A stretch of 64,000 nt of DNA from Rhodobacteraceae bacterium HLUCCA12 (lineage in GTDB: Bacteria > Pseudomonadota > Alphaproteobacteria > Rhodobacterales > Rhodobacteraceae): assembly GCA_001314715.1 (NCBI GenBank), contig LJSV01000001.1, positions 310,001 to 374,000 on the forward strand, written 5' to 3'. This document shows positions 1-64,000 of the stretch, piece by piece. How positions within the stretch are numbered: the stretch's first letter is position 1; each line of letters begins with the position of its first letter. The translations under genes were made by a program, and so were the position numbers. Below the pieces are notes generated by a model, which saw only the letters and a list, made by a program, of their open reading frames with translations, was not told the origin of the DNA and made no database searches.

Positions 1-91
1 CACCTTTGGTTGCTTGTGGCATGGGTGTAGTGCGCCGGCGCGGGCGTGGCAAGCCGGGCCGGGCACAGGGACGGCGGCAGGCGGTCGCGGA

Positions 92-1123
92 TCAGCTGCG
101 CCGGCGTCCGCGGCGTTCGCGCACCGGCGCGCCGGCATCGTCGCCGGTGCCGTCCGAGGCTGACGAGAACGGGCCCAGGGCGGCGGTGATCTGCTCAAGC
201 GTGGGGCGCTCGCCCTGCGGGCGGGTATCGAGGGCCGCGCGCATGGCGCGCAGGTGTTCGGCCATGGTTCCGCAGCAGCCGCCGATGATCTGTGCCCCGG
301 CGTCGCGTGCCATGACCGCGTATTCGGCCATCAGTTCGGGCGTGCCGTCATAGTGGATATGGCCGTCATGGTATTTCGGGATGCCGGCATTGCCCTTGGC
401 GATGATCGGCCGTTCCGGCCCCAGCGCGGCGAACCCAAGGATGGTGCGCAAAAGGTCCGACGCCCCGACCCCGCAATTGGCGCCAAAGGCGACCGGCGGA
501 TAGGCGAGCTTGTCCACCAGCTTGACCATGTCGGCCGAGGTCAGCCCCATCATCGTGCGCCCGGCGGTGTCAAAGCTCATGGTGCCGGCCCAGGGCAGGC
601 CGGCAAGGCCGCAGGCCTCGGCGGCGGCGCGATATTCCTCGGGGGCCGAGATCGTTTCGACCCAAAGCAGATCGACGCCCCCCTGCTTCAGCCCTTCGGC
701 CTGTTCGTGAAACATCTCGACCGCGCGGGCATGGGTCAGCGTGCCCATGGGTTCCATGATCTCGCCGGTCGGCCCCATCGACCCCGCGACCAGAACGCGG
801 CGCCCGGCCTTGTCGGCCACCTCGCGCCCCAGTTCGGCGCCGATGCGGTTGAGTTCACGCACCCGCCCTTCGGCCTGGTGCAATTTCAGCCGGCTGGCAT
901 TGGCCCCGAACGTGTTGGTCAGAAAGAGGTCGGACCCGGCCTCGACCGCCATCGAATAGAGCGCGCGAATGTTGTCGGGCTGATCGGTGTTCCACAGCTC
1001 CGGCGCCTCGCCCGAGGCCAGTCCCATGTTGAAGAGGTTGGTCCCGGTGGCGCCATCGGCCAGCAGGAAGCCGCGCGCGGCCAGAAGCCGGCTGAGGGGG
1101 TCTTGGGCGTCGGTCGATGACAT
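92..1123 (-). CDS. bmt: betaine-homocysteine S-methyltransferase (Bmt/BHMT family)
   Basis: This 343-residue cytoplasmic enzyme should move a methyl group from a betaine-type donor to homocysteine, making methionine. The N-terminal motif LADGATGTNL (about 21-30) opens the homocysteine S-methyltransferase barrel. The zinc ligands typical of the family are present: Cys217 in GANCG and Cys283/Cys284 in GGCCG. Length matches single-domain BHMT/Bmt proteins; no cobalamin domain is attached. The last ~25 residues are Arg/Gly/Asp-rich and poorly conserved in character. It lies 3-5 kb from an MttB-family methyltransferase and a betaine-type catabolic cluster, which fits methyl recycling. The exact donor (glycine betaine or another methylated compound) is inferred. 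Confidence 0.88.
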   Translation of the reverse strand: MSSTDAQDPLSRLLAARGFLLADGATGTNLFNMGLASGEAPELWNTDQPDNIRALYSMAVEAGSDLFLTNTFGANASRLKLHQAEGRVRELNRIGAELGREVADKAGRRVLVAGSMGPTGEIMEPMGTLTHARAVEMFHEQAEGLKQGGVDLLWVETISAPEEYRAAAEACGLAGLPWAGTMSFDTAGRTMMGLTSADMVKLVDKLAYPPVAFGANCGVGASDLLRTILGFAALGPERPIIAKGNAGIPKYHDGHIHYDGTPELMAEYAVMARDAGAQIIGGCCGTMAEHLRAMRAALDTRPQGERPTLEQITAALGPFSSASDGTGDDAGAPVRERRGRRRS

Positions 1124-1216
1124 GAAAACCTCGGCGGGCTGGGGCAGGGCGGTTTGCAGTGCGAAGCGGCGATGGGTGTGATCGGTCCGCCTGCGCCGTT
1201 TCCGGCCGGGGCCGGA

Positions 1217-1531
1217 TCAGCCCTCGGCGATCAGCTGTTCTTTCGCGGCTTTCAGGAACTCGTCCATCTTGGCGCGAATCTGGGCCTCGTCGGCCTTGCC
1301 GTCCAGATCGGCGCGGACCTTGCGGAACACGTCTTCGTGTCCCTCTTCCTCGAAATCGGCGCGAATGACCTCCATGGCGTAGTCCTCGGCGGCGGTTCCG
1401 GTCTTGCCCAGAAGGTCGGCCGCCCAAAGGCCCAGGGCCTTGTTGCGGCGCGCCACGGCCTTGAACTGCATTTCCATGTCGTGGGCGTACTTGTTCTCGA
1501 ATGCGCGTTCGCGGTCGTTGAAAGTGCTCAT
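1217..1531 (-). CDS. atpZ: F1Fo-ATPase inhibitor subunit zeta (DUF1476)
   Basis: This 104-residue acidic helical protein matches the DUF1476 / ATPase inhibitor zeta family described in Paracoccus and other alphaproteobacteria. Those proteins insert an N-terminal helix into F1 and block ATP hydrolysis. The diagnostic N-terminus MSTFNDRERAFENKYAHD and the following RRNKALGLWAADLLG segment are visible. I chose the ATG at 1531 rather than an upstream in-frame codon at 1600, because family members begin at this motif and a GAGG lies just before it. It is alone between bmt on the same strand and purC on the opposite strand, as is usual for atpZ, which is unlinked to the atp operons. Confidence 0.9.
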   Translation of the reverse strand: MSTFNDRERAFENKYAHDMEMQFKAVARRNKALGLWAADLLGKTGTAAEDYAMEVIRADFEEEGHEDVFRKVRADLDGKADEAQIRAKMDEFLKAAKEQLIAEG

Positions 1532-1705
1532 ATGCGGGGCCTCTTGATAGGTTGCCGGCGAATCCGCCCCAGATATGGTCTTTAGCGGCGCCGACCGCAA
1601 CCATTATCGACCATTCCCGGCGCGCGCTTGCGGGGGCGCGGCGCTTGGCGTATAGGGGCCACAGCAAACGCCCGCCCCCCGGTCGGGCCGTCACAAGGGG
1701 CTTTC

Positions 1706-2467
1706 ATGGCACGGCGCACCAAGATCTACGAGGGCAAGGCGAAAATCCTTTACGAAGGCCCCGAGCCCGGCACCTATGTGCAGTATTTCAAGGATGACGC
1801 CACCGCCTTCAACGCGGAAAAGCACGATGTCATCGAGGGCAAGGGCGTGCTGAACAACCGTTTGTCCGAATTCTTCATGACCGGGCTGAACGAAATCGGC
1901 GTGCCCACGCATTTCATGCGCCGCATCAACATGCGCGAGCAGCTGATCCGCGCGGTCGAGATGATCCCGCTGGAAGTGGTGGTGCGCAACATCGCCGCCG
2001 GTTCGATCAGCAAGCGGCTGGGCATCGAGGAGGGCACGCCACTGCCCCGCCCGATCGTCGAATTCTACTACAAGAACGACACGCTGGGCGACCCCCTGGT
2101 CAGCGAGGAACACATCCTGGCCTTTGGCTGGGCCACGCATCAGGATCTGGACGACATGGTGGCGCTGGCGCTGCGGGTGAACGACTTCCTGTCAGGCATC
2201 ATGATGGGGGTCGGCATCAAGCTGGTCGATTTCAAGATCGAGATCGGGCGCATCTATGACGGCGATTTCCAGCGCCTGATCGTGGCCGACGAGATCAGCC
2301 CCGACAGCTGCCGCCTGTGGGATGCCCGCACCGGGCAGAAGCTGGACAAGGATGTGTTTCGCCGCGATCTGGGCAACCTGTCCGAGGCCTATGCCGAGGT
2401 GGCCAGGCGGCTGGGCGTGATGCCGGGCAACGCCACCCCGATCAACAAGCCCAAACTGATGAACTGA
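1706..2467 (+). CDS. purC: phosphoribosylaminoimidazole-succinocarboxamide synthase
   Basis: PurC (253 residues) condenses CAIR with aspartate, using ATP, to make SAICAR in de novo purine synthesis. The start [20 protein letters not shown] is typical. Internal family motifs include [24 protein letters not shown] and LVDFKIEIG. The ATG at 1706 is preferred over an in-frame upstream start at 1628, which would add a low-complexity Arg/Gly leader unlike any PurC; AAGGGG lies about 6 bases before it. purS follows 12 bases after its stop, so the two are almost certainly one operon. Confidence 0.97.
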
Positions 2468-2479
2468 GGGATCGCTGCA

Positions 2480-2722
2480 ATGAAAGCCCGCGTGCATGTG
2501 ATGTTGAAGACCGGCGTGCTGGACCCGCAGGGCGAGGCGGTGCGCCATGCGCTGGGCAGCCTGGGCTTCGACGGGGTCGAGGCCGTGCGCCAGGGCAAGG
2601 TGATCGAACTGGACCTGGCCGAAACCGACCGCACCCGCGCCGAAGCGGCGGTGCGCGCGATGTGCGAGAAGCTTCTGGCCAACACGGTGATCGAACGCTA
2701 CGACATCCAGATCGACGGCTGA
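2480..2722 (+). CDS. purS: phosphoribosylformylglycinamidine synthase subunit PurS
   Basis: This 80-residue PurS bridges PurL and PurQ in the three-part FGAM synthase. It begins MKARVHVMLKTGVLDPQGEA, the usual PurS opening, and carries the GKVIELDL strand and a C-terminal IERYDIQIDG strand. It lies 12 bases downstream of purC. In many alphaproteobacteria purQ follows directly; here the next gene is on the opposite strand and unrelated. The matching small-type purL is about 53 kb away in this window (55269-57440). purQ is not present in the window. Confidence 0.95.
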   Translation: MKARVHVMLKTGVLDPQGEAVRHALGSLGFDGVEAVRQGKVIELDLAETDRTRAEAAVRAMCEKLLANTVIERYDIQIDG

Positions 2723-2781
2723 AATCCGCGCCGCTGCCGGTCAAGGCCGGATACCCGCGCGATCAGCGGGCCTGCCGGTGA

Positions 2782-4368
2782 TCAATACCCCAGCGCACAG
2801 CCATCCTTGCGCGGGTCCGAGGCGCCGACCAGCGTGCCGTCGGCCTCGATCCGGATCGCCTGTGCACCGCCCAACGGCTCTTGCCGCCAGCCGGTCGTGT
2901 GCCCCATGCGTGTCAGTGCCTCATGCACCGCCTCGGCATAGCCGGTCTCCAGCATCAGCGCGTCGCCCTCGTCGTCCTGCCCGGCAAAGGCGCGCGGCGC
3001 GTCCAGCGCCGCTTGCAGCTCCATCCCGTAATCCACCAGGTTCGAGACCACGCGCGCATGCCCCGTGGGCTGATAGGCTCCCCCCATCACGCCAAAGGGC
3101 AGGGTGACGCGCCCGTTTTCGCGCAGCATCGCCGGGATGATCGTGTGCATGGGGCGTTTTCCGCCGCCGGCCTCGTTCGGGTGGCCCTCGGCCAGGGTGA
3201 ACCCCGCGCCGCGGTTCTGGAACGCCAGCCCGAACCGCCGTGAGGCCAGACCGGCGCCAAAGCTGTGAAAGACCGAATAGATCAGCGACACCGCCATGCG
3301 GTCGCGGTCAACCACCGTCAGATAGACCGTGTCCTTGTGCACCGATTCCGTCAGGGGTGCGACCTTGGCCATCGGGCGTTCCGGGTCGATCAGCGCGGCC
3401 AGCCGTTGCGCCGTCTCGTCCGACAACATATGCGCCAGCCGCGTCGTGTGATCGGGATCAGCGATAAAGCGGTTGCGCGCGTCATAGGCCAGGCGCGTGG
3501 CCTCGGCCTCGATATGGGCGCGTTCGGCGCCCAGCGGGTCCAGCGCGGACAGGTCGAAATGCTTGAGGATGTTGAGCAACAGGTTGGCCGTCGCGCCCTG
3601 GCCGTTGGGGGCGTGTTCGATCAGCGACACGCCGCGATAGTCGCTTTCGACCGGGTCGGTATAGTCGCAGGCGGTGGCCGCCAGATCGTCATGCGTGTGA
3701 CACCCGCCCAAGGCCTGAAGCGAGTCGATGATGTCGTCGGCCACCGCACCGGCATAGAACCCCGCCCGGCCTTCGCGCGCGATCCGGCGAAGCACGTCGG
3801 CCTGGCCCGGCGCGCGAAAGACCGCACCCACGCCCGGCGCCTTGCCGTCGATCAGGAAGTGACGGCGCGCATCGCCGCTCAGATGCGTGGCGCGCGCCCA
3901 GTCGAAGGCCGTGCGCGGGCTGACCGGAACCCCGTCCTCGGCATAGCGGATCGCCGGGGCCAGAACCTGCGCCAGCTCCAGCTTGCCCCAATCGGCGGAC
4001 AGGCGGCAAAAGGCATCCACCGCCCCCGGCAGGGTCACGGCCTCGATCCCGTAGGTCGGAATCGCGGCCAGCCCGCGCGCGCGCATCGCCGCGGCATCCA
4101 GCGCGGCGGGCGCACGGCCCGATCCGTTGAGGGCGACCACCCGGTCCTCGCCCGCGGGCTTGAGCAGGACAAAGCAATCCCCGGCAAGCCCGGTCATCTG
4201 CGGCTCGCAAAACCCCAGCAAGACGCCCGCGCCGATGGCGGCATCGGCCGCGTTGCCGCCCGCTTGAAGGATCGACAGCGCGACCTGCGCCGCCAGCGGA
4301 TGCGATGTCGCGCACATCCCGTTGGTTGCATACACCGCCGAGCGGCCGGGCCGTTGAAAATCGCGCAT
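2782..4368 (-). CDS. gamma-glutamyltransferase family protein (cytoplasmic GGT-like)
   Basis: This 528-residue protein belongs to the Ntn-hydrolase gamma-glutamyltranspeptidase family. Such enzymes split themselves in two at a threonine, which then becomes the N-terminal nucleophile. The candidate is Thr347 in HKDTVYLTVVD, aligned with the TTHxSVVD site of classical GGT. Other family features are GGNAADAAIGAG (38-49), the substrate-loop motif GKRPMHTIIPAML and PFGVMGGAYQPTGH. There is no signal peptide, unlike periplasmic GGT, so it probably acts in the cytoplasm. It follows the MttB-family gene by 56 bases on the same strand, so its substrate may be a gamma-glutamyl amide or amine linked to methylated-amine breakdown (inference). 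Confidence 0.85.
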   Translation of the reverse strand: MRDFQRPGRSAVYATNGMCATSHPLAAQVALSILQAGGNAADAAIGAGVLLGFCEPQMTGLAGDCFVLLKPAGEDRVVALNGSGRAPAALDAAAMRARGLAAIPTYGIEAVTLPGAVDAFCRLSADWGKLELAQVLAPAIRYAEDGVPVSPRTAFDWARATHLSGDARRHFLIDGKAPGVGAVFRAPGQADVLRRIAREGRAGFYAGAVADDIIDSLQALGGCHTHDDLAATACDYTDPVESDYRGVSLIEHAPNGQGATANLLLNILKHFDLSALDPLGAERAHIEAEATRLAYDARNRFIADPDHTTRLAHMLSDETAQRLAALIDPERPMAKVAPLTESVHKDTVYLTVVDRDRMAVSLIYSVFHSFGAGLASRRFGLAFQNRGAGFTLAEGHPNEAGGGKRPMHTIIPAMLRENGRVTLPFGVMGGAYQPTGHARVVSNLVDYGMELQAALDAPRAFAGQDDEGDALMLETGYAEAVHEALTRMGHTTGWRQEPLGGAQAIRIEADGTLVGASDPRKDGCALGY

Positions 4369-4376
4369 CCCATCCT

Positions 4377-4412
4377 CCGTTTGCGCGCGACCTTACCGGC
4401 GGTTGCAAACGG
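4377..4412. promoter_or_regulatory. inverted repeat overlapping the ribosome binding site of the GGT-like gene
   Basis: CCGTTTGC at 4377-4384 and GCAAACGG at 4405-4412 form a perfect 8-base dyad with a 20-base loop in the gap between the MttB-family gene and the GGT-like gene. One arm overlaps the GGAGG (complement of 4374-4378) in front of the GGT-like ATG. In a read-through transcript this hairpin could lower translation of the downstream gene or mark a processing site; no T-run follows, so a terminator is unlikely. Confidence 0.4.
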
Positions 4413-4424
4413 GGGGAAGGGGGG

Positions 4425-5984
4425 TCAGAAATCGGTCGGCGCGCCGCCCTCGTGCTTGCGTTTCGCAACGAATTCGGCCAGTTCCTCGCGCCGGGCGGGG
4501 TCCATTGGCGGGGGCTCGAAATTGTCGACGATCTGGCGATAGATCCGGTGCGCCCGGTCGGGGGTCTGTTCGGCACCATCGGCCGACCAGGCCTCGTGAT
4601 TGCGCCAGTCCGACACCATCGGCGCATAAAAGGCGGTGGTATAGCGTTCGCGTGTATGCGCGCAGCCGAAATAATGCCCGCCCGGCCCGACCTCGGCCAC
4701 CGCGTCAAAGGCGATGTCGTCGGGCCCGGTGGCAAAGGTCGCGGGCTCGAAATAGCGCTGGATCATCTGCAACACTTCGCAATCCATCACGAATTTCTCG
4801 GGCGAGGCGATCAGCCCGCCCTCCAGCCAGCCGGCGGCGTGATAGACCAGGTTCGACCCCGACTGCACCGCCGCCCACAGGCTGTTGGATGTCTCCCACA
4901 TCGCCTGGCCGTCGGGCACATTGGACGTGCAGACGCCCGAGGACCGCAGTGGCAGCCCGTAGTGGCGCGCCATCTGCCCGGTGATCTGGGTCGCGCGCAT
5001 GTATTCGGGCGTGCCGAAGGCCGGGCCGCCCGTGCGCATGTCCACGTTCGAGGTGAAGGTGCCGATCGCCACCGGGCAGCCCGGCGCGGCGTACTCCAAA
5101 AGCGCGATCGCGGCCAGCGCCTCGGCGATCGACAGCGTCACGGCGCCCGCCATCGTCACCGGGGCCATCGCACCAGCCAGGGTGAAGGGCGTCACCACCA
5201 CGGGCTGGCCGCGCCGCGCCAGGCGCAGCGCGCCGTCGATCATGGGGAAATCGTGCTTGAGCGGCGAGGTCGAGTTGATGTTGGTATACATGTGTGGCGC
5301 GGCGTCGAACGCTTCATGGCTCAGCCCGCCGGCGATGCGCACCATTTCCATCACGTCCTCGACCCGCTCGCGGCCCAGGCTGTAGGCATGGCAGACCTTG
5401 TCGGTCAGCGTAAGTTTTTCGAACAGGCAGTCCAGATGCCGCACTGCCGGGTGAATATCGACGGGCTCGACCGGATAGCCGCCGGCGATGTGGATGCAGT
5501 TGAAGAACTGCGTCAGCATCATGAATTCGCGGAAGGTGGCGAAATCGCCGGGCTGTTTGCCGCGCACCAGATCCCAGCTGTTGGGCGGGCTGGAGACATT
5601 GACAAAGACCATATGCCCGTCACCGATGACGATGCGCCGGTCGGGGTTGCGCGGCGTGATGGCAAAGGCACCGGGCGCGCGCGCCACCATCTCGGTGACG
5701 AAATCGGCATCCATGCGCACGCGCTGGCCATCGACGCGGCACCCGGCCTGACGAAACAGCGCCAGCGCCTCGTCGTTGAGAAACTCGATCCCGATCTCGG
5801 ACAGGATTCGCATCGCCCCGTCATGGATCGCCGCCACCCCCTCGGCATCCACCGGCTCGGTCGGGCGGTCGGGGTTGCGCGGCACCCGCCACGGCATCTG
5901 GTCCAGATGAAAACCGGTGGTGCGGCGCGTGTTTCCACCGCGCCCGCCCGAACGGCGGCGCGGGGCGGTTTCGGTGGCGGCCAT
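4425..5984 (-). CDS. trimethylamine methyltransferase (MttB) family protein, non-pyrrolysine
   Basis: This is a 519-residue MttB-superfamily protein. Archaeal MttB uses pyrrolysine (an in-frame TAG); here the frame is uninterrupted, so it belongs to the non-Pyl branch. That branch includes glycine betaine, proline betaine and carnitine:corrinoid methyltransferases. I chose the ATG at 5984 (MAATETAPRRRSGGRGG) because GGAGGG lies just upstream and an earlier in-frame start at 6152 would overlap the upstream regulator. Recognisable segments are HDGAMRILSEIGIEF and the central GAMAPVTMAGAVTLS. No corrinoid protein or reductive activator is adjacent in this window. The gene lies between an HTH regulator and a GGT-like gene on the same strand. 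Confidence 0.85.
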   Translation of the reverse strand: MAATETAPRRRSGGRGGNTRRTTGFHLDQMPWRVPRNPDRPTEPVDAEGVAAIHDGAMRILSEIGIEFLNDEALALFRQAGCRVDGQRVRMDADFVTEMVARAPGAFAITPRNPDRRIVIGDGHMVFVNVSSPPNSWDLVRGKQPGDFATFREFMMLTQFFNCIHIAGGYPVEPVDIHPAVRHLDCLFEKLTLTDKVCHAYSLGRERVEDVMEMVRIAGGLSHEAFDAAPHMYTNINSTSPLKHDFPMIDGALRLARRGQPVVVTPFTLAGAMAPVTMAGAVTLSIAEALAAIALLEYAAPGCPVAIGTFTSNVDMRTGGPAFGTPEYMRATQITGQMARHYGLPLRSSGVCTSNVPDGQAMWETSNSLWAAVQSGSNLVYHAAGWLEGGLIASPEKFVMDCEVLQMIQRYFEPATFATGPDDIAFDAVAEVGPGGHYFGCAHTRERYTTAFYAPMVSDWRNHEAWSADGAEQTPDRAHRIYRQIVDNFEPPPMDPARREELAEFVAKRKHEGGAPTDF

Positions 5985-6087
5985 GATACCCTCCGTCCTG
6001 ACTGAGGCGAGCCTATGGTCACGCCGCGCGACGGGGCAAGCGCACAGCACGCAACGCCGTGTTAAGTGAAATCCGCCGGTCGCCGGT

Positions 6088-6930
6088 TCAGTCGGGCGCG
6101 ACCTGAAGGCCACGCACAAAGGCCGCCGCCTCATGGGCATGCACGCTGGCATGGCGGATATGGCCGTCGAACCCCTGCGCCAGATCGCGGATCAGCGCGC
6201 GCGAGCGGATATGCAGATAGATCTCGCCCGCATAGACCGCCGCGCGGGCATAGCCGAAGACCGTCATCGGCGGGGCAAAGCGCTGGCGCCCGTCGAACAG
6301 ATACATCCGGAACGCGGGATAGAGTTCCTCGACCGTGGCCGCGATATGGTCAAGCTGCGCCTGCCGGTCGGCCGCGGGCAGGCCGCGCCAGGCGCCGCGC
6401 CCTTCGGCGAACACCTCCAGCGTCTGGAACGGCATGCACATCTCGATATCCGATTCCGGCATGCGCGAGAAATGCAGCCGACGTTCGGTCTGCGCCTGAA
6501 GGCGCCGGCGTTCCTGGGCGTTGGCTGCGGCCTGAAAGGCGATCACCGCCTCGGTGCGCATCAGGTCGGGCAGTTGCGCGGGCACATAGCGCACCTTCTG
6601 CCCCGCGGTTTCATGGTGCCACCGCTCCATCGCCGTGCGGCTTTCCTCGTCCAGCGCCTGTTCGGCCTCGACCGCGTTCAGGGTCTGCGTGACGATGCCG
6701 CGATCCTCGCTCAAGGCCAGAAGCCAGTCGGTCGAGACCTGGAACTGCGCGGCCAGCGCCAAGAGCGTCTCGGCCCGCGGCAGGCGGGGGTTGGCCCCGC
6801 TCATCAGTTGCGACAGCGCCGAGCGGTCGATGCCGATGGCCTCGGCAAAGGCCGACTGCGTCATGCCCGACTGGCGCTGCAACTGCGCCAGCCGGTCGCG
6901 AAAGCGTTCGGCGGCAAGGCGTTTGTTCAT
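6088..6930 (-). CDS. XRE-type helix-turn-helix transcriptional regulator
   Basis: This 280-residue protein has an N-terminal Cro/CI-type helix-turn-helix at about residues 10-68 (SGMTQSAFAEAIGIDRSALS is the recognition region). A C-terminal half of about 190 residues follows, which I cannot assign; it probably senses a ligand. The ATG at 6930 gives a start directly before the HTH. It is transcribed divergently from the desaturase-like operon (162-base gap) and lies 103 bases upstream of the MttB-family gene on its own strand. It is therefore well placed to control both arms of the methylated-amine region. A short dyad in the divergent gap could be its operator. No effector is known from sequence. 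Confidence 0.8.
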   Translation of the reverse strand: MNKRLAAERFRDRLAQLQRQSGMTQSAFAEAIGIDRSALSQLMSGANPRLPRAETLLALAAQFQVSTDWLLALSEDRGIVTQTLNAVEAEQALDEESRTAMERWHHETAGQKVRYVPAQLPDLMRTEAVIAFQAAANAQERRRLQAQTERRLHFSRMPESDIEMCMPFQTLEVFAEGRGAWRGLPAADRQAQLDHIAATVEELYPAFRMYLFDGRQRFAPPMTVFGYARAAVYAGEIYLHIRSRALIRDLAQGFDGHIRHASVHAHEAAAFVRGLQVAPD

Positions 6931-6963
6931 GGCGCGGATCCTGCGGCAAGTCTGTTGTCTTTA

Positions 6964-6978
6964 GTAACGGAATTTTAC
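6964..6978. promoter_or_regulatory. candidate operator dyad in the divergent gap of the HTH regulator
   Basis: GTAA at 6964-6967 and TTAC at 6975-6978 form an inverted repeat with a 7-base AT-rich spacer, the most AT-rich spot in this GC-rich gap. It lies 34 bases upstream of the regulator start and about 115 bases upstream of the desaturase-like start. Position and symmetry suggest an XRE-family operator, but the arms are short and chance is possible. Confidence 0.35.
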
Positions 6979-7092
6979 AAAAGACGTCAATCGGGCGCGA
7001 TGATGACGATTACACCCGGCTTGCCCCGCATGGGTGGCGGCGTCAGAGTGGCGCCACCCAAGGGCGACGCCGCCCGACAATCAGGAGAATCT

Positions 7093-8070
7093 ATGCGACT
7101 TGAGTGGCCGACCCTGGCGCTGATCGGGGGCTGTTACGGAACATGGATGCTGTCAGGTGCCTGGCTCTGGCCGTTGGCGCCGGGGCTGGCGCTGACGGTG
7201 ATGGCGGTCATGGCCGCGCTGCATTCGTCACTGGTGCATGAATGCCTGCACGGCCACCCGACCCGCCACCGCCGCCTGAACGAGGGCCTTGTGGCGCTGC
7301 CGCTGTCGCTGGTCCATCCCTATCGCCGGTATCGAACCACGCATCTGGCGCATCACCACGACGCCCGGCTGACCGACCCGTTCGAAGACCCCGAAAGCTA
7401 TTACAAGGCGCGCTGGCACTTCGCCGCCATGCCCGCAGGGTTGCGGATGCTTTTGCAAGCCAACAACACCATGCTGGGCCGTCTGGTGCTGGGGCCGCTT
7501 CTGGGCGCGGCGGGGTTCCTGTCAAGTGAGGCGCGCCTGCTGTGGCAAGGCGCGCGCGGCGTGCGGCTGGCCTGGGCGCTGCATCTGGCCGGTCTGGTGC
7601 CCATGGTGGCGGCGATCTGGGCCTTCGGCATACCGTTCTGGCTCTATCTGGCGGGGGTCGTCTGGCCGTCGCTGTCGCTGATCGCCATTCGCACCTTTGC
7701 CGAACACCGCTGGCACGAAACCCCCGAGGGCCGCACGATCATCGTCGAACGCTCGCCGCTGTCATGGTTGTTTCTCAACAACAATCTGCATATCGTGCAT
7801 CACCAGATCCCGGCCGCGCCGTGGTATGCGCTGCCACGCCTGTATCGCGAACGCCGCGACCATTGGCAGGCGCTCAACGGCGGGTATGTCTATCGCAACT
7901 ACTGGCAGTTGTTTCGCGCCCATGCCCTGCGCGCCAAGGAGCCGGTGGCGCACCCCGCCTTGCAGGTCTTTCCAGAACATCCGCAACCGCCGCAGGTGCC
8001 GCGCCCGCCCGCCCGGTCGGGCAAGCGGCATGATAAGGCGGCGCGCGCGCGCCGAAAGCGCGCGGCGTGA
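7093..8070 (+). CDS. membrane di-iron desaturase/hydroxylase-like protein
   Basis: This 325-residue integral membrane protein of the fatty acid desaturase superfamily carries the eight-plus histidines that bind two irons. They sit in HECLHGH (49-55), HLAHHH (84-89), AEHRWH (203-208) and HIVHHQ (233-238). Hydrophobic segments lie around 8-45, 65-75, 125-145 and 160-198. The basic C-terminus (KRHDKAARARRKRAA) is cytosolic in character. I chose ATG 7093 because AGGAG precedes it by 6 bases. Its stop overlaps the next start (GTGA), coupling it to a PhnD-like protein and an FAD/GcvT demethylase. That context suggests hydroxylation of an N-methyl or alkyl group rather than lipid desaturation (inference); ordinary lipid desaturation remains possible. 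Confidence 0.8.
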   Translation: MRLEWPTLALIGGCYGTWMLSGAWLWPLAPGLALTVMAVMAALHSSLVHECLHGHPTRHRRLNEGLVALPLSLVHPYRRYRTTHLAHHHDARLTDPFEDPESYYKARWHFAAMPAGLRMLLQANNTMLGRLVLGPLLGAAGFLSSEARLLWQGARGVRLAWALHLAGLVPMVAAIWAFGIPFWLYLAGVVWPSLSLIAIRTFAEHRWHETPEGRTIIVERSPLSWLFLNNNLHIVHHQIPAAPWYALPRLYRERRDHWQALNGGYVYRNYWQLFRAHALRAKEPVAHPALQVFPEHPQPPQVPRPPARSGKRHDKAARARRKRAA

Positions 8071-8789
8071 GCGGGCTTGCCTGCCTGCCGATGTACGACT
8101 GGCCGGAAGAGCGCGGCGCGGTCGATGCGCTCTGGGCGCGAATCAGGGCGGGCACCGACGCCCAACTGCCCCGCGCACTGGCCCGCCCCGCCAGCGAGGC
8201 CGCGCTGTTCGCGCTGTGGCGCGACCCGGCGCTGGTGCTGTCGCAAACCTGCTGGGGGCCGCTGCGGATGGGGCTGCTGCCGGGTTTGCGGGTGCTGGCG
8301 CAGCCTGATTATTCGGACGTGCCGGGCGGGTCGGGGCCGCTTTACCGCTCGGCCGTGATCGGGCGTTCGGGGGCCGCGCGCCCGGTGCCCGAGGGCCGCG
8401 CCGCCGCCCTGCCCAAAGGGCTGCTGGCGGGGCGGGTGCTGGCGGTGAACGCGCGCCATTCGCTATCGGGCTGGCTTGCGCTGGCGGCCGATCTGGGCGC
8501 CGATCCGGGCACGCGGGCGGCAAGCGTGGTCCTGACCGGGGGGCACCGGGCCTCGATCCGCGCGGTGGCGGCGGGGCGTGCCGATCTGGCGGCCATCGAT
8601 TGCCGCAGCTGGGCGCTTGCGCAGCATCACGAGCCTTGCGCGGCCGGGCTTGTCGTGCTGGGCTGGACCGCGGCGCGGCCGGGTCTGCCCTATGTCACCG
8701 GCGCGAACACCGATCCGGCGCTGGCCGCCGGGCTGCAAGCAACGCTGATCGGGATGGGCTGCCATCCGCCGCAGGAGGAATTCGCATGA
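8067..8789 (+). CDS. PhnD/SsuA-like substrate-binding domain protein without signal peptide
   Basis: This 240-residue protein resembles the PhnD/transferrin-fold solute-binding proteins. It has an N-terminal part with LPMYDWPE, a hinge, and the segment AAGRADLAAIDCRSWALAQ typical of the family. It starts with GTG at 8067 overlapping the previous stop and ends overlapping the next ATG (ATGA). No signal peptide or lipobox is present, and no permease or ATPase of a phosphonate-type transporter is adjacent, so it is probably cytoplasmic. It may bind a ligand for, or deliver substrate to, the flanking oxidative enzymes (inference). The family is sometimes annotated as phosphate/phosphite/phosphonate binding; I do not assign a ligand. 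Confidence 0.75.
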   Translation: MSGLACLPMYDWPEERGAVDALWARIRAGTDAQLPRALARPASEAALFALWRDPALVLSQTCWGPLRMGLLPGLRVLAQPDYSDVPGGSGPLYRSAVIGRSGAARPVPEGRAAALPKGLLAGRVLAVNARHSLSGWLALAADLGADPGTRAASVVLTGGHRASIRAVAAGRADLAAIDCRSWALAQHHEPCAAGLVVLGWTAARPGLPYVTGANTDPALAAGLQATLIGMGCHPPQEEFA

Positions 8790-11335
8790 GCAGAACCTAC
8801 AGGGCCGTGGTCATCGGCGGGGGCGTCGTGGGGTGTTCGGTGCTCTATCACCTGGCCCGCGCGGGCTGGACCGATGTGCTGCTGGTCGAGCGATCCGAAC
8901 TCACCTCGGGCTCGACCTGGCACGCGGCGGGCGGGTTTCACACGCTCAACGGCGATCCCAATGTCGCCAAGCTTCAGGCCTATACCATCTCGCTTTACAA
9001 GGAACTGGAGGAATTGACAGGGCTGTCGTGCGGCCTGCACCTCGTCGGCGGGGTGATGATGGCCGACAGCCCCGAGCGCATGGATTTCCTGCGCCTGTCC
9101 CATGCGCGCGGCCGTGCGCTGGGTATGGAAACCGAACTGATTTCCGCCGCCGAGGCCAAGGCCATGTTCCCGCTGATGGACGAGCGCAAATTCGTCGGCG
9201 CACTGTGGGATCCGGTCGAGGGGCATCTGGACCCGTCGGGCACCACCCATGCCTATGCCAGGGCCGCGCGCATGCTGGGGGCCGAAATCGAGTTGCGCAA
9301 CCCGGTCACCGACCTGACGCAGGATGCCGATGGCATGTGGAACGTGGTCACCGCCAACGGCACGATCCGGGCCGAACATGTGGTCAATGCCGGGGGCCTG
9401 TGGGCACGCGAGGTCGGGCGCATGGCCGGGCTGGAACTGCCGGTTCTGGCCATGGAACACATGTATCTGCTGACCGAAGACATGCCCGAGGTCATCGAAT
9501 ACAATCAGGCGACCGGGCGCGAACTGATCCATGTGATCGACTTCAAGGGCGAGATCTATACACGGCAAGAGGGGCGCGGCATCTTGCTGGGCACCTATGA
9601 GAAGGCCGCAAAACCCTGGTCGCCGGTGACGACGCCGTGGGATTTCGGGCATGAGCTGCTGGCGCCAGATCTGGACCGGATCGCGCCCTCGCTGGAGATC
9701 GGCTTTCGCCATTTCCCGCCCTATGAGCGGGCGGGCATCAAGCAGGTCATCAACGGCCCCTTCACCTTTGCGCCGGACGGCAACCCGCTGGTCGGCCCGG
9801 TGCAGGGGCTGACGAACTACTGGTGCGCCTGCGCCGTCATGGCGGGCTTCAGCCAGGGCGGCGGCGTCGGGCTGGCGCTGGCCAACTGGATGGTCGATGG
9901 CGATCCGGGGCATGACATCTTTGCCATGGACGTTGCGCGCTACGGCGAATGGGCGACGCTGCGCTATACCAACGCCAAGGTGCGCGAGAACTATTCGCGC
10001 CGCTTTTCCATCCGGTTCCCGAACGAGGAATTGCCAGCCGCCCGCCCGGCCGAGACCACGCCGCTTTACGACATCATGGTGCGCGACAACTTCGCCGTGA
10101 TGGGCGACACCTGGGGGCTGGAGACGCCGCTCTGGTTCGCGCCCTCGGCCGACGAGGCGTATGACAAGCTCAGCTTTCACCGTTCCAACGACTTCGAACA
10201 TGTCGGCGCCGAGGTGCGCGGGGTTCGCACTGGCGTCGGCGTGACCGAGATCGCCAATTTCGCCAAATACGCCGTCACCGGCCCCGGTGCCGAGGCCTGG
10301 CTGGACCGGTTGATGACCAACACCATGCCCGCCACCGGCCGGCTTGTGCTGACACCGATGCTGAACGAGCGTGGCAAGCTGATCGGCGATTTCACCATCG
10401 CCAAGGCCGGCCACGGGCGGTTCATGATCTGGGGCTCGCTGGCGGCATCGAAATACCACATGCGCTGGTTCGAACGGCATCTGCCCGATGACGGCGCGGT
10501 CGTGGTGCATCGTCTGCATACCGATCTTGTGGGCCTGTCGATCGCCGGGCCGAAGGCGCGCGATCTTCTGGCGCGGCTGGTCGATACGGATGTGTCGAAT
10601 GCCGCGTTCCGGTTCATGGATTTTCGCGAGATGGATGTGGGCGGCGCGCCGTGCATGGTCAATCGCATCAGCTATACCGGCGATCTGGGCTATGAGATCT
10701 GGATGAAGCCCGGATTTCAGCGCCGGGTCTACCTGGCCATCAAGGAGGCCGGCGCGGATCTGGGACTCGTCGATTTCGGGATGCGCGCGCTTTTGTCGAT
10801 GCGGCTGGAAAAGAATTTCCCCACCTGGTTCGCCGAGCTGCGCCCGATCTATGGCCCGTTCGAGGCCGGCATGGAACGCTTCGTCAAGGTTCAAAAGCCC
10901 GATTTCATCGGGCGCGAGGCCGCCATTGCCGAACGTGACGGCGGGCCGCGCCTGCGCCGGGTGTCGCTGATCATCGACGCGGACCAGGCCGATGTGATGG
11001 GGGACGAGCCGATCTGGGCCAGGGTCGGCGATCAGGATTTCGGCACGGTCGGGGCCCCGCACGGATATGGCGCGCCGCGCTTCGATGCGCGGGGACAGCC
11101 GGTTCCGCGCCCCGATCCGGTACGCGACGGCGACTGGCGGGTGGTCGGCTGGGTGACCTCGGGCGGGTATGCGCATGGGGTGCAGGCCTCGATGGCACAG
11201 GGCTATCTGCCGGCGGCGCTGTCCGGGCGCGACGATGCCGACCTCTTCGCCGTCGAGATCCTGGGCCGGCGATACCCCGCGCGGATCGCGCTTGAGCCGC
11301 CATTCGACCCCGATGGCGCGCGGATGCGGGCGTGA
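8786..11335 (+). CDS. FAD-dependent oxidoreductase / GcvT aminomethyltransferase fusion (dimethylglycine or sarcosine dehydrogenase-like)
   Basis: This 849-residue two-domain demethylase has an FAD-binding DAO domain (about 1-400) starting AVVIGGGVVGCSVLYHLARA. It is followed by GcvT folate-binding domains (about 430-830). SGSTWHAAGG (41-50) holds His46, at the position of the histidine that carries covalent FAD in dimethylglycine and sarcosine dehydrogenases. Such enzymes oxidise an N-methyl group and pass the carbon to tetrahydrofolate as methylene-THF. The start overlaps the previous gene by ATGA. Homologues accept dimethylglycine, sarcosine or other N-methyl amino acids, so the substrate is open. 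A complete sarcosine oxidase lies 9 kb downstream, suggesting this enzyme acts at a different methylation step. Confidence 0.88.
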   Translation: MSRTYRAVVIGGGVVGCSVLYHLARAGWTDVLLVERSELTSGSTWHAAGGFHTLNGDPNVAKLQAYTISLYKELEELTGLSCGLHLVGGVMMADSPERMDFLRLSHARGRALGMETELISAAEAKAMFPLMDERKFVGALWDPVEGHLDPSGTTHAYARAARMLGAEIELRNPVTDLTQDADGMWNVVTANGTIRAEHVVNAGGLWAREVGRMAGLELPVLAMEHMYLLTEDMPEVIEYNQATGRELIHVIDFKGEIYTRQEGRGILLGTYEKAAKPWSPVTTPWDFGHELLAPDLDRIAPSLEIGFRHFPPYERAGIKQVINGPFTFAPDGNPLVGPVQGLTNYWCACAVMAGFSQGGGVGLALANWMVDGDPGHDIFAMDVARYGEWATLRYTNAKVRENYSRRFSIRFPNEELPAARPAETTPLYDIMVRDNFAVMGDTWGLETPLWFAPSADEAYDKLSFHRSNDFEHVGAEVRGVRTGVGVTEIANFAKYAVTGPGAEAWLDRLMTNTMPATGRLVLTPMLNERGKLIGDFTIAKAGHGRFMIWGSLAASKYHMRWFERHLPDDGAVVVHRLHTDLVGLSIAGPKARDLLARLVDTDVSNAAFRFMDFREMDVGGAPCMVNRISYTGDLGYEIWMKPGFQRRVYLAIKEAGADLGLVDFGMRALLSMRLEKNFPTWFAELRPIYGPFEAGMERFVKVQKPDFIGREAAIAERDGGPRLRRVSLIIDADQADVMGDEPIWARVGDQDFGTVGAPHGYGAPRFDARGQPVPRPDPVRDGDWRVVGWVTSGGYAHGVQASMAQGYLPAALSGRDDADLFAVEILGRRYPARIALEPPFDPDGARMRA

Positions 11336-11446
11336 TCTTGGATCGGGGGCGGTGCGGAATCTGCGCGCGGATACGCGGGGTTGGGGTTGTTCCCGTGGCA
11401 CGGGGCGTGTTCACTGGGAACGACTCGATACAGAAGGATTGAACCT

Positions 11447-12535
11447 ATGAAAGCGGCCGTTTGCCACGCCTTTGGCGCCCCTTTGACGATCGAGGAGGTG
11501 GTCTTGCGCGCGCCCGGACCGGGCGAGGTGCAGGTACAGATCGAGGCCTGCGCGATCTGCCATTCCGACATCTCGTATGCCGAGGGGGCCTGGGGCGGCC
11601 ACCTGCCCGCCGTCTACGGGCATGAGGCCGCCGGGCGCGTCGTCGCGACCGGCGACGGCGTGGCGGGGTTCGCGCCCGGCGATCCGGTTCTGGTGACGCT
11701 GATCCGCGCCTGTGGCCGCTGCCGCAACTGCACCCTGGGCCGGCCCTTTATGTGCGAGGCGGGCCATGACCGGACCGATGGCGTCCTCAGCCTGCCTGAC
11801 GGCACGGTGGTCGAACAAGGCGTGTCGACAGGCGCCTTTGCCGAGGCGGTGGTCGTGCATGAAAGCCAGGTGGTGCCGCTGCCCGACGATATCGCGATGG
11901 ATGCGGCCTGCCTTCTGGCCTGCGGGGTCATCACCGGAACCGGCGCGGTCATCAACACCGCGCGGATGCCGGCGGGCGCGACGGCGGTGGTGATCGGCGC
12001 AGGCGGCGTGGGTTTGAACACGATCCAGGGCTGCGCACTGGCCGGTGCCAGCCGTATCATCGCCATCGACCTGTCGGACGACAAGCTGGCGACCGCGCGC
12101 GAATTCGGCGCGACCGACGGGTTGCGCGCCGATACCAAGGGGCTGCGCAAGGCGGTTCTGGGTCTGACCGGCGGGCGCGGCGCGGATTACGTCTATGTCA
12201 CGGTCGGCGCGATCTCGGCCTATCAGGGGGCGCCCGCGCTGGCAGCCAAGGGCGGCACGGTGGTGATGGTCGGCATGCCGCCCTCGGGTGCGGCGATGAA
12301 CGTGGAACCCGTGATCATGGCCGCCACCTCGCAGACGCTGACCGGCTCGAACATGGGCGCGACGGTTCTCAGGCGCGACATCCCCTATCTGGTGGACCTG
12401 TATCGCCAGGGGCGGCTGAAACTGGATGAACTGGTCACCCGCCGCTATCGGCTGGACCAGATCAACGAGGCGATCGCCGACACCAAGGCCGGTCATGCGC
12501 GGCGCAATGTCATCGTCATGGGGCCGGGCGCGTGA
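11447..12535 (+). CDS. zinc-dependent alcohol dehydrogenase family protein
   Basis: This 362-residue medium-chain dehydrogenase/reductase resembles class III-type alcohol dehydrogenases. Its start MKAAVCHAFGAPLTIEEV follows AAGGA by 8 bases. Catalytic zinc ligands appear as Cys-His in EACAICHSDISYAEG, GHEAAGRV and a later Cys. A structural-zinc cysteine cluster is seen in CGRCRNCTLGRPFMC. The NAD-binding motif VIGAGGVGLNTIQG is clear, with the acidic residue in AIDLSDDK favouring NAD. It overlaps the next gene by GTGA. Placed between a demethylase and an enolase-superfamily protein, it could oxidise an alcohol or glutathione-aldehyde adduct in the pathway, including formaldehyde detoxification; neither is proven. 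Confidence 0.88.
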   Translation: MKAAVCHAFGAPLTIEEVVLRAPGPGEVQVQIEACAICHSDISYAEGAWGGHLPAVYGHEAAGRVVATGDGVAGFAPGDPVLVTLIRACGRCRNCTLGRPFMCEAGHDRTDGVLSLPDGTVVEQGVSTGAFAEAVVVHESQVVPLPDDIAMDAACLLACGVITGTGAVINTARMPAGATAVVIGAGGVGLNTIQGCALAGASRIIAIDLSDDKLATAREFGATDGLRADTKGLRKAVLGLTGGRGADYVYVTVGAISAYQGAPALAAKGGTVVMVGMPPSGAAMNVEPVIMAATSQTLTGSNMGATVLRRDIPYLVDLYRQGRLKLDELVTRRYRLDQINEAIADTKAGHARRNVIVMGPGA

Positions 12536-13764
12536 AGCTTCGCGATCTTGAGGTTTTCGTCATCGGCACACCGCCGCCGGGCTGGGGCGGGCGCTACTGG
12601 ATCGTGGTCAAGCTGACCACCGACAACGGCATCGCCGGTTACGGCGAGGTCTATGCCGCCTCGGTCGGTCCGCAAGCGATGCGCGCGGTGATCGAGGATG
12701 TGTTCGAACGTCACATGCAGGGCGAAAACCCCGAGAATGTGGAACGAATGTTCCGCCGCGCCTATTCCTCGGGGTTCACGCAGCGCCCTGACCTGACGGT
12801 GATGGGCGCGTTCTCGGGCCTTGAAATGGCGTGCTGGGACATTCTGGGCAAGGCGCATGGCCGGCCGGTCCATGCGCTGCTGGGCGGGTGCATGAACGAC
12901 CGGATCCGCGCCTATACCTATCTCTTTCCGCTGCCGCACCATGACAAGGCCGATTTCTGGATCTCGCCCGAAATGAACGCCGAAGCCGCACTGGCCGCGA
13001 TTGATCAGGGCTTCACCGCGATCAAGCTGGACCCGGCGGGCCCCTATACGATGCGCGGCGGCCATCAGCCGGCGATGTGGGATATCGACCTGTCGGTGCG
13101 GATGCTGCGCGCGATCCGCGAGGCGGTGGGCAACCGCGCCGATATCCTGTTCGGCACGCATGGCCAGTTCACGCCCTCGGGCGCGATCCGGCTGGGGCAG
13201 GCGATCGAACCCTATCTGCCGCTCTGGTTCGAAGAGCCGATCCCGCCCGACAACCTGCTGGATTTCGCGCAGGTGGCGCAGGCCGTGCGCATCCCCGTGG
13301 CCACGGGCGAGCGGCTGACCACCAAGGCAGAATTCGCCACGCTTTTGCGCAGCGGCGGCGCCGCGATCCTGCAACCGGCGCTGGGGCGCTCGGGCGGGAT
13401 TCTGGAGACCAAGAAGATTGCCGCCATCGCCGAGGCATTCGGCGCCCAGATCGCGCCCCACCTTTATGCCGGGCCGGTGGAATGGGCCGCCAACATCCAG
13501 CTGGCCGCGAACATTCCCAACCTGCTCATGGTTGAAAGCATCCAGACGGGCGGCGAATTCCACCTGCCGCTGATCCGCCATGCGATCCAGGTCGACGCGG
13601 GGTTCATCCGCACCCCGCAAGCGCCCGGACTGGGCATCGACTTCGACGAGGGGCTTGCGCGCAGCCATGCCTATGACGGCTCGGCCCTGCATCTGCAAAT
13701 GCAGGAAGAACCCTGCAATTATGTTACCGGCAACGCCTTCGCGGGCGGGGCGCCGCGTGACTAG
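12532..13764 (+). CDS. mandelate racemase/muconate lactonizing enzyme family protein (enolase superfamily)
   Basis: This 410-residue enolase-superfamily protein has an N-terminal capping domain and a C-terminal barrel. It starts with GTG 12532, overlapping the dehydrogenase stop. Seen in order: Lys165 (AIKLDPAG), a GTHGQF segment (208-213), Glu234 (WFEEPIPP), Glu260 (ATGERL) and His310 (APHLYAGP), the candidate general base. Compared with galactonate dehydratase as I recall it, the first metal-ligand Asp lies where this protein has Gly208, and the Asp paired with the catalytic His lies where it has Ala283. It may be a sugar acid dehydratase or an epimerase/racemase acting on a betaine or amino acid. 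The chemistry is unassigned. Confidence 0.82.
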   Translation: MKLRDLEVFVIGTPPPGWGGRYWIVVKLTTDNGIAGYGEVYAASVGPQAMRAVIEDVFERHMQGENPENVERMFRRAYSSGFTQRPDLTVMGAFSGLEMACWDILGKAHGRPVHALLGGCMNDRIRAYTYLFPLPHHDKADFWISPEMNAEAALAAIDQGFTAIKLDPAGPYTMRGGHQPAMWDIDLSVRMLRAIREAVGNRADILFGTHGQFTPSGAIRLGQAIEPYLPLWFEEPIPPDNLLDFAQVAQAVRIPVATGERLTTKAEFATLLRSGGAAILQPALGRSGGILETKKIAAIAEAFGAQIAPHLYAGPVEWAANIQLAANIPNLLMVESIQTGGEFHLPLIRHAIQVDAGFIRTPQAPGLGIDFDEGLARSHAYDGSALHLQMQEEPCNYVTGNAFAGGAPRD

Positions 13765-13974
13765 GCCGGGGCAGGGGTGGCTGCGCTGCCGCGCGGCTGG
13801 GGCCATAAAACGGCTTGCAATCGCGGCAATGTCGCGTTTGGATGGGTGCATGTCGCTTGCAGAACAAAACCTTGCGCCGATCTGGGGCGCAATGAGGCAA
13901 GAAATGGATGGCGGATCCGCTGGCCGGGTCAAAGCCGGACAACAACAAATCAAGATCATTCAGGGAGACGGACG

Positions 13975-15612
13975 ATGAAAGACACGATCCAGACTCACAG
14001 CACCATTCACCCGGCCGCACGGATGTATGCGCGCGAATGCAGCGCCGGCAAGCTGAGCCGGCGCGAATTCCTGACGCGGGCGACCGCGCTGGGCCTGGCC
14101 GCGCCCGCCGCCTATGGTCTGCTGGGCCTTGCCGCCCCCGAGGCGCGCGCCCAGACGCCGCAGGCCGGCGGCACCTTGCGGATGCAGATGGACATCCGCG
14201 CCCAGCGTGACCCGCGCACCTGGGATTGGTCGGAACTGGCCAATGTCTGCCGCGGCTGGCTGGAGTACATGGTGCAGTACAACCGCGACGGCACGTTGGT
14301 CGGGGTTTTGCTGGAAAGCTGGGAGGCGAATGAGGACGCCACCGAATTCACCCTCAACGTGCGCCAGGGCGTCAAGTGGAACAACGGTGACGATTTCACC
14401 TCTGCCGATGTCGCGCACAACATCGAACGCTGGGCGGATGCCTCGGTCGAGGGCAACTCCATGGCCGGACGGATGGGCGCGCTGTCGGAAGACGGGAAGT
14501 TGCGCGACGACGCCGTCGAGATCGTGGACGATCACACCCTCAAGCTGCACCTGTCGCAGCCTGACATCGCGATCATCGTCAACATGGCCGACTATCCGGC
14601 CGCCGTGGTCCATCCGTCCTTTGACGGCGACGATCCGGTTGATGATCCCATCGGCACCGGCCCCTACCGCCCGGTCAGCCATGAGACCGGCATCGGCGCG
14701 GTGATCGAACGCAACCCCGACCACACCTGGTGGAACGAGGGCAATGGCGCCTGGCTCGACCGGATCGAGTTCGTCGATCTGGGCACCGACCCGTCGGCCC
14801 ATGTCGCCGCGATCGAGGCCGGCGAGGTCGATATGGTCTATCAGAGCCAGGGCGATTTCGTGGATATCTACGACGCCATCGGCCTGGTGAAGACCGACGC
14901 CATCACCTCGGCCACGATCGCGGTGCGCTTCAATCAGGACCAGGAACCCTATGACCGCCGCGAGGTGCGCCGGGCGCTGCAGATGGCGGTGGACAACGCC
15001 GTCGTGCTGGAGCTGGGCTACAACAGCCTGGGCGAAGTGGCCGAGAACCACCATGTCTGCCCGATCCACCCCGAATACGCCGAACTGCCGGCACCGACCG
15101 TCGACCCCGATGCCGCGCGCGCCGCGATCGAGGAGGCGGGGCTGGAAGATCACGAATTCGAGCTGATCTCGGTCGATGACGACTGGCAGGCGGCGACCTG
15201 CGACACCGTCGCCGCCCAGATCCGCGATGCCGGGATCAACGTCACCCGCAACATCCTGCCCGGCGCGACCTTCTGGAACGATTGGACGAAATACCCGTTC
15301 TCGGCCACCGAATGGGCAATGCGTCCGCTGGGCGTGCAGGTTCTCAACCTGGCCTATCGCTCGGGCGAGGCCTGGAACGAGACCGCCTTTTCCAACGAGG
15401 AGTTCGACAGCCTTCTGGCCGAGGCGAACGGCATCGCCGATGCCGATGAACGCCGCGAGGTCATGGCCCAGTTGCAGCAGATCCTGCAAGACGAGGGTGT
15501 GCTGATCCAGCCCTACTGGCGCTCGCTCTATCGCCATGCGCGCCCCAACGTGGAAAACGCCGAAATGCACCCCACGTTCGAGGTGCATTACCAGTACTAC
15601 TGGCTCTCCTGA
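13975..15612 (+). CDS. ABC transporter substrate-binding protein, peptide/opine type (SBP_bac_5), Tat-exported
   Basis: This 545-residue periplasmic binding protein of the DppA/OppA family has a long N-region followed by a twin-arginine motif [12 protein letters not shown] hydrophobic stretch and a likely cleavage site after APEARA (about residue 58) come next. The mature part is acidic and has family motifs such as [26 protein letters not shown] and [14 protein letters not shown]. The ATG at 13975 follows AGGGAG by 8 bases. A GC-rich hairpin separates it from the first permease gene, a common way to keep binding protein mRNA in excess. The cargo could be a peptide, opine or betaine-type compound; the surrounding demethylation genes favour the last (inference). 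Confidence 0.9.
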
Positions 15613-15621
15613 TCCCGCAGG

Positions 15622-15645
15622 GGGCGGGGGCGCAGGCCCCCGCCC
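15622..15645 (+). promoter_or_regulatory. GC-rich stem-loop between binding protein and permease genes
   Basis: A perfect 10-base stem (15622-15631 with 15636-15645) closes a 4-base loop ten bases after the binding-protein stop. No T-run follows. In ABC operons such 3' hairpins usually protect the upstream mRNA from exonucleases or partly attenuate transcription, giving more binding protein than membrane components. Confidence 0.6.
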
Positions 15646-15725
15646 GCAAGCTTAGAGCGGTCCTCAAGCCTCGGGTCCGGCGCCGCATCGGCGCTTGACG
15701 ATCCGGCCCTGCCACAGGAGACGCC

Positions 15726-16811
15726 ATGCTGCTCTTTCTCGCCCGTCGTTTCGCGGTGATGGTGGTCACGGCGCTGTGCCTGACCTTCGTGGTCTTTTAC
15801 CTGACCAACCTTCCCGCCAAGCTGGAAACGCTGGCCAAGACCCAGGCCGGATCGCGCATGACCGATGCCGAGGTCGAAAGCTGGCTGGCGCGCAACGGCT
15901 ATGGCGGGTCGATGCTGACCCGCTATGGCGAGTGGCTGGGCGTTCTGCCGGGCTGGGTGATCGAGGATCCCGACGGCACCATTCGCGGGCGCTGCGTCGA
16001 ACGTGCCGACAGCGCCGAGGCGGCGGGCAGCCGGTGTGGATTGCTGCAAGGCTACTGGGGCACATCGACCCGGTTTCGCGATAGCGTGTCCAATGTCATC
16101 GCTGCGCGGCTGGGGGCGACGGGCTGGCTGATGCTGTGGGTGCTGATTGTCATGGTGCCCATGGCGCTGGCGGTGGGCGTGCTGGCGGGGATGCGCGAAG
16201 GCACACGCACCGACCGCTCGCTGTCGACCTTCGCCATCGCGACGACTGCGACGCCCGAATATGTCTCGGGGGTTCTGTTCATCGCGCTTCTGGCCTCCAG
16301 CACGGTGGGCCTGTCGCCGCTGTTGAACAGCTGGGGCGTGATCGACAGCCCGGTGCTGTTTCAGGGCAATGCGCGCTCGGCGCTCGAGGGCATCACGATC
16401 TGGAACTTCGCGCTGCCAGTCATGACCATCGCGCTATACGGCATGGGCTATGTCGCGCGGATCACCCGCGCCTCGATGACCGAGGTCATGACCCAGCAAT
16501 ATATCCGCACCGCGCGCCTCAAGGGCGTGGGTTTCTCCGCGATCGTCCTGCGCCACGCGCTCAGGAACGCGCTGATCGCGCCCTTCACCGTGATCATGCT
16601 GCAAATTCCATGGCTTCTGAACGGGGTCGTCGTGGTCGAGGTTCTGTTCAGCTATCCCGGCTTCGGCTGGACGCTGTTCGAGGCGGCGGTGAACAATGAC
16701 ATCGAACTGTTGCTGGCAGCCTCGGTCGTGGCGGTGATCGTGGTGCTGCTGACCCAGCTGATCTCGGACATCGGCTATGTCCTGCTCAATCCGCGCATTC
16801 GCATTTCCTGA
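15726..16811 (+). CDS. ABC transporter permease, DppB/OppB family
   Basis: This 361-residue inner-membrane permease starts MLLFLARRFAVMVVTALCL, the usual DppB first helix. It carries the binding-protein-dependent transport domain in the last two thirds. The EAA-like loop that contacts the ATPase is visible around ARLKGVGFSAIVLRHALRNA. The periplasmic loop after helix 1 (about residues 35-115) is longer than in Escherichia coli DppB and contains two cysteines. An AGGAG lies 6 bases before the ATG. The next permease starts 11 bases after the stop. Confidence 0.93.
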   Translation: MLLFLARRFAVMVVTALCLTFVVFYLTNLPAKLETLAKTQAGSRMTDAEVESWLARNGYGGSMLTRYGEWLGVLPGWVIEDPDGTIRGRCVERADSAEAAGSRCGLLQGYWGTSTRFRDSVSNVIAARLGATGWLMLWVLIVMVPMALAVGVLAGMREGTRTDRSLSTFAIATTATPEYVSGVLFIALLASSTVGLSPLLNSWGVIDSPVLFQGNARSALEGITIWNFALPVMTIALYGMGYVARITRASMTEVMTQQYIRTARLKGVGFSAIVLRHALRNALIAPFTVIMLQIPWLLNGVVVVEVLFSYPGFGWTLFEAAVNNDIELLLAASVVAVIVVLLTQLISDIGYVLLNPRIRIS

Positions 16812-16822
16812 AGGGGCACGGC

Positions 16823-17983
16823 ATGGAACCGCTTGGCTGGCTTGACATCACCGCGCGCATTGCCCAGCACCTGCTGCCCGTCTGGGTGGCGCTGGTGATC
16901 ACCTTCGCGCTGTCGCTGCGCTTCAAGCGGCGGCTTGGGCTTTACGGCAAGCTTTTCGATTCCACGGTCGGAATGATCGGCTTTGCCATCGTGATGTTTT
17001 GGGTGTTCACCGCGATCTTTGCCGACCTGATCGTCACGCACAATCCGCTGGTCCAGGTCAGCCAGATGCGCAACGCGGTGCCGGGCAGCCCGCTGCCCGA
17101 CCCGCAGGGCGGATACGAGTATTTCCTGCTGGGCGGCGATGCGCTGGCGCGCGATGTCTTTTCGCGCGCGGTGGTCGGCGCGCGCGAGGTGCTGCGCATC
17201 GCGCCCTTCGCGGCGATGATCTCGTTCATGATCGGCATCACCCTGGGGCTGCCGGCGGGCTATTTCGGCGGCCGGCTGGATACCGGGCTGACCTTTCTGG
17301 CCAACCTGGTCCTGGCATTCCCGGTGATCTTGCTGTTCTTCCTGCTGGTCGCGCCCGAAATCCAGGCGACCGCCATCCCTCGGGTCATGGCGGGGATCCT
17401 GTTCGTGGTGCCGGTGATCTTTGTCACGGTGCTTTTGAACGCGCGTTTCTTCACCCAGCCGGGCAAGCGCAATCTCTATGTCGGGCTGGTGCTGCTGATC
17501 GGGCTCTGGGCCTATTCGGGGCTGGCGTTCAGTGCCGATCCGCTGGGTGTCTGGGGCATGTCGCCCAACCTGCTGAACGTGTTCGTGGCCGTGGTCTTCG
17601 TCAACGCGCCGACGGTGTTTCGCATCGTGCGCGGCATCACGCTGGACATCAAGACGCGCGACTATGTCGCCGCCGCCCAGACCCGCGGCGAAGGGCCCTG
17701 GTACATCATGTTGTGGGAGATCCTGCCCAACGCGCGCGGCCCCCTGATCGTCGATTTCTGCCTGCGCATCGGATACACCACCATCCTTCTGGGCACGCTT
17801 GGCTTTTTCGGACTGGGCGTGACCCCCGAAAGCCCCGACTGGGGCTCGACCATCAATTCCGGGCGCCGCCTCCTGACGGTCTATCCGCATCCGGCGCTGG
17901 TGCCGGCGCTGTCGCTGATGTCGCTGGTGCTGGGTCTCAACCTGCTGGCCGACGGCCTGCGCGAGGAAAGCCTGAGGGATTGA
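16823..17983 (+). CDS. ABC transporter permease, DppC/OppC family
   Basis: This 386-residue permease is the partner of the preceding DppB-like protein. It is longer than typical DppC (about 300) because of an N-terminal segment with an additional membrane helix before the usual start (FDSTVGMIGFAIVMFWVFTA), and an extra hydrophobic insertion around residues 165-240. The ATPase-contact loop appears as YVAAAQTRGEGPWYIMLWEI, and the C-terminus LVLGLNLLADGLREES is characteristic. The first in-frame ATG at 16823 has a weak AAGGGG upstream. It sits between the first permease and the double ATPase. Confidence 0.92.
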   Translation: MEPLGWLDITARIAQHLLPVWVALVITFALSLRFKRRLGLYGKLFDSTVGMIGFAIVMFWVFTAIFADLIVTHNPLVQVSQMRNAVPGSPLPDPQGGYEYFLLGGDALARDVFSRAVVGAREVLRIAPFAAMISFMIGITLGLPAGYFGGRLDTGLTFLANLVLAFPVILLFFLLVAPEIQATAIPRVMAGILFVVPVIFVTVLLNARFFTQPGKRNLYVGLVLLIGLWAYSGLAFSADPLGVWGMSPNLLNVFVAVVFVNAPTVFRIVRGITLDIKTRDYVAAAQTRGEGPWYIMLWEILPNARGPLIVDFCLRIGYTTILLGTLGFFGLGVTPESPDWGSTINSGRRLLTVYPHPALVPALSLMSLVLGLNLLADGLREESLRD

Positions 17984-17996
17984 TGATGACCGCCCC

Positions 17997-18048
17997 CTTC
18001 ATCTTGCCGAAAATACGCCACGGGGGTGCGGGGGTGTGAAACCCCCGC
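17997..18048 (-). repeat. Rhodobacterales-type intergenic repeat (copy 1, minus orientation)
   Basis: On the minus strand this reads: a perfect 8-base GC stem-loop (arms 18028-18035 and 18041-18048), a run of Cs, TATTTT (complement of 18010-18015) and ATGAAG (complement of 17997-18002). A second element with the same order of parts lies at 20189-20260 in the opposite orientation. The two copies bracket the double-ATPase gene. I recall similar GC-hairpin plus TATTTT elements in other Rhodobacterales intergenic regions. Confidence 0.55.
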
Positions 18049-18076
18049 ATTCGACGCGCGCCAACGGGAGAAGACG

Positions 18077-20161
18077 ATGACCGACTGGGATCCTTCGCAA
18101 CCGATTCTCGAGATCGAGAACCTCTCGATCTCGTTCTTCACCCGCCTGCGCGAAATTCCGGCGGTGATGGATTTTTCCTGCACCGTCATGCCTGGCGAGG
18201 CGATGGGGCTGGTGGGTGAATCGGGCTGTGGCAAATCCACCGTGGCGCTGGCGGTGATGCGCGATCTTGGCGTCAACGGGCGCATCGTCAGCGGCACGAT
18301 CAAGTTCAAGGGCCGCGATCTGACGACGATGGGCCAGGACGAGTTGCGCAAGCTGCGCGGATCCGAGATCGCGATGATCTACCAGGAGCCGATGGCCTCG
18401 CTCAACCCGGCGATGAAGGTCGGCCGGCAGTTGATGGAAGTGCCGATGATCCACCAGGGCATGGGCAAGACCGAGGCTCGCGCGCTGGCGCGTCAGCTGG
18501 TCGCCGATGTCCGCCTGCCCGATCCCGATCGCATCCTTCAGGCCTATCCGCACCAGCTGTCGGGCGGGCAGCAGCAGCGCATCGTCATCGCCATGGCGCT
18601 GATGTCGCGCCCCGCGCTTCTGATCCTGGACGAGCCGACAACCGCGCTCGACGTCACGGTCGAGGCCGGGATCGTCGATCTGGTCAACGCCCTGGCCGAA
18701 AAATACGGCACCTCGATGCTGTTCATCAGCCACAACCTGGGCCTGGTGATGGAGGTCTGCAACCGCATCACGGTCATGTATTCGGGCGAGGCGGTCGAGA
18801 CCGGCGATATCACCGATGTGTTCGCGCGGATGCGCCACCCCTATACGCAGGCGCTGTTTCGTTCGATCCCGTTGCCCGGCGCCGACAAGACCACGCGGCC
18901 GCTGCGCGCCATTCCCGGCAATTTCCCGCTGCCGCACGAACGGCCGCCGGGCTGCAATTTCGGCCCGCGCTGCGACTATTTCGAGGCCGGCCGCTGCGAC
19001 GCCGCCGATATCGCCATGCGCCCGGTCGAGGGCGATTCGCGCCATGCCTCGCGCTGCCTGAAATTCGACGAGATCGACTGGAACGCCCCGGTTCCGGTCA
19101 CGCCGCGCGGCGAGGACGGGCTGATCGGCGATGTGGTGCTGCGCATGGAGGATGTGCGCAAATACTACGAAGTCGCGGCGTCGAGCCTGTTTTCGGGGGG
19201 TGACAGCAAGGTCGTCAAGGCCAACGAAACGCTCAGCTTCGATGCACGCGAAGGCGAGACGCTGGCCATCGTCGGCGAATCCGGCTGCGGCAAGTCGACC
19301 TTTGCCAAGGTCCTGATGGGGCTGGAAACCGCGACCGACGGCAAGATCATGCTGTTCGACGAGAATGTGCAATCGACGCCGATCCAGTATCGCAACACCG
19401 ATACCGTGTCGTCGCTTCAGATGGTGTTCCAGAACCCGTTCGACACGCTCAACCCGTCGATGACGGTGGGGCGCCAGATCATTCGCGCGCTGGAAATCTT
19501 TGGCATCGGCCGATCCGATTCCGAGCGTCGCCAGCGCATGCTGGAGCTGCTGGACCTGGTCAAGCTGCCACGCGAATTCGCCGACCGGATGCCGCGGCAG
19601 CTGTCGGGCGGGCAGAAACAGCGCGTCGGGATTGCGCGGGCCTTCGCCGGCAATGCCAAGGTGGTGGTCGCCGACGAGCCGGTTTCGGCGCTCGATGTGT
19701 CGGTGCAGGCGGCGGTGACGGAACTGTTGATGGATATTCAGCGCAAGAACCGGACGACACTGCTGTTCATCAGCCACGATCTGTCGATCGTGCGCTATCT
19801 CAGCGACCGGGTGATGGTCATGTATCTGGGTCATGTGGTGGAACTGGGCACGACCGACCAGGTCTTTGCGCCGCCCTATCACCCCTATACCGAGGCCCTG
19901 TTGTCAGCCGTGCCGATCGCCGATACCAGGATCGAGAAGAAGCGGATCGTGCTGGAAGGCGACATCCCTTCGGCCATGAACCCGCCATCGGGCTGCCCGT
20001 TCCAGACGCGCTGCCCCTGGAAGGTCCGGGTGCCGGGGGATCTGTGCGAACGCGAGGTGCCACCGATGCGGATACTGGAAGGGGGTCATCAGATCAAATG
20101 CCATCTGGACGATGCCGAACTGGCGGGGATGGACCCCGTGTTCAGGGTCGCCGCCGAATGA
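18077..20161 (+). CDS. dipeptide-type ABC transporter ATP-binding protein, DppD-DppF fusion
   Basis: This 694-residue protein carries two complete ATPase domains, replacing separate DppD and DppF. Domain 1 has Walker A GESGCGKST (47-55), signature LSGGQQQR and Walker B ILDEPTTALD, followed by a Cys-containing oligopeptide C-terminal motif (GCNFGPRC). Domain 2 has Walker A near 401-409, signature LSGGQKQR near 508 and VADEPVSALD near 532, ending with a second GCPFQTRCPW motif. The ATG at 18077 follows GGGAGAAG. A GC-rich repeat lies on each side of the gene, so it may be set apart from the permeases at the RNA level. It energises the 14.0-18.0 kb transporter. Confidence 0.94.
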   Translation: MTDWDPSQPILEIENLSISFFTRLREIPAVMDFSCTVMPGEAMGLVGESGCGKSTVALAVMRDLGVNGRIVSGTIKFKGRDLTTMGQDELRKLRGSEIAMIYQEPMASLNPAMKVGRQLMEVPMIHQGMGKTEARALARQLVADVRLPDPDRILQAYPHQLSGGQQQRIVIAMALMSRPALLILDEPTTALDVTVEAGIVDLVNALAEKYGTSMLFISHNLGLVMEVCNRITVMYSGEAVETGDITDVFARMRHPYTQALFRSIPLPGADKTTRPLRAIPGNFPLPHERPPGCNFGPRCDYFEAGRCDAADIAMRPVEGDSRHASRCLKFDEIDWNAPVPVTPRGEDGLIGDVVLRMEDVRKYYEVAASSLFSGGDSKVVKANETLSFDAREGETLAIVGESGCGKSTFAKVLMGLETATDGKIMLFDENVQSTPIQYRNTDTVSSLQMVFQNPFDTLNPSMTVGRQIIRALEIFGIGRSDSERRQRMLELLDLVKLPREFADRMPRQLSGGQKQRVGIARAFAGNAKVVVADEPVSALDVSVQAAVTELLMDIQRKNRTTLLFISHDLSIVRYLSDRVMVMYLGHVVELGTTDQVFAPPYHPYTEALLSAVPIADTRIEKKRIVLEGDIPSAMNPPSGCPFQTRCPWKVRVPGDLCEREVPPMRILEGGHQIKCHLDDAELAGMDPVFRVAAE

Positions 20162-20188
20162 CCGCGGCGCGCGTGCGGGGCCGGGCGA

Positions 20189-20260
20189 AGGGGGGCGTTG
20201 CCCCCCTCTGGGCCCGTGGCCCATTCACCCCCCAGGATATTTTCAGACAGAAAATGAAGG
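20189..20260 (+). repeat. Rhodobacterales-type intergenic repeat (copy 2, plus orientation)
   Basis: The element holds a 6-base G/C stem-loop (190-195 with 201-206 of the 20 kb block), a C-run, GGATATTTT at 20235-20243 and ATGAAG at 20254-20259. It has the same part order as copy 1 at 17997-18048 but the opposite orientation. It lies between the ATPase and the sarcosine oxidase operon and may act as a transcript 3' end or insulator. Confidence 0.55.
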
Positions 20261-20306
20261 GGTTCCGGCCGGCATCGCGCGCGGTCCGCCGTTTAGGGGT
20301 GCGCTG

Positions 20307-21557
20307 ATGCGGTATTCGGGATTTCGGGTTTTCGCGCAGGGGCTGACGGGAAACCGGGGCTGGCGGCCGGCCTGGCGCAAGCCGGCGCCCAGGGACGCGT
20401 ATGACGTGGTCATCATCGGCGGGGGCGGACACGGGCTGGCGACCGCCTGGTACCTGGCGAAGAACCACGGGATCACGAATGTCGCGGTGCTGGAGAAAGG
20501 GTATCTGGGATCCGGCAATATCGGGCGCAACACGACGATCGTGCGGGCGAATTATTTTTTGCCTGGAAATTCCGAGTTTTACAGCCATTCCCTGAAGCTG
20601 TGGGAGGGATTGGAGCGCGCGCTGAACTACAACGTCATGCACAGTCGCCGCGGTCTGATCAACCTCTTTCATTCCGACGCGCAGCGCGATGCCTTTGCCC
20701 GTCGCGGGAACGCGATGCTGGCGCAAGGCGACGATGCCGTGCTTCTGAACCGGGCGGACGTGCGCCGGATGCTGCCCTATCTGGATTTCGAGCAGGCGCG
20801 GTTCCCGATCCATGGCGGGTTGTACCATCCGCGCGGGGGCACCGCGCGCCATGATGCCGTCGCCTGGGGTTATGCCCGCGCCGCCGACCGGCGCGGGGTG
20901 GATCTGATCGAGAATTGCGAAGTCACCGGGATCGATGTGGAGAACGGCCGCGTGACCGGCGTGCAGACGAGCCGGGGCCCGATCCGCGCGCGGCAGGTGG
21001 CGTTGGTGGCTGCCGGCCGGTCGAGCCAGGTGGCGGCGATGGCGGGCATGCGCTTGCCGATCGAGAGCCATGTCTTGCAGGCCTTCGTGACCGAGGGGCT
21101 CAAGCCCGTCATCGATCATGTGATCAGTTTCGGCATGGGGCATTTCTATATCAGCCAGTCGGACAAGGGCGGACTGGTCTTTGGCGGCGATCTGGATTTT
21201 CATGCCTCCTACGGCGCGCGCGGCAACCTGCCGATGGCCGAACATGTGATGGAGGCCGGAATGACCTTGATGCCGATGATCGGACGGGCGCGGGTGTTGC
21301 GGTCCTGGGGCGGCATCATGGACATGTCGCCCGATGGATCGCCGATCATCGACCGCACGCATATCGACGGTCTGTTCGTGAATTGTGGCTGGAATTACGG
21401 GGGGTTCAAGGCCGTTCCTGCCTCGGGTTGGTGCCTGGCGCATCTGGTCGCCACGGGCCAGCCGCACCCGGTGGCGGCGCGATTCCGGCTGGATCGGTTC
21501 GCCACCGGTCACCTGCTGGACGAAGAGGGCACCGGCTCTCAGCACAATCTGCACTGA
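20307..21557 (+). CDS. soxB: sarcosine oxidase subunit beta
   Basis: This is the 416-residue FAD/FMN subunit of heterotetrameric sarcosine oxidase, which oxidises sarcosine to glycine. The FAD-binding motif DVVIIGGGGHGLATAWYLA lies at 33-51. His182 in GGTARHDAVAW is at the position of the histidine that carries covalent FMN in corynebacterial SoxB. The C-terminal NCGWNYGGFKAVPASGW motif is typical. The ATG at 20307 is preferred; an in-frame extension would run back across the repeat. soxD starts 7 bases after the stop. First gene of soxBDAG. Confidence 0.96.
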   Translation: MRYSGFRVFAQGLTGNRGWRPAWRKPAPRDAYDVVIIGGGGHGLATAWYLAKNHGITNVAVLEKGYLGSGNIGRNTTIVRANYFLPGNSEFYSHSLKLWEGLERALNYNVMHSRRGLINLFHSDAQRDAFARRGNAMLAQGDDAVLLNRADVRRMLPYLDFEQARFPIHGGLYHPRGGTARHDAVAWGYARAADRRGVDLIENCEVTGIDVENGRVTGVQTSRGPIRARQVALVAAGRSSQVAAMAGMRLPIESHVLQAFVTEGLKPVIDHVISFGMGHFYISQSDKGGLVFGGDLDFHASYGARGNLPMAEHVMEAGMTLMPMIGRARVLRSWGGIMDMSPDGSPIIDRTHIDGLFVNCGWNYGGFKAVPASGWCLAHLVATGQPHPVAARFRLDRFATGHLLDEEGTGSQHNLH

Positions 21558-21564
21558 GGTTCGC

Positions 21565-21813
21565 ATGCGCATTTCCTGTCCCTGCTGTGGCCCGCGCGAC
21601 CGGCGCGAGTTCACCTATCTCGGTGCTGCCGCCTATCTGGATCGGCCCGATCCGGATGCGCCGGCACCCGAGTGGGATGCCTATCTGCACCTGCGTGACA
21701 ACCCGGCCGGCCGGACCCGCGATCTGTGGTATCATGATGCCTGCGGCAGCTGGATCGTGGTCACGCGCGACACCGTGACCCACGCCGTTCTGGCGGCGGA
21801 GGCGCTGGCATGA
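21565..21813 (+). CDS. soxD: sarcosine oxidase subunit delta
   Basis: This 82-residue zinc-binding small subunit of sarcosine oxidase has expected ligands: Cys5 and Cys8 in CPCCGPRDRREF, plus His57 and Cys60 in WYHDACGSW. The spacing is as in the crystallised delta subunit family. It begins at ATG 21565, where the family motif RISCPCCG starts. Its stop overlaps the soxA start (ATGA), so the pair is translationally coupled. Confidence 0.94.
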   Translation: MRISCPCCGPRDRREFTYLGAAAYLDRPDPDAPAPEWDAYLHLRDNPAGRTRDLWYHDACGSWIVVTRDTVTHAVLAAEALA

Positions 21814-24749
21814 CGCAGTCGCATCGCATTCCGGGCAAGGGCCTGATCGACCGCTCGCGCCCGGTTCGGTTCAGCTTCGACGGGCGGCCCTATGAAGGGT
21901 TCGCGGGCGACACGCTGGCCTCGGCGCTGTTGGCAAACGGGGTGCGCCTGATGGCGCGTTCGTTCAAGTATCACCGGCCGCGCGGGGTGCTGACCGCGGG
22001 GCCGGAAGAGCCCAATGCCCTGGTGGAAGTGTTTGAGGGTGAACAAAAAACTCCGAACATGCGGGCCACGGTGCAGGAAGTGTTCACCGGGTTGCGCGCG
22101 CAAAGCCAGAACCGCTGGCCAAGCCTGCGCCATGACCTGATGGCGGTGAACGACCGTTTTGCCCGGTTTCTTGCGGCCGGATTCTATTACAAGACTTTCA
22201 TGTGGCCCGCCGCGTTCTGGGAACGCGTCTATGAGCCGGCAATCCGTCGCGCGGCGGGTTTGGGCGCGCTGTCGGGACAGCCTGACGAGGGGCGCTATGA
22301 ACAGGCCTTTGCGTTTTGCGATCTGCTGGTGATCGGGGCGGGGCCGGCCGGGTTGATGGCGGCCCTGAGCGCGGGCCGCGCCGGGGCAGACGTGATCCTG
22401 GCGGAGGCGGATGCGCGGATGGGCGGACGGCTTCTGGCCGATCAACCAACCGTTGCCGACAGGCCGGGGCCGGATTGGGCAAGCCAGGTTCTGGGCGAAC
22501 TTGCGGCGATGCCCAATGTGCGCCTGATGCCGCGCACCACCGTGACCGGGGCCTATGACGGCGGCACCTGGGGCGCGCTGGAACGGGTCGGGCTGCATCT
22601 GGCCGATCCGGGTGCGCTGCCGCGCGAATGTTTCTGGCGGATCGTGGCGCGTCGGGCGATTCTGGCAGCGGGTGCGCTGGAACGCCCCATTGCCCATCCT
22701 GACAATGATCGCCCCGGCGTCATGCTGGTTTCGGCTGTGCAAAGCTATGTCGCGCGCCATGGCATCGATCCGGGCCGGGTTGTTGTTTTTGGCAACAATG
22801 ACAGCGCCTTGCAGGCCGCACGTGTTCTGACTGCACAGGGCGTGCGCATTGCCGGTTATGTCGATCCGCGCGAGGATGTCGCGGTGGTCGAGGACTTTCC
22901 GGTCTATCCCGGTGCCGCGGTAACGGGAACGCGCGGGCGGCTGGGGTTGCGCGATGTGGCGGTGCGCCACAAGGGCGGCGTCAGTCTTATCGAGGCAGAA
23001 ACACTTGCGCTTTCAGGAGGTTGGAACCCGACCTTGCACCTGGCTTGCCATCTGGGAGGGCGCCCCGACTGGGACGCGGGGCTGGCGGCCTTTGTCCCGC
23101 GTGCGGGCATGGTGCCGTCAATGACGGTGGCCGGGGCCGCGCGCGGGCAGTTCTCGACCGCGGCCTGTCTGGCCGATGGCCTTGCGGCGGCGAAGGCGGC
23201 ACTTTCGGACCTTGGCCTGAAGCCCGGCACCGACACGGCCCCCGCCGCCGAGGATCGGCCCTATACCATCGCGCCGTTCTGGGCGGTGGATGCGGGCGGG
23301 CGCGCATGGCTCGATTTTGCCAATGACGTGACCACCAAGGATGTCCAACTCTCGGCCCAGGAAGGGTTTTCCGCGGTCGAACACATGAAGCGCTATACCA
23401 CGCAAGGCATGGCGCCGGATCAGGGCAAGACCTCGAACGTGACGGCACTGGCGGTGCTGGCCGAGGCCACGGGGCAGGGAATCGCCCAGACGGGGACGAC
23501 CACGTTCCGCCCGCCGTTCATGCCGGTGTCCATTGGGGCCATGGGCGCGGGCGGGCGCGGGATGGGCTTTGCGCCGCGCCGTCTGGCCACGTCGGATGGC
23601 CAGAGCCGGGACATGGGCGCGCCGATGATCGAGGCGGGCCTGTGGTATCGGCCCAGCTATTTTCCACGCGCGAACGAGGTTACATGGCGTCAATCCTGCG
23701 ATCGCGAGGTGACGATGGTGCGCTCATCGGTCGCGGTTTGCGATGTGTCGACCCTTGGCAAGATCGACGTGCAAGGACCTGATGCAGAACGGTTTCTGGA
23801 CTTTCTTTACACCAACGCCATGGCCAGTCTGAAACCCGGTCGCACCCGTTACGGGCTGATGCTGCGCGAGGATGGTCATGTCATGGATGACGGCACCTGC
23901 GCGCGGCTTGGCCAGGATCATTTCGTGATCACGACGACGACCGCCGCGGCAGGCCAGGTGATGCGGCATATGGATTTCGTCCAACAGGCCTTTTGCGCCA
24001 ATTGGGCGGTGCGTTTCGCCTCGGTCACGGAACATTGGGCTCAGTTCGCCGTGGCCGGGCCAAAGGCGCGGGAGCTTGTGAACAAGATTCTGCAAACGCC
24101 TGTCGATGAACGGAACTTTCCATTCATGGCCTGCGGTCCCGCCTGTATTCTGGGGGTCCAGGGGCGGCTGTTCCGGATCTCGTTCTCGGGTGAGCTGGGC
24201 TATGAACTGGCGGTTCCCGCCCGCTATGGCGCAGACCTGTTCGCCCGGTTGGTGCGCGAGGCCGAGGGCATGGGCGGCGGCGCCTACGGGATGGAGGCGC
24301 TGAACGTGCTGCGCATCGAGAAGGGTTTCATCACCCATGCCGAGATCCATGGACGTGTCACCGCCTTCGACATCGGAATGGCGGGGATGATCAGTGCCCG
24401 AAAGGACTGTATCGGCAAGGCGGCAAGCCGGCGGCCCGGCCTGACCGGGGCCGAACGGGAACAACTGGTCGGGTTGATGCCGATCGAACCGCAAGCCGCC
24501 ATCAGCGCTGGTGCGCATCTTTACGACAAGGACGCCCCGGCAACGCGCGAGCACAATCAGGGTTACGTGACCTCGGTCGGCTATTCCCCGACCTTGCAAA
24601 GCTGGCTGGGCCTGGGATTTCTGCGGAACGGTCGCGCGCGGCATGGCGAGATCGTGCGGCTGGTCGACGGGTTGCGCGGGATCAAGGTGGCGTGCCGGGT
24701 CGTGCATCCGGTGTTCCATGATCCTGAGGGAGGGAAATTGCGTGGCTGA
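21810..24749 (+). CDS. soxA: sarcosine oxidase subunit alpha
   Basis: This 979-residue large subunit starts with a ferredoxin-like N-terminal domain (about 1-100, no Fe-S cysteines). An NAD-binding Rossmann domain follows (LLVIGAGPAGLMAALSAGRA near 172). C-terminal GcvT domains bind tetrahydrofolate and trap the oxidised methyl as 5,10-methylene-THF. Family motifs include FKYHRPRGVLTAGPEEPNA near the N-terminus and RIEKGFITH in the GcvT part. It is flanked by soxD and soxG with overlapping reading frames at both ends. Some stretches have more A/T-ending codons than its neighbours, without a clear boundary of transfer. Confidence 0.96.
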   Translation: MTQSHRIPGKGLIDRSRPVRFSFDGRPYEGFAGDTLASALLANGVRLMARSFKYHRPRGVLTAGPEEPNALVEVFEGEQKTPNMRATVQEVFTGLRAQSQNRWPSLRHDLMAVNDRFARFLAAGFYYKTFMWPAAFWERVYEPAIRRAAGLGALSGQPDEGRYEQAFAFCDLLVIGAGPAGLMAALSAGRAGADVILAEADARMGGRLLADQPTVADRPGPDWASQVLGELAAMPNVRLMPRTTVTGAYDGGTWGALERVGLHLADPGALPRECFWRIVARRAILAAGALERPIAHPDNDRPGVMLVSAVQSYVARHGIDPGRVVVFGNNDSALQAARVLTAQGVRIAGYVDPREDVAVVEDFPVYPGAAVTGTRGRLGLRDVAVRHKGGVSLIEAETLALSGGWNPTLHLACHLGGRPDWDAGLAAFVPRAGMVPSMTVAGAARGQFSTAACLADGLAAAKAALSDLGLKPGTDTAPAAEDRPYTIAPFWAVDAGGRAWLDFANDVTTKDVQLSAQEGFSAVEHMKRYTTQGMAPDQGKTSNVTALAVLAEATGQGIAQTGTTTFRPPFMPVSIGAMGAGGRGMGFAPRRLATSDGQSRDMGAPMIEAGLWYRPSYFPRANEVTWRQSCDREVTMVRSSVAVCDVSTLGKIDVQGPDAERFLDFLYTNAMASLKPGRTRYGLMLREDGHVMDDGTCARLGQDHFVITTTTAAAGQVMRHMDFVQQAFCANWAVRFASVTEHWAQFAVAGPKARELVNKILQTPVDERNFPFMACGPACILGVQGRLFRISFSGELGYELAVPARYGADLFARLVREAEGMGGGAYGMEALNVLRIEKGFITHAEIHGRVTAFDIGMAGMISARKDCIGKAASRRPGLTGAEREQLVGLMPIEPQAAISAGAHLYDKDAPATREHNQGYVTSVGYSPTLQSWLGLGFLRNGRARHGEIVRLVDGLRGIKVACRVVHPVFHDPEGGKLRG

Positions 24750-25296
24750 TCTGAGCGAGCGCGCGCCCTTGTCGGCGCTGGACTGGCCGCGGGTGCTGGG
24801 CGACTGCCGTCTGTCGCCCTTGCCGCTGGAACGGATCACCGCGATCCAGCCCTTTCCGGGGCGGACGGCGGCGGTCGATGCGGCGCTGAAAGCGATGGGG
24901 CTCGCGTTTCCGGCGCCGGGCGAACTTGTTGAGACCGCGCCGGCGCGCATTGTCTGGGCCGGGCGCGAGACGGCCTTTCTGTTCGATCTGTCCGTGCCGG
25001 ACGGGGTCGCGGCGGATGCGGCGATCACCGATCAATCCGATGGCTGGGCCGGGCTGCGCCTGGAAGGGGGCGATGCCGCGGCGGTTCTGGCGCGGCTGGT
25101 GCCGGTCGATCTGCGCCTGAGCGCGTTTGCGCCCGGCCGTTCGCTGCGCGCCCCGCTCAATCAGATGCCGGCGCTGATCCTGCGCACCGGGGCCGAGGCG
25201 TTCGAGATCCGGGTATTCCGGTCGATGATCGAAACGGCGGTCGAGGACCTGTCGGCGGCGATGACATCGGTCGCCGCGCGCAAAATGGTGCCGTGA
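24742..25296 (+). CDS. soxG: sarcosine oxidase subunit gamma
   Basis: This 184-residue subunit is a degenerate GcvT-like protein needed to assemble sarcosine oxidase. I chose the GTG at 24742 (giving M-ADLSERAPLSALDWPR) because a GAGGGAGGG lies 7-15 bases upstream inside the soxA end; it overlaps soxA by 8 bases. Expected motifs include LRLEGGDAAAVLARLVPVDL and the C-terminal FEIRVFRSMIETAVEDL. Its stop overlaps the start of the following transporter gene, which extends the operon beyond the usual soxBDAG set. Confidence 0.92.
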   Translation: MADLSERAPLSALDWPRVLGDCRLSPLPLERITAIQPFPGRTAAVDAALKAMGLAFPAPGELVETAPARIVWAGRETAFLFDLSVPDGVAADAAITDQSDGWAGLRLEGGDAAAVLARLVPVDLRLSAFAPGRSLRAPLNQMPALILRTGAEAFEIRVFRSMIETAVEDLSAAMTSVAARKMVP

Positions 25297-26741
25297 TGCC
25301 CGATCACACGCCGATGATGGCCCGGTCCGCGCTGGCCGGTCTGATCGCGGGGCTGGCGGTCTTTTCGGCCGCGCTGGTGATCCCGCCGCCGGCGGGATTG
25401 ACGGTCACGGGCTGGCAGACGCTGGGTCTGGCACTGGTCATGGCGATCTGGTGGAGCACCGAACCCGTGCCCATCGGCATCACCGCGCTCTTGCCGATGA
25501 TCGTGCTGCCGATCCTGGGCAATGGCGACATTGCCGCGGCCGCCGCGCCCTATGGCAACCCGCTGGTGTTCCTGTTCCTCGGGGGCTTCATGCTGGCGAT
25601 GGCGGTGCAGCGCTGGGGGCTGCATCGACGCCTGGCCTGGCAGGTGCTGCGCCTCGTCGGCACGCGGCCGGCCCGTCTGGTGCTGGGGGTCATGGTGGCG
25701 GTCGGGTTCCTGTCGATGTGGATTTCCAACACCGCCGCGGCGCTTCTGATGCTGCCGGTCGCGCTGTCGGTCATCGCCGTGACCGAGGGCGGTGATGCGC
25801 CGGCGCAGCGCCGCTTTGCGCTGGCGCTGTTGCTGGGGCTGGCCTATGCCGCCAATATCGGCGGCGTCGGCACCTTGATCGGCACGCCGCCCAATGCGCT
25901 GCTGGCCGGGTATCTGGCCGAAAGCCACGGCATCGATCTGAGCTTTGCGCTATGGGCCGCGGTGGGGGTGCCGCTGGTGGCAGTTTTCCTGCCGCTGGGC
26001 TGGTGGGTGCTGGTGCGGCTGGTGTTTCCGGTCGCGCCCGAGCTGTCATCGGGCGGCACGGCGGACCCGGTTGCGGCGCTGAAGCCGGGGCGCATCGGCC
26101 CGGCCGAACGGCGGGTGGCGCTGGTCTTTGCCGCGGCCGCGCTGCTGTGGATCGCGCGCCCGCTGTTGAACCGGCTGCCAGTTCTGGAGGGGCTGAGCGA
26201 TGCCGGGATCGCGCTGGGATGCGCGCTGGCGCTGTTCCTGATCCCGGCGGGGCAGGAGCGGCGCTTTCTGCTGATCTGGGACGAGGCGAAAACGATCCCG
26301 TGGCAGGTGCTTTTGCTGTTCGGCGGCGGATTGTCGCTGGCCGCGGCGATGGAGCGCAGCGGACTGGCGGAATGGATCGGCGCGGGATTTGCCGATCTGG
26401 GTGCCGTGCCGCCGATCGTGCTGTTGCTGGCGCTGAGTGCCACGGTGATCCTGCTGACCGAACTGGTCAGCAACACGGCGGTCGTCGCGGCGCTGCTGCC
26501 GATCACCGCCGCCATTGCCGCCGGAACCGGCATGGACGTGGTGGTGCTGTCGGCGGCAGTGGCCATGGCGGCAAGCTGCGCCTTCATGTTGCCCGCCGCC
26601 ACACCGCCCAATGCGCTGGTCTTTGCCTCGGGCCATGTGACGGTGGCCATGATGATGCGGGCGGGCGTGGTGATGAACGTGCTGTCGGTCGGACTGGTAT
26701 CCTTGACGGCCTGGGTTCTGGGCCCGCTCGTGGCGCCCTGA
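25296..26741 (+). CDS. SLC13/DASS-family permease (dicarboxylate/Na+ symporter-like)
   Basis: This 481-residue membrane transporter has about eleven to twelve hydrophobic segments. The family signature NIGGVGTLIGTPPNALLAGYL (near 190) and a second SxxT-like hairpin region near PAATPPNALVFASG form the two substrate-binding repeats of the divalent anion/sodium symporter family. The start ATG 25296 forms TGATG with the soxG stop (a GTG three bases earlier is possible). This tight coupling ties the transporter to sarcosine breakdown, perhaps for import of a carboxylate or export of a product. Family members carry C4-dicarboxylates, citrate or sulfate; the actual substrate is unknown. Confidence 0.88.
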   Translation: MPDHTPMMARSALAGLIAGLAVFSAALVIPPPAGLTVTGWQTLGLALVMAIWWSTEPVPIGITALLPMIVLPILGNGDIAAAAAPYGNPLVFLFLGGFMLAMAVQRWGLHRRLAWQVLRLVGTRPARLVLGVMVAVGFLSMWISNTAAALLMLPVALSVIAVTEGGDAPAQRRFALALLLGLAYAANIGGVGTLIGTPPNALLAGYLAESHGIDLSFALWAAVGVPLVAVFLPLGWWVLVRLVFPVAPELSSGGTADPVAALKPGRIGPAERRVALVFAAAALLWIARPLLNRLPVLEGLSDAGIALGCALALFLIPAGQERRFLLIWDEAKTIPWQVLLLFGGGLSLAAAMERSGLAEWIGAGFADLGAVPPIVLLLALSATVILLTELVSNTAVVAALLPITAAIAAGTGMDVVVLSAAVAMAASCAFMLPAATPPNALVFASGHVTVAMMMRAGVVMNVLSVGLVSLTAWVLGPLVAP

Positions 26742-26748
26742 CCGCGCG

Positions 26749-27993
26749 CTACAGGATCGGCGGGCGGGCGTTCAACTCGTCGATATCCAGGCCGACCAGG
26801 CGCTTGTAGGTCCGCGCCGTTTCGTTCAGTTCGTCCTCGCTGAGAACCTCGCGCACATCGTCATAGACCCCGCCCGAGCGTTGTTCGACCAGTTCCATCA
26901 CCTGGTCGGGCCCGTTCGAGCGGTTGGCCAGCACGATCCGGGTGGTGATCGGGCGGCGCTCGGCCTCATAGGTGGTCAAGGCGGTCTCGCTCAGGCCGTG
27001 ATCACGCAGCCGCGCCCCCAGCAGGCGGGCGTCGATGATGCCTTGCGACGCCCCGTTCGAGCCGATGGGATACATCGCATGTGCCGCGTCGCCCGCCAGC
27101 GTGACCCGCCCCTCGGTCCAGAAGGGCAGGGGGTTGCGGTCGACCATGGGGAATTCATACACCGTTCTGGCCTTGCGGATGAGCGCCGGAATGTCCAGCC
27201 AGTCAAACGCCCAATCCTCGAATGATGGCAGAAAGTCATCCAGCTTGCCGGGCCGGTTGTAGTCTTCCTTGTTCCAGTGCCGGGTGGGTTCGTATTTCAG
27301 CTCGGCGATCCAGTTCACCGTCGCCAGACCGGTGTCGGCATCGGGTTTGCTGATCGGGTAGGTGACGAATTTCTGCCACTCATGTCCGGCCATCGCCATG
27401 CTGGCACCGGTCAGGAACGGCTCGGCATAGCTGGTCGCGCGCCACAAGACCGCGCCGCCCCAGACCGGCGGGCCGTCATCGGGGTGCATCTGCGCGCGAA
27501 TGGCCGAATGGATGCCGTCGCAGCCGATCAGCAGGTCGCCGGTTTCGACGCGGGTTTCGCCGTCGCGGTTTTCCAGGTGCAGCCGCACGGTGTCGCCATC
27601 CTGGTCGTAGCCGGTCGCGCGCCAGCCGGTCAGGACCGAACCCGAGGGCAGGCGCGCCTGGGCCGCGCGCAACAGCATCATCTGGAATTCGCCGCGATGG
27701 ACCGAATACTGCGGCCAGTTGTAACCGGCCCAGGTGCCGCGCGGTTCCGACCAGATCGGGTTGCCGCGCTTCGAGAAATAGGCAACCTCGCGGATGCGCA
27801 AGCCGATCGCGTCCAGCGCCGGACCCAGGCCCATCTCCCGGATTTCGCGCACCGCCTGCGGCTGAAGATTGATGCCGACGCCAAGCGGGGCGGGCTTGTC
27901 CACCTGTTCGAACACACGGACCGGAAAGCCGAGGGAATGGGCCGTCAGGGCAAGCGACAATCCGACGATTCCGCCTCCGGCGATCAAGATCAT
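26749..27993 (-). CDS. FAD-dependent monooxygenase (PHBH/salicylate hydroxylase-like)
   Basis: This 414-residue class A flavoprotein monooxygenase has GGGIVGLSLALTAHSLGF (6-23) as its FAD-binding motif, a mid-region DG motif (IGCDGIHSAIRAQM) and a C-terminal GDAAHAMYPIGSNGASQ motif that contacts FAD. Such enzymes use NAD(P)H and O2 to hydroxylate aromatic or heteroaromatic rings. It is alone, convergent with the transporter (7-base gap) and without an adjacent regulator. The nearest recognised relatives are PhzS-like or salicylate hydroxylase-like oxidoreductases, and the substrate cannot be stated. Confidence 0.9.
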   Translation of the reverse strand: MILIAGGGIVGLSLALTAHSLGFPVRVFEQVDKPAPLGVGINLQPQAVREIREMGLGPALDAIGLRIREVAYFSKRGNPIWSEPRGTWAGYNWPQYSVHRGEFQMMLLRAAQARLPSGSVLTGWRATGYDQDGDTVRLHLENRDGETRVETGDLLIGCDGIHSAIRAQMHPDDGPPVWGGAVLWRATSYAEPFLTGASMAMAGHEWQKFVTYPISKPDADTGLATVNWIAELKYEPTRHWNKEDYNRPGKLDDFLPSFEDWAFDWLDIPALIRKARTVYEFPMVDRNPLPFWTEGRVTLAGDAAHAMYPIGSNGASQGIIDARLLGARLRDHGLSETALTTYEAERRPITTRIVLANRSNGPDQVMELVEQRSGGVYDDVREVLSEDELNETARTYKRLVGLDIDELNARPPIL

Positions 27994-28160
27994 CTGGATT
28001 CCCTTGCGTTGTTCTTGTCAAACAGTCGGAGTTTCAATGATTCCGGCGATCTGTGCAAGGTGGCGCATTGACGCTGACGTCAGCACGAAAATGGCGGCTT
28101 GGCGCCGCATTTCCGGCATGGTTTGTCCCCATGCTGCGAGGGCTTACCCAAAGCGGACCC

Positions 28161-28361
28161 ATGATGCGCGGCAGGATCAACAGCTTTCTGACAGCGGACC
28201 AAGGCGCCATCACGGTGGACTGGGTCGTGCTGTGCGCGCTATGCGCGGGGCTGGCGATCAGCGCCGCGCGCGCTGTCCAGGAGAGCAGCGAACCGCTTGG
28301 TGCGCAGATCCGCACCGCCGTCGATGTCTCGGCAGACGATCACGACGCGGTGGAGGAATAG
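28161..28361 (+). CDS. Flp pilin-like small membrane protein
   Basis: This is a 66-residue protein with a short polar N-region, then DQGAITVDWVVLCALCAGLAI, a single hydrophobic helix of the kind found in Flp/TadE-type pilins and related Rhodobacterales small proteins. The tail is acidic (DVSADDHDAVEE). Start codons at 28161 and 28164 are adjacent; longer in-frame starts upstream lack a signal. No tad/cpa secretion gene is nearby, so its role as a pilin is not supported by context. It could equally be an orphan inner-membrane peptide. Confidence 0.55.
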   Translation: MMRGRINSFLTADQGAITVDWVVLCALCAGLAISAARAVQESSEPLGAQIRTAVDVSADDHDAVEE

Positions 28362-28389
28362 CCGCGCATCGCAGGCTGTTCAGGCGCGT

Positions 28390-29436
28390 TCAGACGGGCT
28401 CCGACACGCGCCAGTGCACCGCGAAACCGGGGTCGAACACCGTGACGGGGCCAGCGCCGGTCTCGATCCGGGCGGGAAAGCGCACCGGTTCGGCCTGCCG
28501 CATCAGCGTCAGCCGGCCCGGATTGCGTGGCAGGCCATAGAAATCCGCCCCATGATGCGCGACAAAGGGTTCCAGCCGGTCCAGCGCGCCTTCGCGCTCG
28601 AACAGCTCGGCCAGGATCGGCATGGTGTTCGTCGCCGTGAAACAGCCCGCGCAGCCGCAGGCGCTTTCCTTGGCCGGGTCGGCATGGGGCGCGCTGTCGG
28701 TGCCCAGAAAGAACCGCGCATCCCCCGACAGCGCCGCGTGCACAAGCGCCCGGCGATGGATCTCGCGCTTGGCGACCGGCAGGCAGTAATAATGCGGGCG
28801 GATGCCCCCGGCCAGGATGTGATTGCGGTTGATGATCAGGTGATGCGTGGTGATCGTCGCCGCCAGATCCGACGCCGCGGCCTGCACATAGGCCACGGCG
28901 TCGGCGGTGGTGACATGTTCCATGATCACGCGCAGCCCTGGTGTTGCGCGGCGGATCGGATCCAGCACGCGGTCGATGAACACCGCCTCGCGGTCGAAGA
29001 TGTCGATCTCGGGGTCCGTCACCTCGCCATGCACGCACAGCGGCACACCGGCCTCGGCCATCGCCTCAAGCGTGGGGCGCACGGCATCGAAGCGGCGCAC
29101 GCCCGAATCGGAATTCGTCGTCGCCCCGGCCGGATACAGCTTGACCGCCGCGATCATGCCGGCGCGATGCGCCGCGACGATGTCGGCGGGGTCCGACGCC
29201 TCGGTCAGGTAAAGCGTCATCAGGGGCGTGAACGCGGCCCCCGGCAGCGCGGCCATGATCCGCTGGCGATAGCTGTCGGCCTGCGCGCCGGTGACGACGG
29301 GCGGCACCAGGTTGGGCATGATGATCGCGCGGGCAAAATGGCGCGCGGTTTCGGGTGCGACCCCCGCCAGCATCGCACCGTCGCGCAGATGCAGGTGAAA
29401 GTCGTCGGGGCGGGTGAGGGTCAGGCTGCGGGTCAT
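28390..29436 (-). CDS. pyrC: dihydroorotase (class II, PyrC type)
   Basis: PyrC (348 residues) closes N-carbamoyl-aspartate to dihydroorotate in pyrimidine synthesis. Binuclear zinc ligands are visible: HLHLRDG near residues 14-20, the bridging lysine in [14 protein letters not shown], histidines in VPLCVHGE and IMEHVTT, and the aspartate in LGTDSAPH. Length and layout match the Escherichia coli type rather than the longer class I enzyme. It is a single gene here, with no pyr neighbours; a pilin-like gene is convergent. Confidence 0.96.
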
Positions 29437-29481
29437 GGCGCCCTTTAGCGCGCCACCGCCGTCATGGGAAGAGCCCGGATG

Positions 29482-30447
29482 TCAGTCTGCCGTGTGGCGG
29501 CGCGCCCGATCCGGCCGCTGGCGCCCCAGCGCCGCCTCGGCCTCGGTCAGGGCCTGGCGCAGGCGCGGATGCTCGACCTGGGCCAGGGCCGCGCGCAGGG
29601 TCTGCACCAGCCGGGCCGGACGCTTCTGCCCCTGAACCCGCGCGGCCAGCCGCCCCAGATAGGGCGCATGGCTGCGCCTTGCGCGCCACAGGCGGTAAAA
29701 CCGGTGCGCGTCCAGCGTGCCGGTGCAGGCGGCATCCAGCAACGGGCGCAGCGCCCCCATCCGCGCCAGTTCGCCCTGCGGATCGCGGCCGATGTTGCGC
29801 GCGCGCAGCTTGACCACATGCGGGCCGCGAAACAGCGCCGCATGCACCGCATCGACCTGCTGCGCCGGATCATAGAGGATGAACGCCTGCGCGCAGCCTT
29901 CGGTCATGTCGGGCGCATAGCCAAAGCGCGATGTGAAATCGAACCGCCGTGCCGCCAGAAAGCGCCGGTCCCATTCGGCGGTTTCGGGGGCGAGCGTTGC
30001 CTGCGGGGCCAGCGCCAGCACCGTCGCACCGGGCGCCGCGACCGAGAACGCCGCCGCGCCATAGCCGCCCATGCCGGCGCCGTAAAAGACCACGCGATCA
30101 AAATCCTCGAAAAAGGCATCGTCGATCAGCCGGTCGATGTAGCCCCAGACCGAATGATCGCGATACCAGGTCCGGTCATGGGCGACGATGGCCAGGCTGG
30201 ACCACCCGCGCGGGGCCGCCACCTGGTACCCCAGCGGCATCTGCGGGCCGCCGGCCGACCGGATGCCCGCCATCGTTTCGAACGTGACCAGCAGAACCGG
30301 CCCCTGATCGCTGAAGAAGGCCGTGTGCCGCGCCCCCAACTTCTCGAAATAGCCGGTCTCCTCGCCGATCTCGTCCATGACCGTCAACCAGTCGGAATCG
30401 GACTGTGCTTCGCTGGCGTCAAAGAACTCGATCGTGTCGTCGGACAT
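29482..30447 (-). CDS. uncharacterised protein with alpha/beta-hydrolase-like core
   Basis: I do not recognise a named family with certainty. The 321-residue protein has an acidic N-terminus (MSDDTIEFFDASEAQSDSDW) and a core with DRVVFYGAGMGGYGAAAFS. That core resembles the nucleophile elbow of alpha/beta hydrolases, but Ala or Gly stands where Ser is expected, so catalysis by the usual triad is doubtful. The C-terminus is Arg/Ala-rich. The ATG at 30447 follows AGAGGA; an earlier in-frame start would add a low-complexity leader. Similar Rhodobacterales proteins have, as I recall, been loosely annotated as phosphoadenosine phosphosulfate reductase, but no PAPS-reductase motif is visible. No partner gene is evident. 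Confidence 0.6.
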   Translation of the reverse strand: MSDDTIEFFDASEAQSDSDWLTVMDEIGEETGYFEKLGARHTAFFSDQGPVLLVTFETMAGIRSAGGPQMPLGYQVAAPRGWSSLAIVAHDRTWYRDHSVWGYIDRLIDDAFFEDFDRVVFYGAGMGGYGAAAFSVAAPGATVLALAPQATLAPETAEWDRRFLAARRFDFTSRFGYAPDMTEGCAQAFILYDPAQQVDAVHAALFRGPHVVKLRARNIGRDPQGELARMGALRPLLDAACTGTLDAHRFYRLWRARRSHAPYLGRLAARVQGQKRPARLVQTLRAALAQVEHPRLRQALTEAEAALGRQRPDRARRHTAD

Positions 30448-30667
30448 GCATTCCTCTTGATAGCAGGGGCGGCAGCGCGGGGCAGCGGGCAGCGGCGGTT
30501 GAAACCGAGATCGAGGATACACCAAGTCAGCGTGGCAGAAAACGGCGCAGCACGTGGCAAAGACAAGGAAAAGTCACCCGGTTTCGAAACGGTGCGGCAG
30601 GGGTGTTGCCGAGAGCGCGACAATCACGGATGCCGGCAAAGGCGCCGGGCACCCAGTTGGGCCGATG

Positions 30668-31141
30668 TCAGCGCGCATAGAACATGACCGAACATGCCCC
30701 GTTTTGCAAAACCTCCATCGTGTTCGTGCCCGTCGGTTCGTCCGGCGGGGTATCGGCGCTGAAAAACAGTTGCGCCAGCATTCCGTCGTCGAGAACGTGA
30801 AAGGCGACGTAGTCCCGCACGCCCCCGCCGCATGCGGCAAAGGGATCGCCGTCGGATGTCAGGATACGGAAAACGCTGCCATTTTCCCGGACGGGTTCAA
30901 GGCGTGCCGATGGCCCGGCCGCGAACCGCACGTGCTCGCGCGTCACCGTCATGACGCCCAGACGGGCGGCCGGGTCGCTGTAAGGGTGCCAGTCGCCGAC
31001 AAAGTCTCCGCCGGCGATCGACGGCGTTGGCAGGGACGCCAGACCGCCCCATGCCGCCACCGCAACAGCCCTGTTCAAGCGAGGGTGCAGTGCGATGACA
31101 GCGTCCCATCCGGATCGTGCCATCGACCAGGGTTTCGTCAT
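30668..31141 (-). CDS. uncharacterised exported protein downstream of hpt
   Basis: This 157-residue protein has a likely signal peptide: a basic n-region near HPRLNR, hydrophobic AVAVAAWGGLASLP, and cleavage near SIAGG, around residue 44. The mature part opens with GDFVGDWHPYSD, which recalls lipocalin-like folds, and holds Cys residues that could pair. The ATG at 31141 is supported by a GAGGGG that overlaps the hpt stop codon, 12 bases away, so it is probably co-transcribed with hpt. The function is unknown. A gap of 220 bases separates it from the next gene; I see no gene there. Confidence 0.55.
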   Translation of the reverse strand: MTKPWSMARSGWDAVIALHPRLNRAVAVAAWGGLASLPTPSIAGGDFVGDWHPYSDPAARLGVMTVTREHVRFAAGPSARLEPVRENGSVFRILTSDGDPFAACGGGVRDYVAFHVLDDGMLAQLFFSADTPPDEPTGTNTMEVLQNGACSVMFYAR

Positions 31142-31153
31142 GGAAAAGCCCCC

Positions 31154-31690
31154 TCAGACAAAGCGGACCTTGCCGATATAGGGCAGGTTGCGGTTGCGTT
31201 GGGCGTAGTCGATGCCGTAGCCGACGACGAATTCGTCGGGGATCTCGAACCCGGTCCAGGTTGCCTTGATCTCGACCTCGCGCCGGGTCGGCTTGTCCAG
31301 CAGTGCGCAGACCTCCAGCCGGCGGGGTTCGCGCGACAGCAGCATGGTCTTGACGTGATGCAGGGTAAAGCCGGTGTCGACGATGTCCTCGACCACAAGG
31401 ACATCGCGCCCGGCGATCTCGCCGCGCAGATCCTTCAGGATGCGCACCTCGCGCGAGGAATGCATCGAATCGCCATAGCTCGAGGCTTCGAGGAAATCGA
31501 CCTCGACCGGCAGGTCGATCTCGCGCACCAGATCGGCGATGAAGACGAACGAGCCGCGCAACAGCCCGACCACGATCAGCTTGTCGGTGCCCGCAAAGGC
31601 GGTGGTGATCTCGGCGGCCAGTGCCTCGACTCGGGCGGCGATGGATTTGGCCGAGATCATCTGGTCGATCACGTATTTGGGCTGGGTCAT
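31154..31690 (-). CDS. hpt: hypoxanthine phosphoribosyltransferase
   Basis: This 178-residue purine salvage enzyme converts hypoxanthine (and guanine) with PRPP to IMP/GMP. The PRPP-binding motif [12 protein letters not shown] lies near 95-107, and the N-terminal [16 protein letters not shown] and C-terminal [15 protein letters not shown] motifs are standard for Hpt. It is divergent from the RatA/COQ10-like gene with a 91-base gap. A small exported protein follows 12 bases downstream. Confidence 0.95.
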
Positions 31691-31781
31691 TCTGTCTCTT
31701 CGCAGCTGGTTGCGGCACGGCGGCCCTTGTCAAGCGGCGCGCAGTCTACGAAAAGGCCCGCGAACTGACCAGAGGTGCCGG

Positions 31782-32240
31782 ATGCCCCGACACGCCGAAA
31801 CACGCAACCTGCCTTACACCGCCGCGCAGATCTATGACCTGGTGGCCGATGTCGCGCGCTATCCCGAGTTTCTGCCCTGGACGGCCGCCGCACGAATCCG
31901 GTCGCGCGAACCCTTGCCCGGTCGATCGGATGGCGCCGAGGTGATGGAGGCCGATCTGGTGATTTCGTTCAAGGTGTTTCGCGAACGCTTCGGTTCACGC
32001 GTGACGTTGTTCCCGGCCGAGCGGCGGATCGAGACCGACTATCTGGATGGCCCGTTTCGCCACATGCATTCGCAATGGCAGGTGCGCGATCGGCCCGAAG
32101 GCGGTTGCGAGGTCAGCTTCTTCGTCGATTTCGAGTTTCGCAACGCCATGCTGCAAAAGGTGATCGGCGTGGTCTTCGACGAGGCCATGCGCCGCGTGGT
32201 CGGCGCGTTCGAACGCCGCGCTGCCGCGCTTTACGGCTAG
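31782..32240 (+). CDS. RatA/COQ10-like START-domain protein
   Basis: This 152-residue protein of the polyketide cyclase/START family is called type II toxin RatA in some databases and COQ10 in mitochondria, where it binds ubiquinone. It opens with ETRNLPYTAAQIYDLVADVA and has the YPEFLPW motif. In alphaproteobacteria this gene is usually taken as a ubiquinone-binding or respiratory chaperone. No antitoxin (RatB) is adjacent. Its stop overlaps the stop of the convergent PAS-domain gene by 4 bases. Confidence 0.85.
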   Translation: MPRHAETRNLPYTAAQIYDLVADVARYPEFLPWTAAARIRSREPLPGRSDGAEVMEADLVISFKVFRERFGSRVTLFPAERRIETDYLDGPFRHMHSQWQVRDRPEGGCEVSFFVDFEFRNAMLQKVIGVVFDEAMRRVVGAFERRAAALYG

Positions 32241-32914
32241 GCGCGGCCCCCGTCGATCACGCGCAGCCGCGGGCGCCCACAGGCGGGTCTTTCGCGGCGC
32301 GGCGTATCCACGGCAGGCGGCGGCAACGGGTTGGCGGCGATCGGGGCGTTCGACATCATGCGCGATGCCGACAGCTTGAACCGTCGCGGGCTGCGCCCGA
32401 TGGGGCCGCGCGTTTCCAGCACGCCCAGAACGCGGTTGATCTGCCCGGCATCATCGGTCAGCGGCAGCGCCAGCAGCATCCCGTCCAGCGCCGGTTTGCC
32501 CAGCCCGCTTTCGCCGCGCAGCGGAAGCTGGGCGCGCGCGCCGCGCGCGACCTGCGCCAGTGCCGCCGCCAGCTCGGCCCGCGCCCCCAGCGCGAAAAAG
32601 ACGCTCAGCGGCATGCCGCGCGGGTCCATGCCCAAAAGCGCCTCGAACTGGCGCCCGGCGATGCGCAGGCGCGCGATCTCGGGCGTGACCAGTTCGGCGA
32701 TGAAGGTATATTCCAGCGCCGGGGCGATCGCGCGTGGATCGATCTCGGTGCGCGCGGGGGCAATGCGGTCGCCGCGCAACGCGTCCCAGAAATCGCGGAC
32801 ACTGGCCGCGATGGGGTAGTCATGGGCCGGACTGCGCAGGATCGCGGGCCGGCGCAGGATCGTTTCGGCCTGTTGGCGCGGCGTATCGGCGCCGGGTTTC
32901 GAGGTGTCGGTCAT
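32237..32914 (-). CDS. PAS-domain protein (PAS_5/DUF1859-like family)
   Basis: This 225-residue protein has one PAS-like domain at about residues 40-170 (RDFWDALRGDRIAPARTEIDP opens it, and LEYTFIAELV follows). A Pro/Arg-rich tail ends in RPRLRVIDGGRA. This layout is common in Rhodobacterales, where such proteins lack an output domain and their role is unknown. A small-molecule or flagellar/cell-cycle sensory role is possible. It is convergent with the RatA-like gene and divergent from yicC (149-base gap). Confidence 0.75.
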   Translation of the reverse strand: MTDTSKPGADTPRQQAETILRRPAILRSPAHDYPIAASVRDFWDALRGDRIAPARTEIDPRAIAPALEYTFIAELVTPEIARLRIAGRQFEALLGMDPRGMPLSVFFALGARAELAAALAQVARGARAQLPLRGESGLGKPALDGMLLALPLTDDAGQINRVLGVLETRGPIGRSPRRFKLSASRMMSNAPIAANPLPPPAVDTPRRERPACGRPRLRVIDGGRA

Positions 32915-33063
32915 GGCGCGGTTCCTGGGGCAAAGCGGACCCTTTCGCCCGCGGCGATGGCCACTGGCGGTGCGGACGGGTCCGGTGTTAACGTCGCCTT
33001 AATGAGTCTTGCTGATCGCTTGATGGCAGGTTTTTGCGTCAATTTGGAGCTAATTCCGGGCAA

Positions 33064-33966
33064 ATGGTTAAATCCATGACAGGCTTCGCCACCTTGGGCG
33101 ATACGATCGACACGGCGGACGGCGCGTTTGTCAGTCAATGGGACATGCGCGCGGTCAACGGGCGCGGGCTGGACCTGCGCCTGCGCCTGCCTGACGGGCT
33201 GGACGGGCTGGAAACCGCGCTGCGCAAGCGGTTTGCCGCGCGCATCGCGCGGGGAAACGTGTCGGTGTCGCTGAAGCTGTCACGGGCCGATCCGGCGGCG
33301 GCGATGCGGCTCAACACACCGGCGCTGGAGGCGGTTCTGGACATGCTGACCCAGGCCGAGGCGCGCGCCGAGGCCCATGGCTTCGCCCTGGCGCCGATGA
33401 CGGCGGCCGACCTGCTGGGACTGCGCGGCGTGATCGACTCGGGGCCCGAAACCGCCGATCCGGCCCCGTTGGTGGCGGCGCTTCTGGACCAGGTCGCCCC
33501 CCTGATCGACGCCTTCGACGCGACCCGCCAGCGCGAGGGGGCGGCGCTGAAAACCGTCCTCAACGCGCAACTTGCACAGATCGAACACTTCGTAAGCGAG
33601 GCCCGCAGGGAGGCCGAATTGCGCCGCGACGATCAGGCCGCGTCCCTGCGCGCCGCGCTGGAACGCCTGCGCGAGGCGGCGCCGCAGATCGAACCGGGCC
33701 GGATGGAACAGGAACTGGCGCTGATCGCCGTGAAATCCGACATCACCGAAGAACTGGACCGGCTGCAGGCGCATTGCGCCGCCGCGCGGGCGCTGCTGGA
33801 GGCGGCCGCACCGGTCGGGCGCAAGCTGGATTTCCTGATGCAGGAATTCAACCGCGAGGCCAACACCCTGTGTTCCAAGGCCCAGCACGCGGCCCTGACG
33901 CGGATCGGGCTTGACCTCAAGACGGTGATCGACCAGATGCGCGAGCAGGTTCAGAATCTGGAGTAG
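33064..33966 (+). CDS. yicC: YicC/YloC-family endoribonuclease
   Basis: This 300-residue member of the YicC family, recently shown to include RNases, starts with the signature MVKSMTGFA and has RAVNGRGLDLRLRLPDG and the C-terminal DFLMQEFNREANTLCSKAQ motif. I chose ATG 33064 because family members begin M-x-x-SMTGFA; an upstream TTG at 33034 adds 10 unconserved residues. gmk follows after 3 bases, the usual alphaproteobacterial pairing, so both are likely in one transcript. Confidence 0.92.
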   Translation: MVKSMTGFATLGDTIDTADGAFVSQWDMRAVNGRGLDLRLRLPDGLDGLETALRKRFAARIARGNVSVSLKLSRADPAAAMRLNTPALEAVLDMLTQAEARAEAHGFALAPMTAADLLGLRGVIDSGPETADPAPLVAALLDQVAPLIDAFDATRQREGAALKTVLNAQLAQIEHFVSEARREAELRRDDQAASLRAALERLREAAPQIEPGRMEQELALIAVKSDITEELDRLQAHCAAARALLEAAAPVGRKLDFLMQEFNREANTLCSKAQHAALTRIGLDLKTVIDQMREQVQNLE

Positions 33967-33969
33967 GGC

Positions 33970-34623
33970 ATGCAGCGGCGCGGGCTTCTGATCATCCTGT
34001 CCTCGCCCTCGGGTGCGGGAAAATCGACGCTGGCGCGGCGGCTGATGGAATGGGACCCGGCGCTCTCGTTCTCGGTCTCGGCCACGACCCGCCCGCCACG
34101 GCCGGGCGAGGTGGACGGGCAGCACTATCATTTCAAGACGCGCGAAGCGTTCGTGTCGCTGGTCGACTCCGGCGGGATGCTGGAACATGCCGAGGTCTTC
34201 GGCAATTACTACGGCTCGCCCAAGGCGCCGGTCGAGGCCGCCATGGAGGCCGGCCGCGACACCCTGTTCGATATCGACTGGCAGGGCGGCCAGCAGGTGC
34301 GCAATTCCAGTCTGGGCAAGGACGTGGTGTCGATCTTCGTCCTGCCACCGTCGATTGCCGAACTCGACGCGCGGCTGCGAAAGCGCGCGCAGGACAGCGA
34401 CGCGGTGATCGCGGGGCGCATGGCCCGCTCGCGCGACGAGATCAGCCACTGGGCCGAATACGACTACGTGCTGGTCAATGACGATCTCGACGCCACCGCC
34501 GAGGCGCTGATCACCATCATCCGCGCCGAACGGATGCGCCGCGACCGCCAGCCCTGGCTGAACGATTTCGTGCGCGCGCTGAACGCCGAATTCAGCGCCC
34601 GCCAGACCGGAGACCGGACATGA
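33970..34623 (+). CDS. gmk: guanylate kinase
   Basis: Gmk (217 residues) phosphorylates GMP to GDP. The P-loop is [13 protein letters not shown] (11-23), and the GMP-binding region [18 protein letters not shown] is intact. It is preceded by yicC (3-base gap) and overlaps the following gamma carbonic anhydrase-like gene by ATGA, so the three genes form a coupled unit. Confidence 0.96.
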
Positions 34624-35138
34624 TCTATGCACTCGACGATATCGCCCCCGACCTGGCACCCGATGCCTGGGTGGCCCCGGACGCCAATGTCATCGGGCGG
34701 GTGCGACTGGGGGCCGGGGCCTCGGTCTGGTTCGGGGCGACGTTGCGTGGCGACAACGAATGGATCACGCTTGGTCCCGGCTCGAACGTGCAGGAGGCGT
34801 GTGTTCTGCACACCGATATGGGGTTCCCGCTGACGATCGGGCGCGATTGCACGATCGGGCACAGCGTGATCTTGCATGGCTGCACGATCGGGGACGAAAG
34901 CCTGATCGGCATGGGGGCAACGGTGCTTAACGGCGCGGTCATCGGCCGCAACTGCCTGATCGGCGCGGGGGCGCTGATCACCGAGGGCAAGACCATCCCC
35001 GACGGATCGCTGGTGATGGGCCGTCCGGGGCGGGTGGTGCGCGAACTCGATGCCGAGGCGGTCGCGGGGCTGCGCCGTTCGGCGCAAGGGTACCAGGCGA
35101 ACGCCCGTCGTTTCGCCATGGGGTTGCGCGCGCTTTGA
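34620..35138 (+). CDS. gamma carbonic anhydrase family protein
   Basis: This 172-residue left-handed beta-helix protein has hexapeptide repeats from residue 20 to 140. The three metal-binding histidines are His64 (VLHTD), His81 and His86 (GHSVILHG). Family members hydrate CO2 or act as acyltransferase relatives without activity. The start overlaps gmk by ATGA. No hydratase partner or complex I gene is adjacent. Confidence 0.9.
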
Positions 35139-35171
35139 TGCGCGGGCGGCGGGCCGGGCGGGTTGTCCGGT

Positions 35172-35543
35172 CTAGGGCCGTTGACCGCGATGTCGGTGGC
35201 GGGTGGTCTCCTGTTCGATGATCCGCGCCAATACATCTGCCTTGCCAAAGGCGCGGCGGGCGGCCGGCAAGGTATCAAGGAAATCGGCCTGCACCAGCGC
35301 AAGCCGCTGGTGCAAGAGGTTCCGGCGCCCCTCGACCCAGCGTTGGTGGGCGATCTGCGCCTGAAGCAGGCCGGGCGCGGTCGCGGCGTCAAGGCTCGCG
35401 GCATTGCGGTCAAGGGTGGCCAGCGCGGTGCGCAGACGGTCGCGACCCTGGGCGATGGTGGCCAGCCGCGCCAGTTCGTGGTCGCGTTTCATCGCCGCGA
35501 TCTGCTGCAGGCGGCGCACCGCCGCCAGGTCCGGCGCTTTCAT
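35172..35543 (-). CDS. small coiled-coil protein of the flagellar export operon (FliJ-like candidate)
   Basis: This 123-residue, highly charged, almost entirely helical protein has Arg/Gln/Leu-rich heptads (LQQIAAMKRDHELARLATIA). It starts inside the flhB stop (ATGA overlap) and is the last gene of the flagellar export operon. FliJ, the export chaperone-escort, is a similar-sized coiled coil, so a FliJ-like or other export helper is the best guess from position and build. I see no decisive family motif. Confidence 0.55.
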   Translation of the reverse strand: MKAPDLAAVRRLQQIAAMKRDHELARLATIAQGRDRLRTALATLDRNAASLDAATAPGLLQAQIAHQRWVEGRRNLLHQRLALVQADFLDTLPAARRAFGKADVLARIIEQETTRHRHRGQRP

Positions 35544-36655
35544 CGTCCCACCACGTTGCCGGGGCCCGGCGCGGCCTGGCCGCGCGCGCGCGCCTTTTGC
35601 CGCATCAGTTCGGCAAAGCGGATGGCGGCGGCCACGGGGGCGTAATGCTCGGGCGTAACCTCCTGCCCGATCTCGGTGGCGGCGTGAAGCGCGCGCGCGG
35701 TCGGCGCATCGGCATGGATCGGAACACCGGCCGCCTGGGCGCGGTCGCGGATACGCGCGGCGATCGGATCCACGCCCTTGGCCACGCAGACCGGTGCGCC
35801 GGGGCTTGTGCGGTCCCAGCGCAGGGCGATGGCGTAATGCGTTGGATTGACAATCACCACACTGGCCGTGGCGACATCGGCCAGCATCGAATTCGTGGCG
35901 ATCTCGCGGGCGCGCTGGCGGCGGGCCTGTTTCATATGCGGGTCGCCCTCGACCTGCTTGTGTTCGTCGCGCAATTCCTGATGGCTCATGCGCTGGCGGC
36001 GGCGGTGATCAAACTGCTGCCAGACATAGTCGATCGCGCCGATCAGGGCCATGATCGCGACCACGACGACCAGAAATTCCACGATCAGGCGCATCATCTC
36101 GGCCACCGCCTGACCGGCATTGAGCCGGGTTGCGGCGATCAGCCGGGGCAGGCGGGCGGCCAAAAACACCCACAGCACCAGCGCATAGATGCCAAGCTTG
36201 ACCGTGCTCTTGGCGAATTCGAACAGCCCGGCCGGGCCGAACTTGTTGCGAGCATTGGCGATAGGCGAGATGCGCGACGCCTTGGGTTTCAGCTTTTCTG
36301 GCGCAAACACCAGCCCGCGGATCGCCACCAGCAGCGCGACCACGGCCAGCGCGGGCAGTGCGAAGAGCGGCGCAAGCGCCACCACAAGCGCCCCGAACAG
36401 CGCGTCGGCCGCCCCAGTGCCGCCGCGCAGCATCTGTTGCGAGAGTGGGTCGGCGCGTTCCAGCAGCGCCGCGCCGATTGCCCCCAGCCGCACGGGGGCC
36501 CAGCCGCCGGGCAACAGGGCCAGGGCCGCAAACCCGGCCATGGCGGCGGTCGCGGTCAGATCGGCGCTGCGCGGCAGTTCGCCGCGTTCGCGCGCCTGCT
36601 CCAGCTTGCGCTGGGTGGCCTCGTGCGGTTTCTCGTCGCTGTCCTCGTCGCTCAT
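35540..36655 (-). CDS. flhB: flagellar type III export protein FlhB
   Basis: FlhB (371 residues) is the substrate-specificity switch of the flagellar export gate. It has four membrane helices (about 30-235) and a cytoplasmic domain with the self-cleavage motif NPTH at 270-273. The N-terminus EKPHEATQRKLEQARERGE is typical. ATG 36655 overlaps the fliR stop (ATGA); an upstream in-frame start at 36919 would lie inside fliR. The last gene of the unit overlaps its stop. Confidence 0.95.
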   Translation of the reverse strand: MSDEDSDEKPHEATQRKLEQARERGELPRSADLTATAAMAGFAALALLPGGWAPVRLGAIGAALLERADPLSQQMLRGGTGAADALFGALVVALAPLFALPALAVVALLVAIRGLVFAPEKLKPKASRISPIANARNKFGPAGLFEFAKSTVKLGIYALVLWVFLAARLPRLIAATRLNAGQAVAEMMRLIVEFLVVVVAIMALIGAIDYVWQQFDHRRRQRMSHQELRDEHKQVEGDPHMKQARRQRAREIATNSMLADVATASVVIVNPTHYAIALRWDRTSPGAPVCVAKGVDPIAARIRDRAQAAGVPIHADAPTARALHAATEIGQEVTPEHYAPVAAAIRFAELMRQKARARGQAAPGPGNVVGR

Positions 36656-37449
36656 TGCAGCGGGTTTCCGGCACCGGGATCGGCCATGAGGCCCATCAGC
36701 GCGCCGCGCCAGACCTCCAGCATGGCCGGTGCGGCCAGCATCAGCAGCACCAGGCCGCCCAATGTCAGGGCCGGTGCGCCGATGAAGGCCACCATCAGTT
36801 GCGGCATCGCCCGGTTGATCGCCCCCAGCGCCAGGTTGTAGATGCTGGCGCCGATCACGAAGGGCGCCGCCAGCAGGAAGGCAAGCGTGAACGCGTGCGC
36901 GACCCGGCCCACACCCCATTCGGTGATCGTGCCGGCATCTGGCCAGAGCCCGGCGGGCAGCAGCGTATAGCCCAGCACCAGGAATTGCGCGGCATGTTCG
37001 GCCAGCCCGCTCATGACCGCAAGGGCAAGCCCGGCCATGACCAGAAGCTGCGAGATCGCCGGCTGCGGATCGACCCCGGCACCGCCGAAGAACTGGGCCA
37101 GCGAGGTGGCCTGCGCGATCATCGTGCCGGCCATTTGCAGGGCCTGAACCATCAGCCGCAGACTGGCCCCGAACACCAGACCGATCGCGGTTTCGACAAA
37201 GAGAAGGCGCGCGATGGCGCCCGGCGTGTCGGGCCGTGCCGCGATCGCGGGCAGGACGGCCGGCGCCACGATCACGGTCATCGACAGCGCCAGCACCAGG
37301 CGGATGCGCACCGGGACCACCTGTTCGCCAAAGGCCGGCAACAGGGCAAAGAAGGCGCCGACGCGGGCAAAAACCACGAAGCCCTCAAGCGCGGTCTGGC
37401 GCAAGCCGATCGCCAATGCGTCGAGCGCCGCAACCAGTTCCGGCGTCAT
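36652..37449 (-). CDS. fliR: flagellar biosynthesis protein FliR
   Basis: This 265-residue integral membrane component of the flagellar export gate has six to seven hydrophobic segments. It starts MTPELVAALDALAIGLRQT at 37449, where its ATG overlaps the flhA stop. Family features are the LPAFGEQVVPVRIRLVLALS segment and the C-terminal VGRVAHAFTLAFLLAAPFVI. FliP and FliQ, which assemble with FliR, are not in this window. Confidence 0.92.
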   Translation of the reverse strand: MTPELVAALDALAIGLRQTALEGFVVFARVGAFFALLPAFGEQVVPVRIRLVLALSMTVIVAPAVLPAIAARPDTPGAIARLLFVETAIGLVFGASLRLMVQALQMAGTMIAQATSLAQFFGGAGVDPQPAISQLLVMAGLALAVMSGLAEHAAQFLVLGYTLLPAGLWPDAGTITEWGVGRVAHAFTLAFLLAAPFVIGASIYNLALGAINRAMPQLMVAFIGAPALTLGGLVLLMLAAPAMLEVWRGALMGLMADPGAGNPLQ

Positions 37450-39569
37450 CGCGCGGCCAGGGGCTGCGGGTCGGGCTGCGCGGATGGATCGGGCAGGGCG
37501 ATCTGGCCCACCAGCGCCGGTCGCGCCTCCATGCCGATTTCCTCGAACGACAGCACCGGCACCTGCAGATCGCGCGCGGCCATCACCGTGCGCAGAAACC
37601 GTCTGCGACGCCCGGTGCAGACCAGCGCGGCCTCGACCCCGGTGTCCGACAACTGCCCGAATTTCTCGGCCAGGGCGTTGGACAGGCGCGCAAAATCGGC
37701 CGGTGGCAGGGCGATGTCGGCGCCGCCGCGTTCGCCCTCGACCTGGTACTGGTTGAAAAGTCCGTCCCATTCCGGGGCCAGTTGCACCAGCGGGATGGTG
37801 CCATCGGCGCGCCGCAGCGGGGCGACAAGCTGAAATCCCATCCGCTGCCGGACATGTTCGCATGCCAGTTCGGCCGGAAGATTGGGAATGCGCAATTCGG
37901 CCAGCGATTCCAGGATCAGCGGCAGGTTGCGCACCGAGACGCGCTCATCCAGCAGCATGCGCAGGACCGACAACAGCAGATCGATGCCGACGCGATCGGG
38001 GATCAACTCGTCGATCAGCCGACGATTGGCGGCGGCGCGCTTGGGATCGGAGAGGTTGCACAACTCGTCCAGCATGCGCCGCAGCCCGCGCAGGCTCAGA
38101 AGGCGGCCGAAATTGGCCTTGAGGACTTCCAGCAGGTGGGTGGCCAGAACCTCGGTCGGACTGACGACGGTCACCCCGGTCAGCACTGCGCGCTCCTCGT
38201 CGTCCGGCGCGATCCAGCGGGCGGGTGCGGCATAGACCGGCTCGCGCACGTCGACGCCCTCGGGCAGATCGGCGGCCCGGTCCGACAGAAGCGCGAGGCG
38301 CTTGTCGGGGAAGAGCCGGTCGCGGGCCAGTTCGACACCCTGTATGAGGATCGCGTATTCGCCGGTGGGCAGCGCCGCCTCGTCGGTGAGGCGGATCTCG
38401 GGCAGGATCACGCCGAAATGGCGCATGACGTGGTTGCGCATGTTCGTGATGCGCGCATCCAGCCCGACCCCGGGGTCCAGCACCATCGGCACCAGGTCCG
38501 GCGCGAATTGCACATGGATCTCGTCAAGGTCCAGCACGTCGCCCAGCGACATCGGTTTGAGTTCGGCCGCCGCCTCGGATTTCGGGGCGTTCCGTTGAAT
38601 CCCGGCGCGCCGGCGGGCGAACCAGGCCGCGACGAAAAGCGCGCCCGCGCCCAGCACGAAGGGGACGAAGGGCAGCCCCGGCACCAGCGCGAAGAGCGCC
38701 ATCAGCAGCCCCACCGTCATCAGCGCCGGCGGATAGCGGCCCAGTTGTTCGAACAGCGCCAGATCGGTCGCGCCCAGGGCGCCGCCCCGTGCCAGCAGAA
38801 GGGCCGCCGCAATCGAGATGATGACCGCGGGGATCTGGCTGACCAGCCCGTCGCCCACCGTCAGGATGGCATAGGTTTCAAAGGCATCGCCGATTGGCAT
38901 GCCATGGATCAGCGTGCCCATGATCAGGCCGACGACGATATTCAGGATCGTGATCAGAAGCCCGGCGACGGCATCGCCCTTGACGAATTTCGATGCCCCG
39001 TCCAGCGAGCCGAAGAACGTGGTCTCGGCCTGTTCCCGTTCACGCCGGTTGCGCGCCTCGTCGTGGTCGATGGCGCCGGCCGACATGTCGGCATCAATCG
39101 CCATCTGCTTGCCCGGCATCCCGTCGAGGGCAAAGCGCGCGCCCACCTCGGCCATGCGGCCGGCGCCCTTGGTGATGACGATGAAATTGACGATCAGCAG
39201 GACGCAAAAGACGACCACCCCCAGAAACACGCTGCCGCCCATGATGAAGCTGGCAAAGCCCTGGATCACCGATCCGGCGGCGTGCGGGCCGGTGTGGCCC
39301 TCGCCGATGATGAGCTTGGTCGACGAGACATTGAGCGACAGGCGCAGCATCAGCGAGGCCAACAGCACGGTCGGAAAGATCGAGAAATCGAGCGGACGCT
39401 CGATGAACAAGGTCACCGTGAACATCAGGATCGCCAGCGCGAACGAGGCCGCCAGCCCGATATCGAGCATCCAGGCCGGAACCGGCAGGATCATCATGAC
39501 GATCACCGCCATCAGCGCCACGGCCAAAAGCACGGTAGGCCGAAATACCTGGGTCAGGGTCAGGGTCAT
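37446..39569 (-). CDS. flhA: flagellar biosynthesis protein FlhA
   Basis: FlhA (707 residues) forms the nonameric export ring. About eight membrane helices fill residues 10-325 (LRLSLNVSSTKLI and the FHIPEP-region equivalent GDGLVSQIPAVIISIAAALL are seen). A cytoplasmic substrate-docking domain runs from about 350 to 690. Its ATG overlaps the stop of the upstream lytic transglycosylase, and its stop overlaps fliR. It therefore sits in the middle of a fully coupled leftward operon. Confidence 0.95.
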   Translation of the reverse strand: MTLTLTQVFRPTVLLAVALMAVIVMMILPVPAWMLDIGLAASFALAILMFTVTLFIERPLDFSIFPTVLLASLMLRLSLNVSSTKLIIGEGHTGPHAAGSVIQGFASFIMGGSVFLGVVVFCVLLIVNFIVITKGAGRMAEVGARFALDGMPGKQMAIDADMSAGAIDHDEARNRREREQAETTFFGSLDGASKFVKGDAVAGLLITILNIVVGLIMGTLIHGMPIGDAFETYAILTVGDGLVSQIPAVIISIAAALLLARGGALGATDLALFEQLGRYPPALMTVGLLMALFALVPGLPFVPFVLGAGALFVAAWFARRRAGIQRNAPKSEAAAELKPMSLGDVLDLDEIHVQFAPDLVPMVLDPGVGLDARITNMRNHVMRHFGVILPEIRLTDEAALPTGEYAILIQGVELARDRLFPDKRLALLSDRAADLPEGVDVREPVYAAPARWIAPDDEERAVLTGVTVVSPTEVLATHLLEVLKANFGRLLSLRGLRRMLDELCNLSDPKRAAANRRLIDELIPDRVGIDLLLSVLRMLLDERVSVRNLPLILESLAELRIPNLPAELACEHVRQRMGFQLVAPLRRADGTIPLVQLAPEWDGLFNQYQVEGERGGADIALPPADFARLSNALAEKFGQLSDTGVEAALVCTGRRRRFLRTVMAARDLQVPVLSFEEIGMEARPALVGQIALPDPSAQPDPQPLAAR

Positions 39570-40273
39570 GGCGCCCCCCCGGCAAGCCCTGCCAGAATGG
39601 CCGGGCCCTGCGACGCGGCCGGGCGCACCAACGATGCCAGCGCCCCCGCTGGTGCCGCGTCGTGCCGCACCAGAAGCGGAAAGCCATTGACGCGCGGGGC
39701 ATCGGGGGCGCTGTCCGGCGGGGGCGGGGCAGGGGTGTTGGCCGCACGCGTCGTGCGCAGATGCGCGATGCGGGCGCCATAGCGGGCGGCCAGGGCCGGT
39801 GTGCGCGAGTGATAGGCGCCGGCGGCCGCGTCCCAGGTGCCGAATTCATCGCGCAACCGCGCCAGAAAGCCCGCCGCATACCGCGCCGCCGTGAGCGGGT
39901 CGAGCAAAGCCTGCACCGAGGGGAAATGCCGGCCGTGCCAGTGCCAGTTGATCTGAAAGCAGCCCAGATCGAAGTCGCCGCGCCCCTGATCAAGGGCATG
40001 GCGCGCCGCGTCCAGCGCCGCCGCGCGCGTGTCGAACCACTGCCCGCGCCCGCCGAGGTTGATGGCCCAGGGCCAGGGCCGCAATATCCCCCCATGCCGA
40101 CGCCCGGTTTCGGCCAGGGTTATGGCATGCAGCAGATCGACCGGCACGCCGGTTTCGGCCGCGGCCGTGCGTGCGGCCCGTTCGCACAGTTGCGGATCGG
40201 CCGGGGCCGGTGCTGCACCAAGAAGCAGCGAAAGCGCCGCGACCGCGGCCAGGACAGGGCGAGATTTCTTCAT
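39566..40273 (-). CDS. SLT-domain lytic transglycosylase, first gene of the flagellar export operon
   Basis: This periplasmic muramidase-like protein (235 residues from the chosen start) has a signal peptide (MKKSRPVLAAVAALSLLLG, cleavage near APA). The transglycosylase domain has catalytic Glu in TLAETGRRHGG and the family motif DLGCFQINWHWHG. A Pro/Ala-rich C-terminal tail follows. Start codons at 40273 and 40282 are both possible; 40273 places GGAAG 11 bases upstream. It overlaps flhA (ATGA). Rhodobacter sphaeroides has a flagellar lytic transglycosylase (SltF), so a role in opening peptidoglycan for the rod is likely (inference). Confidence 0.82.
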   Translation of the reverse strand: MKKSRPVLAAVAALSLLLGAAPAPADPQLCERAARTAAAETGVPVDLLHAITLAETGRRHGGILRPWPWAINLGGRGQWFDTRAAALDAARHALDQGRGDFDLGCFQINWHWHGRHFPSVQALLDPLTAARYAAGFLARLRDEFGTWDAAAGAYHSRTPALAARYGARIAHLRTTRAANTPAPPPPDSAPDAPRVNGFPLLVRHDAAPAGALASLVRPAASQGPAILAGLAGGAP

Positions 40274-40419
40274 CGCGGGCATGACTTCCGTTGTTGAAGC
40301 CAGACTAGCCCGCATTTGGTTTACCAAATGTCACCACCAGAACGAATTCGGGATCCAGATCAAGGACCGGGCAGGACAAAAGGTGTAAAATCACGCCATC
40401 ATCATCACGGAGTTGCGCG

Positions 40420-40767
40420 ATGCGAAATTCACTTTCGACCTTGGCGGGACTGATCCTTGCGGCGCTTGTGCCGGTGTCGGCCCTGGCCGGCGACTGCACG
40501 GGCCATGTCGTCGATGTGCGCCCGATCAGCGCCTATGACCCCGCGACAGGGCGCGGCTATCTGGCGGTTCGTTCGGGTCCGGGCACCGAGTTTCGACAGA
40601 TCGGCGAGTTGTATCTGGGCGATGAAGTCGCGGTCTGGGAGCGGTCCGGAAACTGGCTGATGGTGCGGTGCATGGCGGGCCGATGCCTGGCACCGATGCG
40701 TGGGGATCCGGTGCCGACGGGCTGGGCATTTGGTCGCTATCTGCGCATCGGCGGGGTCTGCCCTTGA
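40420..40767 (+). CDS. SH3-domain exported protein
   Basis: This 115-residue protein has a signal peptide (LAGLILAALVPVSALAG, cleavage near residue 23) and one bacterial SH3 (SH3_3-like) domain. The domain is marked by YLAVRSGPGTEFRQIGELYLG and GNWLMVRC. Three to four cysteines in the mature part may form disulfides. SH3_3 proteins usually bind cell wall or protein partners. It is divergent from the lytic transglycosylase, 146 bases away, which would suit a shared cell-wall function, but a link is not shown. Confidence 0.75.
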   Translation: MRNSLSTLAGLILAALVPVSALAGDCTGHVVDVRPISAYDPATGRGYLAVRSGPGTEFRQIGELYLGDEVAVWERSGNWLMVRCMAGRCLAPMRGDPVPTGWAFGRYLRIGGVCP

Positions 40768-40778
40768 AATGATTTTTC

Positions 40779-40932
40779 TTGCGGGACCCACGCATATGCG
40801 GTATTTAGGCCATGCGACGTTATCTCTATCGACCCTGCTGAACTGTCTTCTGACATCCCGCGCGCTCGATCTTTGACTGACTACGCCGGGCTGTCGCAAT
40901 CTCGCGGGCAGCATCAGACAGGAGTAAACACG
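40779..40932 (+). promoter_or_regulatory. promoter and long structured leader of the cold-shock gene
   Basis: TTGCGG (40779-40784) and TATTTA (40802-40807) are spaced 17 bases apart, giving a transcript start near 40814 and a leader of about 118 bases. In the leader, CCCGCG (40857-40862) can pair with CGCGGG (40903-40908) and TCTGA (40849-40853) with TCAGA (40914-40918). This long-range helix ends just before the GGAG ribosome binding site. Long structured leaders of this kind adjust translation to temperature in other cold-shock genes. Confidence 0.5.
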
Positions 40933-41139
40933 ATGGCCAATGGCACCGTGAAATGGTTCAACGCCACCAAAGGTTATGGTTTCATCCAGCCCGAAGGCGG
41001 ATCTAAAGACGTGTTCGTGCACATCACCGCGCTTGAGCGCGCCGGCCTGCGTGGCCTGGACGACGGTCAGAAAGTGACCTTCGATCTGGAAACCAGCCGC
41101 GACGGTCGCGAATCGGCGACCAACCTGGCGCTGGCGTAA
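40933..41139 (+). CDS. cold-shock protein (CspA family)
   Basis: This 68-residue single cold-shock domain binds single-stranded RNA/DNA and melts RNA structure. RNP1 (KGYGFIQPE) and RNP2 (DVFVHI) are both present. The ATG at 40933 follows GGAG by 8 bases. A strong terminator follows 34 bases after the stop. It is monocistronic, with a long leader described separately. Confidence 0.95.
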   Translation: MANGTVKWFNATKGYGFIQPEGGSKDVFVHITALERAGLRGLDDGQKVTFDLETSRDGRESATNLALA

Positions 41140-41172
41140 GCGGGCGAACGCCCGGCTGACACAGCCTGATCG

Positions 41173-41200
41173 GGGCGGCCTTCGGGGCCGCCCTTTTCTT
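41173..41200 (+). terminator. rho-independent terminator after the cold-shock gene
   Basis: An 8-base stem (41173-41180 with 41186-41193) has the loop TTCGG and is followed by TTTTCTT. This is the clearest intrinsic terminator on the plus strand in this half of the window and isolates the cold-shock gene from the Mrp operon. Confidence 0.85.
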
Positions 41201-41298
41201 TTGCGCGGACGGCATCGGCCGGGTGCCGATGCAGGATCGCCGGTGCGGTAATCGCGCCGCCGCGCTGCGGGATTCGCGCGATTCCGGGTCGGTTTTCC

Positions 41299-41328
41299 TT
41301 GACTTCCGGGCGCATGTGCAAAATTTAT
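41299..41328 (+). promoter_or_regulatory. candidate promoter of the Mrp antiporter operon
   Basis: TTGACT (41299-41304) and an AT-rich ATTTAT (41323-41328) with an 18-base spacer lie about 95 bases before the mrpA start, in an otherwise GC-rich gap. The -10 element is only a partial match. No operator-like dyad stands out nearby. Confidence 0.45.
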
Positions 41329-41423
41329 GCCGCGCGGCACCCGGCGTTTGAGGGCCGGACAGAACCGACGACCGACAGACCCAGCGCCTTTTGTTAGGGC
41401 CCGATGAACGGAAGACAACCGGT

Positions 41424-44279
41424 ATGCCCCTTGCCCTGATCGCAGCCCTTCCCTTTCTGGGTGCGCTGCTGCCCGGCCTGATGATCCGTGCCGGGCGCAA
41501 CAGTTGTGCAACCGCAACCTTTGCCACCACCGCGCTGGCCCTTCTGGGCATCCTGCTGCACGCTCCGGCGGTCCTGCGCGGCGAGGTGATCACCCAAGGG
41601 TTCGACTGGCTGCCGGGCCTTGGGCTGAACGTCAATTTCATGCTCGACGGGCTGGGGATGCTGTTTGCGATCCTGATCCTGGGGATCGGCCTGCTGATCA
41701 TCCTTTATGCCCGCTTCTACCTGTCGAAATCTGACCCGATGGGGCAGTTCTATACCTATCTGCTGCTGTTTCAGGGCGCGATGGTGGGCATCGTTCTGTC
41801 CGACAACATCCTGCTTTTGCTGATCTTCTGGGAGCTGACATCGCTGTCGTCGTTCCTGCTGATCGGCTATTGGAAGCATCTGCCCGAAGGCCGGCAGGGC
41901 GCGCGCATGGCCCTGGCCGTGACCGGCATGGGCGGGCTGGCGATGATCGGCGGCATGCTGATTTTGGGCGATATCGCCGGCAGCTATGACATCTCGGTCA
42001 TCCTGACGCAAAAGGACGCGATCCAGGCCTCGCCGCTATACCTGCCGGCGCTGATCCTGATCCTTCTGGGCGCGTTCACGAAATCGGCGCAGTTCCCGTT
42101 CCATTTCTGGCTGCCGCATGCGATGGCCGCGCCGACGCCGGTTTCGGCCTATCTGCACTCGGCCACGATGGTCAAGGCCGGGCTGTTCCTGATGGCTCGG
42201 CTTTGGCCGGTCCTGTCGGGCACCGACGCGTGGTTCTATCTGGTTACCGGGGCGGGCCTGATCACGATGGTTCTGGGCGCGGTGATCGCGCTGTTCAAGG
42301 ACGATCTGAAGGCCCTTCTGGCGTTTTCGACGGTCAGCCACCTGGGGCTGGTGACGATGCTTCTGGGCATGGGCACGCAGGTTGCGGCGGTGGTGGCGGT
42401 GTTTCACATCATCAACCACGCCACGTTCAAGGCCGCGCTCTTCATGTCGGCCGGGATCGTCGATCACGAGGCGCATACCCGCGACATCAAGCGTCTGGGC
42501 GGCCTGCGCCACCTGATGCCGATCACCTTCACCATCGCCACGGTCGCGGGGCTGTCGATGGCCGGGATCCCGCTGTTCAACGGCTTCCTGTCGAAAGAAA
42601 TGATGCTGGACCAGGCGTGGCAGACCGGGATGGTCGTGGCGGTGCTGGCGACGGTGGGCGCGCTGTTCTCGGTGGCGTATTCGTTCCGGTTCATCGCGCA
42701 CACCTTCCTGGGCAAAACCCGCGACGACTATCCGGCCAGGCCGCACGACCCCGGTTTCGGGATGTGGGCGGCACCGGCGTTTCTGGCGGTGCTGGTCGTG
42801 TTGATCGGCCTCTTTCCCAAGACGATGGTGGGCCCGCTGGTGGCCACGGTGTCGCGGGCTGTCATCGGCAGCGAGGATCTGCCCTATTACTCGCTGGCGA
42901 TCTGGCACGGCGTGAACCCGGCGCTGTTCATGTCGGTGGTTGCGGTCGGGCTGGGGCTGGGGCTGCTGCTGGCGTATGCCCCGCTGGCACGCCGCTGGGA
43001 CGATGCCCGCCGCCCCGAGGCCAAGGTGATCTTTGACGCCATCGTCGAACGCTTTGCCGCGGGCTGCGCGCGCGGCTTGACGCTGGCGCTGCACGACGGG
43101 GCGATGACGCGCTATCTGGCGATCTTCACGGCCGCCGTGGTCGCCTTTGGCCTTTGGGCCTTTGTCGGCGCCCCGCACGAGGCGGGCACGCGCGCCCTGC
43201 TGCCGGTGCCTGCGCTGCCGGTCGTGGCCTTTGTGCTGCTGGCGGTGGCAACCGTGCTGCTGGTGGCGATCCATCGCCAGCGGTTCCTGTCGCTGATCGT
43301 GATCTCGATCATCGGGATCGTGGTCGCGCTGGGTTTCATCTATTTCTCGGCGCCCGACCTGGCGATGACGCAGTTGACCGTCGAGGTGGTGACAATCATC
43401 CTGTTGCTTCTGGCGCTGAATTACCTGCCGCGCGAAACCCCGGCCGAAAGCTCGTCGTTGCGGCGGCTGCGCGACGGGGTGATCGCGGTGGCCGCCGGCA
43501 TCGGGGCGACCGCGCTGACCTATGCCATTCTGGTGCGCGATCTGTCGATCCCGTCGATTTCGGGCTATCACCTGGAGAATTCCTATACCGGGGGCGGCGG
43601 CAACAACGTAGTCAACGTGATCCTGGTCGATTTCCGCGGCTACGACACGATGGGCGAGATCATCGTTCTGGGCATCGCCGCGCTGACGATCTTTGCGCTG
43701 GTCGAGGGGTTGCTGCAAGGCCCGGCCTCGCGCTTTCTGGCCAACCGCAAGCCCGACCTGCCGGTCGCCCATGACCGCCACCCGCTGATGATGGTCGTGG
43801 CCACGCGCGTGGCGCTGCCGATCGCGCTGACGGTGGGGGTCTATATCTTCTTGCGCGGCCATAACGAACCCGGCGGCGGCTTCATCGCCGGGCTGGTCGT
43901 GGCGATTGCGCTGTTGATGCAATACATGGCTTCGGGTTTCGCCTGGAGCCAGGCGCGCCGGCATGTCGATTACCACGCGCTGATTTCGGTCGGGGTGCTG
44001 TTTGCCGTGCTGACCGGCGTGGCCTCGTGGGTTTTCGGCGCGCCCTTCCTGACCTCGACCAACGAATATGTGACGCTCTGGCCGCTGTCACCGGTGCATC
44101 TGACCAGCGCGATCCCGTTCGACCTGGGCGTCTTTCTGACGGTGGTGGGGTCGGTCATGCTGGCGCTGGCCTCGTTGAGCCGGATCGGGCGGCGCGCGGG
44201 CGAGGGGGTGAACCTGTCGCCGATGGATGTGGACCCGCGCGACGCCCCCGCGCCCGACACCGACAGGGAGACCCATTGA
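41424..44279 (+). CDS. mrpA: Mrp Na+/H+ antiporter subunit A with fused MrpB domain
   Basis: This 951-residue membrane protein is the largest Mrp subunit and resembles NuoL. The proton-pumping core (about 1-500) has FWLPHAMAAPTPVSAYLHSA and the conserved LFWELTSLSSFLLIGYWK segment. The C-terminal part contains the MrpB domain (EPGGGFIAGLVVAIALLMQYM), so no separate mrpB is present. ATG 41424 follows GGAAG; an upstream in-frame start at 41391 has no support. mrpC begins at the stop (TGATG). The complex expels Na+ in exchange for protons and supports pH and salt tolerance. Confidence 0.94.
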   Translation: MPLALIAALPFLGALLPGLMIRAGRNSCATATFATTALALLGILLHAPAVLRGEVITQGFDWLPGLGLNVNFMLDGLGMLFAILILGIGLLIILYARFYLSKSDPMGQFYTYLLLFQGAMVGIVLSDNILLLLIFWELTSLSSFLLIGYWKHLPEGRQGARMALAVTGMGGLAMIGGMLILGDIAGSYDISVILTQKDAIQASPLYLPALILILLGAFTKSAQFPFHFWLPHAMAAPTPVSAYLHSATMVKAGLFLMARLWPVLSGTDAWFYLVTGAGLITMVLGAVIALFKDDLKALLAFSTVSHLGLVTMLLGMGTQVAAVVAVFHIINHATFKAALFMSAGIVDHEAHTRDIKRLGGLRHLMPITFTIATVAGLSMAGIPLFNGFLSKEMMLDQAWQTGMVVAVLATVGALFSVAYSFRFIAHTFLGKTRDDYPARPHDPGFGMWAAPAFLAVLVVLIGLFPKTMVGPLVATVSRAVIGSEDLPYYSLAIWHGVNPALFMSVVAVGLGLGLLLAYAPLARRWDDARRPEAKVIFDAIVERFAAGCARGLTLALHDGAMTRYLAIFTAAVVAFGLWAFVGAPHEAGTRALLPVPALPVVAFVLLAVATVLLVAIHRQRFLSLIVISIIGIVVALGFIYFSAPDLAMTQLTVEVVTIILLLLALNYLPRETPAESSSLRRLRDGVIAVAAGIGATALTYAILVRDLSIPSISGYHLENSYTGGGGNNVVNVILVDFRGYDTMGEIIVLGIAALTIFALVEGLLQGPASRFLANRKPDLPVAHDRHPLMMVVATRVALPIALTVGVYIFLRGHNEPGGGFIAGLVVAIALLMQYMASGFAWSQARRHVDYHALISVGVLFAVLTGVASWVFGAPFLTSTNEYVTLWPLSPVHLTSAIPFDLGVFLTVVGSVMLALASLSRIGRRAGEGVNLSPMDVDPRDAPAPDTDRETH

Positions 44280-44626
44280 TGGAATTTCTCGTTGCCGCCG
44301 CAATCGGCATCCTGACCGCGGGCGGGGTCTACCTGATGTTGCGCCTGCGCACCTTTCCGGTCGTTCTAGGCCTGTCGCTTCTGACTTACGCGGTGAATTC
44401 CTTTCTGTTTGCCAGCGGCCGGCTGGTGCTGGACGCGCCGCCGGTGCTGGGTGCGGGCGAGACCTATACAGACCCGTTGCCGCAGGCGCTGGTTCTGACT
44501 GCCATCGTCATCGCCTTCGGCATGACGGCGCTGGTGGTGATCCTGGCGCTGGGGGCGTATCTGAACGCCGGCACGGATGCGCTGGATATCGACAAGCCCG
44601 AACCCCGCAACCCGTCCGACCGCTGA
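44279..44626 (+). CDS. mrpC: Mrp Na+/H+ antiporter subunit C
   Basis: This 115-residue NuoK-like subunit has three membrane helices. It starts at ATG 44279, overlapping the mrpA stop by one base. The family motifs VYLMLRLRTFPVVLGLSLLT and TDPLPQALVLTAIVIAFGMT are clear. It ends in a short charged tail. The next start lies 9-12 bases downstream. Confidence 0.94.
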   Translation: MEFLVAAAIGILTAGGVYLMLRLRTFPVVLGLSLLTYAVNSFLFASGRLVLDAPPVLGAGETYTDPLPQALVLTAIVIAFGMTALVVILALGAYLNAGTDALDIDKPEPRNPSDR

Positions 44627-44638
44627 GGGAGAGCATTG

Positions 44639-46219
44639 GTGTTACACTGGATCGTTGCCCCGATCGTTCTGCCTGCGCTGGTCGCGCCGATCATCGCGCT
44701 GGCGATGCGCCACGACCTGGTGTTGCAGCGCGTCTTTTCGCTGGCCTCGACATCGGCGCTGGTGCTGATCGCCGCCGCGCTGTTTCAGGCGGCCGCGACG
44801 GGGGCGGTCGAATCCTATGAGATCGGTTCCTGGCCGGCGCCCTTCGGCATCGTCCTGGTGCTGGACCGACTGTCCGCGCTGATGGTGACCCTGACCGCCG
44901 TGCTGGCGCTGGTGGTGCTGGCCTATGCCGTCGCATCGGGCTGGGATGCGCGCGGACGCCATTTTCATGCGCTCTACCAGTTCCAGCTCATGGGGCTGTT
45001 CGGGGCGATGCTGACGGGCGACATCTTCAACCTGTTCGTCTTTTTCGAGATCCTTCTGATTGCCAGCTACGGGCTGATGATCCATGGCGGCGGGCGGATG
45101 CGGCTGCGCGGCGGGGTGCAGTATGTGGTGTTCAACCTCGCGGGCTCGACGCTGTTTCTGTTCGCGCTTGGCACGATCTATGGCGTCATGGGCACGCTGA
45201 ACATGGCCGACATGGCGGTGCGCGCCGCCGAATTGCCCCCCGGTGACAGCGGGCTGTTGCGGGTGGCGGCGGCGCTGCTGCTTCTGGTCTTCGTGCTCAA
45301 GGGGGCGGTGCTGCCGCTGCATTTCTGGCTGCCCAACACCTATGCGCTGGCCCCGGCACCGGTGGCGGCGCTGTTTGCGGTCATGACCAAGGTCGGCGCC
45401 TATTCGGTGATCCGGGTCTATACGCTGGTCTTTCACCCTGAGCTTGAGGCAACCGGAACCATGATCGCCGACATCCTGATTCCGGCCGCGCTGCTGACGC
45501 TGGCGGTGGGCATGATCGGGGTTCTGGCGGGGGGCACCCTGGCGCGGGTCGTGGCCTTCGCCGCCATCGGCTCGATGGGCACGCTGTTTCTGGCCATCGG
45601 TGCCTTCACGCCGCAGGCGACGGCGGCGGCGGTCTATTACCTAGTGCATTCGACGCTGGCCGCCGCGGCGCTGTTTCTGATCGTCGATCAGATCCGCGCG
45701 CGGCTGGGCAGCAGCGCGCTGGTCGCGCAACCACCGATGGCCAGTGGCGGGCTGGTCGCGGCGCTGTTTTTTGGCGCCGCCATTGCCATGGCCGGGATGC
45801 CGCCGCTGTCGGGGTTCGTCGGCAAGCTTCTAGTGATGGACGCGCTGCGCGCGCACCCGCTCTGGATCTGGATCTGGGCCACGATCCTGATCACCTCGCT
45901 GATCAGCGTCGTCGGCTTTGCGCGCGCGGGCTCGACCCTGTTCTGGATGGCGCATGACGCGGGCACACCGATGCCGCCACCCGACGCCGAGGCGCGCGTC
46001 AACCGGATCGAGGACCAGGTGCACCCCGGCGCGGCACTTGCCAGCATCGGCGCGATGCTGGGCCTGATCGTGGCGCTAACGGTTCTGGCCGGGCCGATGA
46101 TGCGCCAGGCCGAGGCCACCGCCGCGCAACTGCACGACCGGCAAGCCTATATCGAAGCAGTCCTTGGGCCGGCGCCGACGGCGAACCCGAACCCGCAAGC
46201 CGCGGACGAGGAGAGATGA
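44639..46219 (+). CDS. mrpD: Mrp Na+/H+ antiporter subunit D
   Basis: This NuoN/NuoM-like proton-translocating subunit of about 526 residues has roughly fourteen helices. Conserved membrane acids and lysines lie in LFVFFEILLIASYGLMI and LKGAVLPLHFWLPNTYALAP. Two start codons are possible: TTG at 44636 and GTG at 44639. I favour GTG because a GGAG lies 7 bases before it. mrpE follows after one base. Confidence 0.94.
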   Translation: MLHWIVAPIVLPALVAPIIALAMRHDLVLQRVFSLASTSALVLIAAALFQAAATGAVESYEIGSWPAPFGIVLVLDRLSALMVTLTAVLALVVLAYAVASGWDARGRHFHALYQFQLMGLFGAMLTGDIFNLFVFFEILLIASYGLMIHGGGRMRLRGGVQYVVFNLAGSTLFLFALGTIYGVMGTLNMADMAVRAAELPPGDSGLLRVAAALLLLVFVLKGAVLPLHFWLPNTYALAPAPVAALFAVMTKVGAYSVIRVYTLVFHPELEATGTMIADILIPAALLTLAVGMIGVLAGGTLARVVAFAAIGSMGTLFLAIGAFTPQATAAAVYYLVHSTLAAAALFLIVDQIRARLGSSALVAQPPMASGGLVAALFFGAAIAMAGMPPLSGFVGKLLVMDALRAHPLWIWIWATILITSLISVVGFARAGSTLFWMAHDAGTPMPPPDAEARVNRIEDQVHPGAALASIGAMLGLIVALTVLAGPMMRQAEATAAQLHDRQAYIEAVLGPAPTANPNPQAADEER

Positions 46220-46220
46220 C

Positions 46221-46718
46221 ATGACGCTGTTTCACAAGGTCTTTCCGCATCCCGTCCTGTCGCTGAGCCTGGTGGTGATCTGGGTCCTGCTGGTCAATAC
46301 CGTGACCCTGAACGCGGTGGTGTTCGGCGCCATTCTGGGGCTGGTGCTGCCGCAACTGACGCGCGCCTACTGGCCCAACGCGCCGCGACTGCGCAGCCCG
46401 CTGCGCATCGCCGGATATGTTCTGGTGGTGTTGTGGGATATCGTCGTCGCCAATGTCGAGGTCGCGCTGATCATCCTTTTCAAACCGGAAGCCGCGCGGC
46501 GGCCCAACTGGGTCACCATCCCGCTGGAGCTGCGCTCGCCCGAGGCGATCACCGTCCTGGCGGGCACGATCACCATGACACCCGGCACCGTGTCCTGCGA
46601 TCTGGCCGAGAATGGCCATGCCATCCTGGTACATTGCCTGCATGCGCCCGACCCCGATGCGGTGCGCGACCAGATCAAGCACCGGTACGAACGCCGCCTG
46701 AAGGAGATTTTCGAATGA
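46221..46718 (+). CDS. mrpE: Mrp Na+/H+ antiporter subunit E
   Basis: This 165-residue small Mrp subunit has two or three membrane helices and a cytoplasmic domain. Its MTLFHKVFPHPVLSLSLVV start and TMTPGTVSCDL motif are standard. ATG 46221 follows GAGGAGAGATGAC, whose TGA ends mrpD. Its stop overlaps mrpF (ATGA). Confidence 0.94.
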   Translation: MTLFHKVFPHPVLSLSLVVIWVLLVNTVTLNAVVFGAILGLVLPQLTRAYWPNAPRLRSPLRIAGYVLVVLWDIVVANVEVALIILFKPEAARRPNWVTIPLELRSPEAITVLAGTITMTPGTVSCDLAENGHAILVHCLHAPDPDAVRDQIKHRYERRLKEIFE

Positions 46719-46984
46719 TCACCTATGCGCTGTTCTTTGCCTTCGCCTGTTTCGGGCTTGCGCTGCTGCTGAACCTCTATCGCGTGACGGTGGGGCCGAA
46801 CACCAGCGACCGGATCCTGGCGCTGGATACCATGGTCATCAACGTGATCGCGCTGTTGATCCTTTATGGCATCCTGCGCGGCACGGCGGTCTATTTCGAG
46901 GCGTCGATGCTGTTTGCGATGGTCGGGTTCGTCTCGACGGTTGCTTATTGCCGTTACCTGCTGCGCGGCGGCATCATCGAATAG
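46715..46984 (+). CDS. mrpF: Mrp Na+/H+ antiporter subunit F
   Basis: This 89-residue subunit has three membrane helices. It starts at ATG 46715, overlapping mrpE. The family segment RVTVGPNTSDRILALDTM holds the conserved aspartate thought to take part in ion movement. mrpG begins 9 bases after the stop. Confidence 0.94.
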   Translation: MITYALFFAFACFGLALLLNLYRVTVGPNTSDRILALDTMVINVIALLILYGILRGTAVYFEASMLFAMVGFVSTVAYCRYLLRGGIIE

Positions 46985-46993
46985 GAGGGGGCG

Positions 46994-47395
46994 ATGGAAC
47001 TCTGGGCGGAAATCGTGATCTCGGCGCTGCTGGTCGTGGCGGGCTTTTTCGGCATCGTCGGGTCGTTCGGGCTGGTGCGGCTGGGCGATGCCATGTCGCG
47101 GCTACACGCCCCGACCAAGGCCACGACGCTGGGTGTCGGCAGCGTGCTGATCGCATCGATGATATATTTCTTTGCCGCCGACGGGACCGTGTCGGCGCAT
47201 GAATTGATGATCTCGCTGTTTCTGTTCCTGACCGCGCCCATCACCGCGCATTTCATCGCCAAGGTCCATTTGCACCTCCACGAACGCCCGCAAAGCCTGC
47301 CCCGGCCGGCCGACGATCTGGAATGGGCCGGTTTCACCGCCGAGGCACCGACGCGCGGCCTGCGCAAGCCCGAGCCCGAAACCCCGGCCGACTGA
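46994..47395 (+). CDS. mrpG: Mrp Na+/H+ antiporter subunit G
   Basis: This 133-residue last subunit of the operon has three helices and the conserved VGSFGLVRLGDAMSRLHAPT motif. A soluble tail rich in Pro/Glu follows (PRPADDLEWAGFTAEAP). An AGGAGG lies just before the ATG. The operon closes here; the next gene, mscL, is on the opposite strand. Confidence 0.94.
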   Translation: MELWAEIVISALLVVAGFFGIVGSFGLVRLGDAMSRLHAPTKATTLGVGSVLIASMIYFFAADGTVSAHELMISLFLFLTAPITAHFIAKVHLHLHERPQSLPRPADDLEWAGFTAEAPTRGLRKPEPETPAD

Positions 47396-47438
47396 CCGCG
47401 CCTTGCCGGCCGGACGACGGGCGCGGCGGGCGGAGCGT

Positions 47439-47834
47439 CTATTGACCCTGGCGCACCTTCAGCAGATCGCGGATCTCGGCCAGCAGTTCTTCCTGCGTGG
47501 GGCCTGCGGGCACTTCGGCGGCGGGCTCGGCCTCCTTGCGGGCGGTGGCCTCTTTCACACGGTTGACGGTGCGCACCAGCAGGAACACGACCCAGGCAAC
47601 GATCAGGAAATTGATCAATGCGTTGATGAAGTTGCCATACATGAACTGCGCGTCGCCGAGCCCGACACTGAGCGCGCTGAAATCGACCCCGCCGATAAAG
47701 AGCCCGATCAGCGGATTGATCAGATCGTTGACCAGCGATGTGACGATGGCAGTGAAAGCGACCCCGATGATGATGCCGACGGCCATGTCCATGACATTCC
47801 CGCGGGCGATGAAATCCCTGAATTCCCTGATCAT
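47439..47834 (-). CDS. mscL: large-conductance mechanosensitive channel
   Basis: MscL (131 residues) is a pentameric safety valve that opens at high membrane tension and releases solutes on hypo-osmotic shock. Helix 1 has [20 protein letters not shown] and helix 2 [21 protein letters not shown] cytoplasmic helix ends at [17 protein letters not shown] 47834 begins the family motif [13 protein letters not shown]; a GTG at 47861 would add nine residues. Convergent neighbour of the Mrp operon, with which it shares an osmotic/ionic theme. Confidence 0.95.
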
Positions 47835-48039
47835 TCCTGTCTCTTTTCTGATTTGCGGCACGAATCGCCTTGCGGCGCGACGACAAAGCTTAGGTCGGCT
47901 CTGCCCCTGTGCGAAGCGGTTTGTTCACATGTTGCGCATTCGCGCCCCGGCGGGCCACGATCGGGCCGGTTGCAGTTGCCAACACCGATGAACCTGTGGC
48001 AAGACAGGGCCGACCGATGCAGCCACAAGAGCCCCCAGG

Positions 48040-48693
48040 ATGACCGATTTCGCCACCCGCCGCATGATGATGGTCGATACGCAGGTGCGCCCCTCGGATG
48101 TCACGAAATTTCCCATTCTCGACGCGATGCTGAACGTTCCGCGCGAATTGTTCGTGCCCACCGCGATGATCGAGGCCGCCTATGTCGGCGAAACGCTTGA
48201 GATCGCGCCGGGCCGCGTGCTGCTGGAGCCGCGCACCCTGGCCAAGATGCTGGATGGTCTGGACCTGCAAGGCAATGAACTCGTGCTCGATATCGGTGCC
48301 GGGCTGGGCTATTCCAGCGCCGTAATGGCCCGTCTGGCCGAGGCCGTGATCGCCGTCGAACCCGACGAATCGCTGGCCAAAGATGCCGAGGCCGCGCTGG
48401 AAGCCGCTGGTGCCAGCAATGTCGTCGTCGAACGTCAGGCCCTGGCCGAAGGCGCGCCGCGTCATGGCCCCTATGACGCGATCGTGGTTCAGGGCGGGGT
48501 CGAAACCTTTCCGCCTGCCCTTGAGGATCAGTTGAAGGAAGGCGGCCGCGTCATGGCCGTGTTCATGGACGGCGCCCTGGGCGTGGTGCGCGTCGGCGTC
48601 AAGCGTCAGGGGGCAATCCGGTGGATGGATGCCTTCAACGCCGCTGCCCCGGTGCTGGAGGGGTTCGGCAAGGAAAAGGCCTTCGCACTGTAG
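48040..48693 (+). CDS. protein-L-isoaspartate O-methyltransferase-like protein
   Basis: This 217-residue SAM-dependent methyltransferase of the Pcm family has motif I VLDIGAGLGYSSAVMARLA, near residue 83. The acceptor-side motifs are divergent from bona fide Pcm (EVGSGSGY, PPALEDQLKEGGRVMA is retained). Alphaproteobacteria often keep such a copy directly upstream of tolC, as here (76 bases). It may not repair isoaspartate; its substrate is uncertain. Confidence 0.85.
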   Translation: MTDFATRRMMMVDTQVRPSDVTKFPILDAMLNVPRELFVPTAMIEAAYVGETLEIAPGRVLLEPRTLAKMLDGLDLQGNELVLDIGAGLGYSSAVMARLAEAVIAVEPDESLAKDAEAALEAAGASNVVVERQALAEGAPRHGPYDAIVVQGGVETFPPALEDQLKEGGRVMAVFMDGALGVVRVGVKRQGAIRWMDAFNAAAPVLEGFGKEKAFAL

Positions 48694-48769
48694 GCCGCGC
48701 CGCGCTGTCGCCCGGCAGCACGAACCGCAGAAACTGAAATTGTGCGCGGGCGCGCCTAGGAGGTCTGAT

Positions 48770-50221
48770 ATGCGAATGCGTCTTGCTGTGGGTATCCTGG
48801 CTCTGGCCGTCACGGTCGCGTCCGGCATGCCCGACCGGGCAGGGGCGCAGACCCTGGCGGATACGCTGGTTGCCGCCTATCGCAATTCGAACCTGCTGGA
48901 ACAGAACCGCGCGCTGCTGCGCGCCACCGACGAGGACGTGGTGCAGGCACGCGCCGAGCTTTTGCCGGTGGTCCAGTTCATCACCGGAGCGCAGGCCAAC
49001 CGCCGGCGGGTCGAGATGCAGCAACCCGGCGTCGGCGCCGTGGCGACGACGACATCGTCGCGCCAGTTGAACTTCTCGCTTTCCGCCGAGATGCCGCTGG
49101 TCGATTTCGGGCGCGGGCAACTGGGCGTGCAGATCGCGCGCGAGCAGGTTCTGTCGGCGCGGGCCGGGCTGATCGCGGTGGAACAGGGTGTGCTGCTGCA
49201 AGCGGTGCAAGCCTATCTGAACCTGATCAGCGCCCGCGACACGACCGAGTTGCGGCGCAACAATGTCGATGTGATCGGCCAGGAGGTGCGGGCCGCGCGC
49301 GAACGGTTCGAACTGGGCGATTCCACGCGCACCGATGTCGCCATCGCCGAGGCCCGTCTGGCGGCGGCGGAATCGGCCCTGTCGGCCGCCGAGGGCGATT
49401 TCAACGTGGCACGCGAGGCCTTCAACATGGCGGTCGGCCGGTATCCGGGCAACCTGCGCGATGCGCCTCGCCTGCCGCGACTGCCCTCCAGCCTTGAAGC
49501 CGCGCTCGCCGCCGGGCGACGCAATCATCCCTCGATCGTTCAGGCGCAGCACGAGATTGCGGCCGCCGACCTGGTGGTCGAAACCGCAGGCCGGCAACGC
49601 ATGGGCACGGTTACGGGCTCGCTGTCGGCGGGCATGATCGCCGAAACAGGGCGCACCGTGGGCGATGTGACGGCATCGGTCACATGGGGCGTCCCGATCT
49701 ACAGCGGCGGGTCGATCAACTCGGCCGAGCGTCAGGCCATCGCCCGCCAGGAGGCTGCGCGCGCGGACCTCCATCAGACCGTTGCGCAGGTTCACGAGGC
49801 CGTGTCCGAGGCCTGGGCACAGCTTGAAGTGTCGCGCGCGCAGCTTGCCGCAAGCGACACCCAGATCGAGGCATCGCGCACCGCTTACGAATCCGTGCGC
49901 GCCGAGGCCGAGTTCGGATCGCGTACCACGCTTGACGTGCTCAACGCCGAACAGGAATTGCGCGACGCGCAGGCCAACCGAATCTTTGCCAGCGCCTCGG
50001 TGCAGCTGGGCGCTTATGCACTGCTGGAAGCCATGGGCCAGTTGACGGTCGAGGCGCTGAACCTCGGGATTCCGACCTATGACGTCGAGGCCTATTCGGC
50101 GGCCTTTTCAAATGCGCGCGCGCCCTCGGGCGAGCCGGCGACACGCGCGCGATCCGAACAGGGCGACCGCCTTGACCGGATCATGCACCGCGCGCCCGGC
50201 AACCTGAACCGGGGTCCGTGA
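48770..50221 (+). CDS. tolC: TolC-family outer membrane efflux protein
   Basis: This 483-residue outer membrane channel serves tripartite efflux and type I secretion. It has a signal peptide (LAVGILALAVTVASG, cleavage after AGA near residue 25). Two structural repeats follow, rich in coiled-coil helices, with the family motif RLAAAESALSAAEGDFNVARE and its second-half counterpart. ATG 48770 has a full AGGAGG 6 bases upstream. It lies between the Pcm-like gene and a PopZ-like gene. Confidence 0.94.
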   Translation: MRMRLAVGILALAVTVASGMPDRAGAQTLADTLVAAYRNSNLLEQNRALLRATDEDVVQARAELLPVVQFITGAQANRRRVEMQQPGVGAVATTTSSRQLNFSLSAEMPLVDFGRGQLGVQIAREQVLSARAGLIAVEQGVLLQAVQAYLNLISARDTTELRRNNVDVIGQEVRAARERFELGDSTRTDVAIAEARLAAAESALSAAEGDFNVAREAFNMAVGRYPGNLRDAPRLPRLPSSLEAALAAGRRNHPSIVQAQHEIAAADLVVETAGRQRMGTVTGSLSAGMIAETGRTVGDVTASVTWGVPIYSGGSINSAERQAIARQEAARADLHQTVAQVHEAVSEAWAQLEVSRAQLAASDTQIEASRTAYESVRAEAEFGSRTTLDVLNAEQELRDAQANRIFASASVQLGAYALLEAMGQLTVEALNLGIPTYDVEAYSAAFSNARAPSGEPATRARSEQGDRLDRIMHRAPGNLNRGP

Positions 50222-50350
50222 CCGGCGCCTTCCACGCGGCCCGGAACCGCTGTGTTGCCGTATCGAGAACCGGTTTGCACCGACAGGGCGGTTGTTTTGT
50301 GACCGTCTTGGCGCTATCCTTGCGGAAAAAACAGAACCAGAGGATCGGGC

Positions 50351-51127
50351 ATGTCAGAGGCAATGACCAACAGCGAGATCGAGGATGTTCTGACATCCAT
50401 TCGTCGGCTGGTGGCGCAGGAACAGCGGCATGCCAGCGCGAATGCACCAGCGCCCTCGGGACGGTTGGTGCTGACGCCGGCGCAACGCATCGATACGCCT
50501 GCGGAGGAAGGCGCCGTCGCGCCGCCGCATGAGCCGGCGGCGGATGCCGGGCAACCCGCTGCGGCGGATCAGGTGCAGGCCGACACCCCGCCCACGACAT
50601 CCACCGACAGCGCCGATCCGGCCCCGAAGGACGCGGCGCAGGACGCCGCCGCAAACACCGCATCGCCCTTGTCGCCGCCGCCTGATTTCCGCCGGCTCGA
50701 AGCGACGATTGCCGAGCTTGAAGCGGCGGTATCGGCCAGCGGATCGGTGTTTGAACCCGATTGCGGCGATGCCGGACCGGGGGCGCGCAGGACAGAGCCG
50801 TCGAATGTGACCGCGCTTTATGCCAAGCCCAGCTTCATTCATAATCCGCCCGCTGAGTCTGCGGCTATCAGCACGCAGACGACCGAGACGCAAGCCGCGC
50901 AGACCGCGTTGCCCGCTGCCGACAACGCGGCAGAGGTCGATCCCGCCGACGAGGACGACGGCGATCCGATCGAAACGGTGATCGATGAGGCGACGCTGCG
51001 CAGTCTGGTTGCCCAGATCGTGCGCGAGGAATTGCACGGGCAACTGGGCGAGCGGATCACCTTGCAGGTGCGCAAGCTGGTGCGTAGCGAAATCGCCAAG
51101 GCGCTGGATTCGCGCAACTTGCTTTAA
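50351..51127 (+). CDS. PopZ-like polar scaffold protein candidate (DUF2497-like)
   Basis: This 258-residue protein has a short N-terminal helix EIEDVLTSIRRLVAQE, close in character to the PopZ N-terminal EILASIRRI motif. A long Pro/Ala/Asp/Glu-rich low-complexity middle (about 30-205) and a C-terminal helical region (LRSLVAQIVREELHGQLGER) follow. This three-part plan is that of PopZ, which organises the cell pole and holds ParB. The order pcm-tolC-DUF2497 seen here is, as I recall, shared with rhizobia, where valS follows; here transketolase lies on the opposite strand instead. ATG 50351 has a modest GAGG upstream. Confidence 0.62.
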   Translation: MSEAMTNSEIEDVLTSIRRLVAQEQRHASANAPAPSGRLVLTPAQRIDTPAEEGAVAPPHEPAADAGQPAAADQVQADTPPTTSTDSADPAPKDAAQDAAANTASPLSPPPDFRRLEATIAELEAAVSASGSVFEPDCGDAGPGARRTEPSNVTALYAKPSFIHNPPAESAAISTQTTETQAAQTALPAADNAAEVDPADEDDGDPIETVIDEATLRSLVAQIVREELHGQLGERITLQVRKLVRSEIAKALDSRNLL

Positions 51128-51155
51128 TCACGCGCCCCGGCGCCCAAGAATGCAA

Positions 51156-51186
51156 GCAAACGCCGGGTTGCGAACCCGGCGTTTGC
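51156..51186. terminator. palindromic bidirectional terminator between the PopZ-like gene and tkt
   Basis: A perfect 14-base stem (51156-51169 with 51173-51186) closes a 3-base loop between two converging genes. Both ends carry AAA/TTT within the stem, so it can end transcripts from either side, though the T-run is only three bases long. Confidence 0.7.
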
Positions 51187-51193
51187 ATCTGCG

Positions 51194-53206
51194 TCAGAGT
51201 AGCGCCTTGGCTCTGTCGGCCACCACCTCGGCGGTAATGCCGAACTGCTTGAACAATTCGCCCGCCGGGGCCGAGGCGCCAAAACCCGTCATGCCGACGA
51301 AATCGGATTTCCGGGCCCGTTCGCCCAGAAGCCAGCGATCCCAGCCGCCAGCACGCACCGCCGCCTCGACGCCGATACGCACCGGACCGGCCGGCAGAAC
51401 GCGCTTGCGATAGGCGTCGTCCTGGGCCGCGAACAGCTCCATGCAGGGCATCGAGACGACGCGGGTTCCGACGCCTTCGGCCTGCAAAAGCGCGCGCGCC
51501 TTGAGCGCGATCTCGACCTCGGAACCGGTGGCAATCAGGATCACCCGGCGCTTGCCGTCGGACTCGGCCAGCACATAGGCGCCCTGCGCGGTCAGGTTGC
51601 GCGCGCCATAGGCCTTGCGCACGGCAGACAACCCCTGACGGCTGAGTGACAGGACCGATGGCGTGGTCTTCTGGTTGAGGGCGATTTCCCAGGCCTCGGC
51701 GGTTTCGACCTGATCGGCGGGCCGGAACACCAGCGTGTTCGGCGTCGCGCGTGAAATTGCCAGATGTTCGACCGGCTGGTGGGTCGGGCCATCCTCGCCC
51801 AGACCGATACTGTCATGGGTCATGACATAAACAACCGGCAGCCCCATCAGCGCCGACAGCCGCATCGCCGGGCGCGCGTAATCGGTAAAGGCCATGAAGG
51901 TGCCGCCATAGGGGCGCACGCCGCCATGCAGCGCCATGCCGTTCATCGCCGCCGCCATCGCGTGTTCGCGGATGCCGTAATAGACATAACGCCCCTTGCG
52001 GTTGGCAGGCTCGAATGTGCCCAGATCGGCGGTCTTGGTATTGTTCGACCCCGTCAGATCGGCCGACCCCCCCAGCGTTTCGCCCAGGATCGGGTTCACC
52101 ACCTTGAGAACTGCCTCGCTGGCGGCGCGGGTGGCCAGCTTGGGTTGATCCGCGACGGCCTGTTTCTTCAACTTGCGGATCGCCGTGGCCAGCTTGTTCG
52201 GCACCTCGCGCGCAAAGATGCGCTCGAATTCGGCCTTGCGGGTCGGCGACAGGGCGGCCAGTCGCGCCTCCCAGTCCTTGCGGGCGTTGCGCCCACGCGC
52301 GCCGATGACCTCCCAGGCCTGCTTGATTTCGGCGGGGATGACGAAAGGCCCGTGTTCCCAGCCATAGGCCTTGCGGGTGTCGGCGATCAGTTGCGCATCG
52401 GTCAGCGCGCCGTGGCCCTTGGACGTATCCTGCGCCGACGAACCCAGCGCGATATGCGTCTTGCACGCCACCATGGCGGGGCGCGGGCTGGCCTTGGCGG
52501 CGGTGATCGCGCGGTCGATCTCGGCCGGGTCATGGCCATTGCAGTCGAACACATCCCACCCGGCGGCGGCAAACCGCGCCTTCTGGTCGGTGACGCAGGC
52601 CATGTCCACGGTGCCGTCGATGGTGATGTTGTTGTTGTCCCACAGCACGATCAGCCGCGACAGCTGGTGCTTGCCGGCCAGGCCGATCGCCTCGTGGCTG
52701 ATGCCTTCCATCAGGCAGCCGTCGCCGGCGACGACATAGGTGTGGTGATCCTGGATCTTGCTGCCCCAGCGCGCGCGCAGCGATTCCTCGGCCATGGCGA
52801 AACCCACAGCATTGGCCAGCCCCTGACCCAGCGGGCCGGTGGTGGTCTCGATCCCCTTGGCGTGGCCATATTCCGGGTGGCCGGCCGTGATCGCGCCCCA
52901 CTGCCGGAAATTCCTGAGCTGGTCCAGCGTCATGTCCTGATAGCCGGTCAGGTGCAGCAGCGCGTAAAGCAGCATCGAGCCGTGACCGGCCGACAGGATG
53001 AATCGGTCGCGGTCGGGCCAGTCGGGGGCCGCTGCGTCGAATTTCAGATGCTTTTCAAAGAGAACGGTGGCCACATCCGCCATGCCCATCGGCATCCCCG
53101 AATGGCCCGAATTGGCGGCGGCGACAGCGTCGAGGGCCAGAACGCGGATCGCGCTGGCCTTGTTCCAATGGTCGGGCGCTTGCGCGCGCAGCGTGGCGAT
53201 GTCCAA
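51194..53206 (-). CDS. tkt: transketolase
   Basis: This thiamine diphosphate enzyme of the pentose phosphate and Calvin pathways has about 670 residues. TPP-binding motif [16 protein letters not shown]-terminal [19 protein letters not shown] and the [13 protein letters not shown]-terminal domain are present. Two starts are possible: ATG at 53224 and TTG at 53206. The TTG lies 8 bases after AAGGA and begins [17 protein letters not shown], where homologues usually start, so I place the start there. No other Calvin-cycle gene is adjacent, so it is probably the housekeeping copy. Confidence 0.92.
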
Positions 53207-53409
53207 GGGTTTTGTCCTTCTCATGGCAGCGTTGCGCGCGTCATAGCAGGCTTGGTCCCAAGTTCAAGCGCGCGCTTAAGCGCAAGGCGCAACCCATTGG
53301 TTGGAAAGGGCCGACAATCGCCGTAATCTATGCTTTCATCACCGGGCCGGGACACGGCGCGTGATTCGCGCCGGGCCCTTGTCCGTGCCGCCAGACGGGA
53401 GGTTTGACG

Positions 53410-53955
53410 ATGAGCGACATTGCCGCCTATGAGCGCCGCATCTCGGCCGCGCTGGACCGGATCGCCCGCCGGATCGAGGATGGTGGCGGGCGGCCGTCGG
53501 ATGCGCCCTTGCCGCGCACGTCGATCTTTGGGCGCGGGGCCAGCCAGCGCGAAGCCGGTGCAGATGAGGAAACGCGCGCCACCATCGACAGCCTGCGCGA
53601 GGCGCTTGAAAAGGAACGCGCCGCCAACGCCCAGTTGAGCGAGCGGGTCCACCAGGTCAAGCAACGTCAGGAAACCACGATTGCTCAGCTTGAACGGCGG
53701 CTGGCGCGCCTGACCGAACAGCTTGATCTGCAAAGCCTGGAGATGCTGCGCCTGAAAAAGGCCAATGCCCGGCTGATGGAATCGAACTCGGCATTGCGCG
53801 AGGCGCAGGCCCAGGCCTTCCCCGATACCACGCTGGTCAACCGCTCGATCTCGGCCGAGCTTGAGGCGTTGCAGGCCGAACGCCGCGCCGAAATGGCCGA
53901 GATGGAAGAGATCCTTGCCGAACTCAAGCCGCTTCTGGCAGCGGACAGAAGCTGA
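53410..53955 (+). CDS. coiled-coil protein upstream of zapA (ZauP-like candidate)
   Basis: This 181-residue protein has a predicted coiled coil over about residues 55-175 (LREALEKERAANAQLSERVH and EMLRLKKANARLMESNSALR). A charged N-terminal helix precedes it (AYERRISAALDRIARRIE). It ends 10 bases before zapA and shares its strand. In Caulobacter a coiled-coil partner of ZapA (ZauP) is encoded next to zapA and sharpens the Z-ring. This protein fits by position and build. No sequence motif by itself proves the identity. ATG 53410 follows GGGAGG. Confidence 0.6.
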   Translation: MSDIAAYERRISAALDRIARRIEDGGGRPSDAPLPRTSIFGRGASQREAGADEETRATIDSLREALEKERAANAQLSERVHQVKQRQETTIAQLERRLARLTEQLDLQSLEMLRLKKANARLMESNSALREAQAQAFPDTTLVNRSISAELEALQAERRAEMAEMEEILAELKPLLAADRS

Positions 53956-53965
53956 GGAGAGAGCC

Positions 53966-54349
53966 ATGCCCGAAGAGACCATCACCATCGGCGGCAAGGA
54001 ATTCGAGGTTGCCTGCCAGGAAGGCGAAGAGCATTTCCTGCAGGCCGCCGCACGGATGCTGGACGGCGAGGCGCGCACCCTGATGGACCAGATCGGCCGT
54101 CTGCCCGAGGCGCGCATGCTGCTGATGGCGGGGCTGATGCTGGCCGACAAGACCGCCGGAACCGAGGATCGTGTGCGCGCCCTCGAACAGGAGCTGGAGG
54201 CCGCGCGCGCCGAGATCCAGCGCCTGCGCGGTGCCGAACCCGCCCGCGTCGAAGTGCCGGTCATCCCCCAGGACGTGGCCGAAAGCATGGCCGAACTGGC
54301 CGCGCGCGCCGAGGCGCTGGCCGACCAGCTGGACGAACAGCGCGCCTGA
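53966..54349 (+). CDS. zapA: cell division protein ZapA
   Basis: ZapA (127 residues) bundles FtsZ filaments at midcell. The N-terminal globular part has ITIGGKEFEVACQEGEEHFL and the conserved LDGEARTLMDQIGRLPEARM. The C-terminal half is coiled coil (VRALEQELEAARAEIQRLRG) and is followed by a second helical stretch. ATG 53966 follows GAGGAGAG, which overlaps the upstream stop. It is paired with the coiled-coil gene just before it and ends before a strong terminator. Confidence 0.92.
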   Translation: MPEETITIGGKEFEVACQEGEEHFLQAAARMLDGEARTLMDQIGRLPEARMLLMAGLMLADKTAGTEDRVRALEQELEAARAEIQRLRGAEPARVEVPVIPQDVAESMAELAARAEALADQLDEQRA

Positions 54350-54396
54350 TCCGTGCCGGGGCAGGGCGGTTGGCTGCGCTGACGGCGAGCCAATGA

Positions 54397-54422
54397 AAAA
54401 CCCCGGTTCTGGCCGGGGTTTT
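54397..54422. terminator. bidirectional rho-independent terminator
   Basis: AAAACCCCGG (54397-54406) and CCGGGGTTTT (54413-54422) form a 10-base stem with a 6-base loop. T-runs result on either strand, so it serves zapA on the plus strand and grxD on the minus strand. Confidence 0.85.
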
Positions 54423-54450
54423 CGCGTCTCAGTGCTGCGGCATCACCGCA

Positions 54451-54810
54451 TCAGGCGTTGGCTTCGCGGATCTTGTCGGCGGCGTCCTTGTCATAGTGGA
54501 TGCCCTTGGCATCAAACAGCTGATCCAGCTCGCCCGACAGGGTCATTTCGGTGATGATGTCGCAGCCACCCACGAATTCGCCCTTGACGTAAAGCTGCGG
54601 GATGGTCGGCCAGTCCGAGAAATCCTTGATCCCCTGGCGAATCCCCTCGTCGGCGAGGACGTTCACGTCGGCGAAATCGACGCCCATGAAGTTCAGCACC
54701 CCGGCAACGCGGCTGGAAAACCCGCATTGCGGCATGGTCTTGGTGCCTTTCATGTAAAGCACCACGTCATTCTTTTCGATCGTGTCGCGGATCTGGTCCT
54801 GTGCGCTCAT
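54451..54810 (-). CDS. grxD: monothiol glutaredoxin (Grx4 family)
   Basis: This 119-residue glutaredoxin has the monothiol active site CGFS (29-32, in TMPQCGFSSRVAG) and the glutathione-binding motif WPTIPQLYVKGEFVGGCDI. Such proteins carry [2Fe-2S] clusters and pair with BolA proteins in iron sensing and cluster transfer. BolA lies two genes upstream on the same strand. Its ATG overlaps the stop of a 49-codon membrane microprotein gene. Confidence 0.96.
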   Translation of the reverse strand: MSAQDQIRDTIEKNDVVLYMKGTKTMPQCGFSSRVAGVLNFMGVDFADVNVLADEGIRQGIKDFSDWPTIPQLYVKGEFVGGCDIITEMTLSGELDQLFDAKGIHYDKDAADKIREANA

Positions 54811-54956
54811 CTTGGTCCTCTGTCATTTGTTCGCACCGGAATGCGAAGCCTTCGGCCCCCGCCCGGCGTGTTGTCGTCATCGTCATCATGGCCTGCGCGC
54901 ATCATGGTCAGCGCAAGCGCCGCCAGTACGATCAGGCCGAGGATGCCATAAATCAT
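54807..54956 (-). CDS. 49-residue membrane microprotein between bolA and grxD
   Basis: This short open frame runs from ATG 54956 to the stop at 54809-54807 on the minus strand. It encodes 49 residues: MIYGILGLIVLAALALTM as a single membrane helix, then AGHDDDDDNT and a basic Arg-rich tail. It starts one base after the bolA stop and its own stop overlaps the grxD start (ATGA). Such exact packing between two co-working genes is strong evidence of real translation. No classical Shine-Dalgarno is seen, so translation may rely on coupling from bolA. The function is unknown; a membrane anchor or partner for the BolA-Grx4 complex is one possibility. Confidence 0.68.
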   Translation of the reverse strand: MIYGILGLIVLAALALTMMRAGHDDDDDNTPGGGRRLRIPVRTNDRGPR

Positions 54957-54957
54957 G

Positions 54958-55200
54958 TCAGTCCGGGGCCTTTGTGGTCAGTGCAAGCGCGTGCAACTCG
55001 CCCTGGCTGCCATCCATCTTGCCCTTCAGGGCGGCATAGACCGCGCGTTGCTGCTGCACCCGGTTCAGGCCGCGAAAGCTTTCGTCGATGATTTCGGCGG
55101 CGTAATGGTTGCCGTCGCCCGCGAGATCGGTGATCGTGACCTTGCCCTGCGGGAAACTTTCGCGAAGAAGGGTTTCCAGTTGCTCTGCCGTGATGGCCAT
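54958..55200 (-). CDS. bolA: BolA/IbaG-family protein
   Basis: This 80-residue BolA-like protein starts MAITAEQLETLLRESFPQG and contains the family segment VQQQRAVYAALKGKMDG and a conserved His (GELHALAL) used for cluster ligation with Grx4. It has no clear BolA Cys. It lies 68 bases after purL on the same strand; the purL-bolA-grxD order is widespread in alphaproteobacteria. Confidence 0.93.
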   Translation of the reverse strand: MAITAEQLETLLRESFPQGKVTITDLAGDGNHYAAEIIDESFRGLNRVQQQRAVYAALKGKMDGSQGELHALALTTKAPD

Positions 55201-55268
55201 GCTTCGTCCTTTGAACGTTCGCCGTTGAAGGTAATCCCGCCCGAGGGGCGGATCAAGGGCCGCCGCGC

Positions 55269-57440
55269 TCAGTCGCGCGCCAGTCCCAGGGCCTGCACGA
55301 AGGCGCCGCGATAAAGCGCCGACAGCGCGGAAAGCGCGGCCTCGCTGTCGCCCATGCGTACCGCCGCACCGCCGAAACGGCCCACGGTCTGCACGGGGAC
55401 ACCGGCGCGGCCTGCCGCGACCATCAGCGCCTCGGCCTGATCGAACCCGCAGGCAACCAGATAGCGCGCCTGATCCTCGCCGAACAGGGTGGGGGTGTCG
55501 TTGCTGTCGAGCGTCACGCCGATCCCGGCGGCCTCGGCCATTTCGAACGCCGCCAGCGCCAGCCCGCCATCCGACAGATCGGTCGCGGCATTGATCAGGG
55601 CACGGTTGTCGCGCAGGAACGTGCCGTTGCGGCGTTCGGCATCCAGATCGACGGGCGGGGCGTCGCCCTCTTCGCGGTTGAACACCTCGGCAAGCAGAGC
55701 CGATTGCCCCAGATGGCCCCGCGTCTCGCCGATCACCAGCGCAAAATCGCCCTCATGCGGCTGGCCGGCAATCAGGTCATCCAGGCTGTCCAGCAGGCCC
55801 ACGGCGCCGATGGTCGGGGTGGGCAGGATCGGCTGGCCATCGGTTTCATTGTAAAGGCTGACATTGCCCGAGACGATCGGCATGTCCAGCGCCGAACAGG
55901 CCGCGCCGATGCCCTTGATCGCACCGACCAGCTGCCCCATGATCGCGGGCTTTTCGGGGTTGCCGAAATTCAAATTGTCGGTCGAGGCCAGCGGCCGCGC
56001 CCCCACGGCCGAAAGGTTGCGATACGCCTCGGCGACCGCCTGCTTGCCGCCCTCGAACGGGTTGGCGCGCACATAGCGCGGCGTCACGTCCGAGGTGAAG
56101 GCAATCGCCTTGTCGGTTCCGTGCACGCGCACCACGCCGGCGCCCAGCCCCGGCACGCGCACCGTGTCGCCCATCACCATGTGATCGTATTGTTCCCAGA
56201 CCCAGCCCTTGTGGGCATGATCGGGGCTGGAAATCAACGCCTTCAACCCGTCGATCGGGTCGATGCCCGGCACCTGGGGCAGGGGATCGGCGGGCGGGGT
56301 TTCCTGCCAGGGGCGGTCGTATTCGGGGGCTTCGGAGGACAGTTTCGACAGCGGCAGATCGGCCTTGGTCTCATTGCCATGCAGGATCAGGAAACGATCC
56401 TCGGCGATGGTTTCGCCCACCAGCGCGAAATCGAGATCCCATTTGTCAAAGATCGCGCGGGCCTCGGCCTCTTTCTCGGGCTTGAGCACCATCAACATGC
56501 GCTCTTGCGATTCCGAGAGCATCATTTCATAGGCCGTCATGCCATCTTCGCGGCAAGGCACGCGATCGAGGTCCAGCCGGATGCCCAGCTTGCCCTTGTC
56601 GCCCATCTCGACTGCCGAACAGGTCAGCCCCGCCGCACCCATGTCCTGGATCGAGATCACCGCGCCCGAGGCCATCAGTTCAAGACAGGCCTCCAGCAGG
56701 CGCTTTTCGGTGAACGGATCGCCCACCTGCACGGTGGGGCGCTTTTCCTCGATCGTGTCGTCGAACTCTGCCGAGGCCATGGTCGCCCCGCCGACACCGT
56801 CGCGGCCGGTCTTGGCGCCCAGATAGACCACCGGCATCCCCACGCCCGAGGCCGCCGAATAAAAGATGCGGTCGGCATCGGCCAGCCCGGCGGCAAAGGC
56901 ATTGACCAGGCAATTGCCGTTATAGGCGGGATGAAAGCGCACCTCGCCGCCCACATTGGGCACGCCGAAACAGTTGCCATAGCTGCCGATCCCCTCGACC
57001 ACGCCCTTGACCAGATGCGCGGTCTTGGGATGGCTAGGTTCACCGAAGGACAGCGCGTTCATCGCCGCGATCGGGCGGGCGCCCATGGTGAACACGTCGC
57101 GCAAGATGCCGCCGACGCCGGTGGCCGCGCCCTGATGGGGTTCGATATAGCTGGGGTGGTTGTGGCTTTCCATCTTGAAGATCAGCGCCTGACCGTCGCC
57201 GATATCGACCACGCCCGCATTCTCACCCGGCCCGCAGATGACCTGTTCGCCGGTGGTCGGCAGGGTGCGTAGCCACTTCTTGGAGGACTTGTAGGAACAA
57301 TGCTCGTTCCACATGGCTGAAAAGATGCCCAGCTCGGTAAAGGTGGGGTCGCGCCCGATGATCTCGAGGATGCGCGCGTATTCGTCAGGCTTGAGACCAT
57401 GCGCGGCAATCAGCTCGGGGGTGATGTCGGGTTCGGTCAT
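55269..57440 (-). CDS. purL: phosphoribosylformylglycinamidine synthase subunit PurL
   Basis: This is the small-type PurL (723 residues), the ATP-dependent subunit that needs PurS and PurQ. It begins [20 protein letters not shown] at ATG 57440 and has the ATP-binding motifs [32 protein letters not shown] and later GNVSLYNET. The open frame continues upstream in frame through a candidate small RNA, but that part has no PurL character. It partners with the purS gene at 2480-2722 in this window. Confidence 0.96.
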
Positions 57441-57566
57441 GGCATTGTCCCAGGCGAAAAGGCTGTTCCCGGCGTCATAGGGCAACAGTCCCGCAAGGGG
57501 AAGGGCGAAGCGCGGTGGCGGTCCGACCGGCGTTTCGGTGGATGCCCGGAAAACCGGCACATGACC

Positions 57567-57597
57567 AAAAAAAAGGCCGAGCAGAAGCTCGGCCCAA
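57567..57597 (-). terminator. rho-independent terminator of the candidate small RNA
   Basis: Read leftward, GGCCGAGC-type arms (57575-57582 and 57587-57594) with a 4-base loop are followed by eight Ts (complement of 57567-57574). It is one of the strongest intrinsic terminators in the window and lies 127 bases before purL, so purL must be transcribed from another start or by read-through. Confidence 0.88.
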
Positions 57598-57642
57598 GTC
57601 CAACAGGGAGGTAAAAGATACATGGGGTTGCCATCTATCTTC
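57567..57642 (-). ncRNA. candidate trans-acting small RNA upstream of purL
   Basis: On the minus strand a promoter-like pair, TTGCGC (complement of 57673-57678) and TAAGAA (complement of 57649-57654) with an 18-base spacer, predicts a start near 57642. The roughly 76-base transcript would form a first hairpin (57615-57641: a 6-base outer stem AAGATA/TATCTT and a 4-base inner stem ATGG/CCAT). A single-stranded linker with the anti-Shine-Dalgarno-like CCTCCC (complement of 57606-57611) follows, then a terminator hairpin of 8 GC-rich pairs with eight Ts. It lies between a LysR gene and purL, both on the same strand. Confidence 0.62.
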
Positions 57643-57806
57643 CCGTGCTTCTTACTTCGAATCATTGCACATGCGCAAGAAAATCCACGCTGCACCTGCA
57701 TCATACCCGCTATGCGTTGCAGGTATGTCTCACCCGGTGGTTGTGCGCCGGCACGGGTTCCAGACCGCTGGCGCGGGGTTCCAAAGGCGGTTCGGCGCAG
57801 GCCCGA

Positions 57807-58706
57807 TCAGCCCGCGGCGCCGCGATTGCGACGATAGGCGATGACCTCTTCGAGAACGAAATCCCGAAAGGCCGAGATCCGCTTGGAATGACGCAACTCT
57901 TCGGGATAGGCCAGAAACACCGGCACTTCGGCGCTTTCGACCTCGGGCAGGACACGCACCAGCGTCGGAAAGTCCTCGGTCAGGTAGTCGGGCAGAAGGC
58001 CGATGCCCAGATGGGCCAGCACCGCCTGCAAGACGCCGAAATAGTTGTTCACCGTAAAGGTCGAGCGGATCGGATAGGTCAGCAATTCGCGGGTCAGGAT
58101 CGCACCAGCGGCGACCTGCGCCACGCCCGCCCCCTGGCAGACCAGCCGAAAGTTCACCAGATCGGCCATCGTTTCCGGCACGCCATTGGCGCGCAGATAC
58201 TCGGGCGAGGCATAAAGGCGCATCTTGACGCCCATCAGCCGCTTGCGGATCAGATCGGCCTGGCTGGGTTCCTTCATGCGGATCGCCAGATCGGCCTCGC
58301 GCATCGGCAGGTCCAGCACGCGCTCTTCCAGCATCAGGTCGATCTTGAGATCGGGATAGCGCGAATAAAGCGCCGGCAGACGCGGCGCCAGCCACAGGGT
58401 TCCGAACCCGGTGGTGGTGGTCACGCGCAACTCGCCATAGACTTCTTCCTCGCTGTCGCGGATGCGTGCCGAGGCGGTCTCCAGCGTCTTGCTCATGCGG
58501 CGGGTGGCATCGAACAGCAGTTCGCCCTGCTCGGTCAGAATCAGCCCACGCGCGTGACGGTGGAAAAGGGTGGTGCCCAACCCCTCTTCCAGCGCGCGAA
58601 TCTGCCGGCTTACCGCCGATTGGCTGAGCCCCAGCGCATCGCCGGCATGGGTCAGGCTGCCGGCATCGGCAACGGCATGAAAGATTCTTAGCTTGTCCCA
58701 GTCCAT
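57807..58706 (-). CDS. LysR-family transcriptional regulator
   Basis: This 299-residue LTTR has an N-terminal winged helix (MDWDKLRIFHAVADAGSLTHAG; recognition helix near LGLSQSAVSRQIRALEEGLG) and a C-terminal effector domain from about residue 90. It is divergent from the indolepyruvate oxidoreductase gene with a 161-base gap holding a dyad that may be its binding site. It therefore probably controls that gene, although LTTRs of this kind can also act elsewhere. Downstream there are 160 bases before the candidate small RNA; they contain an inverted repeat (ACCTGCA and TGCAGGT, about 57691-57723). Confidence 0.9.
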   Translation of the reverse strand: MDWDKLRIFHAVADAGSLTHAGDALGLSQSAVSRQIRALEEGLGTTLFHRHARGLILTEQGELLFDATRRMSKTLETASARIRDSEEEVYGELRVTTTTGFGTLWLAPRLPALYSRYPDLKIDLMLEERVLDLPMREADLAIRMKEPSQADLIRKRLMGVKMRLYASPEYLRANGVPETMADLVNFRLVCQGAGVAQVAAGAILTRELLTYPIRSTFTVNNYFGVLQAVLAHLGIGLLPDYLTEDFPTLVRVLPEVESAEVPVFLAYPEELRHSKRISAFRDFVLEEVIAYRRNRGAAG

Positions 58707-58758
58707 CGCGACACTTCTTTGCGCTCAGCGCCCGGTTCGGGCATCGCTTCGTTTACTA

Positions 58759-58772
58759 TGCGACAATTCGCA
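58759..58772. promoter_or_regulatory. candidate LysR-type binding site
   Basis: TGCGA (58759-58763) and TCGCA (58768-58772) form a perfect 5-base dyad with a 4-base AT-rich spacer, giving a T-N12-A layout close to LysR boxes. It lies 53 bases upstream of the lysR start and about 95 bases before the divergent oxidoreductase. A second feature in the gap is the direct repeat ATATGCAG (near 58841-58858) close to the oxidoreductase start. Confidence 0.5.
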
Positions 58773-58867
58773 CCCACGAAAGCCACGAAATCCGGAAAAC
58801 AGCTTCAAAGGTCAGCGGCTTTGACCTATAATGCCGCAATATGCAGCCATATGCAGAGGAGGTGCAC

Positions 58868-61800
58868 ATGGGAACGCAAAGCGTCAGCCTGAACGATCGG
58901 TTCGATCTGGAAAAGTCGCCTGTGCTGTTGAACGGCACGCAGGCGCTGGTGCGGCTGATGCTTGCGCAAGCCGCGCGCGACAAGGCGCAGGGGCTGAACA
59001 CCGCCGGCTATGTCTCGGGCTATCGCGGCTCGCCACTGGGGGCGGTCGATCTGCAGATGGCGCGCGCGCGCAAACATCTTGAGGCCGCGCAAGTCCGGTT
59101 CCAGGAAGGCCTGAACGAGGATCTGGCCGCCACCGCGATCTGGGGCACGCAGCAGGCCGAGTTGCGCGGCGAGGGCAAATACGACGGCGTCTTCGCGCTC
59201 TGGTATGGCAAGGGGCCGGGCGTGGATCGCACCGGCGATGTGATGAAACACGCCAACATGGCCGGCACCTCGCGCCATGGCGGCGTGATCATGGCCATGG
59301 GCGATGACCATACCGGCGAATCCTCGACCGTGCTGCACCAGTCCGACTGGGCGATGGTCGATGCCTACATGCCGATCGTGTCGCCCGCCGGGGTGCAGGA
59401 GATTCTGGATTACGGGCACTATGCCTATGCACTGAGCCGGTTTTCCGGGCTTTGGGTCGGTCTCAAGACGATGAAGGACACGATCGAGGCCACCGCCGTT
59501 GTCGATGGCGACCCCCACCGGATGCAGTTCGTCACGCCCGAGTTCCAGATGCCCGAGGGTGGGCTCAATATCCGGCTGGGCGACACACCGGTCGCGCAGG
59601 AAGCGCGGATGATCGACTACAAGCGCTTTGCCGCCGAGGCGTTTTCGCGCGCCAACCGGATGGACCGGCGCATGTGGGGCAAGCCCGGCGCCAAGATCGG
59701 GCTGGTCGCGGCGGGCAAGAACTGGCTTGATCTGGTCCATGCGCTGGGCCTTCTGGGGATCGATGAGGATGAATGCGCGCGGCTTGGCATCACCACCTAC
59801 AAGGTGGGCCAGACCTGGCCGCTGGACATGGACGGCTTCCACGAATGGGCCGAAGGGCTGGAACTGATCATCGTCGTCGAGGAAAAGCGCAAGCTGATCG
59901 AAGTGCAGGTCAAGGAGGCGATTTTTGACGACCGCCGTGGCCGGCGGGTCTATGGCTGGCACAAGGGCGACAACTGGGAAAACGGCCGCCGGCTTGAGCT
60001 GTTCCCGACCCGATACGCCCTGGACCCGGTAATGATCTCCGAAAAGCTGGGCGAGATCTTCATCGAAGAGGGACGCGACACCGACCGCCTGCGCGCCGGC
60101 ATGGACCGGCTGGCCGAGGCCCGCCGCGCCGACAATGCCCCGGAACTGGCCGCGCGGCTGCCGTGGTTCTGCTCAGGCTGCCCGCACAACACCTCGACCC
60201 GTTTGCCCGATGGCAGCCGCGCCTATGCCGGGATCGGATGCCACTACATGGTCCAGTGGATGGACCGCGAAACGCTGGGCTATACCCATATGGGCGGCGA
60301 GGGCGCGAACTGGATCGGCGAGGCGCCGTTTTCCAAGACCGACCATGTCTTTCAGAACCTTGGCGACGGCACCTATAACCATTCCGGTATCCAGGCCATT
60401 CGCGCGGCATTGGCGGCGGGCACAAACATCACCTACAAGATCCTGTTCAACGACGCCGTCGCCATGACCGGCGGGCAAAAGAACGAGGGCGGTCTGACCG
60501 CCGACCAGATCGCGCGCGAACTCAAGGCGATGGGCGTGCAGCATGTCGCGCTGGTCTATGACGCGAAAGAGACGCCGGATTTCAGCCTGTTCCCCCCCGA
60601 TGTCGAGCGGCACGAGCGCACCGAACTCATGCAGGTTCAGGAAAAATATCGTCAGATCAAGGGCGTATCGGCCATAATTTACGCCCAGACCTGCGCCGCG
60701 GAAAAGCGCCGTCGGCGCAAGCGCGGCCAGTTTCCGGACCCCGATCAGCGCGTGTTCATCAACACCGATGTCTGCGAGGGCTGCGGCGATTGCGGCGTGC
60801 AGTCGAACTGCGTGTCAATCGTGCCGGTGGAAACCGAACTGGGCCGCAAGCGCGCGATCGATCAATCCAGTTGCAACAAGGATTTCAGTTGTCTCAAGGG
60901 CTTCTGCCCCTCCTTTGTCACGCTGGAGGGGGCCACGCCGCGCAAATCGGCCACCCGCGCGCTGGACCTGCCCGATCTGCCGCTGCCTGACCTGCCCGCA
61001 ATCGACGGCACCCACAACGTGGTCATCACCGGCGTCGGCGGCACCGGGGTCGTCACGGTGGGCGCGATCCTGGCGCAGGCGGCGCAGATCGACGGCAAGG
61101 GCGCCGGCATGATGGAGATGGCGGGCCTGGCGCAAAAGGGCGGCGCGGTGCATATCCATTGCCGCATCGCCAAGCGGCCCGAGGACATCAGCGCCGTGCG
61201 CGTCGCCGTGGGCGAGGCGCATTGCGTGATCGGCGGCGATCTGGTCGTCACCGCCGGATCGCGCACCCTTGGGCTGATGCGCACCGGGCAGACCGGCGCG
61301 GTGGTCAACGCCCATGAGATCATCACCGGCGAGTTCACGCGCAACAGCAAATTCCAACTTCCCGCCAAGGACTTGCGCGTCTCTCTTGAGGCGCGGTTGC
61401 GCGACCGGCTGGCGATGTTCGATGCCTCGGAACTGGCGCGCGTGGCGTTGGGCGATTCAATCTATTCGAACATGATGGTCTTTGGCGGGGCGTGGCAGAT
61501 GGGGCTGATCCCGGTCTCGCTTGAGGCGATCCAGCAGGCCGTGACCCTCAACGGTGCCGCGGTCGAGGGCAATCTGCGCGCCTTCGACATCGGCCGCTGG
61601 GCAGTCCTGCACCCCGATGAGGCCGCGGCCCTGATCCAACCGCCACTCGCGGACAAGGATGCCGTCGATCCGGTTGCCTACCGGGCCGCGCATTTGCAGG
61701 ACTATCAGAACGCCGCGCTGGCCGCGCGCTTTTGCCGGTTTGTCGAGGCCATCGACGATGCGGCGCTCCGCGACGCGGTCGCAAAGGGCTATCACAAGCT

Positions 61801-62284
61801 GCTGGCCTACAAGGATGAATACGAGGTTGCGCGTCTGCACCTGCAGACCGTGGAAAAGGCGCGCGCCGAGTTCGAAGGCGATTTCACCCCGCATTTCCAC
61901 CTTGCTCCCCCGATGCTGGGCGGCACAGGCCCGGACGGGCGCCCGCGCAAACGCCGCTTCGGCCCCTGGATGCTGCACGCCTTCCGGCTGCTGGCCCGGC
62001 TGAAGGGCCTGCGCGGCACGCCCTTCGATCCGTTCGGTTACAGCCACGAGCGGCGGATGGAGCGCGCGCTGATCGCCCAATACGAGGCCGACATGGGCGA
62101 CGTGCTGCCCAGGCTCACGCCCGAAAACCGCGACCTGATCCTGGAACTAGCGCTGCTGCCGCTGTCGATCCGCGGCTTTGGCCCGGTCAAGGACGCCAAC
62201 GCCAAAGCCGCCGCCCGCCGGCGCGAAGAGCTGCTGGCGGCCATCGCCAAACCGGGCGCGCCATTGCCGATGGCGGCGGAATGA
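58868..62284 (+). CDS. indolepyruvate:ferredoxin oxidoreductase, fused alpha-beta type
   Basis: This 1138-residue enzyme oxidatively decarboxylates aryl pyruvates (from Trp, Phe, Tyr) to acyl-CoA with ferredoxin as acceptor. The pyrimidine-binding domain opens the protein (YVSGYRGSPLGAVDLQM near 48). A TPP-binding domain follows (CSGCPHNTS near 440 and GGEGANWIGEAPF). A Cys-rich Fe-S stretch (DVCEGCGDCGVQSNCVS) and the gamma-type domain (ITGVGGTGVVTVGAILAQAA) come next, with a long C-terminal region. ATG 58868 follows GAGGAGG, and the gene is divergent from lysR. In aerobic alphaproteobacteria this fused form is thought to run aromatic amino acid catabolism. Confidence 0.94.
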   Translation: MGTQSVSLNDRFDLEKSPVLLNGTQALVRLMLAQAARDKAQGLNTAGYVSGYRGSPLGAVDLQMARARKHLEAAQVRFQEGLNEDLAATAIWGTQQAELRGEGKYDGVFALWYGKGPGVDRTGDVMKHANMAGTSRHGGVIMAMGDDHTGESSTVLHQSDWAMVDAYMPIVSPAGVQEILDYGHYAYALSRFSGLWVGLKTMKDTIEATAVVDGDPHRMQFVTPEFQMPEGGLNIRLGDTPVAQEARMIDYKRFAAEAFSRANRMDRRMWGKPGAKIGLVAAGKNWLDLVHALGLLGIDEDECARLGITTYKVGQTWPLDMDGFHEWAEGLELIIVVEEKRKLIEVQVKEAIFDDRRGRRVYGWHKGDNWENGRRLELFPTRYALDPVMISEKLGEIFIEEGRDTDRLRAGMDRLAEARRADNAPELAARLPWFCSGCPHNTSTRLPDGSRAYAGIGCHYMVQWMDRETLGYTHMGGEGANWIGEAPFSKTDHVFQNLGDGTYNHSGIQAIRAALAAGTNITYKILFNDAVAMTGGQKNEGGLTADQIARELKAMGVQHVALVYDAKETPDFSLFPPDVERHERTELMQVQEKYRQIKGVSAIIYAQTCAAEKRRRRKRGQFPDPDQRVFINTDVCEGCGDCGVQSNCVSIVPVETELGRKRAIDQSSCNKDFSCLKGFCPSFVTLEGATPRKSATRALDLPDLPLPDLPAIDGTHNVVITGVGGTGVVTVGAILAQAAQIDGKGAGMMEMAGLAQKGGAVHIHCRIAKRPEDISAVRVAVGEAHCVIGGDLVVTAGSRTLGLMRTGQTGAVVNAHEIITGEFTRNSKFQLPAKDLRVSLEARLRDRLAMFDASELARVALGDSIYSNMMVFGGAWQMGLIPVSLEAIQQAVTLNGAAVEGNLRAFDIGRWAVLHPDEAAALIQPPLADKDAVDPVAYRAAHLQDYQNAALAARFCRFVEAIDDAALRDAVAKGYHKLLAYKDEYEVARLHLQTVEKARAEFEGDFTPHFHLAPPMLGGTGPDGRPRKRRFGPWMLHAFRLLARLKGLRGTPFDPFGYSHERRMERALIAQYEADMGDVLPRLTPENRDLILELALLPLSIRGFGPVKDANAKAAARRREELLAAIAKPGAPLPMAAE

Positions 62285-62349
62285 GGGTGTCGCAGGGCTG
62301 ATACACTGAGCGGTTATGCGTGGGGCGATCCAGCACAAGGAGTGCCGCC

Positions 62350-63318
62350 ATGCCCCGCGACCTGCCGCACCCCCAGCCAGACGCCGCCGTTGCGCGGGAC
62401 ATCAGCTATGCGTCCTCGGCGCGCTCAAGGTCCGGGCGGGCGTTCATCCGTACGATGGAAAACGCCACCGGACGGATCGGCCTGATCCGACGCGCGCAGG
62501 GCTATGAACAGGAACTGGCGCGGGGCTGCGATTTCTGGCGCGTGATGATGGACCGCTATGCGCTGAGCCTCGATGTGATCCGCGGCGCGCTTGACGACAT
62601 TCCGGCGACCGGCCCGCTGGTTGTGGTGTCCAACCACCCCTATGGCATCCTCGACGGGCTGGCGCTGGGGCATATCCTGAGCCCGGCGCGCGGCGATTTC
62701 CGGCTGCTGGCGCATCAGGTTTTTCAGCGCGCCGAGGCGCTGAACCGCGTCGTCCTGCCCATCAGCTTTGATAAGGACCGGGCGGCCGTCGCGCTCAACC
62801 TCGCCACCCGCGCCAAGGCGATTGATTTCCTGCGCGCGGGCGGGGCGGTCGGCATCTTTCCCGGCGGCACGGTGTCCACCGCGCCGCGCCCCTTCATGCG
62901 GCCGATGGACCCCGCCTGGCGCGCCTTCACCGCCCGCATGATCGCCAAGTCGGGGGCAACGGTGGTGCCGATCTGGTTCGAGGGGCAGAATTCGACCCTG
63001 TTCCAGCTTGCCAGCCATCTCAGCCACACCCTGCGCATGGCGCTTCTGGTGCGCGAGTTCCGCACCCGCGTCGGCCGCCCCGTCAAGCTGGCCATCGGCG
63101 AACCGATCACGCCCGCCTCGCTGTCACATTTCAGCGCGGATACCAAACAGATGATGGATTTCCTGCGCCGCAAGACATATGAGTTGTCGCCGGAAGCCTT
63201 GAACCCGGCCCGGCTGGGCTATGAGTTCGAGGTGCGGCACAGGCAGGCGGGGCAGGAACATGGCGGTTGGCGTCTTCGATTCGGGGCTCGGGGGGCTGAC
63301 GGTTCTGTCCGCCCTTGA
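62350..63318 (+). CDS. lysophospholipid acyltransferase family protein (PlsC-like)
   Basis: This 322-residue member of the glycerolipid acyltransferase family has active-site motif [13 protein letters not shown], in which His96 and Asp102 are separated by five residues (H-x5-D) rather than the usual four. [13 protein letters not shown] is the glycerol-phosphate-binding motif. AAGGAG precedes ATG 62350. The C-terminus overlaps murI by 59 bases, and the last ~25 residues are low-complexity, so the functional protein may effectively end earlier. It may acylate lysophospholipid or ornithine lipid precursors. Confidence 0.85.
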
Positions 63319-64000
63319 AAAGCGGCTGCCGGATGTCCCCTTCGTCTATTTCGGTGACAATGCCAACACACCTTACGGCGTGCGCGATGCCGATGACATC
63401 TTCGCCCTGACCTGTACCGGCGTCGAACGGCTGTGGGACGAGGGGTGCGACCTGGTGATCCTGGCCTGCAACACCGCCTCGGCCGCCGCCCTGCGCCGGA
63501 TGCAGGAGAGTTGGGTGCCCGAGGGCAAACGCGTTCTGGGCGTGTTCGTCCCCCTGATCGAGGCGCTGACCGAACGCCAGTGGGGCGACAACTCGCCCCC
63601 GCGCGAGGTCGCGATCAAGCATGTCGCGCTCTTTGCCACGCCGGCGACCGTGCAGAGCCGCGCCTTCCAGCGCGAACTGGCCTTTCGTGCCATCGGCGTC
63701 GATGTCGAGGCCCAGCCCTGCGGCGGCGTCGTCGATGCGATCGAAGAGGGCGACATGATCCTGGCCGAGGCGCTGGTCCACAGCCATGTCGCGGCGCTGA
63801 AGCGGCGCATGCCGCGCCCCGATGCGGCGGTGCTGGGCTGCACACACTATCCGTTGATGGAAGAGGCGTTTCGCGCGGCCCTCGGACCCGAGGTCGCGGT
63901 CTATTCGCAACCCGACCTGGTCGCCGCCAGTCTCGAGGATTATCTGATGCGTCACCCCGACATGCGGGGCGCCGATGGCGAGAACGCCTATCTGACCACC
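63260..64000 (+). CDS. murI: glutamate racemase (partial, runs off the right edge)
   Basis: The first 247 codons of MurI, which makes D-glutamate for peptidoglycan, are present. Catalytic features are seen: [15 protein letters not shown] (Asp7-Ser8), [11 protein letters not shown] with the first catalytic Cys, and the second Cys in [12 protein letters not shown]. The frame is open to the last base, so the C-terminus is outside the window. ATG 63260 has GGCAGG upstream and lies inside the end of the acyltransferase gene. Confidence 0.95.

Follow-up and report, generated by a model that had tools for sequence, protein, structure and literature searches.

A predicted membrane microprotein encoded between yrbA and grxD, and small membrane proteins recurring in the same gap across Rhodobacteraceae

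Within the window, by which we mean the whole 64,000-nucleotide stretch of Rhodobacteraceae bacterium HLUCCA12 DNA analysed here, a short gene is packed between a BolA-family gene and a glutaredoxin gene, all on the minus strand. The BolA-family gene (54958..55200, minus) encodes 80 amino acids matching Pfam BolA (1.8e-12); among solved structures its closest relative is YrbA (5nfk, E 1.5e-20), and it scores only 18.7 bits against the NCBIfam equivalog for E. coli BolA, for which the cut-off is 137. Therefore, we name the pair yrbA-grxD: the earlier note’s “bolA” was right as to the family, and the type is that of YrbA/IbaG. The other neighbour, grxD (54451..54810, minus), encodes the monothiol CGFS glutaredoxin Grx4 of 119 amino acids (NCBIfam TIGR00365, 150.5 bits against a cut-off of 117.1), and its CGFS site is read as MPQCGFS in the translation. 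Passages of published work describe how BolA and IbaG of E. coli each pair with Grx4/GrxD as [2Fe-2S] heterodimers (PMC10051749), how GrxD supplies ErpA under low iron (PMC11327457), and how genes of the BolA and Grx families frequently cluster (PMC7538681). A promoter scan found no promoter-like site, and a terminator scan gave one plus-strand terminator-like site, which is under the shuffle mean. By eye, an intrinsic-terminator look-alike can be seen just 3' of grxD at 54396-54422 (minus), AAAACCCCGG-CCAGAA-CCGGGGTTTTT; it is absent from the scan output, perhaps because its stem swallows the T run.

The gene between them occupies 54807..54956 (minus, stop codon included) and was recognised from the reading of the frame, its homologues and the selection acting on it. 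Translation of minus-strand 54956..54807, from an ATG start to a TGA stop, gives a 49-residue protein, MIYGILGLIVLAALALTMMRAGHDDDDDNTPGGGRRLRIPVRTNDRGPR. A single base (C) separates the TGA of the BolA-family gene (54960-54958) from its start, and at its 3' end the stop codon and the grxD ATG (at 54810) overlap as ATGA, exactly as the earlier note had described. The three parts claimed there, a helix, an acidic patch and a basic tail, can all be read in the frame, the hydrophobic stretch being residues 2-19. Codons 2-19 (54900..54953, minus) encode an uncharged hydrophobic helix that is predicted to be transmembrane: the best 19-residue Kyte-Doolittle mean is 2.37, and AlphaFold2, run with three sequences, models one helix over residues 2-21, with a mean pLDDT of 93 over residues 1-10 and of 81 over residues 11-20, followed by a tail of low confidence and without secondary structure. 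Beside the membrane lies the DDDDD patch of codons 24-28 (D24-D28; 54873..54887, minus), and codons 31-42 (54831..54866, minus) carry a conserved basic motif, PGG-G-RR-L-R-I-P-V-R. The last codons also contain a Shine-Dalgarno-like site for grxD, found by sequence match (GAGG; 54817..54820, minus). The protein is thus predicted, and in our judgement very probably, a single-pass membrane protein. Single-helix membrane proteins are commonly oriented by charge according to the positive-inside rule; since no charge precedes the helix and R20 stands behind it, the N-terminus likely faces out and the C-terminus the cytosol.

The window copy and 16 homologues form what we call family A, defined by a place in the bolA-grxD gap, one N-terminal helix, a run of aspartates, PGG and RRxRVxVR; all 17 lie directly between yrbA and grxD. 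In the alignment, L6, D25, D26, P31, G32, G33, R35 and R36 are invariant, D27 is kept in at least 90% of the members, and the first 18 residues are uncharged in 16 of the 17. Carriers are 9 of the 18 genus genomes (the window’s own included) and eight further genera, presence counts being lower bounds because a limited number of candidates was scored in each genome. All eight homologues found elsewhere in the genus sit in the same yrbA-grxD gap, and the other genus matches to the microprotein, at E 0.1 or worse, were counted as chance. The earlier note had asked whether the frame is broken in close relatives: it is intact in the closest one, G013, but among the 17 other genomes of the genus only 8 keep the microprotein, while 6 have another ORF in the gap, 2 have no convincing ORF there (G003 and G012) and 1 has no grxD match (G016). 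A ten-member profile searched against 394 genomes of the family, about one per genus, gave 16 matches, of which the window’s own and eight others (at least 9 of 394 genomes) lie between yrbA and grxD; the remaining seven were weak, had neither neighbour and were counted as chance. At the level of the order (390 genomes), 28 matches reached an E of 0.01 or better. Three belong to family A carriers already known; of the 25 weak remaining ones, only that of L168 is located in the yrbA-grxD gap, and this match resembles family B, described below. In the class search (289 genomes), the window’s own genome was the sole one in which family A was found. One of the three genomes in G057’s genus carries it, and the genus of G192 consists of a single genome. 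Family A is therefore rare and patchy, and at least four changes are needed to place it on a weakly resolved tree of YrbA and Grx4. A 44-amino-acid ORF, the first in the gaps of L067 and L249, has a helix, RMRHDN and VPVRITNKRKG; it is family A-like without the aspartate run and is possibly a diverged member.

Staying open over 49 codons is in itself unremarkable, as 16.5% of mononucleotide shuffles do so, and this is what speaks for a chance frame in GC-rich sequence. We nevertheless give that explanation a practically negligible probability and reject it, because the frame is conserved as a protein at the same place in 17 genomes, bears the signature of codon positions and shows a substitution pattern specific to it. 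Between the window and G013, dN is 0.15 and dS 0.82 (dN/dS about 0.18). Synonymous changes are close to saturation in many pairs. Over the 36 genus pairs, the pooled pN/pS is 0.46 (highest single pair 0.75), or 0.55 when columns with a majority of D are left out; over all 136 pairs of the 17 members it is 0.59. In the genus, pN/pS is 1.05 and 1.67 for the other two sense frames and 1.25, 0.61 and 1.61 for the antisense frames, where the 0.61 is taken as a mirror of third-position change. Differences at codon positions 1, 2 and 3 amount to 0.343, 0.244 and 0.546 in the 36 genus pairs. By these substitution patterns, the microprotein frame is under purifying selection, and it is almost certainly a real gene.

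The spacing of the three genes suggests how the microprotein may be translated. Across family A, its start lies from -4 to +13 bases from the yrbA stop (+2 in G360), and 14 of the 17 members share a four-base overlap with grxD at their end, while two stop 3 bases and one 35 bases short of it. Shine-Dalgarno-like matches span 0-4 bases in front of the microprotein and 3-7 in front of grxD; that of grxD is the longer in 15 members, and in two, of which the window is one, there is a tie. The 4-base overlap in 14 of 17 members, taken together with the longer match for grxD, suggests that the microprotein is translated by coupling between yrbA and grxD. It could then be supposed that translation alone matters, bringing ribosomes to grxD whatever the peptide; the overlaps and, in the window, the location of the grxD site within the microprotein’s last codons would fit. 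We disfavour this explanation as very improbable, since the invariant residues listed above are internal and distant from that site, and in 55 of 103 loci grxD follows closely behind yrbA and needs no such coupler.

The latter count comes from a survey of 103 distinct yrbA-grxD gaps, made up of the best 80 Grx4 loci nearest to the window’s, the genus loci and loci picked by profile. It started from 106 loci, of which L131 (a short contig piece without a Grx match) was dropped and L114 and L130 were duplicates; L129 was not included. Two Grx4 genes, in records titled Exiguobacterium profundum (L064) and Enemella evansiae (L076), are 87% and 85% identical to the window’s, from which these records look misnamed or contaminated. 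The gap measures less than 110 nt in 55 loci and 110 nt or more in 48. In 40 of these 48 large gaps there is a sense ORF of transmembrane grade, by which we mean a Kyte-Doolittle 19-mean of at least 1.6; antisense ORFs of this grade occur in 3. Without the seven profile-picked loci, the sense count is 33 of 41. The purL-bolA junction of these loci served as a control: it could be read in 86 cases, 44 of them reached 110 nt, and 3 of the 44 hold a sense ORF of transmembrane grade. Many of the 44 contain another ORF, of about 150-210 amino acids, so that the comparison is not purely with small ORFs. Fisher’s test between the two junctions gives p 1.6e-14, or 8.9e-12 without the picked loci, values that ignore shared ancestry and serve as a guide only. 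On the weakly resolved YrbA and Grx4 tree, at least 18 changes between an occupied and an empty gap are needed.

For comparison with the class, 29 loci besides the window’s own were read from 48 class genomes with a Grx4 match, and a BolA gene stands just upstream of Grx4 in 27 of them. One of the 27, L187, belongs to the same family as the window and has small ORFs of transmembrane grade in a gap of 455 nt. Outside the family, 24 of 26 gaps are shorter than 110 nt; that of L192 holds a 29-amino-acid non-membrane ORF, and that of L193, of 1,012 nt, a 308-amino-acid ORF reaching the transmembrane threshold. Small membrane ORFs in this gap therefore look particular to Rhodobacteraceae as judged against these 26 outside loci, and their recurrence there is a stronger result than family A itself.

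Clustering the gap ORFs of 40 amino acids or more by BLAST gave several groups, with A and B joined by single linkage. Family B has a helix, RGSxPGxGxH, a Gly-rich stretch and a VPxDPQEYAKxFxPK end. It occurs in at least 45 of 295 family genomes; loci were available for 30 of the 45 matches, and all 30 loci read lie in the yrbA-grxD gap, including that of L245, whose match is in the gap while a motif filter found no B ORF there. Family E, with a helix, RPL and LGMEATD, occurs in at least 25 of the 295 genomes, and 24 of its 25 loci are in the gap: 22 by script and two at contig ends, L263 and L269, by manual reading, L268 having neither neighbour. Homology between A and B is unsupported by profile comparison in spite of the BLAST cluster (hhalign probability 16%, helix region only), and none was detected between A and E; the B and E profiles align over the helix only, with a probability of 75%. 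Genus-mates of the window carry further types, namely a hydrophobic protein of 98-107 amino acids (G002, G004, G009 and G017) and a 48-amino-acid protein with PIPVR (G001 and G011). Several ORFs stand in a row in some gaps, and B and E occur together in those of L249, L252 and L267, which does not look like simple replacement. In L269 (G261), one 97-amino-acid gap protein is matched by both the B and the E profile and looks like a hybrid, with an E-like front, EAWLKRNKHRPLS, and a B-like end, VVKDPQEYAKAMMPK. Long family E members end in ...DDETYAARYHRA or similar, like the DPQEYAKRFVPK of B. Ten gap proteins and a further two of family B were compared with Pfam, and five proteins drawn from B, C and E with NCBIfam, in both cases with no family above cut-off; with the family A results given below, none of the gap proteins tested reaches a Pfam cut-off, and none of A, B, C and E an NCBIfam one.

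This diversity could mean that the gap is a permissive nursery, a translated and coupled slot that tolerates small transmembrane ORFs, whether newly arisen or passing through, with retention in only some lineages. The several sequence types, the 18 or more changes of state and the tandem ORFs agree with such a picture. The next junction, with 3 of 44 large gaps, does not behave in this way, however, and neither the purifying selection on family A nor the recurrence of B and E in 45 and 25 of 295 genomes is what mere tolerance would lead us to expect. We regard this explanation as improbable. The evidence bears out the general claim of the earlier note, that a real membrane microprotein is tied to the bolA-grxD pair: all 17 members found are in the gap, purifying selection acts on the frame, and the slot is repeatedly taken by other small membrane proteins.

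Based on these findings, we propose a mechanism for the microprotein. We lean slightly towards the view that it acts on YrbA/Grx4, and, more tentatively, that it does so as a membrane adaptor or anchor for the YrbA-Grx4 complex; the earlier note’s idea, a peptide that tethers or regulates the BolA-Grx4 [2Fe-2S] complex, is likewise a proposal. We prefer this role because the microprotein is position-locked, tightly spaced and conserved, and because other membrane proteins occupy the same slot. In the proposed scheme, a single-pass inner-membrane microprotein would be made by coupled translation between yrbA and grxD. Its helix (residues 2-21) would span the membrane, and, judging from charge, the D-patch, PGG and the RRxRVxVR tail would lie in the cytosol. 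The tail may then bind YrbA and/or Grx4, by which the YrbA-Grx4 [2Fe-2S] complex would be placed at the membrane, and clusters or iron-status signals could be handed to membrane-bound clients. In other Rhodobacteraceae, a comparable job might be done by other small membrane proteins in the slot (B, E and others), and many would do without. Since 55 of 103 gaps are shorter than 110 nt, YrbA-Grx4 works without such a gene. These short gaps count against a strict requirement, as does the lack of a clear tracking residue: YrbA and Grx4 residues that follow family A give clade-like signals only, for example Grx4 Y19, present in 14 of 16 proteins with family A versus 28 of 87 without.

Another possibility is that the microprotein is a real membrane protein with a different membrane partner or process, its operon place reflecting shared regulation, for example by iron or redox. 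We consider a merely co-regulated membrane function of this kind nearly as likely as the YrbA-Grx4 adaptor. The many empty gaps are in its favour, as they indicate that YrbA-Grx4 is independent of the microprotein, and some gap proteins, such as the 98-107-amino-acid type, seem by eye to carry more hydrophobic stretches than a single anchor would call for. An envelope connection is also on record: passages of PMC10051749 tie V. cholerae IbaG to the cell envelope and place E. coli ibaG in an operon with murA. On the other hand, the near-exclusive position (17 of 17 for A, 30 of 30 read for B and 24 of 25 for E), together with the exact overlaps, points to something beyond shared regulation.

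If the adaptor reading is extended to the whole family, the YrbA-Grx4 carrier of Rhodobacteraceae would be membrane-linked: exchangeable small membrane subunits of the operon (A, B, E and others, singly or combined) would bring the [2Fe-2S] complex to the inner membrane, the role having been taken over by unrelated proteins in different lineages. We hold this broad model to be rather unlikely. Still, small membrane proteins recurring between iron-sulfur genes are a hint that the YrbA-Grx4 machinery may work at the membrane in Rhodobacteraceae, and a membrane partner encoded within the operon, if true, would point to a definite place for further search. Several small membrane protein families filling a single slot within one bacterial family offer many natural replicates.

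Database comparison gives family A little likeness to described proteins. The window microprotein has no Pfam or NCBIfam match at E up to 10, and the 17 members together give only weak matches, by one or two members each (best E 0.0069 and 0.011), none above cut-off. PHROG 7843, a phage family of unknown function, is a weak profile match in all 17 members (best E 2.2e-5); for the window copy (E 9.2e-5, residues 8-41) the matched part takes in the helix together with the acidic run and may therefore be due to composition. A phage or plasmid origin has no tblastn support: among 50,697 phage records the window protein has no match with an E of 10 or less, with the low-complexity filter on, and among plasmids it has one meaningless Streptomyces piece at E 4. 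A comparable plan is seen in a Rhodobacteraceae membrane protein (L149:1282-1683 and L153:1321-1686) encoded directly downstream of a nusB-like gene. In several Rhodobacteraceae, L149 and L153 among them, it has the same tail plan, a hydrophobic stretch followed by DDDDDD, GPGG or PRGG and IPVRV; it differs from the microprotein in being longer, with more hydrophobic stretches by eye, and in lying elsewhere in the genome. Because the copy in the window’s own genome (L180:1501-1824) is without the D6-PGG tail, we leave the relation between the two tails as a lead.

The flanking genes belong to the same families as the BolA/YrbA(IbaG)-Grx4 [2Fe-2S] heterodimer systems of E. coli and the Fra2-Grx3/4 system of yeast. 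In the titles, abstract beginnings and passages of BolA-Grx literature that were available, with few subscription journals among them, no such membrane partner or third operon gene was found. Small one-helix proteins such as AcrZ, CydX and KdpF serve as regulators or accessory subunits of bacterial membrane complexes, and their partners are membrane proteins. The microprotein is like them in size and in having one helix, whereas the genes beside it in the operon encode soluble carriers of clusters. As a kind, small accessory membrane proteins are thus known; one that is encoded within a BolA-Grx operon and undergoes such turnover is, as far as we could see, apparently new.
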